From Bdellovibrionales bacterium CG10_big_fil_rev_8_21_14_0_10_45_34 (lineage in GTDB: Bacteria; Bdellovibrionota; Bdellovibrionia; Bdellovibrionales; 1-14-0-10-45-34): 64,000 nt of DNA. The notes below the pieces were generated by a model. It had not been told where the DNA came from, made no database searches, and was given only the letters and a program-made list of their open reading frames with translations. Shown here piece by piece: positions 1 to 64,000 of the stretch. Each line of letters opens with the position of its first letter. Position 1 is the stretch's first letter. The DNA is taken from positions 129,501 through 193,500 of the forward strand of contig PEZS01000002.1 in assembly GCA_002778785.1 (NCBI GenBank). Reading direction: 5' to 3'. The translations under genes and the position numbers were made by a program.

Positions 1-1
1 T

Positions 2-445
2 GCGAAAACTTACACCCAACGCGCGCTCGAGAGCATAACAAAGTTGGCATTCAGCTTTGAAGACTTAAAAGAACAGTTTGATATTCTCGATTCAATAAGC
101 TTGGGTGTGGGGATTGCCTTTGGAGAAGTCAAAGTCGGAGTTTTAGGCGACGATGAATTTAAAAAAGAGCTCGATATTAATGGCAGATGCATAATTCGCG
201 CGGCAAGATTGGAAGCGTACTCTAAGATCATTCGCAACGAGCTAGCTCCAGATAGGTCTGTTGCTGTTTTAGGCCCTGAACTTGAACCATTTATTGATAG
301 TGAATTGAGAATGTTCCAACATTGGCAGACTACGCTTCCTCAAAAGAAAGTCCCAAACTTCCATGAACTTGAACACGTTCTCTATCACGTATTCCGCAAC
401 TCTTCAGAGCGCAGAAAACACATTGTCAAATTGCGCGCTAGTTAA
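2..445 (+). CDS. Class III adenylate/guanylate cyclase-like protein, C-terminal part (5' end outside window)
   Basis: The reading frame is open to the left edge, so the gene starts outside the window; an internal TTG at 44 is not needed as a start. The visible protein has a stretch reading GVGIAFGEVKVGVLG followed about 20 residues later by GRCIIRAARLEAYSK. This matches the GxxxHxGxVxxGxxG and NxAARLE segments of class III nucleotide cyclases (cAMP or cGMP from ATP or GTP). The second segment has Arg-Ala in place of the usual Asn-Leu. Residues that set substrate specificity are mostly upstream and not visible, so activity cannot be judged. The stop codon abuts the convergent gene at 446 with no gap. 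The family call is inferred from motif resemblance. Confidence 0.6.
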   Translation, partial: AKTYTQRALESITKLAFSFEDLKEQFDILDSISLGVGIAFGEVKVGVLGDDEFKKELDINGRCIIRAARLEAYSKIIRNELAPDRSVAVLGPELEPFIDSELRMFQHWQTTLPQKKVPNFHELEHVLYHVFRNSSERRKHIVKLRAS

Positions 446-1027
446 CTATTCGCTTTGGCAGCTCGCAAGCAATCCGGTTTTTAAACTTTCATTAGGAGGC
501 TTCGGGCCCAAAAAAACTGCTGTAATATATTTATCTGCATTGGCAGATTTCACAGAGCCAACTTTTTCGCCCCCAAGTAATACGTCTACTTCGCCCGGCC
601 GCGTATCAAATGCCAGAGTCTTGCCGGGGCCCATGTCCTTCATCAATGAATTTAATGGCGATATAACCTCTTTTGCTTCGTCACAACTACCCGCCCACTT
701 ACAATTGTCGAGAATGCCGGTCCGCCAAGCCGCAGTAATCTTGTCTTTGGGAACACTCATTAAAAAATTGAGAAAAATTCTCTTTGGGGAGGTCAAATCT
801 CTTATCTCCTCGGCTTTCAGTGGACTCTTTTCAGTATAGAGAGCTCCTACATAAACCTTTGCCAAAAGCATGTATGTCCTCACGCCCATTCCATGACAAA
901 CTAGTTTTGTGCCATCAACTTCAACGGACTCTGGAACCTCTGCTCCCTTCATTTTAAAGTCAGCCTGAGCTACCCCACTTGCAACCAAAACAACCGCAAA
1001 GAATACTGTTTTCATAAAAGACTTCAC
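446..1027 (-). CDS. Secreted chalcone-isomerase-like domain protein
   Basis: A 193-residue protein with an N-terminal signal peptide (MKTVFFAVVLVASGVAQA, cleavage after AQA). The mature part carries GVRTYMLLAKVYVGALY near the front and FLGPKPPNESLKTGLL at the end, both typical of the bacterial chalcone-isomerase-like family (Chalcone_3 type). Bacterial members are usually periplasmic and of unknown function; some bind fatty acids. The start is either GTG at 1027 (preceded by GGGAGG at close spacing) or ATG at 1015 (preceded by AGGTGAAG). Both give a workable signal peptide. It is convergent with the cyclase gene with no spacer. Its stop is TAG. Confidence 0.8.
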   Translation of the reverse strand: MKSFMKTVFFAVVLVASGVAQADFKMKGAEVPESVEVDGTKLVCHGMGVRTYMLLAKVYVGALYTEKSPLKAEEIRDLTSPKRIFLNFLMSVPKDKITAAWRTGILDNCKWAGSCDEAKEVISPLNSLMKDMGPGKTLAFDTRPGEVDVLLGGEKVGSVKSANADKYITAVFLGPKPPNESLKTGLLASCQSE

Positions 1028-1111
1028 CTAACCTCCCGTAAAACGAATGTGATAGAGCCGGAGCCGCTTTGCCTTCGACTGCCTTCGGCTGTTAATGCTC
1101 CAGCCATTCGT

Positions 1112-1122
1112 GTAATGATTAC
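1112..1122. promoter_or_regulatory. Possible PerR-type operator upstream of the catalase-like gene
   Basis: A perfect 5-1-5 palindrome, GTAATGATTAC, lies about 55 bases before the catalase-like ATG. It shares the TAAT-N-ATTA centre of the PerR box (TTATAATNATTATAA), with 9 of 14 defined positions matching over the extended 15-mer. The PerR-like gene at 2874 makes this a sensible operator candidate. No binding data can be seen. Confidence 0.35.
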
Positions 1123-1176
1123 CCTCACACCCTATTTCTCGTTCTGAAAACCCTAAAGGCAAGTAAAATTCTCAAA

Positions 1177-2787
1177 ATGCTTGGATTCGAACCTTCTCTA
1201 AAACCATCGAAGATTTTTTGTAAACTGCTTGTGATCCCCTTGGTCGTTTTAACTTGTGGCTTTGGCGCATTGGTCAACTTTGGGCTCGATGAAAATAGGC
1301 TTGGGCCTTTGGACCCAGCCTTAGAGACGATTCAAGCCGATGAGGCCTCAAAGTTTAAAAAGGTCGCCGCTGTTATACAGGCTTTTGTGGCCAAACAATT
1401 CCTAATAAATTCACGCAAAGCCGCAACCTCTAGCGAAAACCATTCTCTCACATCCAACGCAATAGATTCTCGCGATCTTCTGCCGGCAAAGCCCGATGCA
1501 CACAGGAAGTCCCACGGTTGCTACCCGTCGACTCTAGAAGTTCGCCCAGATATTCTCTCTGTGATAAATCGTGCTATCGACACTTTGATAAACGAAAGAA
1601 ATTCAGAGGCAAAACTGGGAAAAGTCAAACCCGGCCCCATGCCAGAAATCTTGCACTCTGAGTCAGACCTGGGGGTTTTTCAGCCTGGGCAGATCTACAA
1701 CTCCATTGTGCGCTTTTCAAATGCTAACCCTAAAAATCGTCACGACCGTACGCCAGATGTGAGAGGTATTGCGGTGAAATTACTCCGCGCCGTTGACAAA
1801 GATCGGCTAACTAACTTGTCATCTGCCGAGTTGAATTCCAACACCGCTTTAGACATTTTAGCGAACAACTTTCCCACTTTTTTCCTGACCGAACAGAACC
1901 CGGCGGAGAATTACGCTAAGCTGACTTCTTATTTTTTGAGAGGAACTCTCGACGATAACCAGAGTAGATTCAAGGAAAGGTGGTTTGCAGGGCTCTCACT
2001 TTTTAAAAACAATTTCAATGCGATGGAGGTTAATCTCGGCATGATTCTGGATGGAAGTGTTATCCGATCAGCTCTCGCCGAAAACTATTTTTCAATGACG
2101 GCTTATAGACTCGGCACTCATGGCAGCCACCGAGCAGTGAAATACATCTGGAAGCCGGAGCCCTGTCAGGCTGAACAACAAAGTGAATTAGAGCGGTTTT
2201 TAAAGACAAACCGCCCTGACTGGGCCACAGAGCGTAACTACTCAGACCCCCGCTACATCTTAAAGCTTCGACAAATCCCGCCCTATAAGAAAAAATATAG
2301 AAAGCAGTTTCCTTCAAATTACCTACGTAAAAACATCGAAGAAACTCTCGCGCGCGATAGTTTTTGCTACAGCCTCTATCTACAATTTTACCGAGACCAA
2401 ATAAGCACCAACATCGAAGATTCTTCAGATCTTTGGGCAGAAAGCGTTGATGACATCAGCTGGTGGAAACGCGAGGTCATTCCGAGTTCACTTAACCCAC
2501 TTTGGAAAATCTATCCTATGGATAGATCTGCGTATCTTAAAAAAATTGAGGCCAAATCTCCTGTGCGCCCGGTCAAGGTGGCGCAACTTAGGATTAACCA
2601 GACTGTTGGCCCAGCATTAGGGCAAAATCTCTGTGATAGCCTCAGTTTCAATTCTTGGAATGGCAATATCGAGCACCACAAACCGCTTGGAGTCGTCAAT
2701 CGCATGAGAAGAGAAGCCTACTTTGCTTCAAGAAAAATACGCCAATTTTTGAATAGCTTTTCGCTAAACAGCAAAGATTCGCCCTAG
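1177..2787 (+). CDS. Catalase-family (SrpA-like) haem protein with N-terminal membrane anchor
   Basis: The 536-residue protein has catalase-superfamily landmarks. SHGCYPSTLEV at about 112-122 carries the candidate distal His113. YNSIVRFSNANP at 174-185 and DVRGIAVKLL at 194-203 follow, then NNFPTFFLTEQN at 230-241, and TAYRLGTHG at 308-316, where Tyr310 is the likely proximal haem ligand. The family breaks down hydrogen peroxide or acts as a haem peroxidase. A hydrophobic stretch at 12-36 predicts an uncleaved anchor or signal, placing the enzyme in the periplasm. It is shorter and more divergent than a classical catalase, so peroxidase or fatty-acid-linked chemistry is also possible. Its position beside perR-ahpC-ahpD supports a role in peroxide defence. 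No strong ribosome binding site precedes ATG 1177. Confidence 0.75.
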   Translation: MLGFEPSLKPSKIFCKLLVIPLVVLTCGFGALVNFGLDENRLGPLDPALETIQADEASKFKKVAAVIQAFVAKQFLINSRKAATSSENHSLTSNAIDSRDLLPAKPDAHRKSHGCYPSTLEVRPDILSVINRAIDTLINERNSEAKLGKVKPGPMPEILHSESDLGVFQPGQIYNSIVRFSNANPKNRHDRTPDVRGIAVKLLRAVDKDRLTNLSSAELNSNTALDILANNFPTFFLTEQNPAENYAKLTSYFLRGTLDDNQSRFKERWFAGLSLFKNNFNAMEVNLGMILDGSVIRSALAENYFSMTAYRLGTHGSHRAVKYIWKPEPCQAEQQSELERFLKTNRPDWATERNYSDPRYILKLRQIPPYKKKYRKQFPSNYLRKNIEETLARDSFCYSLYLQFYRDQISTNIEDSSDLWAESVDDISWWKREVIPSSLNPLWKIYPMDRSAYLKKIEAKSPVRPVKVAQLRINQTVGPALGQNLCDSLSFNSWNGNIEHHKPLGVVNRMRREAYFASRKIRQFLNSFSLNSKDSP

Positions 2788-2848
2788 ACCGCCAGATGAC
2801 ACGGATACTCCATAGTGAAATATGGTCATATTTAGAATTGACATAATT

Positions 2849-2863
2849 TTAGACTTATTCTAA
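2849..2863. promoter_or_regulatory. PerR-box-like operator before the perR-like gene
   Basis: The 15-mer TTAGACTTATTCTAA is a 7-1-7 inverted repeat with one mismatch between arms. It matches the Bacillus PerR consensus TTATAATNATTATAA at 11 of 14 defined positions. It ends 10 bases before the perR ATG, so binding would block transcription or ribosome access, consistent with autorepression. A further TTAGAAT at 2832-2838 is an exact inverted match to ATTCTAA at 2857-2863, so there may be two overlapping half-site pairs. Confidence 0.55.
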
Positions 2864-2873
2864 TTTGGTGCCT

Positions 2874-3326
2874 ATGGCACCACTTCGTAAAGATGCACAA
2901 CAAGTAAGTAACGAGAAGATCGTCGATTGGCTTAAGGCAGCAGGGCTTAGTGCCACTAGCCAGCGAATAGCTATCACTCGTTTCGTGCTCTGCGAAGCCG
3001 ACCATCCTACTGCCGATGAAGTTCATAGATGGACTGAGAATTATTTACCTAAGGTGAGTCTTGCCACCGTCTACAACACGCTGGGAACTTTGGTTCAAGC
3101 AGGACTTCTAAAGGAAGTTCGATTGGCTGGCAGTGATCGAGTTATTTATGACTGCAAAACTCACGATCACTTTCACTTTCTAGATGAAGCAAGTGGCCAA
3201 ATTTACGATTTGGATTCGCGCGATGTAGAACTTAATTTTAAAGACAAAAAGATGTTTAATATATCAAGTTTCGACCTCTTGATTAGAGGTCGTGTTAACA
3301 AGAACAGAGTAACAAAAAAACAATGA
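2874..3326 (+). CDS. perR: Fur/PerR-family peroxide-responsive repressor
   Basis: About 151 residues with the Fur-family winged helix: GLSATSQRIAITRFV, then HPTADEVHRW, then the recognition helix VSLATVYNTLGTL. The dimer/metal part has THDHFHFLDEASGQIYDL with the expected cluster of His and acidic ligands. The paired CxxC structural zinc motifs of many Fur proteins are absent, as in the zinc-free branch of the family. PerR is favoured over Fur because the next gene is ahpC and a PerR-like box overlaps its start. ATG 2874 is chosen; an in-frame GTG at 2868 is an alternative. The stop is 10 bases before ahpC, so the two are probably cotranscribed. Confidence 0.82.
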   Translation: MAPLRKDAQQVSNEKIVDWLKAAGLSATSQRIAITRFVLCEADHPTADEVHRWTENYLPKVSLATVYNTLGTLVQAGLLKEVRLAGSDRVIYDCKTHDHFHFLDEASGQIYDLDSRDVELNFKDKKMFNISSFDLLIRGRVNKNRVTKKQ

Positions 3327-3336
3327 GGAGGACTTT

Positions 3337-3882
3337 ATGGTTCGTATGTTAGGAATTGGTGAAAAATTTCCGGAATTTAAACTCAACAGCGTCGTATCGC
3401 TTGAAAAGGGCAAAGAATTTAAAGAAATTTCTAGCTCTGATATGAAGGGCAAGTGGTCAGTTGTTTTCTTTTGGCCTATGGACTTTACATTCATTTGTCC
3501 TACAGAACTAGCGCAGTTTAACCAAGATCTGCCGCAGTTCAGAGATCGTGAAGCACAAGTTTACGGAGTAAGCACAGACACTCACTTTGTGCACTTGGCC
3601 TGGCGAACTCATCATCCAGACTTGAAAGACCTTAAGTATCCGATGCTCGCTGATCACAAGAAGGAGCTCAGTCAAGCCCTGGGTATTCTGCATCCGACAG
3701 AGCAAGTTGCACTTCGTGCGACTTACATTGTTGATCCAGACGGCATAGTTCGATGGGTAAGTGTGAATGATTTGAGCGTTGGCCGAAACGTAAAAGAAGT
3801 AGTTCGCACTCTCGATGCGCTTCAATCTGACGAGCTTTGCCCTTGCAATTGGGAAAAGGGTCAGCCCACTTTGAATGTTTAA
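3337..3882 (+). CDS. ahpC: Alkyl hydroperoxide reductase AhpC (2-Cys peroxiredoxin)
   Basis: This 181-residue peroxiredoxin reduces hydrogen peroxide and organic peroxides. The peroxidatic cysteine lies in FTFICPTE at about residues 49-56. A resolving pair occurs in ELCPCNWEKG near the C-terminus. The C-terminal CxC-W arrangement is that of mycobacterial-type AhpC, which is re-reduced by AhpD rather than AhpF, and an ahpD gene follows. A strong GAGGAGG ribosome binding site precedes ATG 3337 and overlaps the end of perR. The three genes form a coherent peroxide-inducible locus. Confidence 0.93.
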   Translation: MVRMLGIGEKFPEFKLNSVVSLEKGKEFKEISSSDMKGKWSVVFFWPMDFTFICPTELAQFNQDLPQFRDREAQVYGVSTDTHFVHLAWRTHHPDLKDLKYPMLADHKKELSQALGILHPTEQVALRATYIVDPDGIVRWVSVNDLSVGRNVKEVVRTLDALQSDELCPCNWEKGQPTLNV

Positions 3883-3915
3883 AGACTAAACGTTCGAAGA
3901 GGTATCGACAAAAAT

Positions 3916-3983
3916 GGGAGCAGGAGCGAAGTTGGCTGGTTTCAGCCTGACGGCGCTTTAGCTCCCTTCAGTGTCCATTTTTT
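3916..3983 (+). terminator. Nested hairpin between ahpC and ahpD, terminator or attenuator
   Basis: Three nested inverted pairs form one long hairpin. They are GGGAGC (3916-3921) with GCTCCC (3961-3966), AGCG with CGCT inside it, and GGCTG with CAGCC (3934-3947) around a GTTT loop. A T-run follows at about 3976-3983. It could end most ahpC transcripts and lower ahpD expression, or stabilise the ahpC 3' end. Confidence 0.5.
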
Positions 3984-4063
3984 TGCAGCTTGATGCCTCC
4001 AATCAAAAGCAATCAGCAAAAGATTTTTCAGCGTCAAGCCTTTTACTTAAATAGGAGATGATT

Positions 4064-4627
4064 ATGCCGTTTGATCTCAGCACCCTACAGTTTGAAAGCC
4101 GGATTTTTGCAGCGGATACCGCAATTGAGAGAGATTTAAAGCTCAACTTTCAGAAGTTAACTCAAGAAAGTTCCCTTGAAACCAACGAAAAGCTCTTCGC
4201 TCTCTATGCTCTTGCACAAGCCTGCCACCACTCTGCTCTAAAAACTTCAGTACGTGAGTTACTCCAAAAGAGTGATGAAATATCGAACGAGCAGATAACA
4301 GAGATCGAACAAAGTGCCGGCATTATGGCAATGCTAAACACCTACTATCGCTTTCGCCACTTTATGAAAGAGACACATGGCGGCGAGTTAGATCCGAGCT
4401 TTAATCGCGCTGGTCTAAGAATGAATTCTCTTTCGAATCCTGTGATTGGAAAGACAAACTTTGAAATGCTCGCATTTGCCCTATCAGTCATCAATGGGTG
4501 CCAAGATTGTGTTGGGTCGCACGCTAAGACTTTAGCTCAGCACGGTGTTTCAAATGAAAAAATTCATGACTTAGCCCGCTTAGCCAGTGTGGTTAAGGCA
4601 ATTTCTGTTCTGGATGAAACAGTCTAG
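4064..4627 (+). CDS. ahpD: AhpD-like alkylhydroperoxidase (carboxymuconolactone decarboxylase family)
   Basis: This 187-residue protein contains GCQDCVGSHAKTL, the CxxC-x3-H redox site of AhpD. A glutamate lies 12 residues before the first cysteine (FEMLAFALSVINGC), giving the full E-x11-CxxC-x3-H proton relay. AhpD reduces oxidised AhpC, usually using a lipoylated protein as electron donor. ATG 4064 is preferred to ATG 4058, because the ribosome binding site AGGAG at 4053-4057 would touch the earlier ATG but sits 6 bases before the later one. The pairing with a CxC-type AhpC matches the mycobacterial AhpC/AhpD system. Confidence 0.9.
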   Translation: MPFDLSTLQFESRIFAADTAIERDLKLNFQKLTQESSLETNEKLFALYALAQACHHSALKTSVRELLQKSDEISNEQITEIEQSAGIMAMLNTYYRFRHFMKETHGGELDPSFNRAGLRMNSLSNPVIGKTNFEMLAFALSVINGCQDCVGSHAKTLAQHGVSNEKIHDLARLASVVKAISVLDETV

Positions 4628-4669
4628 GGCGCTTTTGCAGTAGTTCGACCAAATGAGGACACGCCCTAG
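4624..4669. terminator. Inverted repeat between convergent ahpD and XRE genes
   Basis: CTAGGGCG at 4624-4631 is an exact inverted copy of CGCCCTAG at 4662-4669, with a 30-base loop. It overlaps the ahpD stop and ends just before the stop of the convergent gene. There is no T-run, so a terminator role is only likely, not shown. Confidence 0.35.
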
Positions 4670-4933
4670 TTATTGCTTAAGTATGTCGCTAAGAGCTTTT
4701 TTTTCTTCTTTTAAAATAAGATCAATCAGCTCATCGGGAGAGATTTTGTAAAGTCTTACAATCTCTGCAAGTTTTTTTGAGGGCGGCGGAGATATTCCTC
4801 TCTCCCAGTTCGAAACGTATTGGGGAGAGGTGTATTGCAACGCCTCGCTCACTTGTTTTTGACGCAGCCCGCAAGCCACTCTTCTTTGCTTCAAAAATTC
4901 GCCTAAGGCTTTGGGTGATGAAAACATATACAT
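4670..4933 (-). CDS. Small XRE-family helix-turn-helix regulator
   Basis: About 87 residues. The HTH runs from KALGEFLKQRRVACGLRQ through VSEALQYTSPQYVSNWERG to KLAEIVRLYKISPDEL, a standard Cro/C1 fold with ATSPQ-type recognition and NWERG. A short acidic/basic tail follows. The frame stays open upstream to 5068 but the extra 45 residues look non-coding, so ATG 4933 or 4927 is taken. No good ribosome binding site was seen for either. A different frame upstream (start 5105, preceded by AGGA) looks more coding over its first 60 codons and then overlaps this gene, so a frameshifted longer protein cannot be excluded. Its targets are unknown. Confidence 0.72.
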   Translation of the reverse strand: MYMFSSPKALGEFLKQRRVACGLRQKQVSEALQYTSPQYVSNWERGISPPPSKKLAEIVRLYKISPDELIDLILKEEKKALSDILKQ

Positions 4934-5351
4934 CGAGTTTTTCAATCGATTCCCATGACCGCAATCTATCTTCTGAATATAGTCCGTCTTTAAGTGTAAA
5001 CTGCTTAAATTTTGCGCAAATACATACTGTAGTTGAACCGGGCTCGAAACCAGTTTCGTTGATTCCATCGGCCAACGCTTTCGCTTTTGGGTCGGTAGGC
5101 GGCATCTAAAGGTCCTACTCGAAATGGGATCTTTTTGACATCAATTTACCCCTGATGAGATTCGGCGCAGAGTAGTTCTTGTCAAAAGATTTTCGCCTGC
5201 GCCATTTCTGAAATTTGTTGGGCGATATTTGAATCGTATTGTTGAGTTTCACAAATAACCCGATAATCTCATATCGATAACGCCTTTTTGCACCCACAAC
5301 TGGTACCGATAACCATACACATGTGCTCAGAACTTTTGGGAGAATTCGGAA

Positions 5352-6536
5352 ATGTTAAGAATAGCCCGCCAAAAAATGAAAATTGATTGGGTTACCACAT
5401 TATTTTTAGTCGTGACGCCAATAGGGTCGGCTATAACACTTTGGTTGGTTCCGCCCTCGACAATATCTGCTTCCATACTTGTGGCGGCGGCCATTTATCT
5501 TTATCTAACGGGAATGAGTATTACCGGGGGATACCATCGCCTTTTCGCACACAAGACCTATAGCGCCAACAAGGTTGTCGAATGGGCCTATCTTTTATTT
5601 GGGGCAGGAGCGTTTCAAGGGTCCGCGCTGAAATGGGGCGCAGATCACAGAATTCATCATCGTTTTGTAGACGGCGAAAAGGATCCCTATAGCATAAACA
5701 AAGGTCTTTGGTATGCCCATATTGGCTGGCTGTTTGATAAGCTACCGGAGCCAGATTACCAAAAGTGGGCACCCGACCTTTTAAAAAATCCCAGAGTGAA
5801 GTTTCAACACAAGCATTTCGTTTTAATCGGAAGTTTTATGGCTTTTCTCTTACCTGGCTTCATCGGGCTGGTAATTGCAGATTCTTTTTTATTAGGCGCA
5901 CTTTATATCGGCTTGATTCGATTGGTGGTTCTTCATCACACGACTTTTTTTATTAACAGTCTCTGCCACTTTTGGGGTAAGCAACCTTACAGTGATGCCC
6001 ACACAGCAAGAGATTCCCATATTCTTGCAGTCCTGACATACGGAGAAGGCTACCACAACTTTCATCATGAATTTCAGGGCGACTATAGAAATGGAGTGAA
6101 GTGGTATCAGTGGGATCCAACCAAGTGGTTAATTCTTTCACTTCATAAATTGGGCTGGGCCAATGGACTCAAAGAAGTCTCTCCATTCAAGATCCTTGAA
6201 GCTCAGATTCAGCAGCGCAAAAAAAGAGCCCTTTCTAGTGGAGTGCGTTCGGACGTATTGGAACAGTGGGCACAAAGAACAGAGAGTGCGCGGGCTCGAT
6301 GGAAAGAAACGTTTGAGAATTATCACAAGGCCAAAGAAAGTTTCAAACTCTCACTGAGAGAAAAACACAATGACAACATGGTCGCCTTTCACCAAAAGGT
6401 TGAAGACTTCCATACCTGGGAAGAACTAAAAAAATCCGAATTTCGCAAGAAAATCCAAGAACTCAAACGCGATATGAGGCAGGCAAGAAAAGAATATAAA
6501 AGATCTTGGGCCAGCCTGACAACGGCGACGGCCTAA
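5352..6536 (+). CDS. Acyl-CoA/acyl-lipid delta-9-type fatty acid desaturase
   Basis: An integral-membrane di-iron desaturase that introduces a double bond into saturated acyl chains. All three histidine boxes are present: HRLFAH, HRIHH and HNFHH. Hydrophobic spans lie around residues 12-55, 155-190 and nearby, as in stearoyl-CoA 9-desaturases. The protein has 394 residues. The last 100 or so form a highly charged extension rich in Lys, Glu and Arg that is predicted to be helical or coiled coil, which is longer than typical bacterial DesC. GGGAG precedes ATG 5352 by about 9 bases. Single gene; no clear operon. Confidence 0.92.
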   Translation: MLRIARQKMKIDWVTTLFLVVTPIGSAITLWLVPPSTISASILVAAAIYLYLTGMSITGGYHRLFAHKTYSANKVVEWAYLLFGAGAFQGSALKWGADHRIHHRFVDGEKDPYSINKGLWYAHIGWLFDKLPEPDYQKWAPDLLKNPRVKFQHKHFVLIGSFMAFLLPGFIGLVIADSFLLGALYIGLIRLVVLHHTTFFINSLCHFWGKQPYSDAHTARDSHILAVLTYGEGYHNFHHEFQGDYRNGVKWYQWDPTKWLILSLHKLGWANGLKEVSPFKILEAQIQQRKKRALSSGVRSDVLEQWAQRTESARARWKETFENYHKAKESFKLSLREKHNDNMVAFHQKVEDFHTWEELKKSEFRKKIQELKRDMRQARKEYKRSWASLTTATA

Positions 6537-7069
6537 GCTTATTTGCTTGCAGCGGCAAAAGTCATTTGTTCCATCCAAGGGGCAAAACACTCCCACATCC
6601 TTACTGAGTTATAGCGAGTCCGCATGAGGCATAAACTGTTTGCCACTGATGTGAAACAGAGTCCGCAGAGCGGCTCTCTTCTGTTTTAAGTATAATTTCT
6701 TTTTATGTGAGAGATTCGAACTTTGAATCGCTGGTTGCCAATGAGCCCGCCGCTTGCAAACAAATACTAGTCTCTAGTGCCGGCTTACCTATTGGAATTA
6801 CTACTAATCTACAAAACAAATTTCCACAACAAAAGGGCGACTACTCATTAAAAGTTGAATCGCAAGATCAGCGGTTCCAAATTGGCGCCACGAATCAATG
6901 TTGGTTTTTCACTAGCGACCCAGCCCAAAGTTGGGGACGATTCATATGGGGGATGTTCGTGCTGATCAAAAAAACAAAGTTCTCTTATTCGTCACATCGC
7001 TCAAAGGCTCTTTGTTTTCTAGAGGTTACTGAACATCGAAGATGAACGATTCCAAAGGAGGGAGTCCAT
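6537..7069. other. 533-base interval without a convincing gene
   Basis: The interval contains one good hairpin (6654-6686), a TATAAT at about 6691, and an open frame from GTG 6707 to 7045. That frame has no ribosome binding site and no recognisable protein family. A good ribosome binding site (GGAGGGAG) for the next gene lies at its right end. Confidence 0.5.
6654..6686 (+). terminator. Hairpin downstream of the desaturase
   Basis: AAACAG (6654-6659) pairs with CTGTTT (6681-6686), and inside it AG-CCGC pairs with GCGG-CT around an AGA loop. A T-rich stretch follows. It could terminate the desaturase transcript, although it lies 118 bases past the stop. Confidence 0.35.
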
Positions 7070-8866
7070 ATGGGGAAGTTATTAGGCTTAAGAATGGTCG
7101 TTATGGCGTTGCTATTGGCAGGAGCAGGAGCTCAGTCCCAAGAAGGCGCAAACAATGTCTCCGATAAAGTAGACGCAAGTGGTAGGATTCGCATCGGATA
7201 CTATCCGAAAGCATTTGCTGGGAAGCAACTTACCGATTTGAAAAAAATCGAGTCCTCTCTATCGCAGTGGCTGTTGTCACAGAATTCAAAACTCACTGCA
7301 GAGAACTTTGAATTAAGAAACGTGAGGGAATCCCTAACAGCAAAGCACTTTTATTTTCAGCAAAAACAAGACGGATTAGTTGTTGAGAGTGCTGAAGTCA
7401 TTGTGTCTGTTGATAACAGCACACAAGAGATGTACAGAATATTCGATAACTCGACTGAGAGTAAACCGGCTGTTGCCAAAGCAGGTAGTCAGCTCACTTC
7501 TGAAAAAGCTGTCGATATAGCTTGGAAGCATATTTGGGTAAGCGGCAGATTACTCGCAGACGTCAAATCGGAAAAACTATTTATTGAACAAGACGGAACT
7601 CTGCGACTCACCTACAGAGTTGAAATTGATACTGTAGAACCTGCAGGTTCGTGGGAAGTTATCCTCGATGCCTACACGGGTGAAATTGTAAGAACACAGG
7701 ATCTACGAAAAGATGCAAAACATGACGATAGCAAACCCGTGTTTGGCAGAACGCCTGGTAAAAAGCTTCTGGATTATAGAGAGGCAGTTAAAGCTCTGGA
7801 CGCAAAAAAATCGATCTCACTACTCTCAAACGGGAATCGCAGAGATGCCACAGCACTTGTGTTTGATCCAGATCCAAGAACAACACTTACCGACAACACA
7901 CTTCTTGACAGTTCACCAAAGAGTGCTTTTGAGCCCGCGTATAAAAGTGTCGTGCTAAAGGATGTTACTGAAGTTGCAGGAGTGCTAAAGCTTTCGGGCC
8001 CCTGGGTGACATTGGTAGACTTCGAAGCACCCGTGAACACGCCCTACACAGTTCAAAACGGAGAGTTCAAGGGTAAACGAGGAGATCAAAGTTTTAACGA
8101 CGCCATGACTTATTACCACCTCGATAAGAATCAACGCTATATGCAGTCGTTAGGTTTTTTTGGGAGCCGAGGCATCCAGTACCTCTCGATCACAGTAGAT
8201 TCGAACGGAGCTAACGGTGCCGACAACTCTTACTATCGACCAAGCGCAAATCACCTCGCTTTTGGCTGGGGCTGTGTTGATGACAACGAAGACGCTGATG
8301 TGATCTTGCACGAGTACAATCATGCGATTAACCACAGTATCAATAGCAACTTCAGCGGCGGCGATACGGGCGCTATGGGCGAGGGGTTTGGTGACTACTG
8401 GGCTCAGTCTTATAGCATCAGCACAGAGAACGGAATGACGTTTAACCCTTTTCACGTTTTTAACTGGGATGCGCACTCAGATCCAAACAATGAAGAGGGC
8501 TGTTGGCCGGGTCGACGCCTAGATAAAACCCAAGCGCAATACGTCCATAGCCAGAACTATTACGCCCATAGCCGGCACGACTCCTTTGTTTCTGATGAAT
8601 TGTGGTCAACTCCCATCTTCCAGGCACTTTATGAGGCAGTGAAGACAAAACAGGCAACTCGAGAAGAAATGGATAGAATTATTCTTGAGGCCCAGTTTGG
8701 CCTAGGGTACGGACTCAAGATGCGAGACATGGCAAACTCCATTGTTTCCAATGCGAAGAGACTCTATCCGCAGGGCAAGCATGCTGAAATCTACGCAAGA
8801 AAGTTTGCAGCCCAAAACATCATTGAAAGACAAAGTTCTCTTGTGCCCTTGGCAAAAGCTAATTAA
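7070..8866 (+). CDS. Secreted zinc metallopeptidase, M36 fungalysin / M4-like, with FTP/PepSY propeptide
   Basis: The 598-residue precursor has a signal peptide (residues 1-22, ending AGAQS). A fungalysin/thermolysin-type propeptide region with a PepSY-like stretch follows to about residue 210. The catalytic domain carries the zinc site HEYNH at 414-418 (an HExxH in which His414 and His418 bind zinc and Glu415 is catalytic). The third zinc ligand is expected in GAMGEGFGDYW, at Glu438. The HEYxHAI...GEGFGDYWA pattern favours M36 over M4. Such enzymes are secreted as zymogens and digest proteins broadly, which fits a predatory life style. GGAGGGAG gives a strong ribosome binding site. Confidence 0.87.
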   Translation: MGKLLGLRMVVMALLLAGAGAQSQEGANNVSDKVDASGRIRIGYYPKAFAGKQLTDLKKIESSLSQWLLSQNSKLTAENFELRNVRESLTAKHFYFQQKQDGLVVESAEVIVSVDNSTQEMYRIFDNSTESKPAVAKAGSQLTSEKAVDIAWKHIWVSGRLLADVKSEKLFIEQDGTLRLTYRVEIDTVEPAGSWEVILDAYTGEIVRTQDLRKDAKHDDSKPVFGRTPGKKLLDYREAVKALDAKKSISLLSNGNRRDATALVFDPDPRTTLTDNTLLDSSPKSAFEPAYKSVVLKDVTEVAGVLKLSGPWVTLVDFEAPVNTPYTVQNGEFKGKRGDQSFNDAMTYYHLDKNQRYMQSLGFFGSRGIQYLSITVDSNGANGADNSYYRPSANHLAFGWGCVDDNEDADVILHEYNHAINHSINSNFSGGDTGAMGEGFGDYWAQSYSISTENGMTFNPFHVFNWDAHSDPNNEEGCWPGRRLDKTQAQYVHSQNYYAHSRHDSFVSDELWSTPIFQALYEAVKTKQATREEMDRIILEAQFGLGYGLKMRDMANSIVSNAKRLYPQGKHAEIYARKFAAQNIIERQSSLVPLAKAN

Positions 8867-8920
8867 GCGCAAGATCATCTTGGTCACGCGGCAGCAAGCA
8901 AATTGCTACTGCGCTAATAA

Positions 8921-8947
8921 AAAAAGGCGGGCCAAACCCGCCTTTTT
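8921..8947. terminator. Bidirectional rho-independent terminator
   Basis: A-run, then GGCGGG, CCAAA loop region, CCCGCC and T-run. The stem has a run of A before and of T after, so it works on both strands. It sits between the convergent metallopeptidase and M3 lipoprotein genes. Confidence 0.9.
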
Positions 8948-8960
8948 CATTTGGTAAATC

Positions 8961-9023
8961 ACTAAAGGTACGGAGTCACTTGTGGGACGCGGCGCGTCCC
9001 ACAAGTGACTCCGTACCTTTAGT
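8961..9023. repeat. 31-bp perfect palindrome with a one-base centre
   Basis: Bases 8961-8991 are an exact inverted copy of 8993-9023, with a single G at 8992 between them. The arms begin ACTAAAGGTACGG and end GGGACGCG. It lies just beyond the conventional terminator, in the gap between convergent genes, and is followed by further CCTTTAG-type short repeats (to about 9038). Arms this long and perfect with no loop are more than termination needs. Confidence 0.9.
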
Positions 9024-9044
9024 ACCTTTAGGACCTTTATCAAA

Positions 9045-11126
9045 TTATTGGCGAATACCGAGTTTCTTGAAAAAAGCTTTTTGGTTAGGAACGCGCCCTA
9101 AAAATTCTGTGGCAAGGGCTAAAGCGTCTTTCATCTTTCCAGGCTCAAGAATGTTTTTTCGATAGCTCAAACCCGTTTTCGAATCCAAAAGGCCCGCTTT
9201 TTCGAAGCGAGTAAACATGTCAGCCGCGTAAACCTCCGACCAAATATAGCCGTAGTATCCAGCATCGTATCCACCCATAAGGTGCCCGAATCCTGCCGAA
9301 AATGCTCCACCCTTTATCGGATCAAGACCAATGATCTCTTTGTAGAGCTGGTCATGCACCTTTCGAGAATCGACTGCACCCGAAGCCGTGTGCAAAGTCA
9401 TATCGAGCGTACCAAGCATCAGTTGACGCGTGTAATGATAACCTCGGTTGAAATCACGACCCTGTAGCATTCGCTCTATCAGGTCATCCGGAAGCGACTC
9501 CCCTGTTTTGTAGTGACGCGAAATTTTCTTGAGCATCTGCTTGTCCCAAACCCAGTCTTCGAGCATTTGTGACGGAGCTTCGACAAAATCGCGTGCCACA
9601 GATGTGCCAGAAAGACTTGCATATGGTGCCCGAGTCAACGTTTGGTGCATAATGTGTCCAAATTCGTGAAAAAAAGTTTCCACTTCATCATGGCTTAAGA
9701 GTGAGGGGCGGTCTTTTGAGGGCGGAGTGAAGTTTGTTACCATCGCGCTCACAGGCTTATTGTAAACTCCGTCTAAAAGCCTACCGTTAATGAGGGTAAA
9801 AGCTGCCGCATGTCCATATTTACCCTCACGTGGATAAAGATCCGCCATAAAGTACGCTATTGTGCTCTTACTCTCCTTATCTTTGATCCGGTAGAGATCA
9901 ACTAGTGAACTCCAAACAGCGGCACCCTTCACTTTCTCAAATTCAACTCCTAAAAGAGTCGAGTAGATCTCAAATATTCCCTCTACGACTACGTCTTTTG
10001 GGAAGTAACTTCGAACGACCTCATCATCTATCGAGTACGTCTGTCTTTTGATGCGATTTACATAGAACGCTAAGTCCCACGGTTCAAGCTTCGCCTTAGG
10101 ATTAGTTGTGTGCTTCCTTTTTTCTTCAAGCAAAAGATTGAGATCTTTCTGATTGCGAATCGAAAGTTTGGACTTTAAACCGTTGATCATGTTCCAAACG
10201 TTCTTCGTGTTTTTGGCCATTCTTTTTTGAAGGCGATAGTCTGCCCAGGATTTAAAGCCAAGAATCTTAGCTGTTTTCTGCCGAAGTAACAGATTTTCTT
10301 CTAATAGCTTGGTATTTTCTACTGCAGCTCTTGTATTGTAGGTCTCAATCAATTTCTTTCTTATTTGTTCGTCTTCGACGTTTTCCATCGCCGGAATGAA
10401 ATCAGCGTACTTCATTGTAACGACCAACTTGCCATCGCGCTTTTCGAGCCGTGACATGACAGATTCGGGCAAGCCTTTCAGCTCCTCGGCACTTAAGAGA
10501 ACGAATGAGGTGTCGTTGTTGAGGTTTTTTGAAAACTCGTTACTCTTGGAGCTCATTTCTTTCATCAGTTCGCGCACTTGATCGAGCTTCTCTTGCGGAA
10601 GCTTCAAACCGTTCTCTTCAAAAGCTAGTAGCATTTCTTTGTGCAGTACTTTTTCTTCTTCTTTTCCGGGGACGACGGCCTTCAATGCCGCGTACAACTG
10701 AGGGCGGGTAAACACTTCGACGAGATACTGAGAAAGCTTCTCTTCACAGGCTCCCGAATCTTCTCGTAGCTGCGAATTGGGAGTTACGTACTTCATGAAG
10801 GTGAGCCCGGCAGTTTCATCCGACAACTCAGAAAGTGCTAACTCGAAGGCAAGCTGGGTGTTAGCGAAATTTCTCTCTGACGCTCCCCTAGATGCGATAG
10901 ACTTCAGCGCACCTTCGGCCTTAGTCATGGATTCTTCGCACTCTTTAACAAGAGTACCTTTTTTATAGTTCGAAGGTGCCGACTGATAGGCAATAAGAGT
11001 CGACTCTGTATCATTGGCGGCAACGTCACCTTCTGTAACATGCTTTGTTGTTGAGCATCCAGAGAGGGCCAATGCCAATACTGAAAAGACAAATTTGGTA
11101 AAAGTAGATGGCTTAAAGTTCTTCAC
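9045..11126 (-). CDS. Lipoprotein M3-family zinc oligopeptidase (thimet/Dcp-like)
   Basis: This 693-residue protein begins with a lipoprotein signal ending in LALSGCS (lipobox; Cys near residue 23), so it should be anchored to the periplasmic face of a membrane. The catalytic site HEFGHIMH lies at about 486-493, followed by SLSGTSVARDFVEAPSQMLE, the M3-specific stretch holding the third zinc ligand. M3 peptidases cleave short peptides. GTG 11126 is chosen because CAGGAG sits 6 bases upstream and it places the signal peptide at the N-terminus; an upstream open frame to 11216 would bury the signal. A cytoplasmic-type paralogue lies at 26518. A periplasmic lipoprotein M3 enzyme could digest peptides from prey. 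Confidence 0.9.
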   Translation of the reverse strand: MKNFKPSTFTKFVFSVLALALSGCSTTKHVTEGDVAANDTESTLIAYQSAPSNYKKGTLVKECEESMTKAEGALKSIASRGASERNFANTQLAFELALSELSDETAGLTFMKYVTPNSQLREDSGACEEKLSQYLVEVFTRPQLYAALKAVVPGKEEEKVLHKEMLLAFEENGLKLPQEKLDQVRELMKEMSSKSNEFSKNLNNDTSFVLLSAEELKGLPESVMSRLEKRDGKLVVTMKYADFIPAMENVEDEQIRKKLIETYNTRAAVENTKLLEENLLLRQKTAKILGFKSWADYRLQKRMAKNTKNVWNMINGLKSKLSIRNQKDLNLLLEEKRKHTTNPKAKLEPWDLAFYVNRIKRQTYSIDDEVVRSYFPKDVVVEGIFEIYSTLLGVEFEKVKGAAVWSSLVDLYRIKDKESKSTIAYFMADLYPREGKYGHAAAFTLINGRLLDGVYNKPVSAMVTNFTPPSKDRPSLLSHDEVETFFHEFGHIMHQTLTRAPYASLSGTSVARDFVEAPSQMLEDWVWDKQMLKKISRHYKTGESLPDDLIERMLQGRDFNRGYHYTRQLMLGTLDMTLHTASGAVDSRKVHDQLYKEIIGLDPIKGGAFSAGFGHLMGGYDAGYYGYIWSEVYAADMFTRFEKAGLLDSKTGLSYRKNILEPGKMKDALALATEFLGRVPNQKAFFKKLGIRQ

Positions 11127-11172
11127 AATGTTCTCCTGATTAAAACGAAATAGAAAAGTGAATAGACCAGGA

Positions 11173-11220
11173 GCTGATGCCATTTCGCCCAAACTACTGC
11201 GCAAACGAAATGGCAACAGC
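11173..11220. terminator. Long inverted repeat after icmF, upstream of the M3 lipoprotein gene
   Basis: GCCATTTCG (11179-11187) pairs with CGAAATGGC (11206-11214), and GCTG (11173) pairs with CAGC (11217). There is no T-run on either strand. Its place after the icmF stop suggests termination or 3'-end protection for the icmF operon. Confidence 0.4.
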
Positions 11221-11238
11221 CCCTAGATTTTATCTATT

Positions 11239-14200
11239 TTAGACGTTACGCCTGTATTTGCCACCCACTTCATAAAGGGCGCCAGTCATCTGACCTAAGG
11301 TGCAGTACCTGGATGCGCTCATAAGTGCCGCAAAGACGTTGTTGCCAGCGAGCGCTGCTGATTTAAGATCATTAAGAGCTTTATCTGCCAACTGAGAATC
11401 TCTACTTTGGACCTGCTGGGCTTGCTTAAGTTGACGCATCTTTTCTTCACCTGTTGCCCTTGCGAGTTCAATTTTTGGCGCCACATAACCTTGTTGAAGA
11501 GTTTTCGGATCTATAAAAGTGTTAACACCAATGATGGGTAATTCACCTGTGTGCTTCAGGCGTTCGTAGTAAAGCGATTCATCCTGAATCTGCCCTCTTT
11601 GATACTGAGTCTCCATAGCCCCAAGCACTCCACCTCTTTCGTTAATTCGTAAGAACTCAGTGAGCACGGCCTCTTCTACTAAGTCCGTTAGTTCTTCAAA
11701 GAAGTAACTACCCTGATTGGGGTTCTCGTTTTTCGTCGTGCCAAACTCCCTGTTGATAATCATTTGAATCGCCATTGCTCGCCTAACCGATTCTTCAGTA
11801 GGAGTTGTGATAGCCTCATCATACGCATTTGTGTGCAAACTGTTGCAGTGATCGTAAACGGCTAAAAGTGCCTGGAGCGTAGTTCGAATGTCGTTGAAAT
11901 CAATTTCTTGTGCGTGGAGCGAGCGCCCCGAAGTCTGAATATGATATTTGAGTTTCTGAGACCTTTCACTCGCACCATAGAGTTCACGCATAGCAACGGC
12001 CCAAATCCTGCGTGCCACTCTTCCCATCACAGAATATTCCGGGTCAAGTCCGTTACTAAAGAAGAAACTTAGGTTTGGCGCAAAATCGTCAATCTTCATT
12101 CCGCGAGACAAATAGTACTCCACATAGGTGAATCCATTGGCCAACGTGAACGCTAATTGGGAAATCGGGTTAGCTCCCGCCTCTGCAATATGATAGCCTG
12201 ATATACTGACTGAATAAAAATTTCGCACTTTATGATCGATAAAATATTCTTGCACGTCGCCCATCATCTTTAGAGCGAAATCTGTAGAGAAAATACAAGT
12301 GTTCTGGGCCTGATCTTCTTTGAGAATATCCGCCTGCACAGTTCCACGAACCTGCGACAGGGTCGAAGCTTTTACTGCATCGTACTCTGTGTTCGTTAGT
12401 TCTCTGTTCAATGATTTCTTTTTAAGATCGATTTGCTGATCAATCGCCGTGTTCAAAAAATAGGCTAAGATCATTGGCGCAGGGCCGTTTATCGTCATAC
12501 TAACGCTTGTGCTAGGGGAACAAAGATCGAAACCTGCGTAAAGAATCTTCATATCCTCAAGGCAACAAATACTCACACCGCTCTCACCAACTTTGCCGTA
12601 AATATCGGGACGCACAGCCGGATCTTCACCGTAGAGAGTTACGCTATCAAAAGCAGTCGATAATCTCTTCGCCGGATCATGAGCACTCAAAAAGTGAAAT
12701 CGACGATTCGTTCGTGCTGGATCACCTTCTCCTGCAAACTGCCGCCGAGGCTCCTCCTCGGAACGCTTAAGCACAAACACGCCCGAAGTAAACGGAAACT
12801 CTCCGGGAACATTCTCTAGCCTCAAATAGCGAACCTGATCGCCCAGGTTTGTAAGCCTAGGTACGGCCACTCTTTTGACGCGAGTTCCACTTAAACTCGT
12901 CGTTGTCAGCGCACTCTTAAATTCTTTTCCCCGAATGGCGTAAGCAAGCTCGTCACTTTGGTAAGAATCATAAAGTTTCTTATAGTTCGCTCGAAGTTCA
13001 CTGATGATCCCGCCCTTTTCAGTTTTCAACAGCTCCGAAAGTTTGCTGTGAATCTTTTCTTCATTTATATGGCCGGCAACACACTCAAACGCTCCAATGT
13101 CATTAGCCACCTGAGCCAGCTCTTGAGTTTCTGACTTGTAACTTCTTACTGATTTAACAATCTCACTGAGATAATTCTGCCTCTCAGGAGGTATGATTGT
13201 TTGCTTTTTTGTGCTAGCAAGATTTTGACGAATTGCTGAACTCAAACCCCATTCTTTAGAAGGGTCGTACTCGGCCAATTTGTCTGAGAGTGCAAAAAAC
13301 AGTTGGTTAACACCTTGATCATTAAAATTCGAAGCTTGAGTGAGAAAGACAGGATACCCCTCGCCGTCAGCGTCTGGCGGCAGCTGCCTTGAACGCCGGT
13401 ACTGCTTTCTCACATCCCTCAAAGCATCCTGAGAGCCTTTTCTATCAGCCTTATTGATTGCAATGAGGTCCGCATAGTCGATCATGTCGATCTTTTCTAA
13501 CTGGCTTTGAGCCCCAAACTCGCTCGTCATAACGTAAAGTTTGACATCTGCTATGTCGCTAACCGCACTGTCAGCCTGACCGATACCGGAGGTTTCAACT
13601 ACCAGCAAATCATCAGAAGATTTTTTCAAAAACTCGATCATCGCAGGCAAACACTTTGCGGTCTCGTTTCCAGACCCCCTGCTAGCAATTGACCTCATAT
13701 ACGTTCGTTCACGCTCTAATGAGTTCATTCGAATGCGATCACCCAACAGCGACCCACCAGTGCGCTTCTTGGTAGGATCAACGCAAAGCAGAGAGATTTT
13801 TTTGTTCGAATAGAGGTTTAAGAACCTCTGAGTGATCTCATCTAAAAGAGAAGACTTACCGGCCCCTCCCGTTCCTGTGACACCGAGAACTGGAGGGTTT
13901 GCTGATCCTCTCATCGGCAGTTGCTTCTTTAACCAATCCGGAATTTCTTGACCGAGCTCAATGGCGGTAAGCGCCAGGCCTCTCGCACGATCTTCAATTT
14001 TTCGCTGGAAGGTTACTTGATCAACAAGTTTCTGCTGATCATCTGCTCGCCATTCTTTAGCCTGAGCAAGCAAATCAAAATCACTGCCCTCAACAACGAG
14101 TTGAATCATTCCGTTTAAGCCCAGCCTGCGACCATCTTCAGGGTGAAAGATCTGATCGATACCGTATGCTTCTAGCTCTTTCTTCTCGTCAGGAACAATG

Positions 14201-14502
14201 ACTCCACCACCGCCTCCGTAAATTTTCACATATCCAGCACCAAAGGCTTTGAGCAAGTCTTTCATGTATTTGAAAAACTCCATGTGGCCGCCCTGATAAG
14301 AGCTAATACAAACTCCCTGCGCTCCCTCTTGTAAAATGGTCGTTACGATGTCCATAACCGATCTGTTATGGCCTAAATGAATAACTTCAGCACCTGCATC
14401 TTGAATGAGGCGTCTCATAATGTTGATGCTGGCATCATGCCCATCAAATAAGCTGGCAGCCGTAACTATTCGAACTGGGTTCTTAAGATTTAGTTTGTTC
14501 AT
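11239..14502 (-). CDS. icmF: Fused isobutyryl-CoA mutase with G-protein chaperone (IcmF)
   Basis: This 1087-residue enzyme has the IcmF order. An N-terminal B12-binding domain (DGHDASINIMRRLI at 20-33, and a glycine-rich loop near 95-101) is followed by a MeaI-type GTPase with P-loop GVTGTGGAGKS at 207-217 and the NKAD guanine motif. The C-terminal TIM-barrel mutase domain has SGYHIAEAG and TRWEY-equivalent regions. It interconverts isobutyryl-CoA and n-butyryl-CoA using adenosylcobalamin, with the G domain protecting and reloading the cofactor. Its ATG overlaps the stop of the enoyl-CoA hydratase gene (ATGA), so the genes are translationally coupled. The fused architecture separates it from two-subunit methylmalonyl-CoA mutase. 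Confidence 0.93.
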   Translation of the reverse strand: MNKLNLKNPVRIVTAASLFDGHDASINIMRRLIQDAGAEVIHLGHNRSVMDIVTTILQEGAQGVCISSYQGGHMEFFKYMKDLLKAFGAGYVKIYGGGGGVIVPDEKKELEAYGIDQIFHPEDGRRLGLNGMIQLVVEGSDFDLLAQAKEWRADDQQKLVDQVTFQRKIEDRARGLALTAIELGQEIPDWLKKQLPMRGSANPPVLGVTGTGGAGKSSLLDEITQRFLNLYSNKKISLLCVDPTKKRTGGSLLGDRIRMNSLERERTYMRSIASRGSGNETAKCLPAMIEFLKKSSDDLLVVETSGIGQADSAVSDIADVKLYVMTSEFGAQSQLEKIDMIDYADLIAINKADRKGSQDALRDVRKQYRRSRQLPPDADGEGYPVFLTQASNFNDQGVNQLFFALSDKLAEYDPSKEWGLSSAIRQNLASTKKQTIIPPERQNYLSEIVKSVRSYKSETQELAQVANDIGAFECVAGHINEEKIHSKLSELLKTEKGGIISELRANYKKLYDSYQSDELAYAIRGKEFKSALTTTSLSGTRVKRVAVPRLTNLGDQVRYLRLENVPGEFPFTSGVFVLKRSEEEPRRQFAGEGDPARTNRRFHFLSAHDPAKRLSTAFDSVTLYGEDPAVRPDIYGKVGESGVSICCLEDMKILYAGFDLCSPSTSVSMTINGPAPMILAYFLNTAIDQQIDLKKKSLNRELTNTEYDAVKASTLSQVRGTVQADILKEDQAQNTCIFSTDFALKMMGDVQEYFIDHKVRNFYSVSISGYHIAEAGANPISQLAFTLANGFTYVEYYLSRGMKIDDFAPNLSFFFSNGLDPEYSVMGRVARRIWAVAMRELYGASERSQKLKYHIQTSGRSLHAQEIDFNDIRTTLQALLAVYDHCNSLHTNAYDEAITTPTEESVRRAMAIQMIINREFGTTKNENPNQGSYFFEELTDLVEEAVLTEFLRINERGGVLGAMETQYQRGQIQDESLYYERLKHTGELPIIGVNTFIDPKTLQQGYVAPKIELARATGEEKMRQLKQAQQVQSRDSQLADKALNDLKSAALAGNNVFAALMSASRYCTLGQMTGALYEVGGKYRRNV

Positions 14503-15296
14503 TTTCCGACAAAGTGGGCAGGGCGTTTTTCCATAAATGCGGCAGTCCCCTCTTTGGAATCTTGGGTTCTAAAGAGATCTCCAAAAGCGGTTCTTTCAAG
14601 TATAAATCCCTCGTCAATCGGTAGATCTAAACCGATACGAATGGATTCCTTTGCTGCCGCAATGGCCTTTGGTCCCCGAGAAGAGATCATTTTTGCAAGT
14701 TCCATACAAGTTCCGATAAGCTCTGATGGCTCCACGACATCGTTCACAAGTCCATATTGTAGTGCTCTGTCGGCATCATAATGTTTACCTGTAAAAATCA
14801 TTTCGCTGGCGCGTGCGGCTCCCAACTTTCGAGGAGCCCTTTGAGTTCCACCAAAAGCAGGTATGATCCCTAATGAAACTTCAGGAAGACCGAACTTAGC
14901 ATTCTTGCTGGCAATAATAAAATCGCAAGCCAGCGCGAGCTCACATCCGCCTCCTAGCGCAAATCCGTTCACCGCCGCAATAACCACCATCGGGAGCGTC
15001 TCTAATCTTCGAAAGACTTTTTGGCCTTTCTCAGAAAAAGATTTGGCGGCCGACGGATCTAACGACGACATTTCTTTGATGTCAGCTCCGGCAACAAATG
15101 CCTTATCGCCTTCTCCGGTAAGAATAAGGCAGCGCAAATCTTGCTCTCTTTCTATGTGATTGAGCATTTCATTGAGCTCATCAAGAAGCTGGTTATTGAG
15201 AGCATTGAGTGCTTTTGGCCGGTTTAGAGTTAATAGCCCAATACACTCGTTGATTTCAAATTTTAAACACTCAGTTTGCACGAGCACCCCCACCAT
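14499..15296 (-). CDS. Enoyl-CoA hydratase (crotonase family)
   Basis: About 265 residues. It has LTLNRPKALNALN near the start, the oxyanion-hole/CoA segment AFVAGADIKEM, and NGFALGGGCELALACDF followed by FGLPEVSLGIIPAFGGTQ. The glutamates in the GGGCEL and PEV segments are the catalytic pair of active crotonases, so it should hydrate 2-enoyl-CoA. It overlaps the end of the dehydrogenase gene upstream by about 26 bases and shares ATGA with icmF downstream. The start is uncertain: ATG 15296 is used, but GTG at 15281, after a G-rich GGTGGGGG, would also leave the domain intact. The three genes form a short-chain acyl-CoA operon. Confidence 0.92.
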   Translation of the reverse strand: MVGVLVQTECLKFEINECIGLLTLNRPKALNALNNQLLDELNEMLNHIEREQDLRCLILTGEGDKAFVAGADIKEMSSLDPSAAKSFSEKGQKVFRRLETLPMVVIAAVNGFALGGGCELALACDFIIASKNAKFGLPEVSLGIIPAFGGTQRAPRKLGAARASEMIFTGKHYDADRALQYGLVNDVVEPSELIGTCMELAKMISSRGPKAIAAAKESIRIGLDLPIDEGFILERTAFGDLFRTQDSKEGTAAFMEKRPAHFVGK

Positions 15297-16149
15297 TTTG
15301 ATCATAATTATAAAACCCGCGCCCCGTCTTTTTACCGAGCCATCCTGCTTCAACATATTTTACTAGCAGCGGACACGGTCGATACTTTGAGTCACCAAGT
15401 CCATCATAGAGAACATTCATAATCGCCAAACAAGTATCAAGTCCGATAAAGTCTGCGAGTGTCAGTGGACCCATTGGTTGATTCGTCCCAAGCTTCATCG
15501 CTTGATCGATGTCGGAAACAGAGCCAATTCCCTCATAGAGTGTGTAAACTGCCTCGTTGATCATCGGCATGAGAATACGATTGACGATAAAACCCGGGAA
15601 ATCTTTTGCCTCAACAAATGTCTTACCCATTGCTTCTGCAACTCGTCGAACTTGAGCAAACGTTTCTTGTGAAGTTTGTAATCCTTGAATACCTTCGACT
15701 AATTTCATCAAAGGAACTGGATTCATAAAATGCATTCCCGCCACGAGTTCTGGTCGACGAGTTGCTGCTGCTATCTTCGTGATCGAGATCGATGAAGTGT
15801 TAGTACACAAAATCGCATCTTTTTTGACGATCTCATCCAAGTTTCTAAATATCTTCAGCTTAAGGTCGATGTTCTCCGTGGCTGCTTCGACAATAAAATC
15901 GCAATCCAACAATGTGTTAAGGTCTGTCGACCAAGAAATGCGACTTTGTACGACTGCCGCGTCTTCGGAACTTAAAATTTCCTTCTTTACTAGGCGGGCC
16001 AAACTACTCTGAACAGCCTGTTTGCCTTTTTCTAAACTTTCAGAGGTAATGTCGTAAACTTGAGTGCGCCAACCTGTTTGTGCACTCACTTGTGCGATGC
16101 CGCTTCCCATCTGACCTGCGCCAACAATTCCGAACTTTGCTACCGACAT
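15271..16149 (-). CDS. 3-hydroxybutyryl-CoA dehydrogenase
   Basis: A 292-residue protein that starts VAKFGIVGAGQMGSGIAQ, the GxGxxG NAD-binding Rossmann motif. It continues with CTNTSSISITKIA and the active-site region HFMNPVPLMKLVE with the catalytic His, then FPGFIVNRILMPMINEA and GTNQPMGPLTLADFIGLD. The family oxidises 3-hydroxyacyl-CoA to acetoacetyl-CoA. With the crotonase and IcmF downstream it predicts a route between isobutyryl-CoA, butyryl/crotonyl-CoA and acetoacetyl-CoA, either for valine-derived or for short-chain acyl use. It is the first gene of the operon. Confidence 0.93.
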   Translation of the reverse strand: MSVAKFGIVGAGQMGSGIAQVSAQTGWRTQVYDITSESLEKGKQAVQSSLARLVKKEILSSEDAAVVQSRISWSTDLNTLLDCDFIVEAATENIDLKLKIFRNLDEIVKKDAILCTNTSSISITKIAAATRRPELVAGMHFMNPVPLMKLVEGIQGLQTSQETFAQVRRVAEAMGKTFVEAKDFPGFIVNRILMPMINEAVYTLYEGIGSVSDIDQAMKLGTNQPMGPLTLADFIGLDTCLAIMNVLYDGLGDSKYRPCPLLVKYVEAGWLGKKTGRGFYNYDQNGGGARAN

Positions 16150-16240
16150 TATTCCTCCAGCGATCCTACACTAGCACTATTGAAATAAGGAGCAAGCTTC
16201 GTCGCCCCGCCAACTAAGAGTCGATGAGGATTTGAAGGTG

Positions 16241-17977
16241 CTAATCGATCCAAGGCACGCTTGAAAAGCGCCACTCTACTCTTAACTCGTCATCCACTTG
16301 CTCGATGGGACTAGACCAGCGACGAATAGCCCACAGGTGGATGGCCGACATCCTTTCATCTAAGGACCATCGAAATCCAAACGTAGACTCCTCATCTTGC
16401 CGAGACGGAGATTTCATTGTGTCAAAACGGGCTATTAGATCGAGTTCTGAAAACAATCGGTGAAAGACGTCGATGTGGCCCGATGTTATTGAACCACTTC
16501 CCAAATACAAATCATCCGACTCGCCGTAATGGAATTGACCCGCAAACCCGACACCTTTAATTCTTGTCCTCAGAACGGCAAGTGCAGAGCGAATTTTTGT
16601 TCGACGAGAGAGCTGAGTGCTGTCTCCGTAAACGCCCGATACAAAACCTATAAATCCAAATCTATCTCGCCAGCCTAGCGTGGAGGCTAGTAAATAGCGA
16701 TTATCTTGAGGGGAGTCAGTCACGCCCTCGAACACGGCAGTTTGTGTCCATATGCCTGCTGAGGGTTCAAAAGAGTAGGAGGCTCCCTGACTCCGTAAAG
16801 GAACGAGCCCACTTTGGTAAATAAGCGACCGCGGAAAGTAGAGATCTCGCTCGTGAAAAATAGATTCATCCCCATGATAAATCGGAATCTGACCGACAGA
16901 AATCTTACCCAATGAGGTCTCTGTGTGAGCGAAGGCCTCAATAATTCCAAACTCCTGATGGCTCGGAGCAGGAGCCGTAGCAGAGTCTCTCTGTAGAAAA
17001 CTTGAATCTAGCGGATCAATTAATCGTGGACCGCCAGCACTCAGTTTTACGCCCCACTGAAGCGCCGGCGAAAGCTCTAGATCCACACGAGATGGTCCAA
17101 AATAAAAGCCGCTAAGAGTTTTTTCTTCAGACAACCGAAACTGAGGTGCAAGAAGCGCCGACATCTCTTTAGTTGTCTCAGCTTGACCTCTTACTGAGTA
17201 ACCTGAAAACCCAGCCGCCCAAAAACACAACAGCAGAGATGGCGCACTTTTTTTGAGTTCGTTAAGTGCCACGATCATTCTCTCTCTCACGCGATTCTTC
17301 AGATCCCGCCTGCCATCGTCGGTATATCCTTCGGTTGACTCGCTTTGAAGAATTCGCATTTTTACGGTGTGGACGGCTCTCGTTGAGAGCCGAATACCTC
17401 GTGGTGGCAGCACGCTGCTAACACCATGCAAGACAACGGGAACAACTGGGCACTTCGCTTGAGCAGCCAAAACAAAAGGACCGCTTTTAAATGCCCCAAT
17501 TTGTTCTTGCATCTGGCGGGTTCCTTCGGGGGCGAGTATAAAACACTCACCTCGCTTTACTCTTTCTCGCGCACTTTCGTAAACGGCAAGTACATCTTTG
17601 AGGTTATTTCTTGCGATCGGCAAAGCCCCCGCCACCCTCATAGCTTTGGAGAATATGGGTATTTTAAAAAGTTCAATTTTAGCCCCGAAACGAATTTTCT
17701 TGGGAATTCCCTTATGGCACACAGGGATATCAAGCAGCGATGTATGGTTGAATACGAATATGCAGCCGCCGTCCGGAAGAGGAGCCTCAAAACTCACATC
17801 TAGTTTCACGCGAGCGATTTTGAGGAGTCCCTTGGACCAATTCTGCACCAAAGACTCTCGCATCTCAGAGCGGCCCAATAGTGCTTCAATGACTGCTGAA
17901 GCAGAAATAATTAATGTCCAACCACCCAGTGCGGCGAGACGAAAATAAGACCAAATACGACCCACGATGTTCCTCAA
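16241..17977 (-). CDS. PlsC-type acyltransferase continuous in frame with a beta-barrel-like outer membrane domain
   Basis: Residues 1-240 are a 1-acyl-glycerol-3-phosphate acyltransferase: HTSLLD (HX4D) at 78-83, ARNN, APEGTR at 149-154, and VVPVVLHG. The expected stop is missing. Instead the frame runs through KKSAPSLLLCFWAAGFSGYSVRGQA (in two pieces, 242-251 and 252-266), which looks like a signal peptide, into about 310 residues of alternating short strands rich in aromatic and Gly residues. These resemble an outer-membrane porin-like barrel. An internal ATG at 17278 (residue 234), preceded by GAGAGAGA, could start the barrel protein separately. Either this is a true fusion, two overlapping products from one frame, or a lost stop. 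The gene follows the phosphorylase gene by 13 bases. Confidence 0.75.
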   Translation of the reverse strand: MRNIVGRIWSYFRLAALGGWTLIISASAVIEALLGRSEMRESLVQNWSKGLLKIARVKLDVSFEAPLPDGGCIFVFNHTSLLDIPVCHKGIPKKIRFGAKIELFKIPIFSKAMRVAGALPIARNNLKDVLAVYESARERVKRGECFILAPEGTRQMQEQIGAFKSGPFVLAAQAKCPVVPVVLHGVSSVLPPRGIRLSTRAVHTVKMRILQSESTEGYTDDGRRDLKNRVRERMIVALNELKKSAPSLLLCFWAAGFSGYSVRGQAETTKEMSALLAPQFRLSEEKTLSGFYFGPSRVDLELSPALQWGVKLSAGGPRLIDPLDSSFLQRDSATAPAPSHQEFGIIEAFAHTETSLGKISVGQIPIYHGDESIFHERDLYFPRSLIYQSGLVPLRSQGASYSFEPSAGIWTQTAVFEGVTDSPQDNRYLLASTLGWRDRFGFIGFVSGVYGDSTQLSRRTKIRSALAVLRTRIKGVGFAGQFHYGESDDLYLGSGSITSGHIDVFHRLFSELDLIARFDTMKSPSRQDEESTFGFRWSLDERMSAIHLWAIRRWSSPIEQVDDELRVEWRFSSVPWID

Positions 17978-17990
17978 AAAATAGACTTAA

Positions 17991-18746
17991 TCACAACCCT
18001 ACGTTCTTGAGCAATACATCAACAACAACGGGAAGAGTCTTTTTCAAAACTGGCGCAGCACGTTTAAGATTGTTCTTGAGATTCTTCTGTAGAGCGCCCC
18101 CTTGTTTACTCACCTCAGCCATGGGGTAGTGAAGACCATCTTGAGTTGCAACGGCCTTAGAATTTATGTCGGGAAGAGCCGTTCGCGAGTCATCTAAGAT
18201 GGCTTTGACAACTACCACTGAGATTTTATGTCGCCTGAGCGCTCTTACAAGCGGGAAGACCTCCATATCGACAGCCTCTGCGCCCGTGCTTCTAAATAGG
18301 TTAATTTTATCCTCTGGCGACTGAACTACTTTTTCGGCGGTGACAAGCGGACCAACTCGGTAAGTAATGCCCTCTTTTAATAGTGAGCGACCGAGCTCGT
18401 CACATAGCTCCATGTCAAGATGAAGATCAACAGGTCCTTCTTTGCGAACCGCGTCCTCTGCAATAACTCTTTCAGGAATAAAAACATCTCCAAGCCGAAG
18501 CGTTGGTCTTAAACCTCCGCAATATCCGAATACGAGAGCGTGATCCACCGCGAGATTTGCAAATAGACTCTGATTTATTTCGAACTTCTTGAGAGCCAGT
18601 TCGTGGCCCATTCCCAATTCCCAAAGTAAAACTTCGTGACCAGAGTCGTGAGTGCCACGCCAAATTTTATCCTGATCTTTCTTAAGATCGTAGACTTCGA
18701 GGACAACTTCGGTTTCGGGCCTAATAGCAGTTAAAATAAGGATCAT
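17991..18746 (-). CDS. Nucleoside phosphorylase / nucleosidase superfamily protein
   Basis: A 251-residue member of the PNP/UDP phosphorylase fold. The substrate segment HALVFGYCGGLRP, then LRLGDVFIPERVI, and the nucleoside-binding GAEAVDMEVFPLV are visible. The family cleaves N-glycosidic bonds of nucleosides, 5'-methylthioadenosine, S-adenosylhomocysteine or futalosine; the sequence alone does not settle which. A basic hydrophobic C-terminal tail of about 35 residues is extra. AGAGG lies before ATG 18746, which is only 2 bases past the stop of the preceding gene, so the two are coupled. Hopanoid-associated phosphorylases look similar, and the PlsC neighbour makes a lipid link possible, but this is inference. 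Confidence 0.75.
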   Translation of the reverse strand: MILILTAIRPETEVVLEVYDLKKDQDKIWRGTHDSGHEVLLWELGMGHELALKKFEINQSLFANLAVDHALVFGYCGGLRPTLRLGDVFIPERVIAEDAVRKEGPVDLHLDMELCDELGRSLLKEGITYRVGPLVTAEKVVQSPEDKINLFRSTGAEAVDMEVFPLVRALRRHKISVVVVKAILDDSRTALPDINSKAVATQDGLHYPMAEVSKQGGALQKNLKNNLKRAAPVLKKTLPVVVDVLLKNVGL

Positions 18747-18748
18747 GA

Positions 18749-19825
18749 TTACGCCTCTGAAAACAAGCGCGCTTTGGCGGCTTCTTTTTGTCTTAGCTTA
18801 TAGGCCATATGCGAAGTTGGGCCCTTGAGCGTTCGAGCATGGGTGTCGTAGTCCATTATCTGAACTTCATAAGGAAAGAAAAACCTAGAAGTGCGCCCGT
18901 CGATAGGAAGGCGAATCAGCTGCCTTGAAATAAACTTAATGACTCGGTAATCGTCAGCCGAGAACTCATTTTCACGATCTCGAAAGAGTGCCCTATGGGA
19001 ATCGGTTTGCAGCTTCTGCTCAAGTTGTTTTTCGATTTCATCCGAGTCTAACATACCCTTGGTCTCGGCTAGAGTTTCAAGAAGTAAGTTGACGGGATAC
19101 AATGTATTTTTCGACTGATCCGGCAAAATATTCGGAAAACTAACGAGCTCTTCAGCCACCAGATAGCGAACCACTCGAAATGCTTCAAAAATATTTCGTG
19201 AGACAAACCGAACTCCCATCTTGTCGTAGATTGATATAGCGACCGCCTGTGGCTTTGAGAGAAATTTTGTCACCGCGCTATCGGTGGCCTTAAAAGGTTT
19301 TACGTCAAACCTCTTAATAGGAATCTGATCCGCCCGAGATGTCCCGCCCAAAACGGTTCCCATAATGGGGTCTTGGATAAGATGCGGCCGGAAATTAGCC
19401 AGCACCTGCTCTTGAATCAGATCAGAAAAAGTAAAGAAGAGATCGTGCTCTATGTGCGAGATCACATGCATCGCTCTGAGGGTCGCGCAACTCCAACGGC
19501 GAACAGCCCGATCTACTTGATCTCTTGGTAGGCTGCAATAAACGATGAGTTGACTAGGGTCTCCCAATTTTTGGATGTCAGAGACTTCCGAAGGAGGGGC
19601 GCCCACCTCAGCCTGATAGTTTTCTTTAAGGTAAGTGATTGCACGAAGAAAGAGTGCCACCAAGCGATCGCGATCTTCTGCTTCTTCAAGATCATAACCG
19701 TAGGTCTTTAAAAATCGATGCGCTTTTTCAATGGTATCAAGATGCAGTGAGCGCAAATCGACCGCCGATTCTCCGCCAATCACACATCCTAGTATTTCTT
19801 CATTAAATTCTTCGGGTCCAAACAT
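18749..19825 (-). CDS. TIGR04552-like conserved protein with RelA/SpoT-synthetase-like motifs
   Basis: A 358-residue soluble protein that I associate with the uncharacterised TIGR04552 family of deltaproteobacteria-like organisms. Two stretches resemble (p)ppGpp synthetase domains. VAISIYDKMGVRFVSRN at about residues 190-210 is like the Asp-containing IYDxxGIRVI segment. YEVQIMDYDTHARTLKGPTS followed by HMAYK near 320-345 is like the catalytic-Glu EVQIRT...MH..AE.G..AHW.YK segment. The usual Tyr of the G-loop is not clear. The domain may therefore be a diverged nucleotidyltransferase. It is the first gene of a coupled three-gene operon with the phosphorylase and PlsC-barrel gene. Confidence 0.6.
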   Translation of the reverse strand: MFGPEEFNEEILGCVIGGESAVDLRSLHLDTIEKAHRFLKTYGYDLEEAEDRDRLVALFLRAITYLKENYQAEVGAPPSEVSDIQKLGDPSQLIVYCSLPRDQVDRAVRRWSCATLRAMHVISHIEHDLFFTFSDLIQEQVLANFRPHLIQDPIMGTVLGGTSRADQIPIKRFDVKPFKATDSAVTKFLSKPQAVAISIYDKMGVRFVSRNIFEAFRVVRYLVAEELVSFPNILPDQSKNTLYPVNLLLETLAETKGMLDSDEIEKQLEQKLQTDSHRALFRDRENEFSADDYRVIKFISRQLIRLPIDGRTSRFFFPYEVQIMDYDTHARTLKGPTSHMAYKLRQKEAAKARLFSEA

Positions 19826-19984
19826 GACCCCAGGTTACCCGCCGCTATTCTTTGTTGGCAAGTTTAACAATTTCCCAAACTCGCCCGAAATATTTGGCCA
19901 GGAATATTTGGCCAGAGAGGTGTATCCTAAGCATCTAAGCCCAAGACAATTGCCTCAGAGACAGTTCCGCCAGACATTTGCGAT

Positions 19985-20887
19985 TTAATTGCAAGCAAAC
20001 ATGCGGCAGGCCTCTATCGCGAAACCACCTATGTTTCCGCTCATTACGAGCCCCTGAGTATTCGTATAATTATTCTGCCCGTTGTCATACGAAATATTGC
20101 CTTGATAATAGATAACGCCGTTATTCTGTTTAAAATACCCGGTGAGCGTGACTGAACCGACGTTGTCTTGAAAAATGATATAGGCACCAATTCCATCCGA
20201 CGCAGAAAACAGATTGCTATTAGAAACTATCTGTCCTTGCGAGGATGGGGTGAGCGCAACAGAAACCGCATCAAGAAAGTTGCCCGCCTGATCTGTCATG
20301 TCGTCGTTGATAGCAAGAACAAGACTCCCCTGCGGGCTAAGATTTAGCTGCATCCCTAAACTAGAAGTCAGCATATCGATAGCCTGAGTGAGATTTACGA
20401 TGCCATTACCCGATCTGATTTGCACGTCTGCTTTTAAATACCCCTCAATTGGCAACTCCTGAGATCTCATATTCCCAAAATCTCCTCCGTAGGTAGCTCC
20501 CATAAAGTGCGCTAACATTTGCCAGGCGCTTCCCTGATCGCCATTCGAGTAAATATATCCCCAGCCTTTATTAGGTAGCGGATCTTGAAAAGTAGATTGA
20601 CCTTGGCCAGCCCCGGGCACACCGGGCACTCCGCCAGGTCCTACTGCACCTCTATCGGTTGTCGGGCGAACCTGAACGCTACCGCCTTGCTTCTTTCTCT
20701 CGCCGCATGCCGATAGTACAGCGATCGCTGCAAAGGATACGATCAGCCATTTCAGAGTCTTGGCACTTTGCTTCCAATTCCCAGCGCCGAAAACACTGAA
20801 ATTGCAATTGAGATAAGACACTCTTTCGACATGTACTTGCTTCTTCGCTTCTTTATGGCTCATCGTGCGCCCCGCTTTTTTGGTCAT
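19985..20887 (-). CDS. Lipoprotein of unknown function
   Basis: The protein has a lipoprotein signal (KWLIVSFAAIAVLSACGE, lipobox LSAC), so it should be lipid-anchored. A Gly-Pro-rich linker (GPGGVPGVPGAGQGQ) follows, then a domain of about 220 residues with many short polar beta-type segments and Asn/Gly/Gln. No family is recognised. The start is uncertain: ATG 20887 is used, ATG 20863 and an upstream TTG 20938 are also in frame, and all leave a long, charged segment before the signal. The Cys pair near the C-terminus (ACRMFAC) could form a disulphide. It does not look operonic with its neighbours. Confidence 0.6.
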   Translation of the reverse strand: MTKKAGRTMSHKEAKKQVHVERVSYLNCNFSVFGAGNWKQSAKTLKWLIVSFAAIAVLSACGERKKQGGSVQVRPTTDRGAVGPGGVPGVPGAGQGQSTFQDPLPNKGWGYIYSNGDQGSAWQMLAHFMGATYGGDFGNMRSQELPIEGYLKADVQIRSGNGIVNLTQAIDMLTSSLGMQLNLSPQGSLVLAINDDMTDQAGNFLDAVSVALTPSSQGQIVSNSNLFSASDGIGAYIIFQDNVGSVTLTGYFKQNNGVIYYQGNISYDNGQNNYTNTQGLVMSGNIGGFAIEACRMFACN

Positions 20888-21092
20888 AGGTGAGGCTCTG
20901 CCTCTAATAATTAAGTTTGAAGGTACGTGCTGCCTCAAAACATCCTAACTTCAAAGGACGTGCCATTTGTAAGCGGCACTGGGCCGCTGAGCCCACCACT
21001 TAGTCGAGCTGACCTGGGGAATCCTTTACCTCATCTACTCTAGCGATGAAGACGAGCAAATTGCGCCCAACGACTGTCTAACTTTTCGACAG

Positions 21093-21113
21093 CCCGGCGC
21101 CTCCGGGATTTTT
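21093..21113 (+). terminator. Small GC-rich hairpin followed by T-run
   Basis: CCCGG (21093-21097) pairs with CCGGG (21103-21107), followed by ATTTTTT. It is oriented for a plus-strand transcript, though no plus-strand gene is seen upstream, so it could end an unrecognised RNA or belong to the flank of the HNH element. Confidence 0.4.
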
Positions 21114-21141
21114 TGTAATTCTCCAGCGACTTTGACCGGTT

Positions 21142-22416
21142 CTAATTTGCCAGGGACTTTGACCGCTTTAGTCCCATATCTTCTGTTTCTGTATGTCTTC
21201 CACCTTCGTGATGCTGCAAGTGGTGGGACTTACAAAGAATAGTGACATTCTCTGGATTGTCTTTTCCTCCGTGTGATACAGGCTGGATGTGATGAAAATC
21301 TAACCACTTTTTTTCATGGCAGCGTATTCCTCGCTTGTTTATGTGAGTGCAGCGATTTCCATCGCGTAGAAGCACCTTATGACGAACCTCAGCCGGAAGG
21401 TTTTTGCGATGACTTCGCTTCTCGCGGTTTAAGGATCTTCTTGTCAGCCTTAATTTTACTGTTCTTGTGAACAATTGACCTTCGCCAGCTTCGCATTCGC
21501 TATTTAGACTGTACCTTTGATGTTCACTCTCGCGCTCTAAGGTTTGGTTTTTAAGCCTACGGCGTACTGTGCTTGTGAAAAGTACATTTGAAACACTATC
21601 GCTTAACCTCTTTGAACTGTCCTCTTTGTTTTTATGAACGTCTGCTTCGTATATTGCATTTTTCGCCGCAGCTACTTTGTGGGCGCTCTCTGGTCGACGA
21701 TAGTTGTCAATTTTAGTTTTAGATTCTTCTTGCCCTGTTTTCTCAGTTACTGCCTTTTCTGAATGTCTCGAGCGACCGCTTTCGCCGCTTGACCTTTGAC
21801 TTTTTGCCACGGCCCTTTGGGCTTTTCTTATAGGGTCTACTTTTTCGACAAAAAACTCCACGATTTGCTCAAGCGTTGCTTCGTAGCTAAGTGGTCGCTG
21901 AGTTCTTTGACATAAAATGTCTTGGGCTCTTTGAAACTTCTCATAAAGCTCTTCGCTGACACCAATCGTTAGCTTGATGCGATTTTCTTGCACTGGCTTA
22001 GCTGCTTCATGGACGACTTCTTTCGGGTTAACAAGCACGACTTCTTTTTCAAGTTTTTTGCACGGGAGGGTTTTACACAGCTCAATCCATGTCTGCTTGT
22101 TTTCAGGGGTGATGACGCTGACAATTTTTCTCGCTTTTGACACCGAGAAGTCGCCTGCTCGAATAGCCGCTTTCAACTCAGGCACTTCTCGAGATTTTCT
22201 CATAACACCAATGAAGCTTGCCGCTACGGACTCCGACAGTTTCAAAGCTTCTGTGCAATAGGTCCAAAGACTTCCGTAACCGAGGCGAATAAAGGCTCTA
22301 TGTTTTTCAACTTCGTCTAAAGCCTCAATAAGTTCTGCTTCGGCAGTAAGGTACTTTGCAGTTTTTTCGACGGCGTTAATGTGAATCTTTCTTAAAAAGA
22401 CATTGTCTGGCTTCAT
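21142..22416 (-). CDS. HNH endonuclease domain protein (DUF222/13E12-like layout)
   Basis: The 424-residue protein has an N-terminal helical DUF222-like half (LIEALDEVEKHRAF, GYGSLWTYCTEALKLSESVA), a low-complexity, charged middle (about 200-330), and a C-terminal HNH nuclease. The nuclease has RHKVLLRDGNRCTH, CHEKKWLDFHHIQPVSHGGKD, NPENVTILCKSHH. This matches the CxxC-H-N-H ββα-metal fold. Such genes are commonly multicopy and behave like selfish or mobile elements, but no transposase or clear terminal repeats are seen. An 11-base motif GACTTTGACCG occurs twice just past its 3' end (about 21127 and 21151, the second inside the gene end). Confidence 0.82.
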   Translation of the reverse strand: MKPDNVFLRKIHINAVEKTAKYLTAEAELIEALDEVEKHRAFIRLGYGSLWTYCTEALKLSESVAASFIGVMRKSREVPELKAAIRAGDFSVSKARKIVSVITPENKQTWIELCKTLPCKKLEKEVVLVNPKEVVHEAAKPVQENRIKLTIGVSEELYEKFQRAQDILCQRTQRPLSYEATLEQIVEFFVEKVDPIRKAQRAVAKSQRSSGESGRSRHSEKAVTEKTGQEESKTKIDNYRRPESAHKVAAAKNAIYEADVHKNKEDSSKRLSDSVSNVLFTSTVRRRLKNQTLERESEHQRYSLNSECEAGEGQLFTRTVKLRLTRRSLNREKRSHRKNLPAEVRHKVLLRDGNRCTHINKRGIRCHEKKWLDFHHIQPVSHGGKDNPENVTILCKSHHLQHHEGGRHTETEDMGLKRSKSLAN

Positions 22417-22741
22417 CGCGTCTCCTTTGCGTTTCTAGTTTCGAAGTCATTCTACACCTGGCTTTTAAAACACTGGTTTTTCGCTCTATACGAGTTCAGC
22501 AAGGGCGATGAAAACGTAGCTAAGGAGCGAGACAATTGGGTTTTAATAAATGGCGAGACGTAGCTTCTGGGCTGTTAAAGCGAAAGCAGATAAGAGGTCT
22601 AAGTCGTAGGTCAACGTTACGAAAAACGACAGAATTACTCGTCAAGTCCGAAGGCTGAGCGTCACGTAATTTTCCAGTGATTTTGTTGCGGCGTAAAAGA
22701 CCTAATACAGCGGCTAGAGGTTTATTCCGTCAAATCTGTTT
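22417..22741. other. 325-base interval with no recognised feature
   Basis: No open frame with a ribosome binding site, RNA gene or strong hairpin was seen here. It probably holds the promoter of the HNH gene and the terminator region of the SixA gene. Confidence 0.4.
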
Positions 22742-23227
22742 TTAGGTACTGGCGCCTTTTGGCGCGAAAGAGGCAATGACTTTACCAATCGGGCGAGAGA
22801 GATCTTTCGTTTCGACGAGTGTAAATTGTGCCTTCTTGAAAGAATTAATCGCGTTTCGTTTTTCGGTAGAAACAAATGCTTCCAGAAGTTCAGAGCAATA
22901 TGGTTGATGACCCACGACAACTACATTCTCAATCTCTGAATATTCGTTAATTGCATCAAAGACAGTTGAAAAAGAGTTGTGCGAGCCCAACCGCTCATCA
23001 AAAGTTGGCTCTGGCCAGCCTAAACACTGACACAGTCCTTTCGAAGTTTGTGCACAGCGAACATAAGGACTTGAAAGAACAACATCTGGATGAAAGTTCA
23101 CCTTCTTCAACATTTCACTAAGATCTGTAACTTGAGTTTGCCCTTTTTCTGTCAGCTTCCGACTAGAGTCTTTGCCGTCAGCAGAGAGATTTTCTGCGTG
23201 TGCGTGGCGAATGATGGCTAGTTTCAT
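22742..23227 (-). CDS. sixA: SixA-type histidine phosphatase
   Basis: A 161-residue histidine-phosphatase-superfamily protein. The RHG-like motif LAIIRHAHAE opens the protein. RKLTEKGQTQ, VVLSSPYVRCAQT and VVVVGHQPYCSELL provide the remaining phosphate-pocket residues. SixA removes phosphate from phosphohistidine in HPt domains or in the nitrogen phosphotransferase protein NPr. The size and the GHQP motif favour SixA over phosphoglycerate mutase. Monocistronic as far as seen. Confidence 0.88.
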   Translation of the reverse strand: MKLAIIRHAHAENLSADGKDSSRKLTEKGQTQVTDLSEMLKKVNFHPDVVLSSPYVRCAQTSKGLCQCLGWPEPTFDERLGSHNSFSTVFDAINEYSEIENVVVVGHQPYCSELLEAFVSTEKRNAINSFKKAQFTLVETKDLSRPIGKVIASFAPKGAST

Positions 23228-23367
23228 TGGCAGGCTCCTCGATCAGCGGGTTGCTGGCTCCAAAAATCTCATTATTGGTAAACTCATGCAGTCGGTTGCT
23301 TAGGTAATTAACTCCTAACTTTAAAGTATCGTTAGGAAGGTCATTGGTTCAACAAGAAGTTGATCCG

Positions 23368-25050
23368 TTATTTTACTCCCTTTCCCTGGGGTTGGCTCTG
23401 ACTACTACTCTCACCACTGTTGTTTCGCCCATTTCGTCGTCGCTCCTCAATGACATCTCTCTCAGTGGCCATCGTAAAGGCGTCTAAACAAACCATTTTC
23501 GTGATACCTCTTGTTCCATTCAAATACTCCGAGATCGCCTTCTGATAATCAGTTGCTGTCGCCCAAGGACCGAGGCCCTCAATAAACTTTCGTGATCCTC
23601 CGGAACCATTGCAAGCCAAACATCCCAACTGATGTTTTACCTTTCGAAGAGTTTCTGCCGAAAGCTGATCAGAACCAATTCGTTTATTTGCCGTGTTTCT
23701 AGAGCCAGTTGATAGACTGAGGCCAGGATAGCAGCAAGAACTTGCCGAGTGACGAAGAGCCCCTAGGTGGAGCAAACCATTTTCTTTTATTAGCGCTATC
23801 TCTTTTTCAAGCTCTACGGAAGAATCTCTGTCGATGGCGTCTTTGTACTGCTTACTGTCGTAAAAGTCTCGTCGAGTTTTCCGAAAACCGCTAAATGCCG
23901 TTCCGCAATTGAAGAAACGACTGTATTCTATCGCACCAAGTTTCACTTTTTGCCTTCTATCAGCAACATCCGTAGAACTCCAGAACTTCTGACTTTGAGA
24001 CGGCTCACCGTCAGTAGATGGGGTTACACCTAAGAAGGGACCAAATCCCTTTTGAACTTCGTAACCCTCAAAGCCACTTCCTCCATGCGATTTGAAAGTT
24101 TCATATTTTATTGGGCCTAAATAGGTCATTCCAAAATAGTTACCTCGCTGACCACCTCTTTTGCCATAAGTTGACTCTTTGGCGGCTTGGGCAAAACGCA
24201 AACCCAAAGGAATTGAATCCGTCGAGTAATCCAGCAATAATTCGTAAGCTTTAAGAGCATCTAGGCCTTCAGTGAGATCCCCAAGAGATCTGCTTTGATC
24301 CGAACTCGCTGAACCAGCTGATGTTTTAGTTATTTCAACTTTGTCTTTTCGCTCAGTGCCCGAAAGGAGGCCTGACTCCTGCGAAGTTCCAGAAGTGCAT
24401 CTTTGTCGTTTTTGGCTTTTTTCTGAAGGAGACTTCCAGTTTTCGTATTCGCCAAGAACAAGACACTTATAATATTTCTTTGTGGCATCTCTTTTTTCTT
24501 GTGTGATATTTACTTGCGGCAAAGCTGAGTTGTAGAGATCCTCAAGCAAAGCGTCACTCAAATAGTTAGAACCTGTCTCGTCTGCCCTCTTGCCACAATT
24601 TGCCATGTAGATTGCGATATATTTTTCAAGAAGCTTTTTTGCCTGAAGAGTGTAGTCCTCAATCTCATTATCAGTGGATTCACTATTTATTTTAGCCGCC
24701 TGAGATCGCAGGTTCATCGCTTCAACCCTAAGCTCTAGAAACTCTAGTCGAAGCGATGTTAAAGTGCCTGTAATCTCTCGGTCGGCAAAAGCAGAATCAC
24801 ACAGTGCCTGATTAATGTGGGCCAAATCAGTCCCTGATTTTTCGCGAGGTTTTAAACCAATTTGATCTCTTATTGTGTTAATTCGCGCATCATCACAGTT
24901 GAGAAACTTCTCAGACTCCGCGCGTTCACCCAGAGGACTCGCCGCTGGCCTTTGGCAGAGCCTGGCTGTATCGGCCTCGGTCAAGAGACAATACAATACT
25001 AATGTAGCTGCTAAAAAAATATTACGAGGCCAAAAACAAGAACGCGACAT
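23368..25050 (-). CDS. Secreted protein with glucosaminidase/lysozyme-like domain
   Basis: The 560-residue precursor has an N-terminal signal (NIFLAATLVLYCLLTEADTA). A helical, charged region with several cysteines follows to about residue 260. Then comes GLRFAQAAKESTYG...GNYFGMTYLG, which resembles the catalytic-Glu segment of Bax/FlgJ-type glucosaminidases (AQxALESGWG...NNLFGI). The C-terminal third is Cys-rich (SCCYPG, LGCLACNGSGG) and ends in a Ser/Gln/Gly tail. It probably cuts peptidoglycan in the periplasm or outside the cell, possibly in prey. The remainder of the protein is not recognised, so the call rests on one motif. Confidence 0.55.
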   Translation of the reverse strand: MSRSCFWPRNIFLAATLVLYCLLTEADTARLCQRPAASPLGERAESEKFLNCDDARINTIRDQIGLKPREKSGTDLAHINQALCDSAFADREITGTLTSLRLEFLELRVEAMNLRSQAAKINSESTDNEIEDYTLQAKKLLEKYIAIYMANCGKRADETGSNYLSDALLEDLYNSALPQVNITQEKRDATKKYYKCLVLGEYENWKSPSEKSQKRQRCTSGTSQESGLLSGTERKDKVEITKTSAGSASSDQSRSLGDLTEGLDALKAYELLLDYSTDSIPLGLRFAQAAKESTYGKRGGQRGNYFGMTYLGPIKYETFKSHGGSGFEGYEVQKGFGPFLGVTPSTDGEPSQSQKFWSSTDVADRRQKVKLGAIEYSRFFNCGTAFSGFRKTRRDFYDSKQYKDAIDRDSSVELEKEIALIKENGLLHLGALRHSASSCCYPGLSLSTGSRNTANKRIGSDQLSAETLRKVKHQLGCLACNGSGGSRKFIEGLGPWATATDYQKAISEYLNGTRGITKMVCLDAFTMATERDVIEERRRNGRNNSGESSSQSQPQGKGVK

Positions 25051-25110
25051 ATAAGATCATTGTAGATATCATTCCAGATAAGGCGACCAATTTTGCAGAT
25101 CTTTTTGCGA

Positions 25111-26379
25111 TCAGTTCCTTTTTAGCAACACGACGATGGGCCAGTGATCTGAAACCCCGAGATATTTGCCGCTAACCACGCTTTGACTGTAAGGAAAGCC
25201 TTGTGCGTCCCGCTGGAAGTCCTGATCATTCACTACTCTCGTGACTGAGTCCTGAACTTGCCACTTCGAATGCTGACTCTGCACGAGCACCTTGTCTAAA
25301 AACGACCAAGACTTCTTGGGAGGATAATACGTAGTGCCACGGCATTTTTCTAATTTCTTCGCAGCAGCTGCGGCTGTCGCTTTTGACGTCGCCATCGCCG
25401 AAATGTCTAATCCATTTGCTCTATAGGATTCCTTACACTCGGATTCCGCAGCATTGTTCCACACTGAGATTTTGTGCTCTTCATCACTAGGAACATTAAA
25501 ATCTCCCGCGGCAATTACTAGTCTCCCCTTCGCACGCTCCACTGCTGCAAGTTCACCTAAAAACTTAAAAGCTTGAATGCGAGAAACCTTTGGATGAAAG
25601 GGCGCTGGAAAATGAACCCCAAAAACTGTTACTAGCTCGTCTCCACCTAACTCAAAAGTCGCCTTAAGAATACCTCGAGAGTCGCCCACAACCTTTTTTG
25701 CTTTGCCGCGAAAAGGAATCTCCCGCAGTTGTGGTACCTCCACTAGATTCAACCTAGACAACATCGCGACGTCTATGCCCCTCTTATCATGGCCTTCAAT
25801 GAGAATTGGCTCCGAGTAACCGCACTCACCCAAGTGTTTGTCATTGAATCTACGAAGAACCTCGATGTTCTCCACCTCTTGCAAAACCAACACATCTGGG
25901 CACCTTGGAGTCGAATTTGGATTTGGATTTGGATTTGGAATCTGATTTGGATTTGGATGCTGATTCTGATTTGGACTCTGACTCTGACTCTGACTCTGAT
26001 TGTGATCGGAAGTATTCACAGAAACTATCACTGCGGCAAGCCTTCGCATTTTCTCTTCTAAGACTTCTTCGCTCCAATCAAGATAGAGACACTCGTCACG
26101 CCATGACTTTTTTGAGATTTTGCGGCAGAAGTTTTTATGCGCAACCGACTGCTTTTTTGCTAGAGGCAAAAACGTCTGGTCATTCTTTGCAGGATCATCT
26201 TGAGTGTCAAAAAAATTCTCTACGTTGTAGGTCATAAGTGAAAAGCTTTTACGAACATCTTTTGACGAGAAGCCGTGCTCCACACCTTGATCTTTTGGAC
26301 TGTCCTTTGGCGATACGCATCCGGCAGTTAAAATGGCTAGCCCCGCTAATATGACTATAGCGCGAAAAAACAATTTCAT
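25111..26379 (-). CDS. Endonuclease/exonuclease/phosphatase-fold lipoprotein with Asn/Pro/Gln-rich repeat insert
   Basis: The 422-residue protein has a lipobox (LAILTAGCVS, Cys about 21). The catalytic core shows the EEP fold: LMTYNVENFFD, VLVLQEVEN, FGVHFPAP, IAAGDFNVPS and LGVSDHWPIVVL. The Asp-Asn and Asp-His pairs are those used by DNase I-like nucleases and phosphatases. A 30-residue low-complexity insert of Gln, Ser, Asn and Pro dipeptides interrupts the core near residues 125-155. A second Ala/Lys-rich stretch lies near 330. As a surface lipoprotein it could be an extracellular nuclease or a phosphodiesterase; the substrate is not determined. Confidence 0.85.
   Translation of the reverse strand: MKLFFRAIVILAGLAILTAGCVSPKDSPKDQGVEHGFSSKDVRKSFSLMTYNVENFFDTQDDPAKNDQTFLPLAKKQSVAHKNFCRKISKKSWRDECLYLDWSEEVLEEKMRRLAAVIVSVNTSDHNQSQSQSQSPNQNQHPNPNQIPNPNPNPNSTPRCPDVLVLQEVENIEVLRRFNDKHLGECGYSEPILIEGHDKRGIDVAMLSRLNLVEVPQLREIPFRGKAKKVVGDSRGILKATFELGGDELVTVFGVHFPAPFHPKVSRIQAFKFLGELAAVERAKGRLVIAAGDFNVPSDEEHKISVWNNAAESECKESYRANGLDISAMATSKATAAAAAKKLEKCRGTTYYPPKKSWSFLDKVLVQSQHSKWQVQDSVTRVVNDQDFQRDAQGFPYSQSVVSGKYLGVSDHWPIVVLLKRN
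25912..26003. repeat. Degenerate hexanucleotide tandem repeat inside the EEP lipoprotein gene
   Basis: About 15 units of 6 bases, first GGATTT-type then GACTCT-type on the plus strand, encode the Asn-Pro and Gln-Ser dipeptides of the insert. Units of 6 keep the frame when copies are gained or lost. Confidence 0.85.
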
Positions 26380-26517
26380 CTTGACGATTTCCCTTCAAGG
26401 CAAATGATTCAATCCCCCCCCTACCAGATCGCCATGATGTGGTCAGTCTGGGACCGCGATTGCAATAGCCAATTTTTATTAAGACAATTACAATAAGAAT
26501 TCAACAAGGAGATTTTC

Positions 26518-28575
26518 ATGTTCAACCTAAAGGTTCAAGGCCAGCGCGTTTCTCATCTTCCTTTTGAAGAACTAAAAACGCAGGGATATCTTGAATGTAT
26601 CGAATCCGCCATTCGGATCGCCAAGGAGAAGCTAGACAAAATTAAGTCTCTTCCTGCTGGCTTTGATAATACGATCTTAGGTCTTGACGAATGCTCAGAT
26701 GACCTGCGCATTGCTTCGAATCTCTATCATGCTATTTTTGCGGCACACGGGAATGAACGCATTCGAGCGTTGGCCGCGCCAATTAGTCAAAAGATTACAG
26801 AGTTTTCAAATGACTTACTTTTAGACGAAGCATTGTTCGGCAAAGTCGAAGCCGTCTACCAGAACAAGACTCAGCTTTCGCTGGGCACAGAGCACACGAC
26901 TTTGTTAGAAAAAACTTATCGCGACTTTGTACGTAATGGAGCGCAGTTAAACATCGAACAGAAATCGCAATTGCGAAAGATTGATGACGAGCTTTCTAAG
27001 TGTGCGCCAGAGTTTTCAAATCGAGTATTGAAGGCAACTAATAGTTTTGAACTTCATATCACTCTTGAGAAGGATCTCGAGGGAATCCCCCAAGATGCCA
27101 TAGCAGAAGCGAAGGCCAAAGCGGCAGACCGTGGTGGTTGGATATTTACACTACAGGCACCGAGCCTAACGCCTTTTTTGACTTACTGTAAAAATCGAGA
27201 ACTCAGAAAACAAATGTGGCTTCAGTACAACTCGAGATGCTTGGTTGGCGAAGAGACGACCGTCGAGCTTGTTAAAGAGATAGTGAAATTGCGGCACCAA
27301 AGAGCGCACCTACTCGGCTTTAAATCTCACGCTGAATATGTATTAGAAGAGCGCATGGCGAAGTCTGCACACCAAGTGAATAACTTTTTACAAGAGCTCA
27401 AGCAAGCTTACCTACCTGCAGCCAAACGCGAAATGGATGAACTCAACACCTTTGCTAAAAACGAATTAGGTTTTAAGGATGATGTTGCGCCCTGGGACGT
27501 GAGCTTTTTGATCGAGAAGAAGAAAGAGAAAGACTTTCACTTTAGCGAAGAAGAACTTCGTCCCTACTTTGAACTTAGACAAACGCAAAAAGGGTTGATG
27601 GACCTTACAGAAAAGCTCTTTAAGGTGCGGTTTCAAAAAACAAGTTTTGCTCTTTATCACGATCTCATCGAAAGCTACGAAGTGCTCGAAGCAAGCGGAG
27701 AGCACTTAGGTTTTATTCACTTGGATCTTTTTGCCCGCGATACAAAGCAAGGTGGTGCTTGGATGACGGCTTGGGTTGATCAAGGCAAATTCGACCAAAA
27801 AATCGTGCGACCTCATATTGCCATTGTGTGCAACTTCCGCCAGCCTTCTGAGGAACATAAGACTCTTCTTAATTTTATAGAAGCGCGCACACTCTTTCAT
27901 GAGTTCGGCCATGCTCTTCACGGGTTGTTTTCAAAGTGTACCACCAACAGTTTGAGCGGCACCAACGTCTATTGGGATTTTGTGGAGCTGCCATCACAGT
28001 TTATGGAAAACTGGTTACTAGAACAAGACGTTGTGAACAAGTTTGCGACCCATTACAAAACCGGAGAAACCTTGCCACCGCAGTTGTTAAAGAAACTGCG
28101 CGATTCACAGCACTTCATGGCTGGCTACTATGGCGTCAGGCAGCTGAGCTTTGGAACTCTCGATATGGCCTGGCACTCTAAATCTTTAAACGAGCTTGAA
28201 GGTAGTGTTTTAGGTTCTCAAGATTTTCAACCTTTTGAAAAAGAATCTCTACAAGACTTACTTCTTATGCCGCAGGTGCCTGGCACGTCCATGTCTGCAG
28301 CCTTCTCGCACATTTTTGCTGGAGGTTACTCAGCCGGCTATTACTCTTACAAGTGGGCCGAAGTGATGGATGCAGATGCCTTTGAAGCTTTCAAAGAAAA
28401 GGGTCTGTTTGATCCAGCGGTGGCTCAGTCGTTTAAATCAGAGATTCTCGAGCGCGGCGGCAGCGAGCATCCAGAAACTTTGTACAAACGATTTCGCGGA
28501 AGACTCCCCACCCCCGACGCGCTTTTGCGCCGGGATGGAATCGCAAGTTTTGAAGAACAAAAATCTGAGAGCTAA
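26518..28575 (+). CDS. M3-family oligopeptidase (oligopeptidase A / PrlC-like), cytoplasmic type
   Basis: This 685-residue M3 peptidase has HEFGHALHG at about 461-469, followed by SLSGTNVYWDFVELPSQFME with the third zinc-ligand region, and GYYSYKWAEVMDADAF near 610. There is no signal peptide, unlike the lipoprotein paralogue at 9045. It should degrade short peptides in the cytoplasm. AAGGAGA lies before ATG 26518. The C-terminus (DALLRRDGI then ASFEEQKSES) differs from the alternative C-terminus kept downstream at 31342-31450, implying that the 3' end was replaced during an insertion. Confidence 0.92.
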   Translation: MFNLKVQGQRVSHLPFEELKTQGYLECIESAIRIAKEKLDKIKSLPAGFDNTILGLDECSDDLRIASNLYHAIFAAHGNERIRALAAPISQKITEFSNDLLLDEALFGKVEAVYQNKTQLSLGTEHTTLLEKTYRDFVRNGAQLNIEQKSQLRKIDDELSKCAPEFSNRVLKATNSFELHITLEKDLEGIPQDAIAEAKAKAADRGGWIFTLQAPSLTPFLTYCKNRELRKQMWLQYNSRCLVGEETTVELVKEIVKLRHQRAHLLGFKSHAEYVLEERMAKSAHQVNNFLQELKQAYLPAAKREMDELNTFAKNELGFKDDVAPWDVSFLIEKKKEKDFHFSEEELRPYFELRQTQKGLMDLTEKLFKVRFQKTSFALYHDLIESYEVLEASGEHLGFIHLDLFARDTKQGGAWMTAWVDQGKFDQKIVRPHIAIVCNFRQPSEEHKTLLNFIEARTLFHEFGHALHGLFSKCTTNSLSGTNVYWDFVELPSQFMENWLLEQDVVNKFATHYKTGETLPPQLLKKLRDSQHFMAGYYGVRQLSFGTLDMAWHSKSLNELEGSVLGSQDFQPFEKESLQDLLLMPQVPGTSMSAAFSHIFAGGYSAGYYSYKWAEVMDADAFEAFKEKGLFDPAVAQSFKSEILERGGSEHPETLYKRFRGRLPTPDALLRRDGIASFEEQKSES
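28528..28541. repeat. Core repeat copy A (within the M3 peptidase 3' end)
   Basis: CGCCGGGATGGAAT, the 14-base core shared with copies at 30659 and 31412. Identity with copy B extends to 21 bases (28526-28546 versus 30657-30677). The stretch just upstream, 28458-28520, is identical over 63 bases to 31342-31404. Confidence 0.85.
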
Positions 28576-28630
28576 ATACGATCTTCAAAAAGAGCGCCGC
28601 GATGAGATCCAACCAAGCACATTGTGATCA

Positions 28631-28649
28631 ACGAATGTTATTCATTCGT
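28631..28649. terminator. Short hairpin between convergent genes
   Basis: ACGAATG (28631-28637) pairs with CATTCGT (28643-28649) around a 5-base loop, overlapping the stop of the minus-strand metallopeptidase. No long T-run, so its terminator function is only possible. Confidence 0.35.
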
Positions 28650-29675
28650 AGGTTCTGGTAATCTCTCAAAGTAATAGCAGAATTTGCTATCTTGCTCACC
28701 AGGAGGGAGTACTTCAAAACTTTTGGTCACAGTTCGGAACTCAGTAACACCTGTTAGCAAATAATCGCCGAATTGACGAACTCCGATTAGCGTTGGGTAA
28801 TAATGAAGCGAGAATGGAACGATAAGCGCTTCAAGTTTAGGATCAAACCTAGCATGGTTCCTGTGATAATGATGAACTCCTACGTCACGATCAATCGTCA
28901 TAAGTCTTACGTTGATATATTGCCATGTGTTCGTATGACAACTAGATTGCCAATTGTCCGGATCACAATACTGGGTTGCTTCTAATTGCCACCCCTGATA
29001 AACCTCTGGATCCGAAAAAAGCGGCCCTGCATCTGGGGCTTTAGAGGGCTTTCTCAAGCGAAAATAATAGCGGTCAGGCAACAAATTCCCCCTTGCCCAA
29101 CAGCGTCCCTCCCAGGACCCAGCAATCTCTGCGGGGTTGGGTCGAGTCGAAAGATTCTTATTAAGGAACAATTCGTAAAGATGCTCCTGGGGTCGTTGGG
29201 CTTGAGCCGCCTCTTGCAACGCTTGCTTCGATTGTTGAGCTAGTAGATCTCTTCCCAACTGATCTAAAAACTGATGGTCCGGTATACCAACAAGATGTCC
29301 CGTCTCGTGGACTGCAAGTACAAAAGCTTCATCTGGCGTCACTCCATGGGTTTCAAAAAAGGGAACGCTGAGCACTATATGATCTGGTTTCTCAAGCGGT
29401 AGCGCTAAAGCCGCCTTTTCTTGACCCTCGTCGAACAGACGTTCCCGCTCCGATCGCTTAATGGGCTTACTTCTAACAGCTTCAATCTTTCCCAACCAGT
29501 TGCCCCTAAGGACTTCGTCATTAATCGATTTACTGGATCGAATAGCAACGTGAGCGCGATCAAGAGCAAAGTGAAACCGGGTCTCGTATATGTCGGCTCC
29601 ACCGCCTTCCTTTCCTGCCATGGCACAAAGGGGGGTTAGCCAAAGAAGGCTTACACTTAGAAGTTTTGTCTTCAT
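28638..29675 (-). CDS. Secreted putative zinc metallopeptidase (HExxHxxGxxD type)
   Basis: The 345-residue precursor has a signal peptide (LLSVSLLWLTPLCAMAG). The sequence VHETGHLVGIPDHQF at about residues 120-134 is HExxHxxGxxD/H, the metzincin-like zinc site. A Trp/Tyr/His-rich C-terminal domain follows; no named family was recognised for it. Its start overlaps the stop of the TIGR02147 regulator (ATGA), so the two are coupled. It lies inside the segment bounded by M3-derived repeats A and B, and is probably part of a transferred unit. Confidence 0.7.
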   Translation of the reverse strand: MKTKLLSVSLLWLTPLCAMAGKEGGGADIYETRFHFALDRAHVAIRSSKSINDEVLRGNWLGKIEAVRSKPIKRSERERLFDEGQEKAALALPLEKPDHIVLSVPFFETHGVTPDEAFVLAVHETGHLVGIPDHQFLDQLGRDLLAQQSKQALQEAAQAQRPQEHLYELFLNKNLSTRPNPAEIAGSWEGRCWARGNLLPDRYYFRLRKPSKAPDAGPLFSDPEVYQGWQLEATQYCDPDNWQSSCHTNTWQYINVRLMTIDRDVGVHHYHRNHARFDPKLEALIVPFSLHYYPTLIGVRQFGDYLLTGVTEFRTVTKSFEVLPPGEQDSKFCYYFERLPEPTNE

Positions 29676-30487
29676 TTCATTCTCCTCATTTTTATTTCCT
29701 TATTAGAGTTCGCTGTTACTGGATAAAGCGAAACCCCCAGATGATAGACTCGAGTGGGTTTCTTGTTTCTTTCAAAAAAATTGCACAAGTCTCGTCGAAA
29801 GTTCTTAATTATTTCTCGCGCCTCATCTAGGTCTTCAGGATTAACTGCCATGGTCATTGAGGTATGACTCCTCAGATCGACGGGAACCTCTTCAAGTGCT
29901 CGAATAGACATTTCAAGAACCTGTCGCTGCAGGTTTCTAGCGGCTTTGCTTGTTAAATTTCCGTTGATATTTGTCGCTCGCGCATTCTTTGAAGTGTCTA
30001 CCCATGATCCATCTGGCTTGATCTTTAGCAGACCAACTCGCTGGAGCCGCTCAACTGCAATTCGCACTTCAGTTTGGGATATCCCAAGGGTTTTTGCTAG
30101 GTACTTACAGTCGGGCTTGAAGTCGACGGCCCGGATGAGTTCAAGGATTGCATAGTGATACCAATCGGATATGATCGCATACGTATCAAGAGTGATTTGC
30201 TGATAACCATCGTTTTTTCTTCTTTGATGAGATGCTCGTTCATTAAGCTCCTCAAGCTTCATACCCAAGGCAAGTCCCAATCGTTCACGCATTTTTTTTG
30301 TGATGGGCCGCTTTCCTCTGAGCATGGCAGATAAAGGTGACGCCTCTACTCCTAGGGATCGTGCAAACGCTCTCAGGGAGTAGCTAGAGTTCTTTCGACA
30401 TCGCTCTACAAACTCTTTCTGAAGCAGCATGCGAAATTCAGATTTATCTTTCGACATTTCCATGGTGCAGAGAATACACAATCTCAT
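29672..30487 (-). CDS. TIGR02147-family transcriptional regulator
   Basis: About 271 residues. The N-terminal third has FVERCRKNSSYSLRAFARSL, GVEASPLSAMLRGKRPIT and MRERLGLALGM, an XRE-like HTH typical of TIGR02147. The rest has YAIISDWYHYAILELIRAVDF, ISQTEVRIAVERLQRVGLL (a winged-helix-like segment) and SMTMAVNPEDLDEAREIIKNFRRDL, also family hallmarks. The start is uncertain between ATG 30487, 30460 and 30454. It is translationally coupled with the metallopeptidase gene and may control it or its export timing. The family is expanded in Bdellovibrio and Fibrobacter, and its role is largely unknown. Confidence 0.88.
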   Translation of the reverse strand: MRLCILCTMEMSKDKSEFRMLLQKEFVERCRKNSSYSLRAFARSLGVEASPLSAMLRGKRPITKKMRERLGLALGMKLEELNERASHQRRKNDGYQQITLDTYAIISDWYHYAILELIRAVDFKPDCKYLAKTLGISQTEVRIAVERLQRVGLLKIKPDGSWVDTSKNARATNINGNLTSKAARNLQRQVLEMSIRALEEVPVDLRSHTSMTMAVNPEDLDEAREIIKNFRRDLCNFFERNKKPTRVYHLGVSLYPVTANSNKEIKMRRMK

Positions 30488-30581
30488 TGCGCCCCGCGAC
30501 TCATTTTGTCACAAAGTGTGACAAACCAATTGTCACAGGTAATTTCTTCATTTGAAAAACACCGGAAGAACTTAAAAAACT

Positions 30582-30664
30582 CGCGCAGAGCTAGTGAGTA
30601 TCCAAAAAGCTAGGATTAACGTTATAGCCTAAGCCATCCAACACTAGGCTCACTAGTGCGCCGG
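30582..30664. repeat. Imperfect inverted repeat ending in core repeat B
   Basis: CTAGTGAG (30591-30598) pairs with CTCACTAG (30649-30656). Outside it GCGC (30583-30586) pairs with GCGC (30658-30661), and inside GCTAGG faces CCTAAGC. The right arm runs directly into the 14-base core at 30659. A folded site beside a recombination core is a common attachment-site layout, but the function here is inferred. Confidence 0.5.
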
Positions 30665-30672
30665 GATGGAAT
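30659..30672. repeat. Core repeat copy B
   Basis: CGCCGGGATGGAAT, with identity to copy A extending over 30657-30677. It is not within any M3 coding context here; the sequence on both sides is unrelated to the peptidase gene. Confidence 0.85.
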
Positions 30673-30767
30673 CGCAAATCGATAATCTCTTCATCTTGAA
30701 GTGAAGTCTTGAAGAAGTTCGTTTGACCTGTAGCCTCCCTACGGTCTCTGCCGCGTAATTCATTGTA

Positions 30768-30802
30768 TTGACATTGGAGCTACGCTGTTGTACCATTGCT
30801 TA
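30768..30802 (+). promoter_or_regulatory. Sigma-70-type promoter of brnTA, predicted leaderless
   Basis: TTGACA at 30768-30773 is followed by a 17-base spacer and TACCAT at 30791-30796. A start about 6-8 bases past the -10 would fall at or next to the brnT ATG 30802, and no ribosome binding site lies before that ATG. The transcript is therefore expected to be leaderless. Confidence 0.65.
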
Positions 30803-31086
30803 TGATCTTCGATTGGGACGACCTTAAAGCCGAATCCAACAAGAGTAAGCACGGAGTGAGTTTTTCAGAGGCCGCAACTAGTTTTTCTGATCCAAACGCC
30901 ATCGAGTTTCTCGACGGAAAGAACTCTGACAAAGAGGACCGATGGATATTGGTGGGACTCTCATCAAAGCTCCAGCTTCTTCTGATCGTTTTTGTAGAGC
31001 GAGAAGAAAAGGTCATTCGTATTGTCTCGGCGCGAAAGGCAGTTAAAGACGAGATTAACCAATATTTTTCAAGGATAAAAAAGTGA
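30802..31086 (+). CDS. brnT: BrnT-family ribonuclease toxin
   Basis: This 94-residue protein begins IFDWDDLKAESNKSKHGVSF and continues with FSDPNAIEF, EDRWILVGLS, LLLIVFVEREEKVIRIVSARKA. This is the full BrnT pattern (FDWDxxKxxxNxxKHGVSF...RxISARKA), a RelE-like RNase toxin. ATG 30802 is used instead of TTG 30796. BrnA follows with a 4-base overlap. The pair lies between core repeats B and C. Confidence 0.93.
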   Translation: MIFDWDDLKAESNKSKHGVSFSEAATSFSDPNAIEFLDGKNSDKEDRWILVGLSSKLQLLLIVFVEREEKVIRIVSARKAVKDEINQYFSRIKK

Positions 31087-31328
31087 AAGTTAAATACGAT
31101 CTTTCAAAAGCGAAAAGTGCAAAGAAGCGTCGAGGCTTAAAAGTTCAGAAAAGCTTTCGGCTCGATCCTGAGGTCTTGCTGTGGCTCGAAGAACAGGGTG
31201 AAAAACAAGGCATGGGATACCAGACTTTTCTTAACTGGTATCTAAACCGACAAATAGCTGAGGAGAAGACAACCAGCGAGCGGCTTGCTGCCCTCGAGGC
31301 TGAGATCTTTAAGAAGAAAAGAGCTTGA
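31083..31328 (+). CDS. brnA: BrnA-type antitoxin
   Basis: This 81-residue partner starts at GTG 31083, overlapping the brnT stop (GTGA). It has the conserved KYDLSKAKSAKKR N-terminus and VQKSFRLDPEVLLWLEEQGEKQ, a ribbon-helix-helix DNA-binding segment, then YQTFLNWYLNRQI. In known systems BrnA neutralises BrnT and represses the brnTA promoter. Toxin-first gene order is standard for this family. Confidence 0.9.
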   Translation: MKVKYDLSKAKSAKKRRGLKVQKSFRLDPEVLLWLEEQGEKQGMGYQTFLNWYLNRQIAEEKTTSERLAALEAEIFKKKRA

Positions 31329-31341
31329 AACGAAGGCATAA

Positions 31342-31450
31342 CGGCAGCGAGCATCCAGAAACTTTGTACAAACGATTTCGCGGAAGACTCCCCACCCCCG
31401 ACGCACTACTTCGCCGGGATGGAATAAAGGTTTTGCCCGGGACAAACTAA
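31342..31450 (+). pseudogene. Detached 3' end of an M3 peptidase gene (copy C)
   Basis: Bases 31342-31404 are identical to 28458-28520 of the intact M3 gene. The next 20 bases differ only at synonymous positions (Ala-Leu-Leu-Arg encoded by other codons). The frame then ends DGIKVLPGTN and a stop at 31448-31450. It encodes a diverged version of the last 35 or so residues without the rest of the gene. The core CGCCGGGATGGAAT is at 31412-31425. This is what is left when an element inserts in a gene 3' end and supplies its own copy. Confidence 0.85.
31412..31425. repeat. Core repeat copy C
   Basis: Third copy of the 14-base core, within the detached M3 3' end. Together with copies A and B it delimits two adjoining segments of about 2.1 kb and 0.75 kb. 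Confidence 0.85.
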
Positions 31451-31580
31451 CTAGGTTCGTACCAACCATTGAAACTGCACCAACATCCGACTCCGAGTCA
31501 GACCAAGAAGCACACACAGTATAGACGCGCGAACAGGCTTCAAAAACACAACTCGCGCGCATCTAAACATGGGCAAGTAA

Positions 31581-32786
31581 TTACTTAAATCGGCTTGCGT
31601 AGTCTTCAAAAACTTTTTGAATCTTTTCTAACTTCTCTAGGCATTCTTCTTTAGTGCCGCTCAAAGAAATCCGCTGTTCGGGTACAAGTTTCTCTGTCGC
31701 AAGAGTACAGTATCCCGAAGACCAAGCAACCCCTCCGAACTTTAGGTATTGTACGCTCGCGGCGAAAGGATCTTTAAGTTCAAGCCATTCAGGCTTGTTT
31801 CTCTGAGCATTAATTTTATACACAAAAGAAGATGATTTACCGCACTCGCGTCGAACATATTCCAGCTCTTTGGTTAAATCGGCGCCGTCATACAATTTGA
31901 TTTCTCGCGCAGTCACAAAGAGATTCGGATGCTGGACGTAGGAATATGCTGTAGCCCCAGTAAGAAAAGATGAACCTTCTCTTCTGTAGACTCCATCTTT
32001 AAAAGCACATAACTCAGAGAAAATTCCAACCTGCACTCTTGGACTAATAGACTGTTGAAGTTGCTTTAAACCTTCTCTAAATCGTGTGGAAAAAGTAAGA
32101 GCAGTTGCAGAACGAGCATGCTTTCCTTCCTGTATCCAAACCGTCCTCACATCGTTTGTGGTCTCATCTTTATACTTATATTCGGCGTGATACGTCAGAG
32201 AATAGTAAACTTCATGAAAGATAAGAGCTGCTTGATTATTGCCGTCCATAAGGTCTATTCCGGCAGCATTCACCGTTATCGACCGGTCCTGCCTGGTCGC
32301 AAGCTGGTAGAGTTTTCCGCCACCTCTTCTATAGGCCTCCCAGTCCACAATCGTATCGTGTAACTCAATCTGAGCCAAAGGCAGCGGCGACCGATACCAC
32401 TGATGCATTTCGATAGTCAAGAGTAGCCCCTCGTAGCTCATTGGATCGAGTAGTTCAATTTCATAAAGCTTGACTGCAATTTTCTCTAACGCCTCGGGCT
32501 TGAGACCTAGATCGCCCAAAGCGAACTTTAGTCTCTCGACGTCAGCGCCCCTGGCCGTTAGGTTGGCAAAATACGGATTCAAATGAAGTCCCTTTTCATA
32601 GAGGTCTACCAGGTAAAGCTTGGATCTGTCGCCGGGCGGAAAAATCCCTACGCCTCCATGAGTGCCGGTTCCCCAGCGAGGCGCAGACATTTTCTGGGCC
32701 TGTACAGCCTGCCCAGTTAATAGCTCGAACACAATCGCTGTGACACTTGCTAATACTAGATTTTTTAAATTTGATCTAAGTTTCAT
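31581..32786 (-). CDS. Secreted protein of unknown function, paired with a TIGR02147 regulator
   Basis: The 401-residue precursor has a signal peptide (NLVLASVTAIVFELLTGQAVQAQ). A region ITVNAAGIDLMDGNNQAALIFHEVYYSLTYHAEY holds a His-Glu pair in a helix followed by His eleven residues on. This recalls, but does not match, a metallopeptidase HExxH site. The end is charged and helical. No family was identified. The gene is 28 bases downstream of the regulator at 32815, with GGAG before ATG 32786, so the two form an operon like the 29672/28638 pair. Confidence 0.6.
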   Translation of the reverse strand: MKLRSNLKNLVLASVTAIVFELLTGQAVQAQKMSAPRWGTGTHGGVGIFPPGDRSKLYLVDLYEKGLHLNPYFANLTARGADVERLKFALGDLGLKPEALEKIAVKLYEIELLDPMSYEGLLLTIEMHQWYRSPLPLAQIELHDTIVDWEAYRRGGGKLYQLATRQDRSITVNAAGIDLMDGNNQAALIFHEVYYSLTYHAEYKYKDETTNDVRTVWIQEGKHARSATALTFSTRFREGLKQLQQSISPRVQVGIFSELCAFKDGVYRREGSSFLTGATAYSYVQHPNLFVTAREIKLYDGADLTKELEYVRRECGKSSSFVYKINAQRNKPEWLELKDPFAASVQYLKFGGVAWSSGYCTLATEKLVPEQRISLSGTKEECLEKLEKIQKVFEDYASRFK

Positions 32787-32814
32787 GTCTCGTTACTCCA
32801 ATTTCTTTTGGTTA

Positions 32815-33696
32815 TTAATCTTGTATTGTTTCAAGAGGGAACAAACTCAACGACAACTGATAAACCTGCCTGGATCTGCCGCCCTCCAAAAAGGTGCACA
32901 GCTCTTCGCTAAACTTTTGAATCATTTGCTTCGCCTTCGGGATCAACCTTGGGTCAATGTTCATTGTCATTCCAATCTGAGATCTGCACTCGATCGGCAC
33001 TTCATCTAGAGCATCAATTGCCTTTGTCAGCATTTGTTTTTGATGAATTCGGTGAGCTGAAGTCGTTGTGGCCTTATCGTCAGTCGTCATATCTTTTCGC
33101 TTCTTTTTGTATCCCGCTTTTACTGGTTCGATATAACCAAGCTCAACAAGTCTTTGCATAGCAGCTGTCGACTGAGCTTCAGAGATCTTCAGGCGTTTGG
33201 AAATGTATTTCGCAGTTGGCTCGAACCTGGGGTTTTGACACATTTCCATAAGAGCTATGTGATACCAATCTGCGATAACCTGAAATTCTTCTAGCGAAAT
33301 AGTTGTTTGCACATTTTCTTGAGTCTTTTTTGCGTGAGAGCGAGAACCACTTAGGAGGGCCGAACCACCGGGCCCAACTGAAATTCCATCACGACTCTCG
33401 GCTTTGCTTCCAGCGGTGAACGACTTTGGCTTCGAATTCCTTTTAGAATTCTGAACATCGTGCAAAGAAAGCCAAAACCTTTGGGCGTTAACGGGATCCA
33501 GTTCCAAGGCCATCATAAGTTTTTTTGAAGTACGGTCTGATGGGACTCTTTTACCAGAGATAATTTGTGAAAGAGCTCCGTCGTTGACACCTATACTGCG
33601 GGCAAAAGCGCGAATAGAATACCTGGGGTTCTGTTCGCATCGTCTTTCAAGCTCACGTCTGAGAGCCAGTCTGTAAAATGGGGCTGGAGTAGTCAT
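32815..33696 (-). CDS. TIGR02147-family transcriptional regulator (second copy)
   Basis: A 293-residue paralogue of the regulator at 29672. It shares ELERRCEQNPRYSIRAFARS, GALSQIISGKRVPSDRTSKK, FQVIADWYHIALMEM, YISKRLKISEAQSTAAMQRL and GMTMNIDPRLIPKAKQMIQ. The central segment (about 70-105) is a longer, Ser/Lys-rich linker than in the other copy. It probably controls the secreted protein gene immediately downstream. Whether it activates or represses cannot be read from the sequence. Confidence 0.88.
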   Translation of the reverse strand: MTTPAPFYRLALRRELERRCEQNPRYSIRAFARSIGVNDGALSQIISGKRVPSDRTSKKLMMALELDPVNAQRFWLSLHDVQNSKRNSKPKSFTAGSKAESRDGISVGPGGSALLSGSRSHAKKTQENVQTTISLEEFQVIADWYHIALMEMCQNPRFEPTAKYISKRLKISEAQSTAAMQRLVELGYIEPVKAGYKKKRKDMTTDDKATTTSAHRIHQKQMLTKAIDALDEVPIECRSQIGMTMNIDPRLIPKAKQMIQKFSEELCTFLEGGRSRQVYQLSLSLFPLETIQD

Positions 33697-33904
33697 GCGG
33701 ACTGTTGTACACGGGCTGGCGAAACCCTCAAATCATTTTTGAAGCAAAGTGCTTCAAACTGCAGAATCCCGCCGAAGCAGGTAGGAATTACATTAAGTTT
33801 AGGCCAGCCTTTCATAATTATGATCGCCTCTCTTTAGAAGGCAGCTAAACGGCAACCTTTCGGAGTGAGTAGAATGGAAAAGCTTCGCTGCTAGATTCGC
33901 ACGA

Positions 33905-34171
33905 GTGATTGATATTTTTCTGACAAAATACATAAAGCTTAAGGTACTTATAAATGATCCTGGATTCGATGGAACGTTGCGAGACTACTTAAACCACGCC
34001 GAAAAAATGCGAATTCTCAATGAGCCCGAGAAATGGATGGCGCTCAGAGAACTACGAAACATTCAGGCACATGATTATACCGAAGACGATTTGGAACGCT
34101 TTCTTACTTCACTAGAACTTGAGTCCGAATTTGTAATCCATGCGATTGGGAATGTTGAAATTGAGAATTAG
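33905..34171 (+). CDS. HepT-like HEPN-domain protein, probably 5'-truncated
   Basis: The 88-residue frame has RELRNIQAHDY, the R-x4-6-H motif of HEPN ribonucleases, and GTLRDYLNHAEKMRIL, as in HepT/MNT partners. The frame remains open upstream to 33869 and reads VEWKSFAARFARVIDIFLTK, which looks like the genuine continuation of the family, but it has no usable start codon. About 40 N-terminal residues of a full HepT are missing and no MntA nucleotidyltransferase gene is adjacent. It is probably a toxin remnant. GTG 33905 could still produce a short protein. Confidence 0.55.
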   Translation: MIDIFLTKYIKLKVLINDPGFDGTLRDYLNHAEKMRILNEPEKWMALRELRNIQAHDYTEDDLERFLTSLELESEFVIHAIGNVEIEN

Positions 34172-34389
34172 TGAAAGTGAAGTGAACAACATTTTAAAGG
34201 GGCTTCGGGAGGCCACCTTTCTCGGGGAAGGTCACTAAGACCTCATGTCAGTGGAAAAAGCTACTCCGAACAGTGGATATGCTATGACGTGGGCTTCGGC
34301 CACATATGTTCTTTAGCCCCAGGCCTTCCCATTCCCCCTTGTCTGTGGCTAAAATGCCAGGAATAAAGTGAATTTAAAGTGAGGCGCAA

Positions 34390-35343
34390 ATGAAAGTTTT
34401 AGTGACGGGAGGGGCTGGGTTTATCGGAAGCCACCTTTGTGAAAAATTACTTAACGAAGGTCACAAAGTAACCGCATATGACAACTTACTCTTAGGAAGA
34501 AGAGAGTTTTTGTCTCAGTGCGAACGCTCGGAGAATTTTCAATTCCTTCAAGAAGACTTGCTCAATTTAGACATCCTTGTCTCAGTAATGAAGGGGCACG
34601 ACCTGGTTTTTCACATGGCTGCCAATTCGGACATCTCTCAAGGAGCCAAACAAACCGATGTCGATCTTAAGAACGGCACGTTTGCGACCTATAATGTTTT
34701 AGAAGCGATGAGATTAAATCAAGTCAAAAACCTTGTCTTCGCATCGAGCTCTGCGATTTACGGCGAGGCTGATGTGATGCCAACCCCCGAAAATTACGGG
34801 CCACTGATGCCAATTTCTTTGTATGGCGCGAGTAAATTGGCATGTGAAGCCCTGTGCACCGCGTTTGCTCACAATTTTAACATAAATATTTGGATGTACA
34901 GATTTGCCAATATTGTCGGATCTCACTCCACGCATGGAGTTATTTACGACTTTGTTGATAAACTTAAGAAAGACTCAAAGAGTCTCCATGTTCTTGGTGA
35001 TGGAAGCCAAAGAAAATCTTATTTGCACGTTTCTGACTGCGTTGACGGAATGCTTTACGGTTACAAAAACCTCAAAAACGAGTGCGAAGTTCTAAACCTT
35101 GCTAGTCGGGGCGTTACGAACGTGAAGTTCATCGCCGAAGAGGTGGTTCGGCAAATGGCGGCACGAAGCGGCAACAAAGCAGAACTACATTACGGCGAAG
35201 GCCAAAGAGGGTGGCGAGGCGATGTGCCTTACACCCATTTAGAAGGTGCGAAGTTTGAAAAACTAGGTTGGTCAGCAAAAATGACAAGCGACGAAGCCGT
35301 AGTTTTAGCTGTTCAAGAAATTATTTCAGAAAAGATGGGCTAA
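34390..35343 (+). CDS. NAD-dependent sugar-nucleotide epimerase/dehydratase
   Basis: This 317-residue extended short-chain dehydrogenase starts MKVLVTGGAGFIGSHL (GxxGxxG NAD site). It has the catalytic segment SSSAIYGE with YGASK (YxxxK), and RFANIVGSHSTHGVIYDF. It resembles UDP-glucose 4-epimerases and GDP-sugar epimerases. The next three genes make GDP-D-glycero-D-manno-heptose, so the substrate may be GDP-heptose, giving a modified heptose for capsule, O-antigen or S-layer glycan. That assignment is from context only. Confidence 0.85.
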   Translation: MKVLVTGGAGFIGSHLCEKLLNEGHKVTAYDNLLLGRREFLSQCERSENFQFLQEDLLNLDILVSVMKGHDLVFHMAANSDISQGAKQTDVDLKNGTFATYNVLEAMRLNQVKNLVFASSSAIYGEADVMPTPENYGPLMPISLYGASKLACEALCTAFAHNFNINIWMYRFANIVGSHSTHGVIYDFVDKLKKDSKSLHVLGDGSQRKSYLHVSDCVDGMLYGYKNLKNECEVLNLASRGVTNVKFIAEEVVRQMAARSGNKAELHYGEGQRGWRGDVPYTHLEGAKFEKLGWSAKMTSDEAVVLAVQEIISEKMG

Positions 35344-35504
35344 GGTTTCTTGACCACGAAAGTAGGGGCAAAAAATATGGCAAAGCTTAACCTCAGTGAT
35401 TTTAACTACTTTGGTTTGTTGGTTTGTGTAGTTTTTTCGGTTTAACTGTTTTGGAGTAATTGTTTTAGAGCGAAACTTTAGAATGCGAACAAAGGGCTGC
35501 CGAA

Positions 35505-36230
35505 ATGTCAGATTCTCCTTCAACGAATACCCAAGTCGTGATTCTTGCCGGGGGCCTCGGTACGCGTCTACGCCCCATTACTGAGAAAATTCCTAAGCCC
35601 CTGGTAGAAGTGGCGGGTCGACCCTATTTAGAGTGGCAGCTGCTAGATCTTAAGAAACAAGGATTCCGACGGATTCTGCTTTTGGTTTCTCATCTTGGGG
35701 AAATGATCAAAGCCACCTTTGGCGATGGCTCGTCGCTTGGTATGAAAATCGATTATTGCTTTGAGGAAACTCCCCTTGGCACCGGCGGTGCAATCAAAAA
35801 TGCGTTAAAGCAACTCGACCCACACTTTTTGCTATTGAACGGAGATAGCTTTTTGCCGCTAGATTTTAAAAAATTTGCGACTTTTGCCGAAACTGGCGGA
35901 TTTGAGGCCTGCTTGTGTGCCTACGACAATCGCACTCCGACTAACGTCCCCGAGAATTTGAATGTCACAGGCGGCACTGTTAGTGCCTATGCGAAGGGAG
36001 CGGGCCGCCAGGGAGGAATGAATCATGTTGATGCAGGCGCCTATTACCTCAGCAAGACAATTTTTGAAAAGATTCGAAAGAGTGAGTTTCAACTTGAAGA
36101 TTTGTGGCCCGAATTGATTGCCAAAAAACACCTAGGCGCTTACATAGTAAACGAGCGGTTCTACGATATTGGGACTCTAGAAAGACTTCAGGATTTTTCA
36201 CGATTTCTTTCTGATCCTACTTTAGAGTAG
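35505..36230 (+). CDS. hddC: Nucleotidyltransferase, probably D-glycero-alpha-D-manno-heptose-1-phosphate guanylyltransferase
   Basis: A 241-residue sugar-phosphate nucleotidyltransferase with VVILAGGLGTRLRPITEKIPKP, the GGxGTRLxPxTxxxPK signature, then ETPLGTGGAIKNAL and LLLNGDSFLPLD (Asp for metal). HddC transfers GMP to heptose-1-phosphate to make GDP-heptose. The choice of HddC over mannose-1-phosphate or glucose-1-phosphate enzymes rests on hddA and gmhA directly downstream (26 bases to hddA). Confidence 0.82.
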   Translation: MSDSPSTNTQVVILAGGLGTRLRPITEKIPKPLVEVAGRPYLEWQLLDLKKQGFRRILLLVSHLGEMIKATFGDGSSLGMKIDYCFEETPLGTGGAIKNALKQLDPHFLLLNGDSFLPLDFKKFATFAETGGFEACLCAYDNRTPTNVPENLNVTGGTVSAYAKGAGRQGGMNHVDAGAYYLSKTIFEKIRKSEFQLEDLWPELIAKKHLGAYIVNERFYDIGTLERLQDFSRFLSDPTLE

Positions 36231-36255
36231 GCGGATTAGTTATCAGGAGTACTTA

Positions 36256-37248
36256 ATGATTATTTCAAGAACGCCTTTTCGGATCAGTTTTTTTGGCGGC
36301 GGCACAGACTTACCCTCTTTTTATAAAGACGAAGAAGGCGAAGTGCTTTCGGTCACAGTCAACAAATACATGTACATCACGGTGAACGACCGATTTGACG
36401 CAAGCTACAGGCTCTCTTATAGCAAAACAGAGATTCGCGAGAAAGTTTCAGACATTGACCACCCGATTCTCAAAATAGCTCTTACAAAGTACGGCCCTCT
36501 AGCCCAAAATCTTAATGGCGGGCGAGGGCTTGAGATTCTTTCTATGGCGGATATTCCCTCGGGCACGGGTCTTGGTAGCTCTTCGAGTTTCACGGTCGGA
36601 CTTTTACATGCGTTAAAAGCGCACATAGGTGTTTTTCAATCGGCAGAACAGCTTGCACACGAAGCTTCTCATATCGAAATTGAAGAGCTTGAGGAGCCCA
36701 TCGGCAAGCAAGATCAATACGCAGCTGCATACGGCGGTCTCCAATCTTTTAAGTTTAAGCCCGATGGAGCGGTTGCGGCAGATCCAGTGGTCTGTTCCGC
36801 CAATACTTTTTCTGAGCTCGAGAGTTCAATTCTCTTATTTTACACAGGAATGCACAGGCCTGCTTCGCAAATACTTACAGAACAAAAAGCAAACACGGAA
36901 AGCAAGCGCGAAACTTTAAGAAAAATGAAAGTCATGGCAGAGCAGGCTCGCACGCTTTTATCGGATGGTCGTTCTATCTCTGATTTTGGGGCATTGCTCG
37001 ATGAAGGGTGGCGTCTTAAGAAAACCTTGGCAAGCGGCGTGAGCTTACCGCTGATCGACTCATGGTACGCGTCCGCCTTAAAAGCAGGAGCCTGGGGCGG
37101 CAAACTTCTTGGCGCCGGGGGCGGAGGTTTCTTAATGCTTTTATGCCCGCAAGAGAGACAAGAACAAGTGAAACAAGCGCTCGGAGAACTCAAGCAGGTG
37201 CCTGTCTCTTTTGATCGCTGGGGCAGCAAAATCATCTTTGTAGGGTGA
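36256..37248 (+). CDS. hddA: D-glycero-alpha-D-manno-heptose-7-phosphate kinase (GHMP kinase)
   Basis: The 330-residue GHMP kinase opens with ISRTPFRISFFGGGTDLPSFY and has the ATP motif DIPSGTGLGSSSSFTVG at about 97-113. The C-terminal GAWGGKLLGAGGGGFLML is the third GHMP motif. The N-terminal RTPFRISFFGGGTDxP is typical of HddA, which phosphorylates heptose-7-phosphate at C1 in the GDP-heptose route. CAGGAG precedes ATG 36256. It is flanked by hddC and gmhA in one operon. Confidence 0.88.
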   Translation: MIISRTPFRISFFGGGTDLPSFYKDEEGEVLSVTVNKYMYITVNDRFDASYRLSYSKTEIREKVSDIDHPILKIALTKYGPLAQNLNGGRGLEILSMADIPSGTGLGSSSSFTVGLLHALKAHIGVFQSAEQLAHEASHIEIEELEEPIGKQDQYAAAYGGLQSFKFKPDGAVAADPVVCSANTFSELESSILLFYTGMHRPASQILTEQKANTESKRETLRKMKVMAEQARTLLSDGRSISDFGALLDEGWRLKKTLASGVSLPLIDSWYASALKAGAWGGKLLGAGGGGFLMLLCPQERQEQVKQALGELKQVPVSFDRWGSKIIFVG

Positions 37249-37294
37249 CTTGATTGTTGGCGGGAGGTAAGATTTCCTGTAGGGTGGCGCCAGT

Positions 37295-37870
37295 ATGGTA
37301 AGTGTAAAAGAATTCACAGAATCGTATTTAAAAGAAGTACTTCCTCTTTTTAAAGAGTATGAGACTGAGGTATTTCAAAACGCAATGAAGTGTTTGGTAG
37401 AGGCCTATCAACGCGACTCAACTATCTACATCTGCGGTAACGGCGGTTCAGCCGGCACAAGTAACCATATGGTGAACGATCTTAGCAAAGGCAGCGTCGT
37501 TGAGGGCAAAAACCGACTTCGCGTTTTGGGCCTTGCAGACAACATGAGCCTTTTAACCGCATACGCTAACGACTGTGGCTATGAAACAATTTTTGAAGAG
37601 CAGCTAAAAAGTTTGTGGCGACCGGGCGACGTATTGATTGCCATCAGCGCATCGGGGAATTCCGAAAACGTAGTTAGGGCCGCCCAACACGCGCGCCGAA
37701 ATGACGGTCAGATTATCGGGCTACTTGGCTTTAGCGGCGGAAAACTCAAAGAGATTTCACACCATCCCATCCATTTTAGATCGTTTAACTACGGCGCTGT
37801 CGAAGATGCCCAGTTGATGTTTTCGCATCTCTCTAGCCAATACCTGCGCAAATACATTGAGACCTGCTAG
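37295..37870 (+). CDS. gmhA: Sedoheptulose-7-phosphate isomerase (SIS domain)
   Basis: The 191-residue SIS-domain protein has IYICGNGGSAGTSNHMVNDL and LIAISASGNSENVVRAA, the sugar-phosphate binding loops of GmhA. It converts sedoheptulose-7-phosphate to D-glycero-D-manno-heptose-7-phosphate, the first step before HddA and HddC. The phosphatase GmhB needed between HddA and HddC is not in this window and must be encoded elsewhere. Confidence 0.9.
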   Translation: MVSVKEFTESYLKEVLPLFKEYETEVFQNAMKCLVEAYQRDSTIYICGNGGSAGTSNHMVNDLSKGSVVEGKNRLRVLGLADNMSLLTAYANDCGYETIFEEQLKSLWRPGDVLIAISASGNSENVVRAAQHARRNDGQIIGLLGFSGGKLKEISHHPIHFRSFNYGAVEDAQLMFSHLSSQYLRKYIETC

Positions 37871-37967
37871 TAGGCGGTCCTATTAGCTAATACTGTTAAA
37901 AGTATGTGGCCTGGGGGGCAATATCCTGTGTTTCTCAAAGCCCCCCCTCTTAAGACGCAGAGTTTCT

Positions 37968-37993
37968 TAAAAAGAAGCAGGTACCAAAGAACT
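37968..37993. repeat. 26-base direct repeat, copy 1
   Basis: Begins TAAAAAGAAGCAGG and ends AAAGAACT, containing the palindrome GGTACC. An identical copy lies 54 bases downstream, and a partial CAGGTAC occurs between them (about 38005). Confidence 0.85.
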
Positions 37994-38021
37994 GAAAGAG
38001 AATCAGGTACGACGGGACTAC

Positions 38022-38047
38022 TAAAAAGAAGCAGGTACCAAAGAACT
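38022..38047. repeat. 26-base direct repeat, copy 2
   Basis: Identical to 37968-37993. Both lie in the intergenic space before the secreted hydrolase gene. A regulator-binding array or a small dispersed repeat family would both fit. Confidence 0.85.
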
Positions 38048-38144
38048 ATTTTATTGTTTGAAGTTCCCGCTTCTCTGTGGGAGATAAACAGCCTACTGCT
38101 AAGGTCCTCTCGCCTTACGAAGCAACGGGGGAAGGTTGCACTTC

Positions 38145-38702
38145 GTGTTTCGCATACTACTATCGTTAGCCATCCTCTTTGCCGGCCTGTGCACGCAAGC
38201 TGAAGTCCGTGTCGCCTTTATCGATATAAGGCTTCAAAATGGAGAACTTGTAGAACTCGAAGCAGGAAGTCGTTTTGCGCATGTTGCTATCGAAATTCAA
38301 AATCGCTGGCTTCACGTTTCAGAAATGCACGGAGTCGAACTCATCGATAGTCTTACGCGCTTCGGCAACGAAATTGAGATTCTAAAAAATCCTGACTTAC
38401 CTTCGCTCACGCTACAAGACATTCAGCCCTACCTTGGCAAACCCTATGATTTTCGATTTGTTTGGGATGATCCAACTTCAAGCTACTGCTCAAAACTCAT
38501 TGCAAACATCTTGAACATTCAGCCTGTGCCTATGGAGTTTACGGGCAGCTTCTGGCGCCTCACACGCACACCCCGACAACTTGCGAACCTACCTCATGGA
38601 TTGCCCGGTATTTCTCCTTTTAAACTCTATCAATACTTAATAGGTCGGCGCTCTTTCCAAAGCGAGCAATCCAAACTCAATCAGTGCCAGGGGGTTCTGT
38701 GA
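38145..38702 (+). CDS. Secreted YiiX/YebB-like cysteine hydrolase (permuted NlpC/P60 type)
   Basis: This precursor of about 185 residues has a signal peptide (FRILLSLAILFAGLCTQA). The mature part has GSRFAHVAIEI, with a His likely in the active site, and QPYLGKPYDFRFVWDD followed by SYCSKLIANIL with the predicted nucleophile Cys. That is the order of the permuted papain-like YiiX/DUF830 group, which acts on amide or ester bonds in peptides or lipids. GTG 38145 is chosen because GGGGGAAGG lies 9 bases before it. It overlaps the phospholipase-like gene (GTGA), so they are coupled. Confidence 0.72.
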   Translation: MFRILLSLAILFAGLCTQAEVRVAFIDIRLQNGELVELEAGSRFAHVAIEIQNRWLHVSEMHGVELIDSLTRFGNEIEILKNPDLPSLTLQDIQPYLGKPYDFRFVWDDPTSSYCSKLIANILNIQPVPMEFTGSFWRLTRTPRQLANLPHGLPGISPFKLYQYLIGRRSFQSEQSKLNQCQGVL

Positions 38703-39961
38703 AAAATTTCAGCTTGTTCTATCTCACAATACTTGTGTTTGCCTGGCAAGTCGCCTATTCGCAGCAACATGATGAAGAAGCGACGCATTCGGTAGTTAGC
38801 TCAAACCAATGGACATCGATCCTTGCAATCAACCCTTGTGCTGGCCCATGCCGCTCGGTTCAAGACGCCGTCCCCCATCCGGCAGAATTGCTTGCGATTA
38901 AGCTTATTAATAAGGCTGAAAGCTCGATCGATGTTGCCCTGTTTTCTTTTTCAAAAGCAAATATTTTGAAAGCTCTGCTAGAGGCCGACGAAAGAGGCGT
39001 AAAAATTCGGTTTATTTCAGATAGAGATCAATTTAAAAATCTCTCTTCTAAGTGCGGGACTATCGGGGAGAAGTGCGAATTCTACAGGGACATTTTGCAA
39101 ATTGTTTCGCCCAGTTCCTCAGACGAGTCCCCACTTCAAATATATAAAAGAGCACTTGAGCACTCCCGGTTTTCGAAGCTGACAAAAAGCGAACAGATTT
39201 ATTTTTTGCTCAAGGCCTCTCACTCTGAAAGCTTAGTTAAGATACCCACATACACACGAATGATGCATTTTAAGACGATGATGATCGATCACAATATACT
39301 CTGGCAAGGAAGCGGCAATTTCTCGTCTACTGGTATGGGAGTCAATTTCGAACATTTTACCGTTTACAAGGCTATGTATGACACGGCTACGAATGAAAAG
39401 GATGAGAGGATTCAATCTTTTATTTGCGCACTCGACGAACTGTTCGAAGGCGAGGACATTGACTTTTCTACTTGTAATACAGAAACGCAGTTTTTTTCGC
39501 GATCCAAAAATGTGGCACGAAGCCGTTTGGTCAAACTTATTCGAGCTGCGAAAGAATCTATAGATGTTTCTGTACATCAGCTTAGGGACATCACCATCGT
39601 CAAAGAGCTTGCTGCGGCCAAAGATAGGGGCATCAATTTACGCATTTTAAGAGATCAGGAGTTTTGCAGCAACAGCCAAGCTGAAGTTCTAGAGCCATTG
39701 ATGAGACTTCAAACCGTTTTTCACTGCATGTTTAATAATCCACGCATCTATCAAATGGTTCACGCTAAACTTGCTGTCTTTGATAGCAAAGTCTTGTGGA
39801 CGGGAGCTGGCAACTGGAGTTCTGGAGGCCTGAAATCAAACGACGAACACTTTTCACTTATCGATGATCCTACAATAGTAGGACAAGTGGACTTTTGGTT
39901 TGATGACCTCTGGCAGAAAACTCGAGTATGGAACTACAACGGGGTTAAACGCGTCCCTTAA
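38699..39961 (+). CDS. Secreted phospholipase D-like phosphodiesterase
   Basis: About 420 residues with a signal peptide (FYLTILVFAWQVAYSQ). Two HKD half-sites occur: MMHFKTMMID...GSGNFS at about 187-210, and MVHAKLAVFD...GAGNWS at about 352-375. Two HxK(x4)D sites make a complete pseudo-dimeric PLD active site. The family hydrolyses phosphodiester bonds in phospholipids or nucleic acids. The protein is exported, so prey membrane or DNA are sensible targets. GTG 38699 overlaps the upstream stop. Confidence 0.88.
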   Translation: MKNFSLFYLTILVFAWQVAYSQQHDEEATHSVVSSNQWTSILAINPCAGPCRSVQDAVPHPAELLAIKLINKAESSIDVALFSFSKANILKALLEADERGVKIRFISDRDQFKNLSSKCGTIGEKCEFYRDILQIVSPSSSDESPLQIYKRALEHSRFSKLTKSEQIYFLLKASHSESLVKIPTYTRMMHFKTMMIDHNILWQGSGNFSSTGMGVNFEHFTVYKAMYDTATNEKDERIQSFICALDELFEGEDIDFSTCNTETQFFSRSKNVARSRLVKLIRAAKESIDVSVHQLRDITIVKELAAAKDRGINLRILRDQEFCSNSQAEVLEPLMRLQTVFHCMFNNPRIYQMVHAKLAVFDSKVLWTGAGNWSSGGLKSNDEHFSLIDDPTIVGQVDFWFDDLWQKTRVWNYNGVKRVP

Positions 39962-40061
39962 GACTCCGCTCTCGATTGAATAAGGTGAAGAGACTAGCTT
40001 TACGCAACGCTTTTCAAACAGTTGATTCAAAAGCATGCTCTCATTGAATAGCTTTAGGAAA

Positions 40062-40091
40062 AGGCTCTTAATAAAGTAGCTTCAAGAGCCT
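40062..40091 (-). terminator. Hairpin between convergent genes
   Basis: AGGCTCTT (40062-40069) pairs with AAGAGCCT (40084-40091) around a 14-base loop. On the minus strand it is followed by TTTT, consistent with termination of the gene at 40100. Confidence 0.5.
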
Positions 40092-40099
40092 GCTCTCGA

Positions 40100-40660
40100 C
40101 TAGTCTAAACTTTTGATAAATGATTGCGGAGTGTATCCCTCTGGAAGCTTAGCGAAGGTGAATGAAATCAGGAGCCCCGAATTACCGGCATCCGCAAAAG
40201 AGTCAAAGTTCCACAGGAAATCTATATTTAAAACTAAATCTTCCTTTTTGAGCGGAATAGTCGTTTGGCGATCTTCTAACATTGTTAAATGGAAGTCAGA
40301 GGTACCCCACCCAGTACCGATATAGTTACCACTTCGAGCAACGGTAAGTTGTGTATTTCCGTACTGACCCGTATTTGCTGCCACCAAATCGTTGTATATG
40401 CGATCCCTTTCGATGGAACCCCAAAGTGAGTCGATTTCCTCCGCCAAAAAAGTCTCTGTGCTTCTGCGCTCGTGGAAATGCTTTGAAGCGAAATCACCTT
40501 TTTCAACTGACTCGAAGTTCGGATAGCCCGCTTCTTTCATCGAGGAGAACCTACGGTTACAAGCCGGGTTAATCTCAAAACACGTTCTTGTTATTTTGTT
40601 GTGTAGGTCTATGTGTGCTTTCACTGAAGGGCCCACAAGCGGGGCAAATGTTCTTCGCAT
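40100..40660 (-). CDS. Hypothetical protein, 5' end uncertain or truncated
   Basis: The 186-residue frame from ATG 40660 matches no family I recognise. The same frame stays open upstream to 40819 and reads like protein (for example HRVWLTDSSGILKVVIGI), but no start codon other than CTG is found there and a stop follows at 40820. The gene may therefore have lost its 5' end, or have a frameshift. The C-terminal part alternates hydrophobic and polar residues (beta-rich). It is downstream of the DUF366 gene on the same strand, about 290 bases away. Confidence 0.4.
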   Translation of the reverse strand: MRRTFAPLVGPSVKAHIDLHNKITRTCFEINPACNRRFSSMKEAGYPNFESVEKGDFASKHFHERRSTETFLAEEIDSLWGSIERDRIYNDLVAANTGQYGNTQLTVARSGNYIGTGWGTSDFHLTMLEDRQTTIPLKKEDLVLNIDFLWNFDSFADAGNSGLLISFTFAKLPEGYTPQSFIKSLD

Positions 40661-40950
40661 TTGATCAATGTCATTGATACCGATTACAACTTTAAGAATC
40701 CCCGATGAATCAGTTAGCCAAACTCTATGGGGAGTCCCTGCACTATCCAGTCGTACCTTGTGTGAAAATTTTCCAAAAATAAAAAGCGCTCGGCTACGCG
40801 TCCGTAGTCTAATAGAAAATCAATTTCTCGGATATACATTTAAATTTCTTGCAACAATTTTCAGCGAATTAGGGGTCGGCCTGGAAAGAGTTGAGCTGCA
40901 GCCTACCTGGGTATCAGAGCTCCCTATATTTAAGTTTGGAAGGTGCGCTA

Positions 40951-41532
40951 CTAGCGGGTTTTAGACCGGGCCTCGAGAATAGTTCCGTATTCATTGACGA
41001 AATTAGCCATGACCGCTTGACCAAATTTTTGGACATCAATTCGAAGCTCATTTAAAGAGCATGTGGGGACAGGCGTCCCCTCATTTGAAACATTAACTGC
41101 AAAATGAATGAGACACGAAGTGTTCGAAGCGGTGGCTACACTGATCGAAAGTTTCTTGTCGGTATTTGCTAAATAAAGATCATCCCCTTTTCGTATAAGC
41201 TTTACTTCTTTCTTACCTGCCGGCACGCTTGACTCTGCAGCTCTAGAATCAACGACATCTTTTACGATCGACGCCAATAATCGCTGCAGTGCTACCGCAC
41301 CTTTCAGGTCCCAATCAAAAACCTCTACGATGAAGTGAACCATCATCGAGCCTTCGATTTTGGATTGACTGATAACATCTTCAAGATCTTTCATGTTTTC
41401 AAAAGAAATCGCACAGGGTCCTTGCCACGAAACAATAGAGTCGCCAACCAGTCCGTGCTTTTGGTACGCAAATCTTGGCGCGAGCTGAGTTCCGTCGTAG
41501 GAAACAATTTCTTCACTCCAACTTGCCTTCAC
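40951..41532 (-). CDS. DUF366-family protein beside queC
   Basis: The 193-residue protein follows the DUF366 pattern: YDGTQLAPRF, DSIVSWQGPCAIS, LEDVISQSKIEGSMMVHFIVE, QRLLASIVKDVV, RKGDDLYLANTDKKLSISVAT and GTPVPTCSLNELRID. The function is unproven. Members often sit next to queuosine or 7-deazaguanine genes, as here, 12 bases after queC. A role in 7-deazaguanine metabolism or in fidelity of that pathway is inferred. GTG 41532 is the start, with AGAGGTG 5 bases upstream. Confidence 0.82.
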   Translation of the reverse strand: MKASWSEEIVSYDGTQLAPRFAYQKHGLVGDSIVSWQGPCAISFENMKDLEDVISQSKIEGSMMVHFIVEVFDWDLKGAVALQRLLASIVKDVVDSRAAESSVPAGKKEVKLIRKGDDLYLANTDKKLSISVATASNTSCLIHFAVNVSNEGTPVPTCSLNELRIDVQKFGQAVMANFVNEYGTILEARSKTR

Positions 41533-41544
41533 CGAACACCTCTT

Positions 41545-42207
41545 TTAAGTAGAACTAGCCATCTTTGCTCTCAAAAATCTCTGACAACTTTCACAAACTC
41601 CACAGAGCTCGTCATTTGATTCGTAACATGGCCAAATATTATTGATGTCGATCCCCAATTCAAGCGCACGCGACAGAATTTGAGTTTTATCCATTTCAAT
41701 TGTCCAGCACTGTATTGTGGGTTGGGTCTGAGTTGAGAGCTCTAAGAACTGATTGGAAGCATTTACAAACTCGCCGGAATTGTCAGAAAAGGTCGCAGCC
41801 TCCTCTTTGTTCCATCCGACAACAATCCATCCTGCCCCCATTGCCTCTGCGAAACTTGCTGCAATATTGATAAAAACCCCATTGCGATTTGGTACCCAAA
41901 CTGCCTTAGCGGATTCCGCTGTGGCCAAATGATTTTCAAGATCAACGGAAGTTGGTAGCGGAGCCGAACGATTGACCAATGCACTCGTCGTGATCCGACT
42001 GAGCCATTCAAGTTCAATGATCTGATGGGGCACATTCAGTTGCTCGCAAAAGTAGCTTGCCGCGGCACACTCTTTACGAAAGCTTCGTTGACCATAGTCA
42101 AAAGTTAAAGCCAATACGACTTTAGAGCACCTAAAGGCTTCGTAAAGATTAACAACAGAATCTAAACCGCCCGAAAGTGTTATGATCGAAAGATTTGAAT
42201 GCGCCAA
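41545..42207 (-). CDS. queC: 7-cyano-7-deazaguanine synthase QueC
   Basis: The 220-residue enzyme has the PP-loop LSGGLDSVVNLYEA, ALTFDYGQRSFRKE, WVPNRNGVFINIAASFAEAMG, and a C-terminal zinc site CYESNDELCGVCESCQRF (four Cys). QueC converts 7-carboxy-7-deazaguanine to preQ0 with ATP and ammonia. It lies between yajC and the DUF366 gene in a run with tgt and queA, while QueD, QueE and QueF are not in the window. Confidence 0.93.
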   Translation of the reverse strand: MAHSNLSIITLSGGLDSVVNLYEAFRCSKVVLALTFDYGQRSFRKECAAASYFCEQLNVPHQIIELEWLSRITTSALVNRSAPLPTSVDLENHLATAESAKAVWVPNRNGVFINIAASFAEAMGAGWIVVGWNKEEAATFSDNSGEFVNASNQFLELSTQTQPTIQCWTIEMDKTQILSRALELGIDINNIWPCYESNDELCGVCESCQRFLRAKMASST

Positions 42208-42219
42208 GATATAGAGCTT

Positions 42220-42531
42220 TTAAGCCGGCTGATCTTTTACTTGTCCAGCGATTTGGGTTCTTAAAATCTTCACCCTAACATCAGTCGCTATTTCGAGAGT
42301 TATGTATTTGTCTGTGAGGCCCTCTACCCGGCCCAAAATTCCGCTCACAGTTATTACCTGATCTCCGCGCTTTAGCGCCTCTTGCATCTTCGCCTGTTCT
42401 TTGCGGAACTTGCTCTGAGGTCTGATCATAAAGAAGTAAATAACTCCGAATAATAGGACCATCGGAAGTAAAGATTCTAACATCGACGGTTGTTGGGGAG
42501 TCGATTGTGCCCACGCATATGACCAAAACAT
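42220..42531 (-). CDS. yajC: Sec translocase accessory subunit YajC
   Basis: The 103-residue protein has one transmembrane helix (LLPMVLLFGVIYFFMIRPQSK) followed by KMQEALKRGDQVITVSGILGRV, the YajC signature. YajC associates with SecD-SecF in the inner membrane. The usual order queA-tgt-yajC-secD-secF is broken here: secD and secF are at 53-56 kb, and queC and DUF366 take their place. Confidence 0.93.
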   Translation of the reverse strand: MFWSYAWAQSTPQQPSMLESLLPMVLLFGVIYFFMIRPQSKFRKEQAKMQEALKRGDQVITVSGILGRVEGLTDKYITLEIATDVRVKILRTQIAGQVKDQPA

Positions 42532-42702
42532 ATTTACCTCACTCTTGCTTACTGGGTGATACCAAAAACAGCCAACAGGGGCAATGCTTATATGTCATTT
42601 GACCCGGTTCAAACCTCCTTAGGGCGAACTTAAACAGTCTGCTCAAGCAAGGGTTAGGGCAAAAATCGATCGCCCGGCTGCCTCAGCGTTTCAATCCGTC
42701 AA

Positions 42703-43821
42703 TTAGTTGGAACTGGTGTAAGTTGCTAGAAATTGATTTCTGAAGCTCGTCCACTTGCCCTCACAGATAGCAACTCTGGCCCGCGCCATAAGATCAAGAT
42801 AAAAGTGGAGGTTGTGGATCGTATTAAGCCGGGCCGATAGTATCTCCCCCGCCATAAACAAATGTCGCAAGTACGCCTTTGAATAATTTTTGGCCGTATA
42901 GGAATCGCTGAGTTCATCAATAGAAGACTCATCTTCTCGGAATTCCTCTCGTTTGATGCTGATCTTGCCCTTTGAGGTAAACAAAGTGCCATTTCGAGCC
43001 ACTCGCGTAGGCAGAACACAATCAAACATGTCGATGCCCGCATCTATAGCTCGAATCAGATCCAGGGGCGTTCCAACTCCCATCAAATATCTTGGCTTAT
43101 CCTGCGGTAAAAGCGGAGCCAGCTCCGGCAGCATCTGATGCATTTCTTCGATGGGCTCGCCAACACTGAAACCACCCAATGCATAACCCGGCAAATTCTG
43201 CGAGCAAACCTGCTCGATGCTTTCTTTACGTAAATTGTAATCGAGCCCACCTTGCGCGATTCCGAATAAAAGGTGTTTGCTATGATCGACATGCTTTACA
43301 CACCGATCTAGCCAACGATGTGTTCTATCAACGGCATCCTTAAGTGCGCTTTTCTCACAGGGGTGCGGCGGACATTCATCAAACGCCATGATAATATCTG
43401 AGCCTAGCGCCATCTGGATATCCATGCTTTTTTCTGGCCCTATAAAATGCTGCCGACCATCGAGATGACTTTTAAAAGTAACGCCCTCTTCGTCGATCTT
43501 TCGCAGTTGGCTTAAGGAGAATACTTGAAAGCCACCACTGTCTGTGAGGATCGGGTCTGGCCAATTCATAAATTTGTGAAGGCCGCCCAACTTCTTTATC
43601 GTGTCTTCACCCGGTCTGAGGTGAAGGTGATAAGTGTTACCCAATATTATTTGAGAACCTATTTGCTTTAATTCTTCTGGAAGCATGCCTTTAACAGTGG
43701 CTTTTGTTCCTACTGGCATAAAGACAGGTGTTTTGATTTCACCCCGAAGGGTATGAAGTTTACCGGCGCGAGCATTCGATCCCGCTGCACGGGCCTCAAC
43801 CTGAAAAGAACCAAAACTCAT
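42703..43821 (-). CDS. tgt: tRNA-guanine transglycosylase Tgt lacking the zinc cysteines
   Basis: This 372-residue TIM-barrel enzyme exchanges G34 of target tRNAs for preQ1. It keeps the general acid/base region LTDSGGFQVFSL, GIAQGGLD, GGFSVGEP and the nucleophile region DCVLPTRVARNGTLFT. The zinc-binding segment, normally CxCxxC followed by TIHNLHYY, reads LSDSYTAKNYS. All three cysteines are replaced by Ser, Ser and Ala, while the fourth ligand His in TIHNLHFY is kept. The domain must be stabilised another way, or the enzyme has diverged. It is 7 bases downstream of queA. Confidence 0.92.
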   Translation of the reverse strand: MSFGSFQVEARAAGSNARAGKLHTLRGEIKTPVFMPVGTKATVKGMLPEELKQIGSQIILGNTYHLHLRPGEDTIKKLGGLHKFMNWPDPILTDSGGFQVFSLSQLRKIDEEGVTFKSHLDGRQHFIGPEKSMDIQMALGSDIIMAFDECPPHPCEKSALKDAVDRTHRWLDRCVKHVDHSKHLLFGIAQGGLDYNLRKESIEQVCSQNLPGYALGGFSVGEPIEEMHQMLPELAPLLPQDKPRYLMGVGTPLDLIRAIDAGIDMFDCVLPTRVARNGTLFTSKGKISIKREEFREDESSIDELSDSYTAKNYSKAYLRHLFMAGEILSARLNTIHNLHFYLDLMARARVAICEGKWTSFRNQFLATYTSSN

Positions 43822-43828
43822 AGTGTTG

Positions 43829-44869
43829 TCACCGCTTGCATCGCCATACCGTCATATCACCATAGCTAAAAAGTCGAAATTTTCTTTCTATCGCCCAACT
43901 GTAGGCTGCCAAGGTGTCTTTGTGCCCTGCAAAGGAGCAAACGAGCGCCAACAAAGTGCTTTTGGGTTGATGAAAGTTTGTAACAAGATAATCAGCGGTT
44001 TCAAAGTTATAATTCCCATAGATAAACAAATCACTACTTCCGCGAAATGCTGTTTCAGACTCTATCAGCATCCCCTTTGCGACAGACTCCAGGGATCGCA
44101 GCACAGTTGTTCCTATTGCCCAAACTTTACCCCCCTCTTCTTTGCATCTGCTCAAGGCGGACCACGTATCCTTAGGAACTTCAATTTCTTCTGAGTGCAT
44201 AATGTGCTCAGTAAGATTGCCGGCGGTGACTGGTAAGAAAGTTCCTAGCCCCACGTGCAACGTTACAGTTTTCAGCAATGCTCCCGTATTTTTAATGGTC
44301 TCTAAGTGATGGGGTTTAAAATGCAAACTGGCTGTAGGGGCCGCCTGACTTCCTGGAACCTTGGCAAAAATAGTCTGGTACCAGTTCTCATCATCATCTA
44401 GACAATGGCGCGATGATCTTACTTGTTGAATGTAAGGGGGCAGCGGCATTTCACCATTCCTGTAGAAATAATCTTCATCTATTGGCTGGCTGAGTTTCAA
44501 TACTTGAGGCACTCCCTTGGCTACAATCTCTGCTGTCAGGTCACCGGTAAGATAGAGAACCTCGTCTTTCTTTAAACGCGAACTTGGGCACAAAACCTCC
44601 CAAAGAAGACTTTCTTTACTGCGAACAAAAAGTATCTCGAACTCTTCGCCATTATTTCTTTTTGCAAAGATTCGTCTCTTAGAAACCTTGGTATCGTTTA
44701 CGACCACGACATCTCTTGCCGAAATCTTGGCTAAGAGCGACGACATATCGATTTCACATGGGGCCGCATCGTCGACCCACATAATGCGCGAGGGCTTATG
44801 TGGCTCGGTGGCGATGAGCTCCTGCGGGTAGGAAAAATCAAGTTCCGAAGTCTTAATTGCGAAACTCAG
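43829..44869 (-). CDS. queA: S-adenosylmethionine:tRNA ribosyltransferase-isomerase QueA, non-standard start
   Basis: QueA builds epoxyqueuosine on tRNA from SAM. The body is intact: VVVVNDTKVSKRRIFAKR, TASLHFKPHHL, TLHVGLGTFLPV, MHSEEIEVP, VWAIGTTVLRSLES, NFHQPKSTLLALVCSFAG. ATG 44782 would cut off the conserved N-terminus. Upstream codons in frame read SELDFSYPQELIATEPHKPSR, the expected QueA start, yet contain no ATG, GTG or TTG. Only CTG at 44869 or ATT at 44857 can start it. The frame continues directly from the slipin gene, separated by its single TGA at 44876-44878, so coupling or low-level readthrough is possible. The coordinates use CTG. Confidence 0.85.
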   Translation of the reverse strand: MSFAIKTSELDFSYPQELIATEPHKPSRIMWVDDAAPCEIDMSSLLAKISARDVVVVNDTKVSKRRIFAKRNNGEEFEILFVRSKESLLWEVLCPSSRLKKDEVLYLTGDLTAEIVAKGVPQVLKLSQPIDEDYFYRNGEMPLPPYIQQVRSSRHCLDDDENWYQTIFAKVPGSQAAPTASLHFKPHHLETIKNTGALLKTVTLHVGLGTFLPVTAGNLTEHIMHSEEIEVPKDTWSALSRCKEEGGKVWAIGTTVLRSLESVAKGMLIESETAFRGSSDLFIYGNYNFETADYLVTNFHQPKSTLLALVCSFAGHKDTLAAYSWAIERKFRLFSYGDMTVWRCKR

Positions 44870-44875
44870 ATTTGA

Positions 44876-45622
44876 TCAAGTTTTCTTTTCAACAAATGGC
44901 TTTAGCATATCGATAGGTAGCGGAAAGACAATAAGAGTACTCTTATCATTCGCCACTTCTGTCATTGCTTGCAAATAAGCCAATTGTAAAGCTGACGGCG
45001 ACGAAGCCAGCATTTTTGATGCTTCGGCAAGTCGGCTAGATCTTTGAACTTCACCTTCGGCGCTGATCACTTTAGCTCTTCGAATTCTTTCGGCTTCAGC
45101 CTCTCTCGCCATGGCTTTTTGCATGGATTCAGGCAGATCAATTTGTTTGACCTCTACCATGCTAATTTTAATTCCCCACGGCTCTGTTTGGTTGTCCAAA
45201 ATTGATTGCAATCGTTGATTGATTTCATCGCGATTGCTCAACATTTCGTCCAAGGGAACCTGGCCCAAAACAGATCGTAGTGTGGTTTGAGCAAGCTGAC
45301 TTGTACCAAAATAATAATCTTCGATTTGAAGTATTGCTTTAGCCGCGTCCACAACTCTAAAGTAAACGACTGCATTCACTTTCACGCTCACGTTATCTTT
45401 AGTAATAACATCCTGAGGCTGAACATCCATTGTGATGGTTCGCATATCGACTCGAATCATGCGATCAACACCCGGAATAAGAATGATTACCCCTGGACCT
45501 TTTAATCCAATGTACTTACCCAATCTGAGAACAACTGCGCGCTCGTACTGCGGCATAATTTTCAAAACGGAAGTGATAAACACAACACCCGCTGCAATAG
45601 CAACAAGAACTCCAATCGACAT
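44876..45622 (-). CDS. Slipin/stomatin-like SPFH-domain membrane protein
   Basis: The 248-residue protein has one N-terminal membrane helix ([18 protein letters not shown]), then the SPFH/band-7 domain ([43 protein letters not shown]) and a short helical region ([22 protein letters not shown]). This is the prokaryotic slipin layout. Slipins form membrane scaffolds and are partnered with NfeD, which lies directly upstream here (20 bases). Its stop is in frame with queA. Confidence 0.92.
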
Positions 45623-45642
45623 AATTACCTCCTTGGGGTTTC

Positions 45643-46965
45643 TTATACCCTTTTTACCCTTAGAACCAAGCCCGATTGTTCTATAATTTCAATTTCATCG
45701 TCTTTTTTAACAAGTTCACTCGATTCAAAAGCCCAAATCTCCCCTTCTATTTGCACTTGGCCCCGCATACCGGTTGGATCTACGAACCAAACCTTCAGTC
45801 TCCTCCCTACCATTGAGTCATAACTCAACTTAGGTGAAGACTTCTGAGCTTTTACCACAAGGTAGGCGACAGCGAGCATAATCCCCCCCGCAACAAGCGC
45901 TGTCGGAAGCACAATTTTTAGCATGGCAGCCCAACCTCCAGAGATCGAAGGATCAAACATATAAATGCCTCCAATGACAAATGAGACCAGACCTGCAACT
46001 CCTAAAATCCCGAAACTAGGCACAAAGGCCTCGGCCACCAAGAAGGCCAAACCGAGAACAATCAGGGCCACACCGCCCCACCACACTGCCAATTTTGAAA
46101 ACGACACTAGCGCCAAAATTAGACCGATGCCGCCGAGTACGCCAGGAACAATCGTTCCAGGATGTGTGATCTCAAAGTAAAGAAGGGCAAGGCTTCCCAT
46201 GAAGAGCAGGTAGGCAATTTGCGGGTCCGAGAAGAGACTTAAAAGATAATGTTTTAAGCTGCTTTCGAATTTAATGATTGTTCCGACAGTCACACTTTTT
46301 GTAGACCGATCCGTCATCACAACCTTTTTCCCCTTTGCCATTTCGAGAAACTGATTGATTGAGGCAGACACAAAGTCGAGACCACCTTCTTTGAGAGCGT
46401 CCTTTGCAGACACAGCTTTGGCTTCTGTGATGATGTCACGCCCGAACTTTTGACTCCTACCGCGAAGGGACGTCAAACCATCAAGCCAACTTGTCGTGTC
46501 GTTTATCATTTTCTTTCGGAGATCCTCCGACATCTCTTGCCCTGTTGCTAAGATGGGCGTGGCAGCTCCTAAATTGGTAGTCTCGAGTGCGCCGTTTACA
46601 TGACAAGCTTGTAGTATAATCGCACCTGCGCTACCCGCATGCGCCCCTTCAGGGGCGACAAGACACAATACCGGAAACTCAAAATTCAAAATGAGCTCCA
46701 CAATTTCTCTTGTCGAATCCAAAAGACCGCCAGGCGTATTCATTAAAAAAAGAACCGTCGAGCAATTCTTTTTTCGAACTTCGACAAAAACATCTTTCAC
46801 CAATTCAACTGTTGAAGGTCCGATCACACCACTCATTGATGCCTCAATCGTGCAACCGCTTGCCTCGGTCGCGGGGGGCTCTGCCGGCGCTTGCGCATTT
46901 AGAGAGAGCGGCAAAACAACTAGGGCCATCAAAAAAACTATCAATCCGTTTTTAAATCTCGTCAT
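45643..46965 (-). CDS. nfeD: NfeD membrane-bound serine protease (STOPP)
   Basis: The 440-residue protein has a signal peptide, then a ClpP-like domain with [15 protein letters not shown] and the nucleophile in [12 protein letters not shown] (Ser), and a Lys farther on. Four to five transmembrane helices follow (about 225-370), and a C-terminal OB-fold ([16 protein letters not shown]...[19 protein letters not shown]). Long-form NfeD cleaves hydrophobic C-termini of membrane proteins such as stomatin. The slipin gene is adjacent. It overlaps the preceding gene by 14 bases. Confidence 0.92.
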
Positions 46966-47659
46966 CTTTACTTTCCTTTTGAGAAGACAGAACTTTCTCT
47001 CGCTTGGCGGCTTTCAACTGATTTATTTTTGGTTTCAGAATCTTTAAATCATTCCAGACTTGAGCTTTGCGATCAGGATTTATCAGCAAGTCTTCTATGG
47101 CTTCCGTGACTGTCCAGCTCAACTGAGACGTCAACTTAGCATTCAAACCTGGAGTATGGGAGCTTTCTATAAGACTTTGCTGAAAGGCCCTTGAATTTCG
47201 AACTCCGAACGAGATGCCTAGAAACTTTTCATCACTTTTGGATAAAAAATCTGAAAGCTGTTTGTCGGACCCTGATAGGACGTCTTCATCAGTTAGCCCG
47301 ATGGCGCCGAGAATTTTATTATAAAGCTCAAAGGCAAGCGCGTTGCTCGGAAGTGGCGCCCCTAGGATTACGGCACAAATCGCTCTTTTTGTGTTTTGCG
47401 TATTAGTTTTCTCTTCGTAGCTCGTTGCTGTTACCAAGGGGGCGCTTTCAGAAAGGGCTGCAGAAGGTTCCGTTAACTCCGAAACCCTCACTTCTTTTTG
47501 TTGAAGATGCAGAGTTTTCTGAGCACGGTTAGCCGTTGCAGACGCAGATTCCGGTAAAACGAGGTAATCGATTCCGAAAACTTCTTTTAGATACACAAGC
47601 CAGTTGTGTGCCGGCTGATTCTCAACTGATTGGTTCTCTGGATTCGACTGAGTCTGCAA
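46952..47659 (-). CDS. Hypothetical protein upstream of nfeD
   Basis: About 235 residues, soluble, no signal or membrane segment, with a charged, helical C-terminus (KINQLKAAKREKVLSSQKE). No family is recognised. The frame opens with TTG codons: TTG 47659 has GGGAG 5 bases upstream and is preferred over TTG 47683. The end overlaps nfeD by 14 bases, so the two are translated together. The intergenic space to 47816 should hold divergent promoters. Confidence 0.5.
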   Translation of the reverse strand: MQTQSNPENQSVENQPAHNWLVYLKEVFGIDYLVLPESASATANRAQKTLHLQQKEVRVSELTEPSAALSESAPLVTATSYEEKTNTQNTKRAICAVILGAPLPSNALAFELYNKILGAIGLTDEDVLSGSDKQLSDFLSKSDEKFLGISFGVRNSRAFQQSLIESSHTPGLNAKLTSQLSWTVTEAIEDLLINPDRKAQVWNDLKILKPKINQLKAAKREKVLSSQKESKDDEI

Positions 47660-47815
47660 GAAATCTCCCAACCTACCAGGCAACTCAAGCTCACTAGCAG
47701 AAAACCTAGCCCGCTTTTTAAAGGACGATTGTCCCCGTCAATTGGTCTTGATTTTATCCTTATGTCTCAATTTGAATCAAAAGTCATCCGAATCAATCAT
47801 CAAGGAGGCTGTGCC

Positions 47816-48049
47816 ATGGAAAAAAACCGTTTAAAATTGAATAGCCAATCTGAATGGAGTGAGCACATTGACCTGGACTTTCTGAGCATGGACCAAATTG
47901 CAGAAAATCCTTTGATTCACTGTGGTCTGTGTGGTTCGAACCTCAAATTCAGTCATGCAATTGATTATGCGGTGCTGAGTATCGAGGAGAAGGCCCACTG
48001 CCCTTCTTGCGGCATGACCCAAAAGCAAACGCTGCACGGAATACATTAG
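47816..48049 (+). CDS. Small zinc-ribbon protein
   Basis: This 77-residue protein has HCGLCGSNLKF and HCPSCGMTQKQ, two CxxC pairs about 28 residues apart that can bind one zinc ion. ATG 47816 has a strong AAGGAGG 7 bases upstream. The frame is open for longer upstream, but only this start has a proper ribosome binding site. The function is unknown; two-knuckle proteins of this size are often RNA- or protein-binding. Confidence 0.72.
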   Translation: MEKNRLKLNSQSEWSEHIDLDFLSMDQIAENPLIHCGLCGSNLKFSHAIDYAVLSIEEKAHCPSCGMTQKQTLHGIH

Positions 48050-48051
48050 TA

Positions 48052-49305
48052 CTAGTCTTTTTTGATCTGTTCGGTAGGTATGACTGCATCTTCTTCTCTT
48101 ACCTTCTTAGGATCCTCTACGACGTTGTTTTTTCTCATAGTCTCGACTTTTTTTGCTGCTTTTGAGGCTTCTTTATCAGAATCCTTTTTGGCTTTAGCGG
48201 TATCTTTCTTGTCTTTCTTGTCTTTCTTGTCTTTCTTGTCTTTGTTGTCTTTGTTGTTCTTTGTGCTTTGTAAACTGCGAAAAGCCGATCCGCTTACCTT
48301 TTGAGAGCGCCTATCCACAAAATCAGCAACCACAGGATAAACTCCCTCGACGACCGTTTGCACGGACGCTGGAATCAGATGCCCGTCCTTCGACCAAAGA
48401 TTGGTTTTTTTAAGAGCACTCACTTCTGCGGGCGGGTCTACATAAGTAAAATAATCGGCCATGCGAGGCGCTATGCCTTTAAATCTCAGTGCTGCCTGCC
48501 ACTCTGGGGGAATCATCGCCCCGCTGGCAAACTCTCTCATAAACTCTGAGAACTGCTCTCTTTGCCAGTTGCTATAAACCCCCTGAAACTGAGGAGGCCC
48601 CCACCACATAATCCGATCCTTCATAGAGTCTTCGACATTGCCCTGGCCGTCAGCAAACAAACAACGGGAGATTTCAGGAAGAAACTCATGGATTTTATAG
48701 TCGCGCATTTGCACTTCTAGAAGTTCGTTTTTTGATATCCTTTTGTTTTGGCTCGACCTCTTATCTTGTGAAATCTGATTGGTGCCTAACCCAATAATGA
48801 CAACGTCCCATTCAACATAACCCGTGGCGCGCCTCAAGCGCTCGCAAAGCGAAGCCGGCGTTTTTGAAATTTCTTTATCGGTTGAAAACTGTGTGTGCCG
48901 ATTGTTTTTGTTACTCTGATTGCTCTTATTGGCCAGGCTTTTAGCTACGTCGCCTAGGCCACGCTTATTTAGACCCGGCTCCGTAACCCAACACTTTGGG
49001 TCAAAACGAGGTTCAGGACACTTATGCCAACTGAATTTTTTAAAGGCGAAACTAGAATGCAGTGAGGATGTGGTACCATCTACCCAGTTCTTTGTCGTCG
49101 ATCCGTAAGACGAGAAAACATCGATGCAGTGGCCATACCCGGTATCGCGAGCCGCCTTAATAAATGCTAAACCCAACGGTCCTTGAATATGAGAGTCCCC
49201 CAAGATCATAGCCCTGTGATTGCAATCAATCCGCGACGCCGTGGCTGAAGGAAGGATAAACCATGGAAATAGAGCCGATGCGACAAGCCAGATTATATTC
49301 GTCAC
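48052..49305 (-). CDS. Secreted SGNH/GDSL-like hydrolase with lysine-rich repeat tail
   Basis: The 417-residue precursor has a signal peptide (IIWLVASALFPWFILPSATAS). MILGDSHIQGP is the GDSx nucleophile block I, VVIIGLGTNQ is block III, and SKDGHLIP the catalytic Asp-His block V, so an esterase/acyl-esterase activity is likely. Such enzymes can O-deacetylate peptidoglycan or glycans. A long C-terminal tail (about 335-417) is almost only Lys, Asp, Glu, Asn and Ala, with a repeated KKD unit. Its start codon follows the stop of the oxygenase gene directly. Confidence 0.7.
   Translation of the reverse strand: MTNIIWLVASALFPWFILPSATASRIDCNHRAMILGDSHIQGPLGLAFIKAARDTGYGHCIDVFSSYGSTTKNWVDGTTSSLHSSFAFKKFSWHKCPEPRFDPKCWVTEPGLNKRGLGDVAKSLANKSNQSNKNNRHTQFSTDKEISKTPASLCERLRRATGYVEWDVVIIGLGTNQISQDKRSSQNKRISKNELLEVQMRDYKIHEFLPEISRCLFADGQGNVEDSMKDRIMWWGPPQFQGVYSNWQREQFSEFMREFASGAMIPPEWQAALRFKGIAPRMADYFTYVDPPAEVSALKKTNLWSKDGHLIPASVQTVVEGVYPVVADFVDRRSQKVSGSAFRSLQSTKNNKDNKDKKDKKDKKDKKDTAKAKKDSDKEASKAAKKVETMRKNNVVEDPKKVREEDAVIPTEQIKKD
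48203..48256. repeat. 9-base tandem repeat in the SGNH gene
   Basis: Six consecutive units of TCTTTCTTG (four) and TCTTTGTTG (two) on the plus strand encode the KDK/NKD repeats of the tail. Copy number changes would keep the reading frame. Confidence 0.88.
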
Positions 49306-50142
49306 CTACTTTATACCGATCTCGGTCAGGCGTTCATTGAGATACTCACCTGCAGTGAATCCTTTTTTCAGCTCAAAATATTCGTGGGGGTGCACAAACA
49401 ACGGCATCGAAAACCTCGCGGTCCCGGACGCTTGGCCCGTCGGATTTATAACCTGATGCGTTGTCGATTTAATTCCACCTTTTGTCGCAAGTTGGAGCAT
49501 GTCTCCTGCGTTAACAACAATCGAATGGGGATCATACGGGACGTCAAACCAGGTTCCGGTTATATCCTTCACCTGAAGGCCCATGGCAGTGGCAGAAGGT
49601 AAGAGCGTAATCAAATTGATGTCTTCATGTGGTGCCGCTCGCACGGCCCCAGAAACCTCAGAACCGCTTATTGGAGGGTAATGTATAATACGAAACAATG
49701 TACTTGGGCTTTCATCAGCCATTTCGCGAAAGCGCGATAACCCTACCTCTTTTTCATCCGCTGATAATACAGAATCAACCCAACCCAATATTGTTAGACC
49801 CATCTTCGAAAGCTCGGAGTAGAGTTTGCGCGTGGAGGTCTCTAATCCCTCAGGAAGCGTGGTTCTCGGATAAACGTGAAAAAATTCTTTAAGATCTTTT
49901 TCAGAGTATCCTTTGGCGTTTTCCGAGAGCATCGGAAAGTACCCAGACTGATCGGGGGCCTGCCTCAAGTAATCGAATTTGGAGTCTGAACCAAAAAAAG
50001 CCTTCCAATCGGCATAAACACTCTCTACCAAAGCCCATGGCACTGGGTGGTCGGTAATAACCGCAAAACCTGTTTCCTTCAGTGATCTGACGAACTCCTG
50101 AGGCGCGCTATTACTTGTAAATGAAACTTTTTTAACATTCAT
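49306..50142 (-). CDS. 2-oxoglutarate/Fe(II)-dependent oxygenase, isopenicillin-N-synthase type
   Basis: The 278-residue enzyme has the iron site H-x-D in RAAPHEDINLITLL and the distal His in STTHQV, then RFSMPLFVHP with the Arg-Ser pair that binds 2-oxoglutarate. The N-terminal DIOX region reads GFAVITDHPVP. The substrate is unknown. ATG 50142 is chosen because AAGGAGGGG lies just upstream and it removes an unsupported N-terminal extension of 21 residues. It is directly upstream of the SGNH gene and probably cotranscribed. Confidence 0.87.
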   Translation of the reverse strand: MNVKKVSFTSNSAPQEFVRSLKETGFAVITDHPVPWALVESVYADWKAFFGSDSKFDYLRQAPDQSGYFPMLSENAKGYSEKDLKEFFHVYPRTTLPEGLETSTRKLYSELSKMGLTILGWVDSVLSADEKEVGLSRFREMADESPSTLFRIIHYPPISGSEVSGAVRAAPHEDINLITLLPSATAMGLQVKDITGTWFDVPYDPHSIVVNAGDMLQLATKGGIKSTTHQVINPTGQASGTARFSMPLFVHPHEYFELKKGFTAGEYLNERLTEIGIK

Positions 50143-50259
50143 ATCCCCTCCTTCTTCTCTAACCTTGATGTAGCTGGTAGTACTACACTCTGGGGCCTTG
50201 CGCAATTCAGAGAGGGTTGCCCGTGGTCAGCATGCTATTAAACGGAGCTAAGATTTAAA

Positions 50260-51498
50260 ATGACCCAATCAATCCTTATACTAGGAGACGGCCAACTTGC
50301 TAGGATGCTACTTGAGGCCGCGAAGCCCCCCAAACTCGATGTTTGGGCCTTGGGGAGCTCTCTTTCTAGCCCGGCTGCGCAGGTTTCAAAACAGTTCATT
50401 GCTTCGGAGCGTCCACTCGCTGAATCTATTTTGCTCGCCCTCGACGAAATTGAAACCAGCCAGAACTCTTCTCGTGATCACAAAGTGATCGTTACATTTG
50501 AAAGTGAATTTCAAGACACCACTGCACTTGCTGGTTTGAGCGAATTAAACAGTGAAATAAACAGCGAAATGATAAAACCAACTGGCCTTCAATTTTTGCC
50601 AGACCTCAAGTCAATTTCTTTGCTTCAAGACAAGCTCTCCCAAAAAAAACTTCTCAAGCAAAATGGATTAGAAACATCAAAATTTGTCGTCATGAATGAA
50701 TCTTCTATTGATTCCTTAAAGAAATTTTCAGAGGACGCAGTATTGAAGTTCAGCAGGATGGGTTATGACGGCAAGGGATGCTTCTTTTTTGGCGCATCTT
50801 CTACACAAAAAGAACTCAACCTGTTCTTTCAACGAGCAGAATTAAATCAGGCGCAAATCTACGCTGAACAAAGAGTGAATTTTCGCCGAGAGCTCTCTAA
50901 AGTTGCAGTTTCACACGAAGCAGGGATATCTTTTTATGGCATGATCGAAACATTTCAGAAGGATGGAATATGCCTGGCCGCGTGGCCAGCTGCACTCACA
51001 GAACAACTCGCCAAAAAAGAAGAGGCCATTGAAGCTGCTATTCGTAAGTTGCTTTTAAAGATTCAATTCCGAGGTGTCGTGGCCTTTGAACTATTCGAAA
51101 CGAGAGACGATTTGCTGGTAAACGAGCTTGCTCCGAGGGTTCACAATTCAGCGCACCTCACGCTGATGTCGAGTCGATGTTCCCAGTTTGAAGCACACCT
51201 TCGCGCCATTAGTTCCCTTGAGGTTGATGAAAAAACCTTAGCTTTTGAAAAAGATGTATTGATGATTAATCTTATCGCGATGGTGTCGGGTTTCCCGTCT
51301 GAAAACCTTATCAACGGGGTTCGACGTTTAGGTAGCGTTTACTGGTACGACAAAAAAGAACTTCGCCCAGGACGCAAAATGGGTCATATTTTAAAAGAAA
51401 TTCCGAGTTTTCAGACAGAATCTCAGCGCATTCGCTTTATCAACGATGAAATTGCAAATGCCACCTCAAATTGGGAGAGGCTCCAAAATGAAGGGTAA
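50260..51498 (+). CDS. purK: N5-carboxyaminoimidazole ribonucleotide synthase PurK
   Basis: The 412-residue ATP-grasp enzyme begins [17 protein letters not shown]. It has [32 protein letters not shown] (the PurK YDGKG loop) and [15 protein letters not shown] (metal-binding NELAPR). It carboxylates AIR using ATP and bicarbonate in purine synthesis. Slightly longer than E. coli PurK. purE overlaps its last 11 bases. Confidence 0.92.
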
Positions 51499-52000
51499 GA
51501 AAAGTCCAAAAGTTCTCGTTATAATGGGAAGTCAAAGTGATTGGCCTGTTATGAAAGAGGCCTGCCGGGTACTTAAACAGTTTAAAGTGCCCTATCTAAA
51601 AGATGTTGTTTCTGCTCATCGAACTCCTAAAAAGATGTATGACGTTGCAACCAATGCAGAAAAAAGTGGATTTGCCGTAATTGTTGCTGGCGCAGGCGGT
51701 AGCGCGCATTTGCCTGGAATGGTTGCCTCGCTTACCAATCTTCCTGTGATTGGAGTTCCCGTTGAGACGAAATCGCTCAAAGGTATCGATTCACTACTCT
51801 CAATAGTTCAAATGCCGCCCGGAGTACCAGTTGCCACTGTCAGCATAAACGGCGCAAGAAATGCCGGACTTCTAGCTGTAAAAATTATTTGTTTATGCGC
51901 AGCTACTGGTATCACAAAAGGCCTACTTAAAAAGTTTGTAGCGTCTCAGGCTGAATCAGTATCCAAGATGTCCAAAAAGGTTCGACAGACAAAAGTCTAA
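51488..52000 (+). CDS. purE: N5-carboxyaminoimidazole ribonucleotide mutase PurE
   Basis: The 170-residue protein has [25 protein letters not shown] (catalytic His) and [29 protein letters not shown], all PurE class I signatures. It moves the carboxylate from N5 to C4 to give CAIR. ATG 51488 is used with GGGAGAGG upstream. It overlaps purK by 11 bases, so the two are coupled. Confidence 0.95.
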
Positions 52001-52030
52001 AACTGCTTGAAAGTCTCAATTCCAAACAAA

Positions 52031-52058
52031 CCCTATTTTAGTATCTTACAAAATAGGG
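52031..52058. terminator. 9-bp inverted repeat after purE
   Basis: CCCTATTTT (52031-52039) is an exact inverted copy of AAAATAGGG (52050-52058) with a 10-base loop. There is no T-run afterwards. It may end the purKE transcript or be an operator for the following gene. Confidence 0.45.
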
Positions 52059-52140
52059 GTAGAATGACCGATAAGATAAGGTGGCTCGAAGCCCCATCGG
52101 GTTGTTGGCTACTTGTATCAACCGTATTTAGAGGAGATTC

Positions 52141-53037
52141 ATGGGATCAGCGTCGGCAAAAAGATTGTCAAGCGAAGACATGACACCTGACCACCAGGAG
52201 CCGAAGTCCTTTGGACACGTTCTCGTGAGCAACATTCAGGGTGTAACTGTTTTCAAGCTTCCTCCCAGAATCGACGCGGATGTACTCGCTAGTTTGGCGC
52301 AGGGATTCGACGAAGTGATTCAGCATCCAACACCGCTTGTGGTTTTTGATTTTGCTCGAGTTCAAGTGATAAATATTCTTTCGTACCGCGATTTCGTCGT
52401 CTTTGCACAAAAGATGAAAAAACAAGGCGGAGGAGTTGCTTCTATCAATCTCTCCGCTGAGATAAATAGGCAGATTGACAAAGAGGGGCTCGAGTCAGTA
52501 TTCAATCCAACTTCAACACTTAACAAAGCTCTTTTAAACGCGGGCCTCATTAAAAATACACCGGCGATTGATGTTAAGTTTATAAATCCCTTTATTAAGG
52601 CCGTGCTAAAGACTTTAGGTCTTCAAGCAAACACCGTTATTGACATTGGCACTCCAAGAATTCGCAGCGAATCTGAACCTCTTCAAGTTGATATCGCTGG
52701 CGTGCTGAATATTACTAGTCACGCATTTCATGGAACTCTTGCCATCTGCTTTACAAAGAAAGTGTTCTTAGGAGTTTATGCCAACATGTTTGGCGAAACA
52801 AAAAATGAAATCACACCTGAGATGGAAGATGCCGTGGGGGAGCTTTTAAATATTATATTTGGTAGCGCCAAGGCCGAGCTTAACGATTATCAGCACTACT
52901 CAATTCAAAAGGCAATTCCCACAGTCGTTAAAGGAAGCCAACTGAACGTGCACCACTCTTCTAGCCTCAATTCCGTACTCATTCCGTTTACGACAGACTT
53001 CGGCGAGTTTTTTCTAGATATCTGCGTACCTACTTAA
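52141..53037 (+). CDS. STAS-domain and CheX-like phosphatase fusion protein
   Basis: The 298-residue protein has an N-terminal STAS-like domain (about 25-130; VVFDFARVQVINILSYRDFVVFAQ) and a C-terminal CheX/CheC-like domain (about 175-298). The CheX motif EDAVGELLNIIFGSAKAEL contains the E-x2-N-type catalytic pair (Glu at the start, Asn in LLNII). CheX dephosphorylates CheY-P in chemotaxis. The STAS domain suggests that input through a partner switch controls it. GGAG before ATG 52141. No other chemotaxis gene is near. Confidence 0.8.
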   Translation: MGSASAKRLSSEDMTPDHQEPKSFGHVLVSNIQGVTVFKLPPRIDADVLASLAQGFDEVIQHPTPLVVFDFARVQVINILSYRDFVVFAQKMKKQGGGVASINLSAEINRQIDKEGLESVFNPTSTLNKALLNAGLIKNTPAIDVKFINPFIKAVLKTLGLQANTVIDIGTPRIRSESEPLQVDIAGVLNITSHAFHGTLAICFTKKVFLGVYANMFGETKNEITPEMEDAVGELLNIIFGSAKAELNDYQHYSIQKAIPTVVKGSQLNVHHSSSLNSVLIPFTTDFGEFFLDICVPT

Positions 53038-53059
53038 TTTCTATTTTGATAATGTTCAG

Positions 53060-53091
53060 GGCTGTTGACGTTTCATTAAACTTCAACAGCC
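53060..53091. terminator. Terminator between STAS-CheX and secF
   Basis: GGCTGTTGA (53060-53068) pairs with TCAACAGCC (53083-53091), and GTTT/AAAC pairs inside it around CATT. It sits between convergent genes and probably serves both. Confidence 0.7.
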
Positions 53092-53114
53092 ACTAGACTA
53101 AATTATTTGAGTGT

Positions 53115-54023
53115 TCAAGCGCCCAACTTCTTGAGGCGACGCTTCTCCATAAACAACACCATCGGATTTGCCACGAAAATAGACGACGCTACTCCGATGG
53201 AAAATCCCAACAACATGACGAGGGCGAAATCTGCCAGCACGGGCCCACCCAATAGCCAAAGGCTGACGACGACAAACAGTGTCGAAATGGTGGTTAATAA
53301 GGTACGGGCAAGATTCTGGCTGATAGAGCGATTGATGACCTTTTCGATCGGCCAATCTTTATGAAGTTTCAGCATTTCGCGAATCCGGTCGTAGATGACA
53401 ATGGTATCGTTGCAGGCATAACCAGCGATAGTCATAAGTGCCGCAACCACACTTAAAGTGAACTCCTTTTGCAGAAGAACCCAAACACCCATTACGATAA
53501 CAACGTCGACGACAAGTGAGCGAACCATTCCTGGAGCATAGCGCATGTCAAATCTCAGCATTATATAAATGAGGATTCCCACTATTGAGTAAAACAAAGA
53601 AAGCAAGGCACCAACCTGTAGTCGTTTACCAGCCTGAGGTCCAACGACATCAGCTCGGCGGATTTCTGACTGACCAGCAATATTAGCGTCTCGAAGCATT
53701 CTCTCAACATTGCCCGTAACTTCATCAAGTTTTTCGGCCTGAACCTTAACGAGATAATCATTGTGACTGCTATCACCTACTTTTACGACTTTGGGTTCGC
53801 CATACCCAAGTTTCTCGATTTCTGATCGAACTTTAGTGATGTCCCAGTCTTGGGGAAGGCGCAGTTCTAGCTCGGCGCCGCCCGTAAATTCGATGCCAAA
53901 ATTAAGACCTTTCGTAAAAATACCTATTAAGCTCGCAATAATAGCAACGGTACTTAGCCATACGAAAGGTTTCGAGATAGACAAAAAGTCAAAGTCAAAG
54001 TCTCTTGGAATAAAATTAAACAT
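53115..54023 (-). CDS. secF: Protein translocase subunit SecF
   Basis: This 302-residue protein has the SecF layout: one helix, a periplasmic domain starting NFGIEFTGGAELELRL, then five helices with AGYACNDTIVIYDRIREML (the D-x6-R relay) and NRSISQNLARTLLTTIST. It works with SecD to pull exported proteins through SecYEG using proton motive force. It is 120 bases downstream of secD. Confidence 0.96.
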   Translation of the reverse strand: MFNFIPRDFDFDFLSISKPFVWLSTVAIIASLIGIFTKGLNFGIEFTGGAELELRLPQDWDITKVRSEIEKLGYGEPKVVKVGDSSHNDYLVKVQAEKLDEVTGNVERMLRDANIAGQSEIRRADVVGPQAGKRLQVGALLSLFYSIVGILIYIMLRFDMRYAPGMVRSLVVDVVIVMGVWVLLQKEFTLSVVAALMTIAGYACNDTIVIYDRIREMLKLHKDWPIEKVINRSISQNLARTLLTTISTLFVVVSLWLLGGPVLADFALVMLLGFSIGVASSIFVANPMVLFMEKRRLKKLGA

Positions 54024-54143
54024 CTTAGAATCCTCTCTTTATCCACTTTATCAGCTTCGCGAGTTCAAATTCCTCTAAAAATCTAAACTCAAATACCACT
54101 CAACATTCCAAAAAAATCGGTACATCTCTTTAATTTCGCTCAA

Positions 54144-55868
54144 TCAAATACTCATCTTTTTAGTGCCTTTTTGGAGGCCAATGTAGGCATCAAAAATCAA
54201 CTTCGCCACGATTACCGCACAGAAGAGTGTGGTTGCGATACTGATAAGCAAGGTGACTGCGTATCCTTTGATCGGGCCCGTTCCAAAACTCAATAAAATA
54301 ATCGCAATGATTGCCTGAGTAAGATGGGAGTCGATAATACAAGTGAGAGCTCGGTCAAACCCACGCTCTACCGCCCCGACGATGGATGCTCCCTCATGAA
54401 TCTCGTCTCGAATTCTTTCAAAAATAATCACGTTACTATCAACTGCGATACCGATCCCTAGGGCAATACCCGCAATTCCAGGTAGAGTTAGGGTGGCTCC
54501 AATTCCGATAAGAATGGCAATCATCATTGAAGCATTAAGTACAAGCGAAATGACGGCGATAACCCCACTGACTCGATAGTAAAAAATCATAAATATCACG
54601 ATGAGGGCACAGCCAATTAAACCGGCTGTAACGCCTTTCGAAATAGAGTCAGCTCCCAGTGTCGGACCGATCACTCTTTGTTCCGAAAGATCAAGCCTGG
54701 CCGGAAGTGCGCCAGCTCTTAGTACAATCGAAAGATCGTTTGCCTCTTTGAGAGTTTGATTTTGATCAACGTTTCCACGGCCAAGCGTGATGACACCCTC
54801 ACCGCCTGGGATCTTTGATTCGATATTAGGCGCCGAGTGCACAATGCCATCTAGAACAATCGCCATGCGGCGACCAATATTCTTTTCAGTGAGTGCAGCA
54901 AAGTCGGCTGCCCCTGTGGGCTCAAGCTTAAATGCTACCTGAGATGCGCCGTATTGATCGAAAGTCACGTAGGCATCTCGCAGAAGATCTCCGGAAATCT
55001 CAGTGCGCATCTTCAGAATGTAAGGAATCCCCGTAGCCACGTTCTGAACCTGATCGCCCGAATTTCGTTCAAAGGCGATCACCGAGTCTTCTGGTATTTT
55101 ACCTTTAGCAAACTGATTGACCCGCTCTACGTAATCCAAGAAGCTTTTCCCCGCCTCAAATTTAATCTGCGCGTCAGTCTCCGCGGCCTGAAGTATTTCT
55201 CCCAAGTTTGTCTTGGTCATCGCTTCTTCATCGACAAGCTTAAACTCCAACTTGGCTGTCCGGCCAATAAGGGACTTTGCCCGGTCCAAATCGGAAACTC
55301 CAGGAAGCTCAATGACAATTCTGTCCGTGCCCTGAGTAACAATTGATGGCTCGGTAACCCCGAATTCGTCGATACGGTTACGGATAACCTGAATACTTTG
55401 ATCAAGCGTTCTTTCTTGAAGTGATTGGCGATGAATCCATGAAAAGCTGGTTTCAAGACGAGCCGGCTCTTCTTGGATCACTAAAATCTCTGTGTAATCT
55501 GTGGCTAACATTTCTTTTAGGGCACCGAGCGCACCGGCGTCTCCACTAAAGTAGACATGTGGGTCGTCGCTCAATGTCATAGCATCGCCGACGTAGCTGG
55601 TGGTCACTTTGAGTGACTTCTCTTTTTCTAATCTTTCAGCGATTGTGGCTGCACGCTTTTCCAGGCTTTCTTTGAACACTCTTTGAATGTCTACCGAGAA
55701 AACCATGTACATGCCGCCCTGGAGATCTAGCCCCAGATTCACTTTCTTTTTGATGGGAAAACTCGTGTTTTGTACATCAAGATTGGAAAATGTAGGGTAG
55801 AGATACATCCCAACGATTGTAAAAACCAAAATGACACCAATTAATTTAAGTTTCCAGACGCGATCCAT
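54144..55868 (-). CDS. secD: Protein translocase subunit SecD
   Basis: The 574-residue protein has KKVNLGLDLQGGMYMVF (D1 loop), TIQVIRNRIDEFGVTEPSI, and the membrane domain with GIALGIGIAVDSNVIIFERIRDE (D-x6-R). Six helices are predicted. SecD and SecF are separate here, as in most bacteria, but yajC is about 12 kb away instead of directly upstream. Confidence 0.96.
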   Translation of the reverse strand: MDRVWKLKLIGVILVFTIVGMYLYPTFSNLDVQNTSFPIKKKVNLGLDLQGGMYMVFSVDIQRVFKESLEKRAATIAERLEKEKSLKVTTSYVGDAMTLSDDPHVYFSGDAGALGALKEMLATDYTEILVIQEEPARLETSFSWIHRQSLQERTLDQSIQVIRNRIDEFGVTEPSIVTQGTDRIVIELPGVSDLDRAKSLIGRTAKLEFKLVDEEAMTKTNLGEILQAAETDAQIKFEAGKSFLDYVERVNQFAKGKIPEDSVIAFERNSGDQVQNVATGIPYILKMRTEISGDLLRDAYVTFDQYGASQVAFKLEPTGAADFAALTEKNIGRRMAIVLDGIVHSAPNIESKIPGGEGVITLGRGNVDQNQTLKEANDLSIVLRAGALPARLDLSEQRVIGPTLGADSISKGVTAGLIGCALIVIFMIFYYRVSGVIAVISLVLNASMMIAILIGIGATLTLPGIAGIALGIGIAVDSNVIIFERIRDEIHEGASIVGAVERGFDRALTCIIDSHLTQAIIAIILLSFGTGPIKGYAVTLLISIATTLFCAVIVAKLIFDAYIGLQKGTKKMSI

Positions 55869-56004
55869 TTAAGCTCCTTAAAGTAAAAGCTTTCAGAGTT
55901 TGCCATCACTATTTGCGTTGAACAAGGAGCTTGGATCTCTCAATCATTGCGCAAAAAGTCAATTGAATGTCTGTTTAAAGAATCACGAGGTTCTGGGACA
56001 AGGC

Positions 56005-56568
56005 TTAAGATGCAAGAGCAAGTGCGTTGGAGACGTCTTTAAATTTACCCGCGACTAGGCGGTCCACGAGCTGTTTTTTAAGAACGGTTCGAGTTTCGCG
56101 CTGATTATACTCTTTAAATGAGTACTCATCGTAGGTCACCATAGCTTTATCGAGCTCAACGACCTCGATGAGATATTCTCCGTCGCTCGAGTAGAATTTC
56201 CCTTCCCTTAGGTCATGAACGGTCAAGTTTAGCGGAACTCCTCGGGCCCTTTGCTGGAGGTCCCGAAACTCATAACTCCCGCGAAAGGAAACCAAGTTGC
56301 CAGCAAGTACAATGGCTGCACTCTTAGCAAGTGCCGGATGATTTTGGTATTTTAGAAAGAGGTCTAAAAGTGGCTTAGCCGCGTCAAGGTTGTTCTGCAA
56401 ATAGGCACTCAATAAAAAGCCCAAATAATGAAGTCGACTTCGCCAGTTTTCGCCGAGTAGCCTCTTACCAAGTTCTGGGAACCCCGAAAATTGCTCAAAC
56501 TTGTCCATATTACTGGGGTTTCTTAGCTGAAAAAGAAAATCATCAATATTACTTGGCGGCGTAATCAC
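56005..56568 (-). CDS. Hypothetical protein
   Basis: The 187-residue protein is soluble with no signal or membrane helix. The first half is helical and repeat-like (LGENWRSRLHYLGFLLSAYL, AAKPLLDLFLKYQNHPALAKSAAIVLAG), reminiscent of HEAT/TPR helices. The second half is beta-rich (EGKFYSSDGEYLIEVVELD). No family recognised. It lies upstream of secD on the same strand with a gap of 136 bases. Confidence 0.6.
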   Translation of the reverse strand: MITPPSNIDDFLFQLRNPSNMDKFEQFSGFPELGKRLLGENWRSRLHYLGFLLSAYLQNNLDAAKPLLDLFLKYQNHPALAKSAAIVLAGNLVSFRGSYEFRDLQQRARGVPLNLTVHDLREGKFYSSDGEYLIEVVELDKAMVTYDEYSFKEYNQRETRTVLKKQLVDRLVAGKFKDVSNALALAS

Positions 56569-56696
56569 TCGTACTCCTAACCCTAGTTATCGGCCCAACT
56601 TGGGTAACTATTTACGGACTTTTGCCTGGCTGTACAGCTAGTTGATCCTGAGGGAGTTCAGGAGTAGCCTCATGGCTATTGGTCTAAGGGGCAAAA

Positions 56697-57425
56697 ATGG
56701 GCGCACAGTGGAAGAATGCAAATAAAGCAGCCAACTCAGCGGTAAAGGGTGCCTTGATTCACAAGGTAACTAAAGAGATACAGGTCGCCGCAAAACTCGG
56801 TGGTGCGGAGATTTCTCACAATGCAAGACTAAGGGCCGCAGTCGAGGTTGCAAAGAAAATATCGGTTTCAAAAGACACTATCGAGCGCGCCATTCGTAAA
56901 GGTGCTGGGCTAGATAAAGATGGTGTAGATTACGAGACTGTCTTGTTCGAAGGATTTGCTCCCCACCAAGTGGCACTTATAGTGGAATGTCTCACAGACA
57001 ATAAGAACCGCACTTCTTCAAGCATTAAATCGAAGTTTACGAAGGGGGGCACACTTGGCTCGCCCGGAAGCGTCGGCTGGATGTTCGATCGACTTGGTGT
57101 TATAGAGGCTAAATCTCCTGGCACTGAAGCCGACCCTGAATCGGATGCCATCGAGGCAGGAGCACAAGACGTTAAAATGGTTATGACGGAAGCATCTGAA
57201 GATGAGACAAGTGTTCCAGCCGCCCAATTTCTCACAGAGCCTCAAGATCTGGACCACGTGAGCAAAAGTCTTGCCGCTAAAGGATGGCAGATTTTGAGCT
57301 CAGAATTGAGTTACATCGCAAAAGATAAGGTGCCGCTAACAGATGCTCAGCGCGGGGAAGTCGAAGAATTCTTGAATCGGATCGACGGCGATGATGATGT
57401 CCATCGAATCTATGTCGCTCTTTAA
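56697..57425 (+). CDS. YebC/PmpR-family protein
   Basis: The 242-residue protein belongs to the YebC/TACO1 family: KVTKEIQVAAKLGGAEISHN, LRAAVEVAKKISVSKDTIERAIRKGAG, YETVLFEGFAPHQVALIVECLTDNKNRT, FTKGGTLGSPGSVGWMFDRLG. Members help ribosomes through proline-rich stretches or act as DNA-binding regulators. The N-terminus, MGAQWKNANKAANSAVKG, differs from the standard MAGHSKW start and marks the second YebC subgroup. AAGGGGC precedes ATG 56697. Confidence 0.92.
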   Translation: MGAQWKNANKAANSAVKGALIHKVTKEIQVAAKLGGAEISHNARLRAAVEVAKKISVSKDTIERAIRKGAGLDKDGVDYETVLFEGFAPHQVALIVECLTDNKNRTSSSIKSKFTKGGTLGSPGSVGWMFDRLGVIEAKSPGTEADPESDAIEAGAQDVKMVMTEASEDETSVPAAQFLTEPQDLDHVSKSLAAKGWQILSSELSYIAKDKVPLTDAQRGEVEEFLNRIDGDDDVHRIYVAL

Positions 57426-57441
57426 GATAGATTGTTGAACT

Positions 57442-58515
57442 ATGGCTCGAATCCTTAAGGATCGATCAAAAAAACACGGTTTGCCACCTGGCTCGTTAAT
57501 TCCGGTGGTCGACGATAACAACTCAAAAGATTTTGAGTGTTCGATTTTCGAATACGACGCAGTGACGTTTACAGAGTCTGCGTCCGACAAATTGGTGTCG
57601 GCAATCAGAAGTGCTCAAGATAAACGGCGTGTCACTTGGGTAGCGCTTCAGGGCCTATCGGACCCCAAAAGAATTGAAGAAATCGGAAAGCTTTTTGGAA
57701 TTCAAGGACTTTGGATTGAAGACGTGCTCAATACCGACCACAGACCAAAGCTCGAAGAACTGAGCTCTTTGATTTTTCTCATTTTAAAGTCGCCAAGGAT
57801 TGAGGCACTGAACCCCGCCCATATTGAATTTGAACAGATCAATTTATTTTTAGGAGATGGCTTTGTACTAAGCGTTCAAGAGCGTCTTAGCAATGTATTT
57901 GAATTCGTGACAAAACGAATTCGAGACCGCAAAGGCATCGTTCGAGAAAAGGGCGCTGATTATCTTTTTTACGCCCTCCTCGACACTGTTATAGACAATT
58001 ACTTTGTCGTCACTGAAAAATTATCTCTTGAAATTGAAACAATAGAAGAAGAGGTCAATGAATTCGAAGATAGAGACTTCCCCGTAAGAATCAACAGACT
58101 CAAAACCGAAACTATTTTTCTTAAAAAGGCTATTGTACCTATACGCGAAGCTCTAACAGCAATTATTAAATCACAAAACCAGTTTTTAGAAGAGAAGACA
58201 AAAATTTATCTCAATGACGTTTTGGACCACGTTATTCAGATTATCGACGTCAATGAAAACAACAAAGAACTTCTTGTGAACTTAGCCTTCACCCACCAAA
58301 GCAAGCTCAATCAACGCACAAACGAAATAGTTAAAGTACTCACTCTGTTTGCTTCGATATTCAGCCCATTAACTTTTATAGTTGGCGTCTATGGAATGAA
58401 CTTTACTCACATGCCCGAGTATCAATGGGAGCACGGCTATGCTTTTATTTGGCTGCTGATTGCTTTCGTTGCAGGCATGATGCTTTATTTATTCAAGCGC
58501 AAGGGGTGGTTTTGA
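57442..58515 (+). CDS. corA: CorA-family magnesium/cobalt transporter
   Basis: The 357-residue protein has a large cytoplasmic domain and two C-terminal helices. The diagnostic YGMNFTHMPEYQWEHGY (GMN selectivity loop) lies between helices FASIFSPLTFIVGV and AFIWLLIAFVAGMMLYLF, with a basic KRKGWF end. It carries Mg2+ (also Co2+, Ni2+) across the inner membrane. It starts 16 bases after yebC and its stop overlaps the next gene. Confidence 0.94.
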   Translation: MARILKDRSKKHGLPPGSLIPVVDDNNSKDFECSIFEYDAVTFTESASDKLVSAIRSAQDKRRVTWVALQGLSDPKRIEEIGKLFGIQGLWIEDVLNTDHRPKLEELSSLIFLILKSPRIEALNPAHIEFEQINLFLGDGFVLSVQERLSNVFEFVTKRIRDRKGIVREKGADYLFYALLDTVIDNYFVVTEKLSLEIETIEEEVNEFEDRDFPVRINRLKTETIFLKKAIVPIREALTAIIKSQNQFLEEKTKIYLNDVLDHVIQIIDVNENNKELLVNLAFTHQSKLNQRTNEIVKVLTLFASIFSPLTFIVGVYGMNFTHMPEYQWEHGYAFIWLLIAFVAGMMLYLFKRKGWF

Positions 58516-59243
58516 AAACACAAAACAAAACTCTTCGCCTGAGTAAGCTTCTACCAATTACTGTCCCAAAGCAGCCCTCAGAGACGACGTGCGGCCCGAC
58601 ATGTCTTTACGCCACCTATCAATATTACGGGCACAAGACCGATCTAGATTCCGTCATTCGAGAAGTTCGAGTGCTCGACGAAGGAGGCACTTTAGGCGTT
58701 GCCATCGGGCTTCACGCGCTAGATGCCGGCTTTAAAGTCTCTATATGTAACTACAACCTGGCCCTTTTCGATCCGACTTGGTTTTCTTTAGAGAGTCGCG
58801 ACCTTATCGAAAAACTGAGATCACAAAGAGACGTTAAAGCAAAATCAAAACTTCAGTTGGCCTCAGAATACTATATTGAATTTTTAGAAAAAGGTGGACG
58901 TGTTTTTCATCAGGAACTCTCTGGAAAACTCATAGCTCGTGCTATTTCTCATGGTATTCCTGTCCTTACGGGTTTGAGCGCCACTTATCTTTACCAGACT
59001 TCCCGTGAAATTGGCGACGACTGTAGATCTGACGATATTTACGGAGAACCACAAGGACACTTTGTAGTGATTTCTGGCTATGACTTAAAGAAAAAGACAT
59101 TGAAGATTTCGGACCCCTTTAAAGGCAATCCCCATGGTGGAACCCAAGACTACAATTTGCCTAGTCGGAGAGTTCTTAGTTCCATTCTTCTTGGTATTGT
59201 CACCTATGACGCCAACTTGCTTTTTATAGAACCTAGGGAATAG
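58512..59243 (+). CDS. C39-like cysteine peptidase in a peptide-ligase cassette
   Basis: This 243-residue protein has the papain-like order of C39 peptidases. ETTCGPTCLYATYQYYG holds the nucleophile Cys near residue 25, PQGHFVVISGYD the catalytic His near 190, and LKISDPF the Asp. There is no signal peptide or transporter domain, so it is a free cytosolic peptidase or amidase. TTG 58512 is chosen because AAGGGG lies 5 bases upstream; it overlaps the corA stop. The RimK-like gene begins 2 bases after its stop, so they are coupled. It probably trims or transfers the product of the ligases. Confidence 0.78.
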   Translation: MKTQNKTLRLSKLLPITVPKQPSETTCGPTCLYATYQYYGHKTDLDSVIREVRVLDEGGTLGVAIGLHALDAGFKVSICNYNLALFDPTWFSLESRDLIEKLRSQRDVKAKSKLQLASEYYIEFLEKGGRVFHQELSGKLIARAISHGIPVLTGLSATYLYQTSREIGDDCRSDDIYGEPQGHFVVISGYDLKKKTLKISDPFKGNPHGGTQDYNLPSRRVLSSILLGIVTYDANLLFIEPRE

Positions 59244-59245
59244 AT

Positions 59246-60691
59246 ATGACGCACATTATTGTGGTGAGTGATCGCAAAGACTGGCCAGTAAATGTACCTC
59301 AGGTCGAAGTCATCGAGGCCAGTGACTATTTGACTAACGAAAAATACCACAAGCAAAGGTTTCGGATTTTTAACTTGTGTCAGAGTTACAGTTATCTGTC
59401 GGAAGGATATTATGTTTCGTTACTGGCGGAGGCTAGATCTCACCGGCCGATTCCTAGCGTGGCGACGATTCTTGACTTTAAGGCGCGAGACATCTTTCGG
59501 ATTACTTCGGATGAACTGAGTGAGATCATTCAGAAGTCGCTCCACAATCTTGTCTCGAGTCAGTTTGAACTAAGCATCTACTTTGGTAGAAACACCTCGA
59601 AGAGATACGAGCGGCTCTCGCGTGCGCTCTTCGACGCTTTTCGATCGCCATTTGTAAAAGCCTCTTTTGAAAAGAAAAAAGGTAAGTGGGCTATAAAATC
59701 TATTCGGCCGATTTCGTTTTCCGACATCCCAAAAAACCACATGAGCTTTGTCGTAGAGTGCGCAGAGGCTTACTTTCGTAGGTCCGAAACCAAGAAGTCG
59801 ACGAAAAAATATCGATACAATTTGGCTCTTCTAACAAACCCTCAAGAAAAGTTTGCGCCATCAGATGAAGCGGCCCTAGATAAAATGGAGAGGGCCTTCG
59901 AAAAACAATCTATTTCTGTCGATTTCATCACTCGAAAAGACTTTTCTCGGCTTCCTACATTCGATGCCCTCTTTATAAGAGAGACAACTTCCGTAAATCA
60001 TTACACTTATAGTTTTGCACGACGCGCGGTAGCTGAAGGGCTTGTGGTGATTGATGATCCGACGTCGATTTTAAGATGTTGCAACAAAGTTTTTCTCAAT
60101 GAAATTCTAGAAAAAAATAAAATTGCCAGACCGAAAACTTTGATCGTTGCCGAATCTAACTCTCACCAATCTCTTAAAGAAATTGGACTTCCTTGCGTAC
60201 TAAAGCTTCCTGATAGCTCCTTCTCGCAAGGTGTTTACAAAGCCAATTCTCTCAAAGAGTACATTAAGTTTTCAGAGTTGGTATTTGCTCAGTCAGAGCT
60301 GATGATTGTTCAAGAGTTTGTGAAGACAGACTTCGACTGGCGAGTGGGTGTTTTAGGAGGCAAGGCCATTTATGTCTGCCGCTACTTCATGGCGCGCTCG
60401 CATTGGCAGATCATCAAGTCTGATGGTAGCAGCGCGGTCGACTATGGAAAGGCCGAGTGTTTTGCACTCTCAGAGGTAAACCCAGAGCTCATTTCGACAG
60501 CCGAAAGGGCTGCCGAATGTATAGGGGATGGGCTTTATGGCGTCGACATAAAACAAGTTGGCAATAAGTTCTTCGTCATTGAGATCAATGACAATCCCAC
60601 TTTAGAGAGCCAGGTAGAAGACCGGATTCTAAAAAATGAGCTTTATGACATAATCGCCAAACATTTTTTGACTAAGCTAGACTCACGCTAA
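59246..60691 (+). CDS. RimK-type ATP-grasp ligase with N-terminal RLAN-like domain
   Basis: Residues 1-190 form an N-terminal domain (IPSVATILDFKARDIFRI) like the RimK-like ATP-grasp N-terminal (RLAN) domain. The ATP-grasp follows: FIRETTSVNHYTY, GLVVIDDPTSILRCCNK, VLKLPDSSFSQGVYKA and YGVDIKQVGNKFFVIEINDNP (metal-binding E-x-N). Such enzymes join an amino acid to a carboxylate with ATP. It is coupled with the C39-like gene and precedes a GCS2 ligase. The substrate is unknown. Confidence 0.88.
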   Translation: MTHIIVVSDRKDWPVNVPQVEVIEASDYLTNEKYHKQRFRIFNLCQSYSYLSEGYYVSLLAEARSHRPIPSVATILDFKARDIFRITSDELSEIIQKSLHNLVSSQFELSIYFGRNTSKRYERLSRALFDAFRSPFVKASFEKKKGKWAIKSIRPISFSDIPKNHMSFVVECAEAYFRRSETKKSTKKYRYNLALLTNPQEKFAPSDEAALDKMERAFEKQSISVDFITRKDFSRLPTFDALFIRETTSVNHYTYSFARRAVAEGLVVIDDPTSILRCCNKVFLNEILEKNKIARPKTLIVAESNSHQSLKEIGLPCVLKLPDSSFSQGVYKANSLKEYIKFSELVFAQSELMIVQEFVKTDFDWRVGVLGGKAIYVCRYFMARSHWQIIKSDGSSAVDYGKAECFALSEVNPELISTAERAAECIGDGLYGVDIKQVGNKFFVIEINDNPTLESQVEDRILKNELYDIIAKHFLTKLDSR

Positions 60692-60725
60692 GCCAATGCA
60701 GTTACTGCATTTAAGGAGCCTCTGA

Positions 60726-61961
60726 TTGAATCCAACTTATCGAGCCTTTGAAGCCTTTGGGATAGAGTTAGAATATATGATCGTCGACAAAAGGTCGCAC
60801 GAGATAAGAGCTGTTGCTGATGCTGTTCTTGGCCCCGAGGGCGACATTCAGGATGGCCCTGTAGATTGGTCAAATGAACTGGTCAATCACGTCATTGAAA
60901 TCAAGAATGCGGCGCCCACTTCGTCAATTTTAGATTCGGAAATACACTTTCAGAGTAGCATTCATAAAATTCTCGATCGACTTGATAGTTTAAATTGTGA
61001 GTTACTCCCGGGTGCCATGCACTTTTGGTTTGACCCGAAAGAAGCAAGGCTTTGGCCGAAGGGGTATTCCGAAGTCTACCAAATGTACGACAAGATATTT
61101 GGTTGTCACGGCCACGGGTGGGCAAACCTTCAGGCCACTCATCTCAATTTGCCATTTGCAAACGAAGACGAGTTTGTAAGACTTCATGAAGCCATTCGCA
61201 GCGTTTTACCTTTGCTACCGGCGCTCTCTGCAAGTTCTCCGGTAGTTCAAAGCAAACTTACTGGCTACTGCGACACCCGCCTTCACTATTATTCGCAGAA
61301 CCAAAGGCGTATCCCTCAGATCATTGGTCCATTGATTCCAGAATCCGTAACTGGCATAGAGGATTACCGCGCCCAAATCCTTGCTCCTATGTACAACGCC
61401 ATAGCACCACAAGATCCGCAAAAGATTTTGCAACATGAGTGGCTCAACTCAAGAGCGGCGATCGCCCGATTCGAGCGATCGGCCATCGAGATCCGTATTT
61501 TAGACATTCAGGAGTGTGTGGGGCAAGACATAGCAATTTGCCATTTTGTAGCCGAACTTGTTAAGGCGATCTTTGAAGGGAAGATCGAGATCAAGAGCTC
61601 TCAGGTTTCAAGTGATGTTTTACGATCCGTATTCTTAGCGACATTAAAAGATGGGATGGATGCCAAAATTTCAGAGCCAGAGTTTTTAAGTATTTGGGGC
61701 AAAGACAGTGCAGCTACAGCTCGCGATCTGACCATGCATTTGTTAAGTAAATTAACTTCTTTAGTGGATATCAAACAAACTGCTGGCAGAATAGAATTTC
61801 TTGTCGAAAGCGGAAATCTATCGGAGCGAATTCAACGACTGCTAAAAAAGTATGGCAGTGTTTCTGCTCCTGGGGAGGAAGTTCCCAAAAAGATTCTCAA
61901 TCATGTTTCCTCAAATCTGGCTTATTGCCTTAGAAGTAATTCTCGACTGGAAGTCGCATGA
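60726..61961 (+). CDS. GCS2-type carboxylate-amine ligase
   Basis: The 411-residue protein belongs to the glutamate-cysteine ligase 2 / YbdK-like group: FGIELEYMIVDKRSHEIR at the start (ELE metal ligands), NELVNHVIEIKNAAP, GCHGHGWANLQATHLNLPF, STLKLTGYCDTR-type substrate loop, and RFERSAIEIRILDIQEC. It would form an amide between a carboxylate and an amino compound using ATP. TTG 60726 is used, with AAGGAG upstream. The next gene's ATG overlaps its TGA. Confidence 0.88.
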   Translation: MNPTYRAFEAFGIELEYMIVDKRSHEIRAVADAVLGPEGDIQDGPVDWSNELVNHVIEIKNAAPTSSILDSEIHFQSSIHKILDRLDSLNCELLPGAMHFWFDPKEARLWPKGYSEVYQMYDKIFGCHGHGWANLQATHLNLPFANEDEFVRLHEAIRSVLPLLPALSASSPVVQSKLTGYCDTRLHYYSQNQRRIPQIIGPLIPESVTGIEDYRAQILAPMYNAIAPQDPQKILQHEWLNSRAAIARFERSAIEIRILDIQECVGQDIAICHFVAELVKAIFEGKIEIKSSQVSSDVLRSVFLATLKDGMDAKISEPEFLSIWGKDSAATARDLTMHLLSKLTSLVDIKQTAGRIEFLVESGNLSERIQRLLKKYGSVSAPGEEVPKKILNHVSSNLAYCLRSNSRLEVA

Positions 61962-62806
61962 GCGCTGTAGCGCAAAATGGGGTTCAAGGCCGAGGTAAAA
62001 AAACAAAGTCTCGCCAAAGTATATCAAAGAACCCGAATCGCTCTAACACGCGTAAACCTACTCTATCTGCGCTTTTCTTAATTACTGTTGAGCATGCGGT
62101 GAAGCGGATGCCTCATAAACGATGTTTTTCTAACCCGCAGAAATACAAAGACGCGCGCAAAGTCGTTTCAACTCATCTCGGTTGGGATGAGGGCACGCTC
62201 ATCTTTGCTAACAAATTAAGTGTGGCCCTCGAAAAGCGACGGGCAAAAGTTGTTTTGGTAGAATCTAGATGGAGTCGACTGATAATTGATTACAACCGTA
62301 CAAGTGCGCGGCTAACACGCTACGGGCTGGCCTTAGACGCAAAGACGCAAGCGAAGGTGCTTAGCGATTACAAGAACTACTACGACGATATCGATAGAAT
62401 AATCGACAAGGAGTCCGCAAGGAGGGCTGTTTTTCACATTTCGCTGCACACTTTTGTTCCAGTTCTTCGAGGCAAAGTGCGACGTGCCGATGTGGGAATA
62501 CTCTATAATCCGAAGGTGAGAAACGAGCGAGAATACGCTATGGCATTAAAGTACCATGCTATAAAGAATGAAAACTTGCTAAGGAAAGAGAGTGCTTTCA
62601 ACAAGGGCTACAAATTCTACCTTAACGAGCCCTATAGAGGTTGGACCGATGCTCTTACGAATAAGACGTCAAAAAAATATTCCAAAAGGCGCGCTTACTT
62701 TCCGGTTTGTATCGAAGTTAACCAAAAGGTTGTCAAAGACGCCGAATTGAAAAAGCTTATATCGCAGACACTCTTGCAAGCGGCGATGGCTCTATCAGGT
62801 AAATAA
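61958..62806 (+). CDS. N-formylglutamate amidohydrolase-like enzyme
   Basis: The 282-residue protein starts with a basic, low-complexity leader (about 1-40) and then follows the FGase family: LFLITVEHAVKRMP, HLGWDEGTLIFANKLS, VLVESRWSRLIIDYNRT, FHISLHTFVPVLRGKVRRAD (His metal site) and YRGWTDALT. The family uses a zinc-type metal to cleave amides of N-acyl-glutamate and related compounds. Last gene of the coupled cassette; the basic leader could bind nucleic acid or a protein partner. Confidence 0.85.
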   Translation: MSAVAQNGVQGRGKKTKSRQSISKNPNRSNTRKPTLSALFLITVEHAVKRMPHKRCFSNPQKYKDARKVVSTHLGWDEGTLIFANKLSVALEKRRAKVVLVESRWSRLIIDYNRTSARLTRYGLALDAKTQAKVLSDYKNYYDDIDRIIDKESARRAVFHISLHTFVPVLRGKVRRADVGILYNPKVRNEREYAMALKYHAIKNENLLRKESAFNKGYKFYLNEPYRGWTDALTNKTSKKYSKRRAYFPVCIEVNQKVVKDAELKKLISQTLLQAAMALSGK

Positions 62807-62916
62807 TCTGCTAGTTGGACCTGCCTGGGTGAAAACTTTTTAGTCTTACGTTCGACTTGCACTTTCAGCGTAGAAGTCAAATTTAGAGCAGCAAGGCAAT
62901 GGTTAAAAAAAATCGA

Positions 62917-63408
62917 TCAGAAATAAATTCTTGCACCCAGGGCAAATCCAAAGTCCACTTCTACTCGTGGCACGAGCTCAACAGTGGGAGCTATTTCAGC
63001 GAAGGCATCAAACTGTCTTTGGCTGATAGGAAATCCTAAGCCGGCAGAAAAACGCGGACCAAGGTGTATTTTGCGACTGTCAACAAGCTGAGCATCTCTC
63101 TCTTTTCGAAACCTCAACCTTGCGCCCAACCCTGCATACCAATCAAATTTGTAGTTGTTGACTTGAATAGCGTCGTACTGCTGAAAAAGATAAGTCCCAT
63201 GCAAATGGGGATCAGAATCGAATGCCACCGCGCCATCAATCGAGTTCCTGGGCGAAACTTTGAAATTTGCCGAAACACCGGTCGGATTAGCGAGTATCAA
63301 ACCCACCCCCACGGTTCTTGAATTTCCGGCGGCAGCCCGGCATTCCCCTAAGGTCAGAAAACCAGTCACAAATAGCAGAATTGAAAGTGTAAAACCGAGA
63401 CTCGTCAT
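62917..63408 (-). CDS. Outer-membrane beta-barrel-like protein
   Basis: The 163-residue precursor has a signal peptide (LSILLFVTGFLTLGECRA). The mature chain has alternating strands (VGVGLILANPTGVSANFKV, FDWYAGLGARLRF, FSAGLGFPI, VDFGFALGARIYF) and ends in phenylalanine, as outer-membrane barrels do. About eight strands fit the length. GGGAGC precedes ATG 63408. The function is unknown. Confidence 0.75.
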   Translation of the reverse strand: MTSLGFTLSILLFVTGFLTLGECRAAAGNSRTVGVGLILANPTGVSANFKVSPRNSIDGAVAFDSDPHLHGTYLFQQYDAIQVNNYKFDWYAGLGARLRFRKERDAQLVDSRKIHLGPRFSAGLGFPISQRQFDAFAEIAPTVELVPRVEVDFGFALGARIYF

Positions 63409-63450
63409 ATTAGCTCCCAGAAAACTGAATGAATGATTGAATACGCACCT

Positions 63451-63789
63451 CTAATTTACGCTCCTGTTTTTAGCATTACATACACTGTCAAGGCATTTTA
63501 CTGACCATATATTTTTAGAACACGCTTCACAGCTTAAGAGACAGTTAGCTTTCTGCCGATATGCTCGATCTGTCTCTAGAAATTTCGTCATTAGCTTTTT
63601 ATTGATCGCCATTGGTTGGCAGGAACGACATGCCTCTTCCGGTATCTGGCAGTCAACGTCGGCTTTACACGCAAAGAACTCTGGACCCAGTTTCAGCGAT
63701 TCAACCTTGGGTAAACAATCGGCTCCAACATTGAGAGAAAGCAAACAGGTAATGAAAAAGCTGGTCCACTTCACTTTCGAAACTGTCAT
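63451..63789 (-). CDS. Small secreted cysteine-rich protein
   Basis: The 112-residue precursor has a signal peptide (FFITCLLSLNVGADC). The mature part has ten cysteines or so, including CKADVDCQIPEEACRSCQ and CLLSCEACSKN, suggesting several disulphides. ATG 63789 is preferred; the frame goes on upstream to 63882 only through the repeat region of the preceding gene. No family is known. It starts 18 bases after the stop of the Thr-Pro repeat gene and is probably cotranscribed with it. Confidence 0.65.
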   Translation of the reverse strand: MTVSKVKWTSFFITCLLSLNVGADCLPKVESLKLGPEFFACKADVDCQIPEEACRSCQPMAINKKLMTKFLETDRAYRQKANCLLSCEACSKNIWSVKCLDSVCNAKNRSVN

Positions 63790-63806
63790 TTCGTTAGGAT
63801 ACCTTC

Positions 63807-64000
63807 TTAAATTTTTGCCGGTGTTTGTCCGGGTCCTTGTCCGGGTCCTTGTCCGGGCCCCTGACCGGGTCCTCCAGGACACTGCCCCGGATGCTGATCA
63901 GGATCGCATGGCGGAGGCGTTGGAGTCGGCGTTGGAGTCGGCGTTGGAGTCGGCGTTGGAGTCGGCGTTGGAGTCGGCGTTGGAGTCGGCGTTGGAGTCG
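63807..64000 (-). CDS. Protein with Thr-Pro repeat tail, C-terminal part (5' end outside window)
   Basis: The minus-strand frame is open from the right edge to a TAA at 63807-63809. It reads as Thr-Pro dipeptides (at least 14), then PPPCDPDQHPGQCPGG, then PGQG repeats and TPAKI. Such Pro-rich tails are typical of surface or secreted proteins. The N-terminal part is beyond the window and nothing can be said of its function. Confidence 0.75.
   Translation of the reverse strand, partial: TPTPTPTPTPTPTPTPTPTPTPTPTPTPPPCDPDQHPGQCPGGPGQGPGQGPGQGPGQTPAKI
63828..63866. repeat. 12-base tandem repeat encoding Pro-Gly-Gln-Gly
   Basis: About three units of GTCCGGGTCCTT-type sequence, the last degenerate, encode repeated PGQG in the minus-strand protein. 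Confidence 0.75.
63916..63999. repeat. Perfect 12-base tandem repeat, seven copies to the window edge
   Basis: GGCGTTGGAGTC is repeated exactly seven times and continues past the window end. It encodes (Thr-Pro)n on the minus strand. Exact copies suggest recent expansion. Confidence 0.95.

Follow-up and report, generated by a model that had tools for sequence, protein, structure and literature searches.

The element e14 integrates into the 3' end of the protein-coding gene icd. Equally, the integrative element SGI1 occupies the 3' end of another protein-coding gene, trmE (PMC8409611). Insertion with long target duplication has been described for restriction-modification genes of Helicobacter pylori (Nobusato et al., 2000, as reported in PMC1643837 and PMC3031569), and restriction-modification systems and toxin-antitoxin pairs are said to have addiction and apparent mobility in common (PMC2654758). 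Furthermore, in homology-facilitated illegitimate recombination, or recombination at the border (de Vries & Wackernagel, 2002; Prudhomme et al., 2002; as cited in PMC3784515), one homologous and one non-homologous junction trap foreign DNA beside an anchor.

The 3' end of an M3 peptidase gene in the window, the whole 64,000-nucleotide stretch of DNA that was analysed, invites comparison with all of these. As in insertion with long target duplication, to the extent that the citing reports summarise it, addiction-type pairs lie between long direct host repeats without a transposase of their own (84 bp with 95% identity for copies A and C of the M3 gene end; 108 bp with 93% identity at a second gene of the same contig). 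The M3 locus differs from those summarised cases in that the duplicated piece is the 3' end of a gene with copies synonymously diverged near the stop, that the cargo consists of toxin-antitoxin and TIGR02147 pairs and that the site appears to have been used more than once; the likeness is moreover drawn from the sequence of one strain rather than from a strain pair proving insertion. With e14- and SGI1-type elements the locus shares an incoming, synonymously different piece that would restore the gene end and an original end downstream, but it has no integrase, no mobility genes, a total length of 2.9 kb and no attachment core common to the sites. As no integrase was found, the locus is filed as a variant of long target duplication and not as an integrative element. 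Homology-facilitated illegitimate recombination, as outlined in the citing paper, offers the same combination of junctions and is known experimentally, whereas at the M3 gene it is deduced from sequence. Diversity-generating retroelements equally possess an imperfect gene 3'-end repeat nearby; the M3 locus, however, is without a reverse transcriptase and without adenine bias. A narrow literature search found no description of synonymously recoded gene 3' ends with one site reused.

Gene content and repeats of the M3 peptidase locus

The locus is situated on the 206-kb contig C2 of a draft genome of 16 contigs and 3.06 Mb. Its features are as follows (positions in the window; asterisks denote stops).

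26518–28575, plus strand: intact M3 peptidase gene, oligopeptidase A-like, the target gene (PF01432, E 9e-127; orthologues end ..LLRRDGLI at the core)
28458–28520, plus strand: 63-bp block of copy A, the same as 31342–31404
28521–28527, plus strand: portion of copy A with all four synonymous differences from copy C
28528–28541, plus strand: core A, encoding RRDG and the first part of I of the conserved M3 C-terminus
28542–28592, plus strand: new M3 tail ASFEEQKSES* and the next bases, of which 28548–28592 is taken for the relic of a further brnTA
28638–29675, minus strand: cargo, 345-aa secreted-type protein with an HETGH motif, without Pfam or NCBIfam match
29672–30487, minus strand: cargo, TIGR02147/DUF4423 regulator-like protein
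30583–30677, plus strand: copy B, a decayed third M3 3' end with two in-frame stops; its right end, 30657–30677, matches A perfectly over 21 bases
30659–30672, plus strand: core B
30796–31086, plus strand: brnT toxin gene (PF04365, E 2e-25)
31083–31328, plus strand: brnA antitoxin gene (PF14384, E 2e-4, below cut-off); operon DNA of brnTA 75% identical to that of genome G082
31342–31450, plus strand: copy C, the detached M3 3' end, which has the tail IKVLPGTN*, probably the displaced resident end
31412–31425, plus strand: core C

The original prediction had assigned a metallopeptidase/TIGR02147 pair to the segment between copies A and B and brnTA to that between B and C. The M3 peptidase, TIGR02147, BrnT and the brnTA operon are indeed present, but for the 345-aa protein 'metallopeptidase' is a motif call only (HETGH), and BrnA reaches 21.9 bits against PF14384 in the profile search, under the cut-off of 26.1. 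brnA is accepted despite this score because it is the operon partner of brnT and is conserved in G082; a BrnT RNase toxin with PF04365 above cut-off followed by the BrnA antitoxin is the arrangement of a BrnTA type II toxin-antitoxin system. The cargo genes between A and C match only DUF4423/TIGR02147, BrnT and BrnA, with no match for the 345-aa gene, and the absence of an integrase from the inserts, also predicted, was borne out in that no recombinase is found among them. The base composition of the cargo is that of the genome. Two TIGR02147 genes with secreted-type partners flank brnTA (28638–30487 and 31581–33696); with just 30% protein identity these pairs do not represent a recent duplication.

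Over 63 bp (28458–28520 and 31342–31404), copies A and C do not differ; four synonymous changes then follow within 7 nt (GCG CTT TTG in A, GCA CTA CTT in C), after which identity resumes over the 14-base core before the two continue into unrelated tails. Under random placement, such clustering of all four differences inside 7 of the 84 nt has a probability of about 0.0009, too tight for scattered mutation, so at least one of the two copies is a mosaic. Clustered synonymous differences next to the 63-bp identical block are what hybrid junctions would be expected to show. The 14-mer CGCCGGGATGGAAT is present at 28528, 30659 and 31412, and these three exact cores, as well as copy C as a detached M3 end with synonymous changes and another C-terminus, had been predicted correctly. 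Other cargo flanked by the core, for which a search had been proposed, was not encountered, as the whole 3.06-Mb genome contains no further exact copy and one unrelated match with one mismatch. In fact, M3 orthologues across the order terminate in ..LLRRDGLI, which means that the 14-mer is no more than the last part of the conserved M3 C-terminus. In A, TTGCG/CGCAA arms lie on either side of the centre; core C lacks the CGCAA arm.

Copy B had been described by its exact core, which is there, but the whole M3 3' end is recognisable at this position. Over the 68 positions that precede the core, B equals A in 39 (57%), in register and ungapped, an agreement reached by none of 10,000 shuffles; the frame can still be read as SEYPKS*D*RYSLSHPTLGSLVRRDGIA against SEHPETLYKRFRGRLPTPDALLRRDGIA, with two stops. 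The right end of B, TGCGCCGGGATGGAATCGCAA, is exactly that of A over 21 bases, and CACTA immediately left of it agrees with C. Copy B thus resembles an old hybrid end in a state of decay. The inverted repeat proposed to flank core B does not do so, with both arms (30591–30598 and 30649–30656) left of the core and a fold no better than shuffles (z -1.1).

The unit common to the copies is the last ~95 bases of the M3 gene and not the 14-base core. A decayed B next to a fresh C demands a composite move or gene conversion, and the order A, B, C is not explicable as two simple successive insertions. The prediction of two elements bounded by a 14-base attachment core is not supported, given the ~95-base unit, the different age of B and C and the lack of the core at other sites. 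The notion of inserts restoring the gene end persists in view of the synonymous end, the detached copy and the recurrence described below, but not as two separate core-bounded elements.

Behind core A, the 45 nt of 28548–28592 match the brnT/brnA junction (31066–31110) with 80% identity. The score is reached by no shuffle of the tail and by one of 1,706 window pieces, which presumably overlaps the junction itself. On account of this similarity, the current M3 C-terminus ASFEEQKSES is probably read from the remnant of another brnTA.

Copies of gene ends elsewhere in the genome and in relatives

A survey of 3' ends covered 1.31 Mb of the 3.06 Mb and 1,074 ORFs. One-ended local copies of 3' ends were found for the M3 gene, a 549-codon frame (C2:42525–44174), a 128-aa ORF (C1:136547–136933) and the target gene of a retroelement, besides one weak 39-bp match; for 5' ends, the same ORFs gave no one-ended local copy. 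The excess of 3' over 5' ends amounts to three independent cases against none.

The second case on contig C2 has, as judged from its sequence, the same anatomy as the M3 locus with a different toxin-antitoxin cargo. The end of the 549-codon frame (C2:44067–44174) is repeated 1.6 kb downstream at 45669–45776 over 108 bp with 92.6% identity and an unchanged run of 45 bp; the last four differing codons are all synonymous (TGT/TGC, AAG/AAA, TTC/TTT, TTA/TTG) and the sequences after the stop are unrelated. The copies enclose a toxin of RelE/ParE type (TIGR02683) together with an antitoxin that combines HTH and Panacea domains (PF13274), and behind the detached copy a brnA 3'-end remnant is present, 78–81% identical to brnA of genomes G078 and G126. 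Furthermore, another TIGR02147/secreted-protein pair lies between 89-bp direct repeats of 98.9% identity (C6:238804 and 240912), in which no gene end was recognised.

Among relatives, locus L200 in genome G031 harbours brnTA next to a flavoprotein-like ORF, and 51-bp copies (88%) of an ORF end enclose the two. These copies have a 30-bp identical block in common, show one synonymous and one conservative change of codon and continue into unrelated tails; this is a weaker case of the gene-end pattern. In genomes G006 and G009, brnTA lies between two terminator copies of an exonuclease/phosphatase-like gene. As genome G003, 97% identical in that gene, has a single terminator and no brnT match, insertion of brnTA can here be seen by comparison; the repeat is, however, a non-coding terminator, whereas that of the M3 gene is a coding gene end. 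The pattern at gene ends is real but not universal, with no comparable case in 400 kb of two relatives, G009 and G044. The flanks of 109 M3 loci of other genomes contain neither brnTA nor the cargo pair, save a distant TIGR02147 gene in one of them (L019).

Several other repeats were recorded in this genome. On contig C6, 38 bp of an AAA-ATPase-like gene recur exactly behind a trypsin-like gene (241179–241216 and 243526–243563), adjoining the TIGR02147 pair. At C1:136869–138732, a 355-aa flavodoxin-like protein is enclosed by 200-bp repeats of 85% identity, which comprise the end of the 128-aa ORF and the beginning of a small ORF. At C1:84827–85974, a 57-bp copy (84%) of the 3' part of a minus-strand gene is present beyond a lipoprotein-like ORF, with a run of unknown bases nearby. 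A diversity-generating retroelement at C6:329002–332100 consists of an FGE/lectin-type gene whose end is the variable repeat (329493–329618), an Avd-like ORF, a reverse transcriptase (330884–331903) and a template repeat (331917–332042), with differences mostly at template A.

Possible routes of insertion

Our preferred reading, with chances that we consider evenly balanced, is that small cargo modules have repeatedly been inserted at gene 3' ends through anchoring by homology. The segment 28458–31450 would then be made up of stacked modules, with a TIGR02147/secreted-protein pair, brnTA and what is left of another brnTA all having arrived at the M3 3' end. Incoming DNA would have borne a related copy of the last ~30 M3 codons beside its cargo, and a crossover in that homology would have fused the resident gene to the incoming end, with the protein kept, synonymous changes and a new tail acquired and the resident's own end left detached on the far side as copy C. 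A and C may be the junctions of the latest event, which would have brought in the whole A–C block, with copy B as the relic of an older event already within it; alternatively, a fresh C beside an old B could reflect renewal of C by gene conversion. The driver would most likely be ordinary, RecA-type homologous recombination at short homology and not a recombinase, a preference based on the long identical blocks (63, 45 and 30 bp), the lack of a shared motif of more than 9 bases among the sites and the absence of a recombinase nearby. Campbell-type integration of a circle or homology-facilitated illegitimate recombination are candidate routes, and toxin-antitoxin addiction might help retention.

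Integrative elements that rely on a tyrosine recombinase encoded elsewhere, or lost, with an attachment site in the M3 3' end, CGCCGGGATGGAATCGCAA as the core and an incoming site carrying a synonymous gene end, are doubtful but deserve consideration. Exact agreement of A and B over 21 bases, though B is 57% identical elsewhere, indicates a constrained core and fits a site-specific recombinase better; equally, A and C look like junctions at a protein-coding target, A has arms around a centre and the genome contains four tyrosine-recombinase (PF00589) matches. These matches, however, are on contigs C1 and C10 and none is on C2, so that neither the A–C segment nor its contig provides a recombinase, and while 14 bp are common to A, B and C, the right arm is missing in C, no motif is common with the other sites and the identity of A and C runs 63 bp away from the core.

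A purely local history, in which tandem duplication of the M3 3' end was followed by gene conversion and independent arrival of cargo, appears quite unlikely. Gene conversion could account for the unchanged 63-bp block beside a diverged stretch, and the cargo has the base composition of the genome, but the tails past the stop are unrelated, a second gene displays the same anatomy with other cargo and brnTA remnants are present at both sites. Insertion thus seems the better account than duplication in place. An assembly artefact around the 84-bp repeat is conceivable in a draft of 16 contigs but very improbable: the copies differ mutually, an ordinary read would be longer than any of them, the contig around them extends over 206 kb and an independent second case exists. 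A template/variable repeat pair as in diversity-generating retroelements is rejected: the gene 3' end does have an imperfect downstream copy and a real element exists on C6, but neither reverse transcriptase nor Avd is found among the A–C genes, all four A/C differences are synonymous, with just two of them at an A of the downstream copy.

Extending homology-anchored insertion to a previously undescribed class, minimal recombinase-free islets in which toxin-antitoxin modules carry the synonymously recoded last ~30 codons of a host gene and gene 3' ends act as serial docking sites across the order, is speculative and on balance improbable. The movement of chromosomal toxin-antitoxin pairs without a transposase is a long-standing question. 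If such pairs travelled with the last codons of a gene, the host gene would stay working and a datable detached end would remain, a signature that, if true, could be searched for in any genome; the history of such a site could be read from stacked copies of different age at a single gene.

Probable mobility of brnTA and further repeats

The DNA of brnTA is 75% identical to that of G082, a genome of another family, while M3 orthologues within the order reach at most ~52% protein identity, which argues that brnTA has moved between lineages. A link to brnTA as a generally repeat-flanked mobile unit is weak and was set aside: repeats flank 4 of 38 brnTA loci compared with 5 of 251 control positions (P 0.02), an excess that is not significant at a stricter threshold and that leaves the whole distribution unshifted.

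Wider searches of plasmids and viral contigs found nothing, with a 19-mer in a viral contig being a chance match in a different gene and frame. Chance likewise explains why a histidine kinase gene of genome G055 matches copy C over 29 bp. The repeats at locus L196 are members of a local dispersed family and those on contig C10 are tRNA genes. In the window itself, 37968–38047 and 63916–64000 show an exact 26-bp repeat as well as a 37-bp tandem repeat at the window end.

Follow-up and report, generated by a model that had tools for sequence, protein, structure and literature searches.

A queA gene without a canonical start codon in a Bdellovibrio-like bacterium probably begins at AUU

We conclude that the queA gene of a Bdellovibrio-like bacterium is probably a functional gene that starts at an AUU codon (44857-44855, minus strand), one base off the AUG of its relatives. 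A canonical start is absent, the AUU lies in the initiator column of the family, and the encoded protein is intact and conserved. The gene was found in a window of 64,000 nucleotides, the whole stretch of DNA analysed, where it is part of a single run on the minus strand with the order nfeD-slipin-queA-tgt-yajC-queC:

45643..46965, minus strand: gene for an NfeD-type membrane protease partner, upstream of slipin in this run (PF24961, E 6.3e-22; PF01957)
44876..45622, minus strand: slipin / Band 7 (SPFH) gene (PF01145, E 8.8e-41), with its stop TGA at 44878-44876
43829..44857, minus strand: queA, 342 aa counted from ATT (PF02547, TIGR00113)
42703..43821, minus strand: tgt (TIGR00430, 516.6 bits), directly 3' of queA after a 7-nt gap
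42220..42531, minus strand: yajC (TIGR00739, 85.7 bits)
41545..42207, minus strand: queC (TIGR00364, 178.8 bits)

Because queA, tgt, and queC are clustered and queG is found elsewhere in the same genome, outside this run, the queuosine pathway is present. Immediately downstream of queC, a 193-aa ORF (40951-41532, minus strand) had no NCBIfam match and may be linked to the queuosine genes. At the end of the window (63825-64000) there are two 12-bp tandem arrays, one with four copies of TTGTCCGGGTCC and one with seven perfect copies of GGCGTTGGAGTC; the latter reaches the window end and runs on into masked sequence.

The product of queA is the tRNA preQ1(34) S-adenosylmethionine ribosyltransferase-isomerase. 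It matched PF02547 with an E value of 1.3e-93 and 314 bits (cut-off 25) and TIGR00113 with 285.3 bits, which exceeds the cut-off of 267.45; its score for NF001140 was slightly under threshold (317.2 vs 324). The ORF contains no stop or frameshift, and the protein retains 71 of the 72 columns that have at least 95% identity in relatives. There is no second queA copy in the whole 3.06-Mb genome.

The initial annotation had stated that queA has no ATG, GTG, or TTG start, and codon reading bore this out. On the minus strand, the end of slipin passes into the linker as ACT TGA (44878-44876) TCA AAT CTG (44869-44867) AGT TTC GCA ATT (44857-44855), followed by AAG ACT TCG GAA CTT GAT TTT TCC TAC CCG CAG GAG; after GAG the queA frame continues with CTC ATC GCC ACC GAG CCA and reaches its first ATG at 44782-44780. 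From the slipin TGA to 44782 this frame contains no ATG, GTG, or TTG. The conserved QueA segment LDFSYPQELIATEP lies upstream of 44782, so that, as had also been claimed, the conserved N-terminus precedes the first ATG. Two codons, CTG and ATT, qualify as plausible near-cognate starts in the stretch from the TGA to the conserved N-terminus, and no others do, in agreement with the two options named at the outset. The AAG beside the ATT is likewise one base off ATG; we know of no case in which AAG is a usable start codon. The elements considered were the following:

44855..44857, minus strand: ATT, proposed queA start (MKTSELDFSYPQELIATEP...), in the Met1 column of Thermotoga maritima QueA and the start column of relatives
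44865..44867, minus strand: GAG, a weak triplet of Shine-Dalgarno type, with a spacer of 7 nt to the ATT
44867..44869, minus strand: CTG, alternative start, which would prepend MSFA to the ATT-encoded Ile
44780..44782, minus strand: first in-frame ATG, codon 26 counted from the ATT, within the conserved N-terminus; an unlikely start

Because the ATG at 44782 is the first canonical start, it is the one that standard gene callers would choose, and QueA made from it would be N-terminally truncated. The 25 residues dropped in this way include P11 (100% of relatives), L14 (97%), A16 (94%), and R24 (99%), and the same segment is present in solved QueA proteins. We therefore regard a truncated QueA as very unlikely.

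To place the start, queA genes were gathered from the same order and their 5' ends read, giving 118 relatives, or 119 genes with our own; the relatives compared belong to other families of the order. A start codon stood exactly in the ATT column in 98 of the 118, and in 117 of the 119 genes (own included) a canonical start lay no further from it than −7 to +2 codons: ATG in 97, GTG in 18, and TTG in 2. When aligned with T. maritima QueA (1vky), our protein has its ATT-encoded residue opposite residue 13 of 1vky, the Met just past the tag. The N-termini of relatives include MKTSDL and VKTSEL, which resemble the KTSEL that follows the ATT here. Two points count against the AUU start. By our own estimate from codon counts, a random codon would be near-cognate with a chance of ~0.07-0.15, which is the chance of the column match taken alone. 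The AUU is also not conserved among these relatives, 117 of the 118 using ATG, GTG, or TTG. The search for queA came up empty in some genomes of the order, and a scan of genome contigs yielded one distant Spirochaetia locus only.

Just 2 of the 119 genes thus lacked a canonical start, our own and that of genome G075 (locus L095). The latter reads GTC CTG AAT ATC after a TAA (locus position ~1498-1515), with the CTG in the start column, a GAGG 6 nt before it (anti-Shine-Dalgarno pairing −7.2 kcal/mol), and an overlapping upstream ORF. A congeneric species (L045) has the ATG of its queA two codons ahead of the column.

Translation of our gene could instead begin at the CTG, which is near-cognate and, being 6 nt past the slipin TGA, well positioned for re-initiation; 6 of 117 relatives start 4-7 codons upstream of the column, and G075 apparently uses CTG, albeit in the exact column. 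Against the resulting MSFA extension are the 98 of 117 canonical starts located exactly in the ATT column and a predicted anti-Shine-Dalgarno pairing of just −0.6 kcal/mol. We consider a CUG start improbable, and a weaker alternative than AUU.

The same comparison bears on the proposal, made from the frame shared by slipin and queA, that readthrough of the slipin TGA produces a slipin-QueA fusion. A common frame is a 1-in-3 chance event and carries no weight. Comparison of this junction in relatives had been suggested as a check; slipin was near queA in three relatives' loci only and adjoined it in none of the loci examined, so there is no conserved slipin-queA junction, and the fusion is left unsupported. 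The 18-nt linker is unconserved, QueA homologues, including solved proteins, begin at the ATT column, and the junction shows no unusual fold or RNA family. TGA readthrough may occur at background level, but we saw no sign of a role for it, and a functional fusion seems to us scarcely credible. Because the AUU stands where relatives have AUG or GUG, a rare weak start (or an isolated sequence error) is the probable explanation rather than a fusion. Among the options first listed, the rare start was thus retained, narrowed to ATT with CTG second, and the fusion was dropped.

Predicted anti-Shine-Dalgarno pairing for the ATT was −2.2 kcal/mol, compared with a genome median of −4.65; this value equals or beats that of about one-third of sampled genes, for which the start choices are approximate. 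The slipin gene has a strong Shine-Dalgarno sequence, aaggaggtaattATG (−12.7 kcal/mol), and its TGA is 18 nt from the ATT. No promoter or terminator pattern was found between slipin and queA, no unusual RNA fold was found at their junction (z 0.68), and there were no Rfam matches in 40000-48000. With no promoter pattern, terminator pattern, or unusual fold before queA, coupling to slipin termination would be the natural supply of ribosomes, and initiation of queA is probably coupled to slipin translation. Re-initiation, another of the options in the initial annotation, is accordingly plausible given the 18-nt gap and the weak Shine-Dalgarno. Under the AUU reading, fMet-tRNA would initiate at the queA AUU with low efficiency, probably assisted by ribosomes fresh from slipin termination 18 nt upstream, and the expected outcome would be a low level of QueA that depends on IF3.

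To learn how unusual this start is, we surveyed 1.65 Mb of the 3.06-Mb genome alongside 0.8 Mb of the distant relative G033. Among ~190-200 orthologues in the 1.65 Mb, queA was the sole intact gene whose conserved N-terminus lies ahead of all canonical starts. The genes trpS, sdhB, tgt, and one for a nucleotidyltransferase were flagged as having odd starts and dismissed, an ATG being nearby in each; other flagged items were antisense matches. A dinB remnant was dismissed as a rare start because the gene is broken. This dinB-like ORF (G000:C1, ~46000-47100, minus strand), a broken DNA polymerase IV gene, lacks the catalytic N-terminal part and is interrupted a second time near the C-terminal third. 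When coding sequence was sought ab initio ahead of the first start, most of what came up was apparent frameshifts or noise. In one HerA-like ORF, so named from a look at its sequence (G000:C11, ~407816), the coding signal extends 5' of the first canonical start; the probable cause is a frameshift or a disrupted gene.

The genome's infC has an in-frame ATG following AGGAGG, which indicates that AUU is not a genome-wide habit as far as the genome was read. We found no unusual initiator tRNA: the half of the genome that was read contains two tRNA-Met genes, both with a CAT anticodon.

Two explanations would remove the need for a working AUU start. In the first, a possibility already raised in the initial annotation, the ATT is an assembly base error that hides an ATG, and there is nothing special about queA. 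A single substitution turns the ATT into the start of most relatives, and the Shine-Dalgarno is weak for a working non-canonical start. However, assembly defects are few: the dinB remnant was the one real split gene among 191 orthologues, no other starts were lost, and the assembly looks sound. We judge a base error unlikely, though it deserves to be kept in mind. In the second, a real and recent mutation has cut or ended QueA expression, leaving an incipient pseudogene. QueA is dispensable in many bacteria, and the weak Shine-Dalgarno, the lack of ATT in relatives, and the genomes of the order with no queA match all fit with start loss; the wholly intact ORF, the 71 of 72 conserved residues, and the retention of tgt, queC, and queG argue against it, and we give it a small chance. 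Together, a single-base error and a recent start-loss mutation account for about a quarter of the probability.

AUU starts have been documented in infC of E. coli (PMC5472188) and, by the account given in PMC13009471, in E. coli pcnB (Binns and Masters 2002). In S. aureus, cvfC1 starts at AUU, infC and ccpN start at AUA, and citZ does so in one lineage; in poor medium, reporters with such starts reached ~10% of the level obtained with AUG (PMC13009471). Starts of the AUU/AUA type are repressed by IF3 (PMC5472188, PMC13009471), and the queA AUU would, if used, be sensitive to it.

Both E. coli infC and our queA have an AUU initiator on a chromosomal housekeeping gene; in infC the codon serves autoregulation by IF3, whereas here the gene is queA and the host's infC has an ATG. 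The pcnB AUU, as cited there, limits an RNA-processing enzyme, an effect demonstrated experimentally for that gene and one that we infer for queA. The S. aureus genes cvfC1 (AUU), ccpN, and citZ (AUA) are ordinary genes, like queA, and the queA AUU is possibly lineage-limited, as is the citZ AUA. The cvfC1, ccpN, and infC sites have strong extended Shine-Dalgarno sequences and were ribosome-profiled (PMC13009471), and the weak pairing at queA counts against its AUU in this respect; such a compensating Shine-Dalgarno, seen at the S. aureus sites and not strictly required, was not found at the queA ATT. In Streptomyces sigR, which starts at GTC, annotation missed a non-canonical start, as here, but the codon is another one and the gene encodes a regulatory sigma factor (PMC5472188). 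We conclude that queA probably adds one more case to a phenomenon already described, the AUU start.

A more speculative extension is that queA is under translational control, with the AUU tied to the termination of slipin translation, whereby tRNA queuosine would track IF3 or the translation of membrane-stress genes, and with the CTG-start queA of G075 as an independent parallel; we think this improbable. Documented bacterial AUU-start genes are few. If the ATT is an error, one base of a draft genome mimics unusual biology. Standard gene callers would trim QueA to 44782 and lose conserved residues. If the AUU start is true, a tRNA-modification enzyme joins the short list of AUU-start genes, and comparison of N-terminal columns across relatives can reveal such starts.
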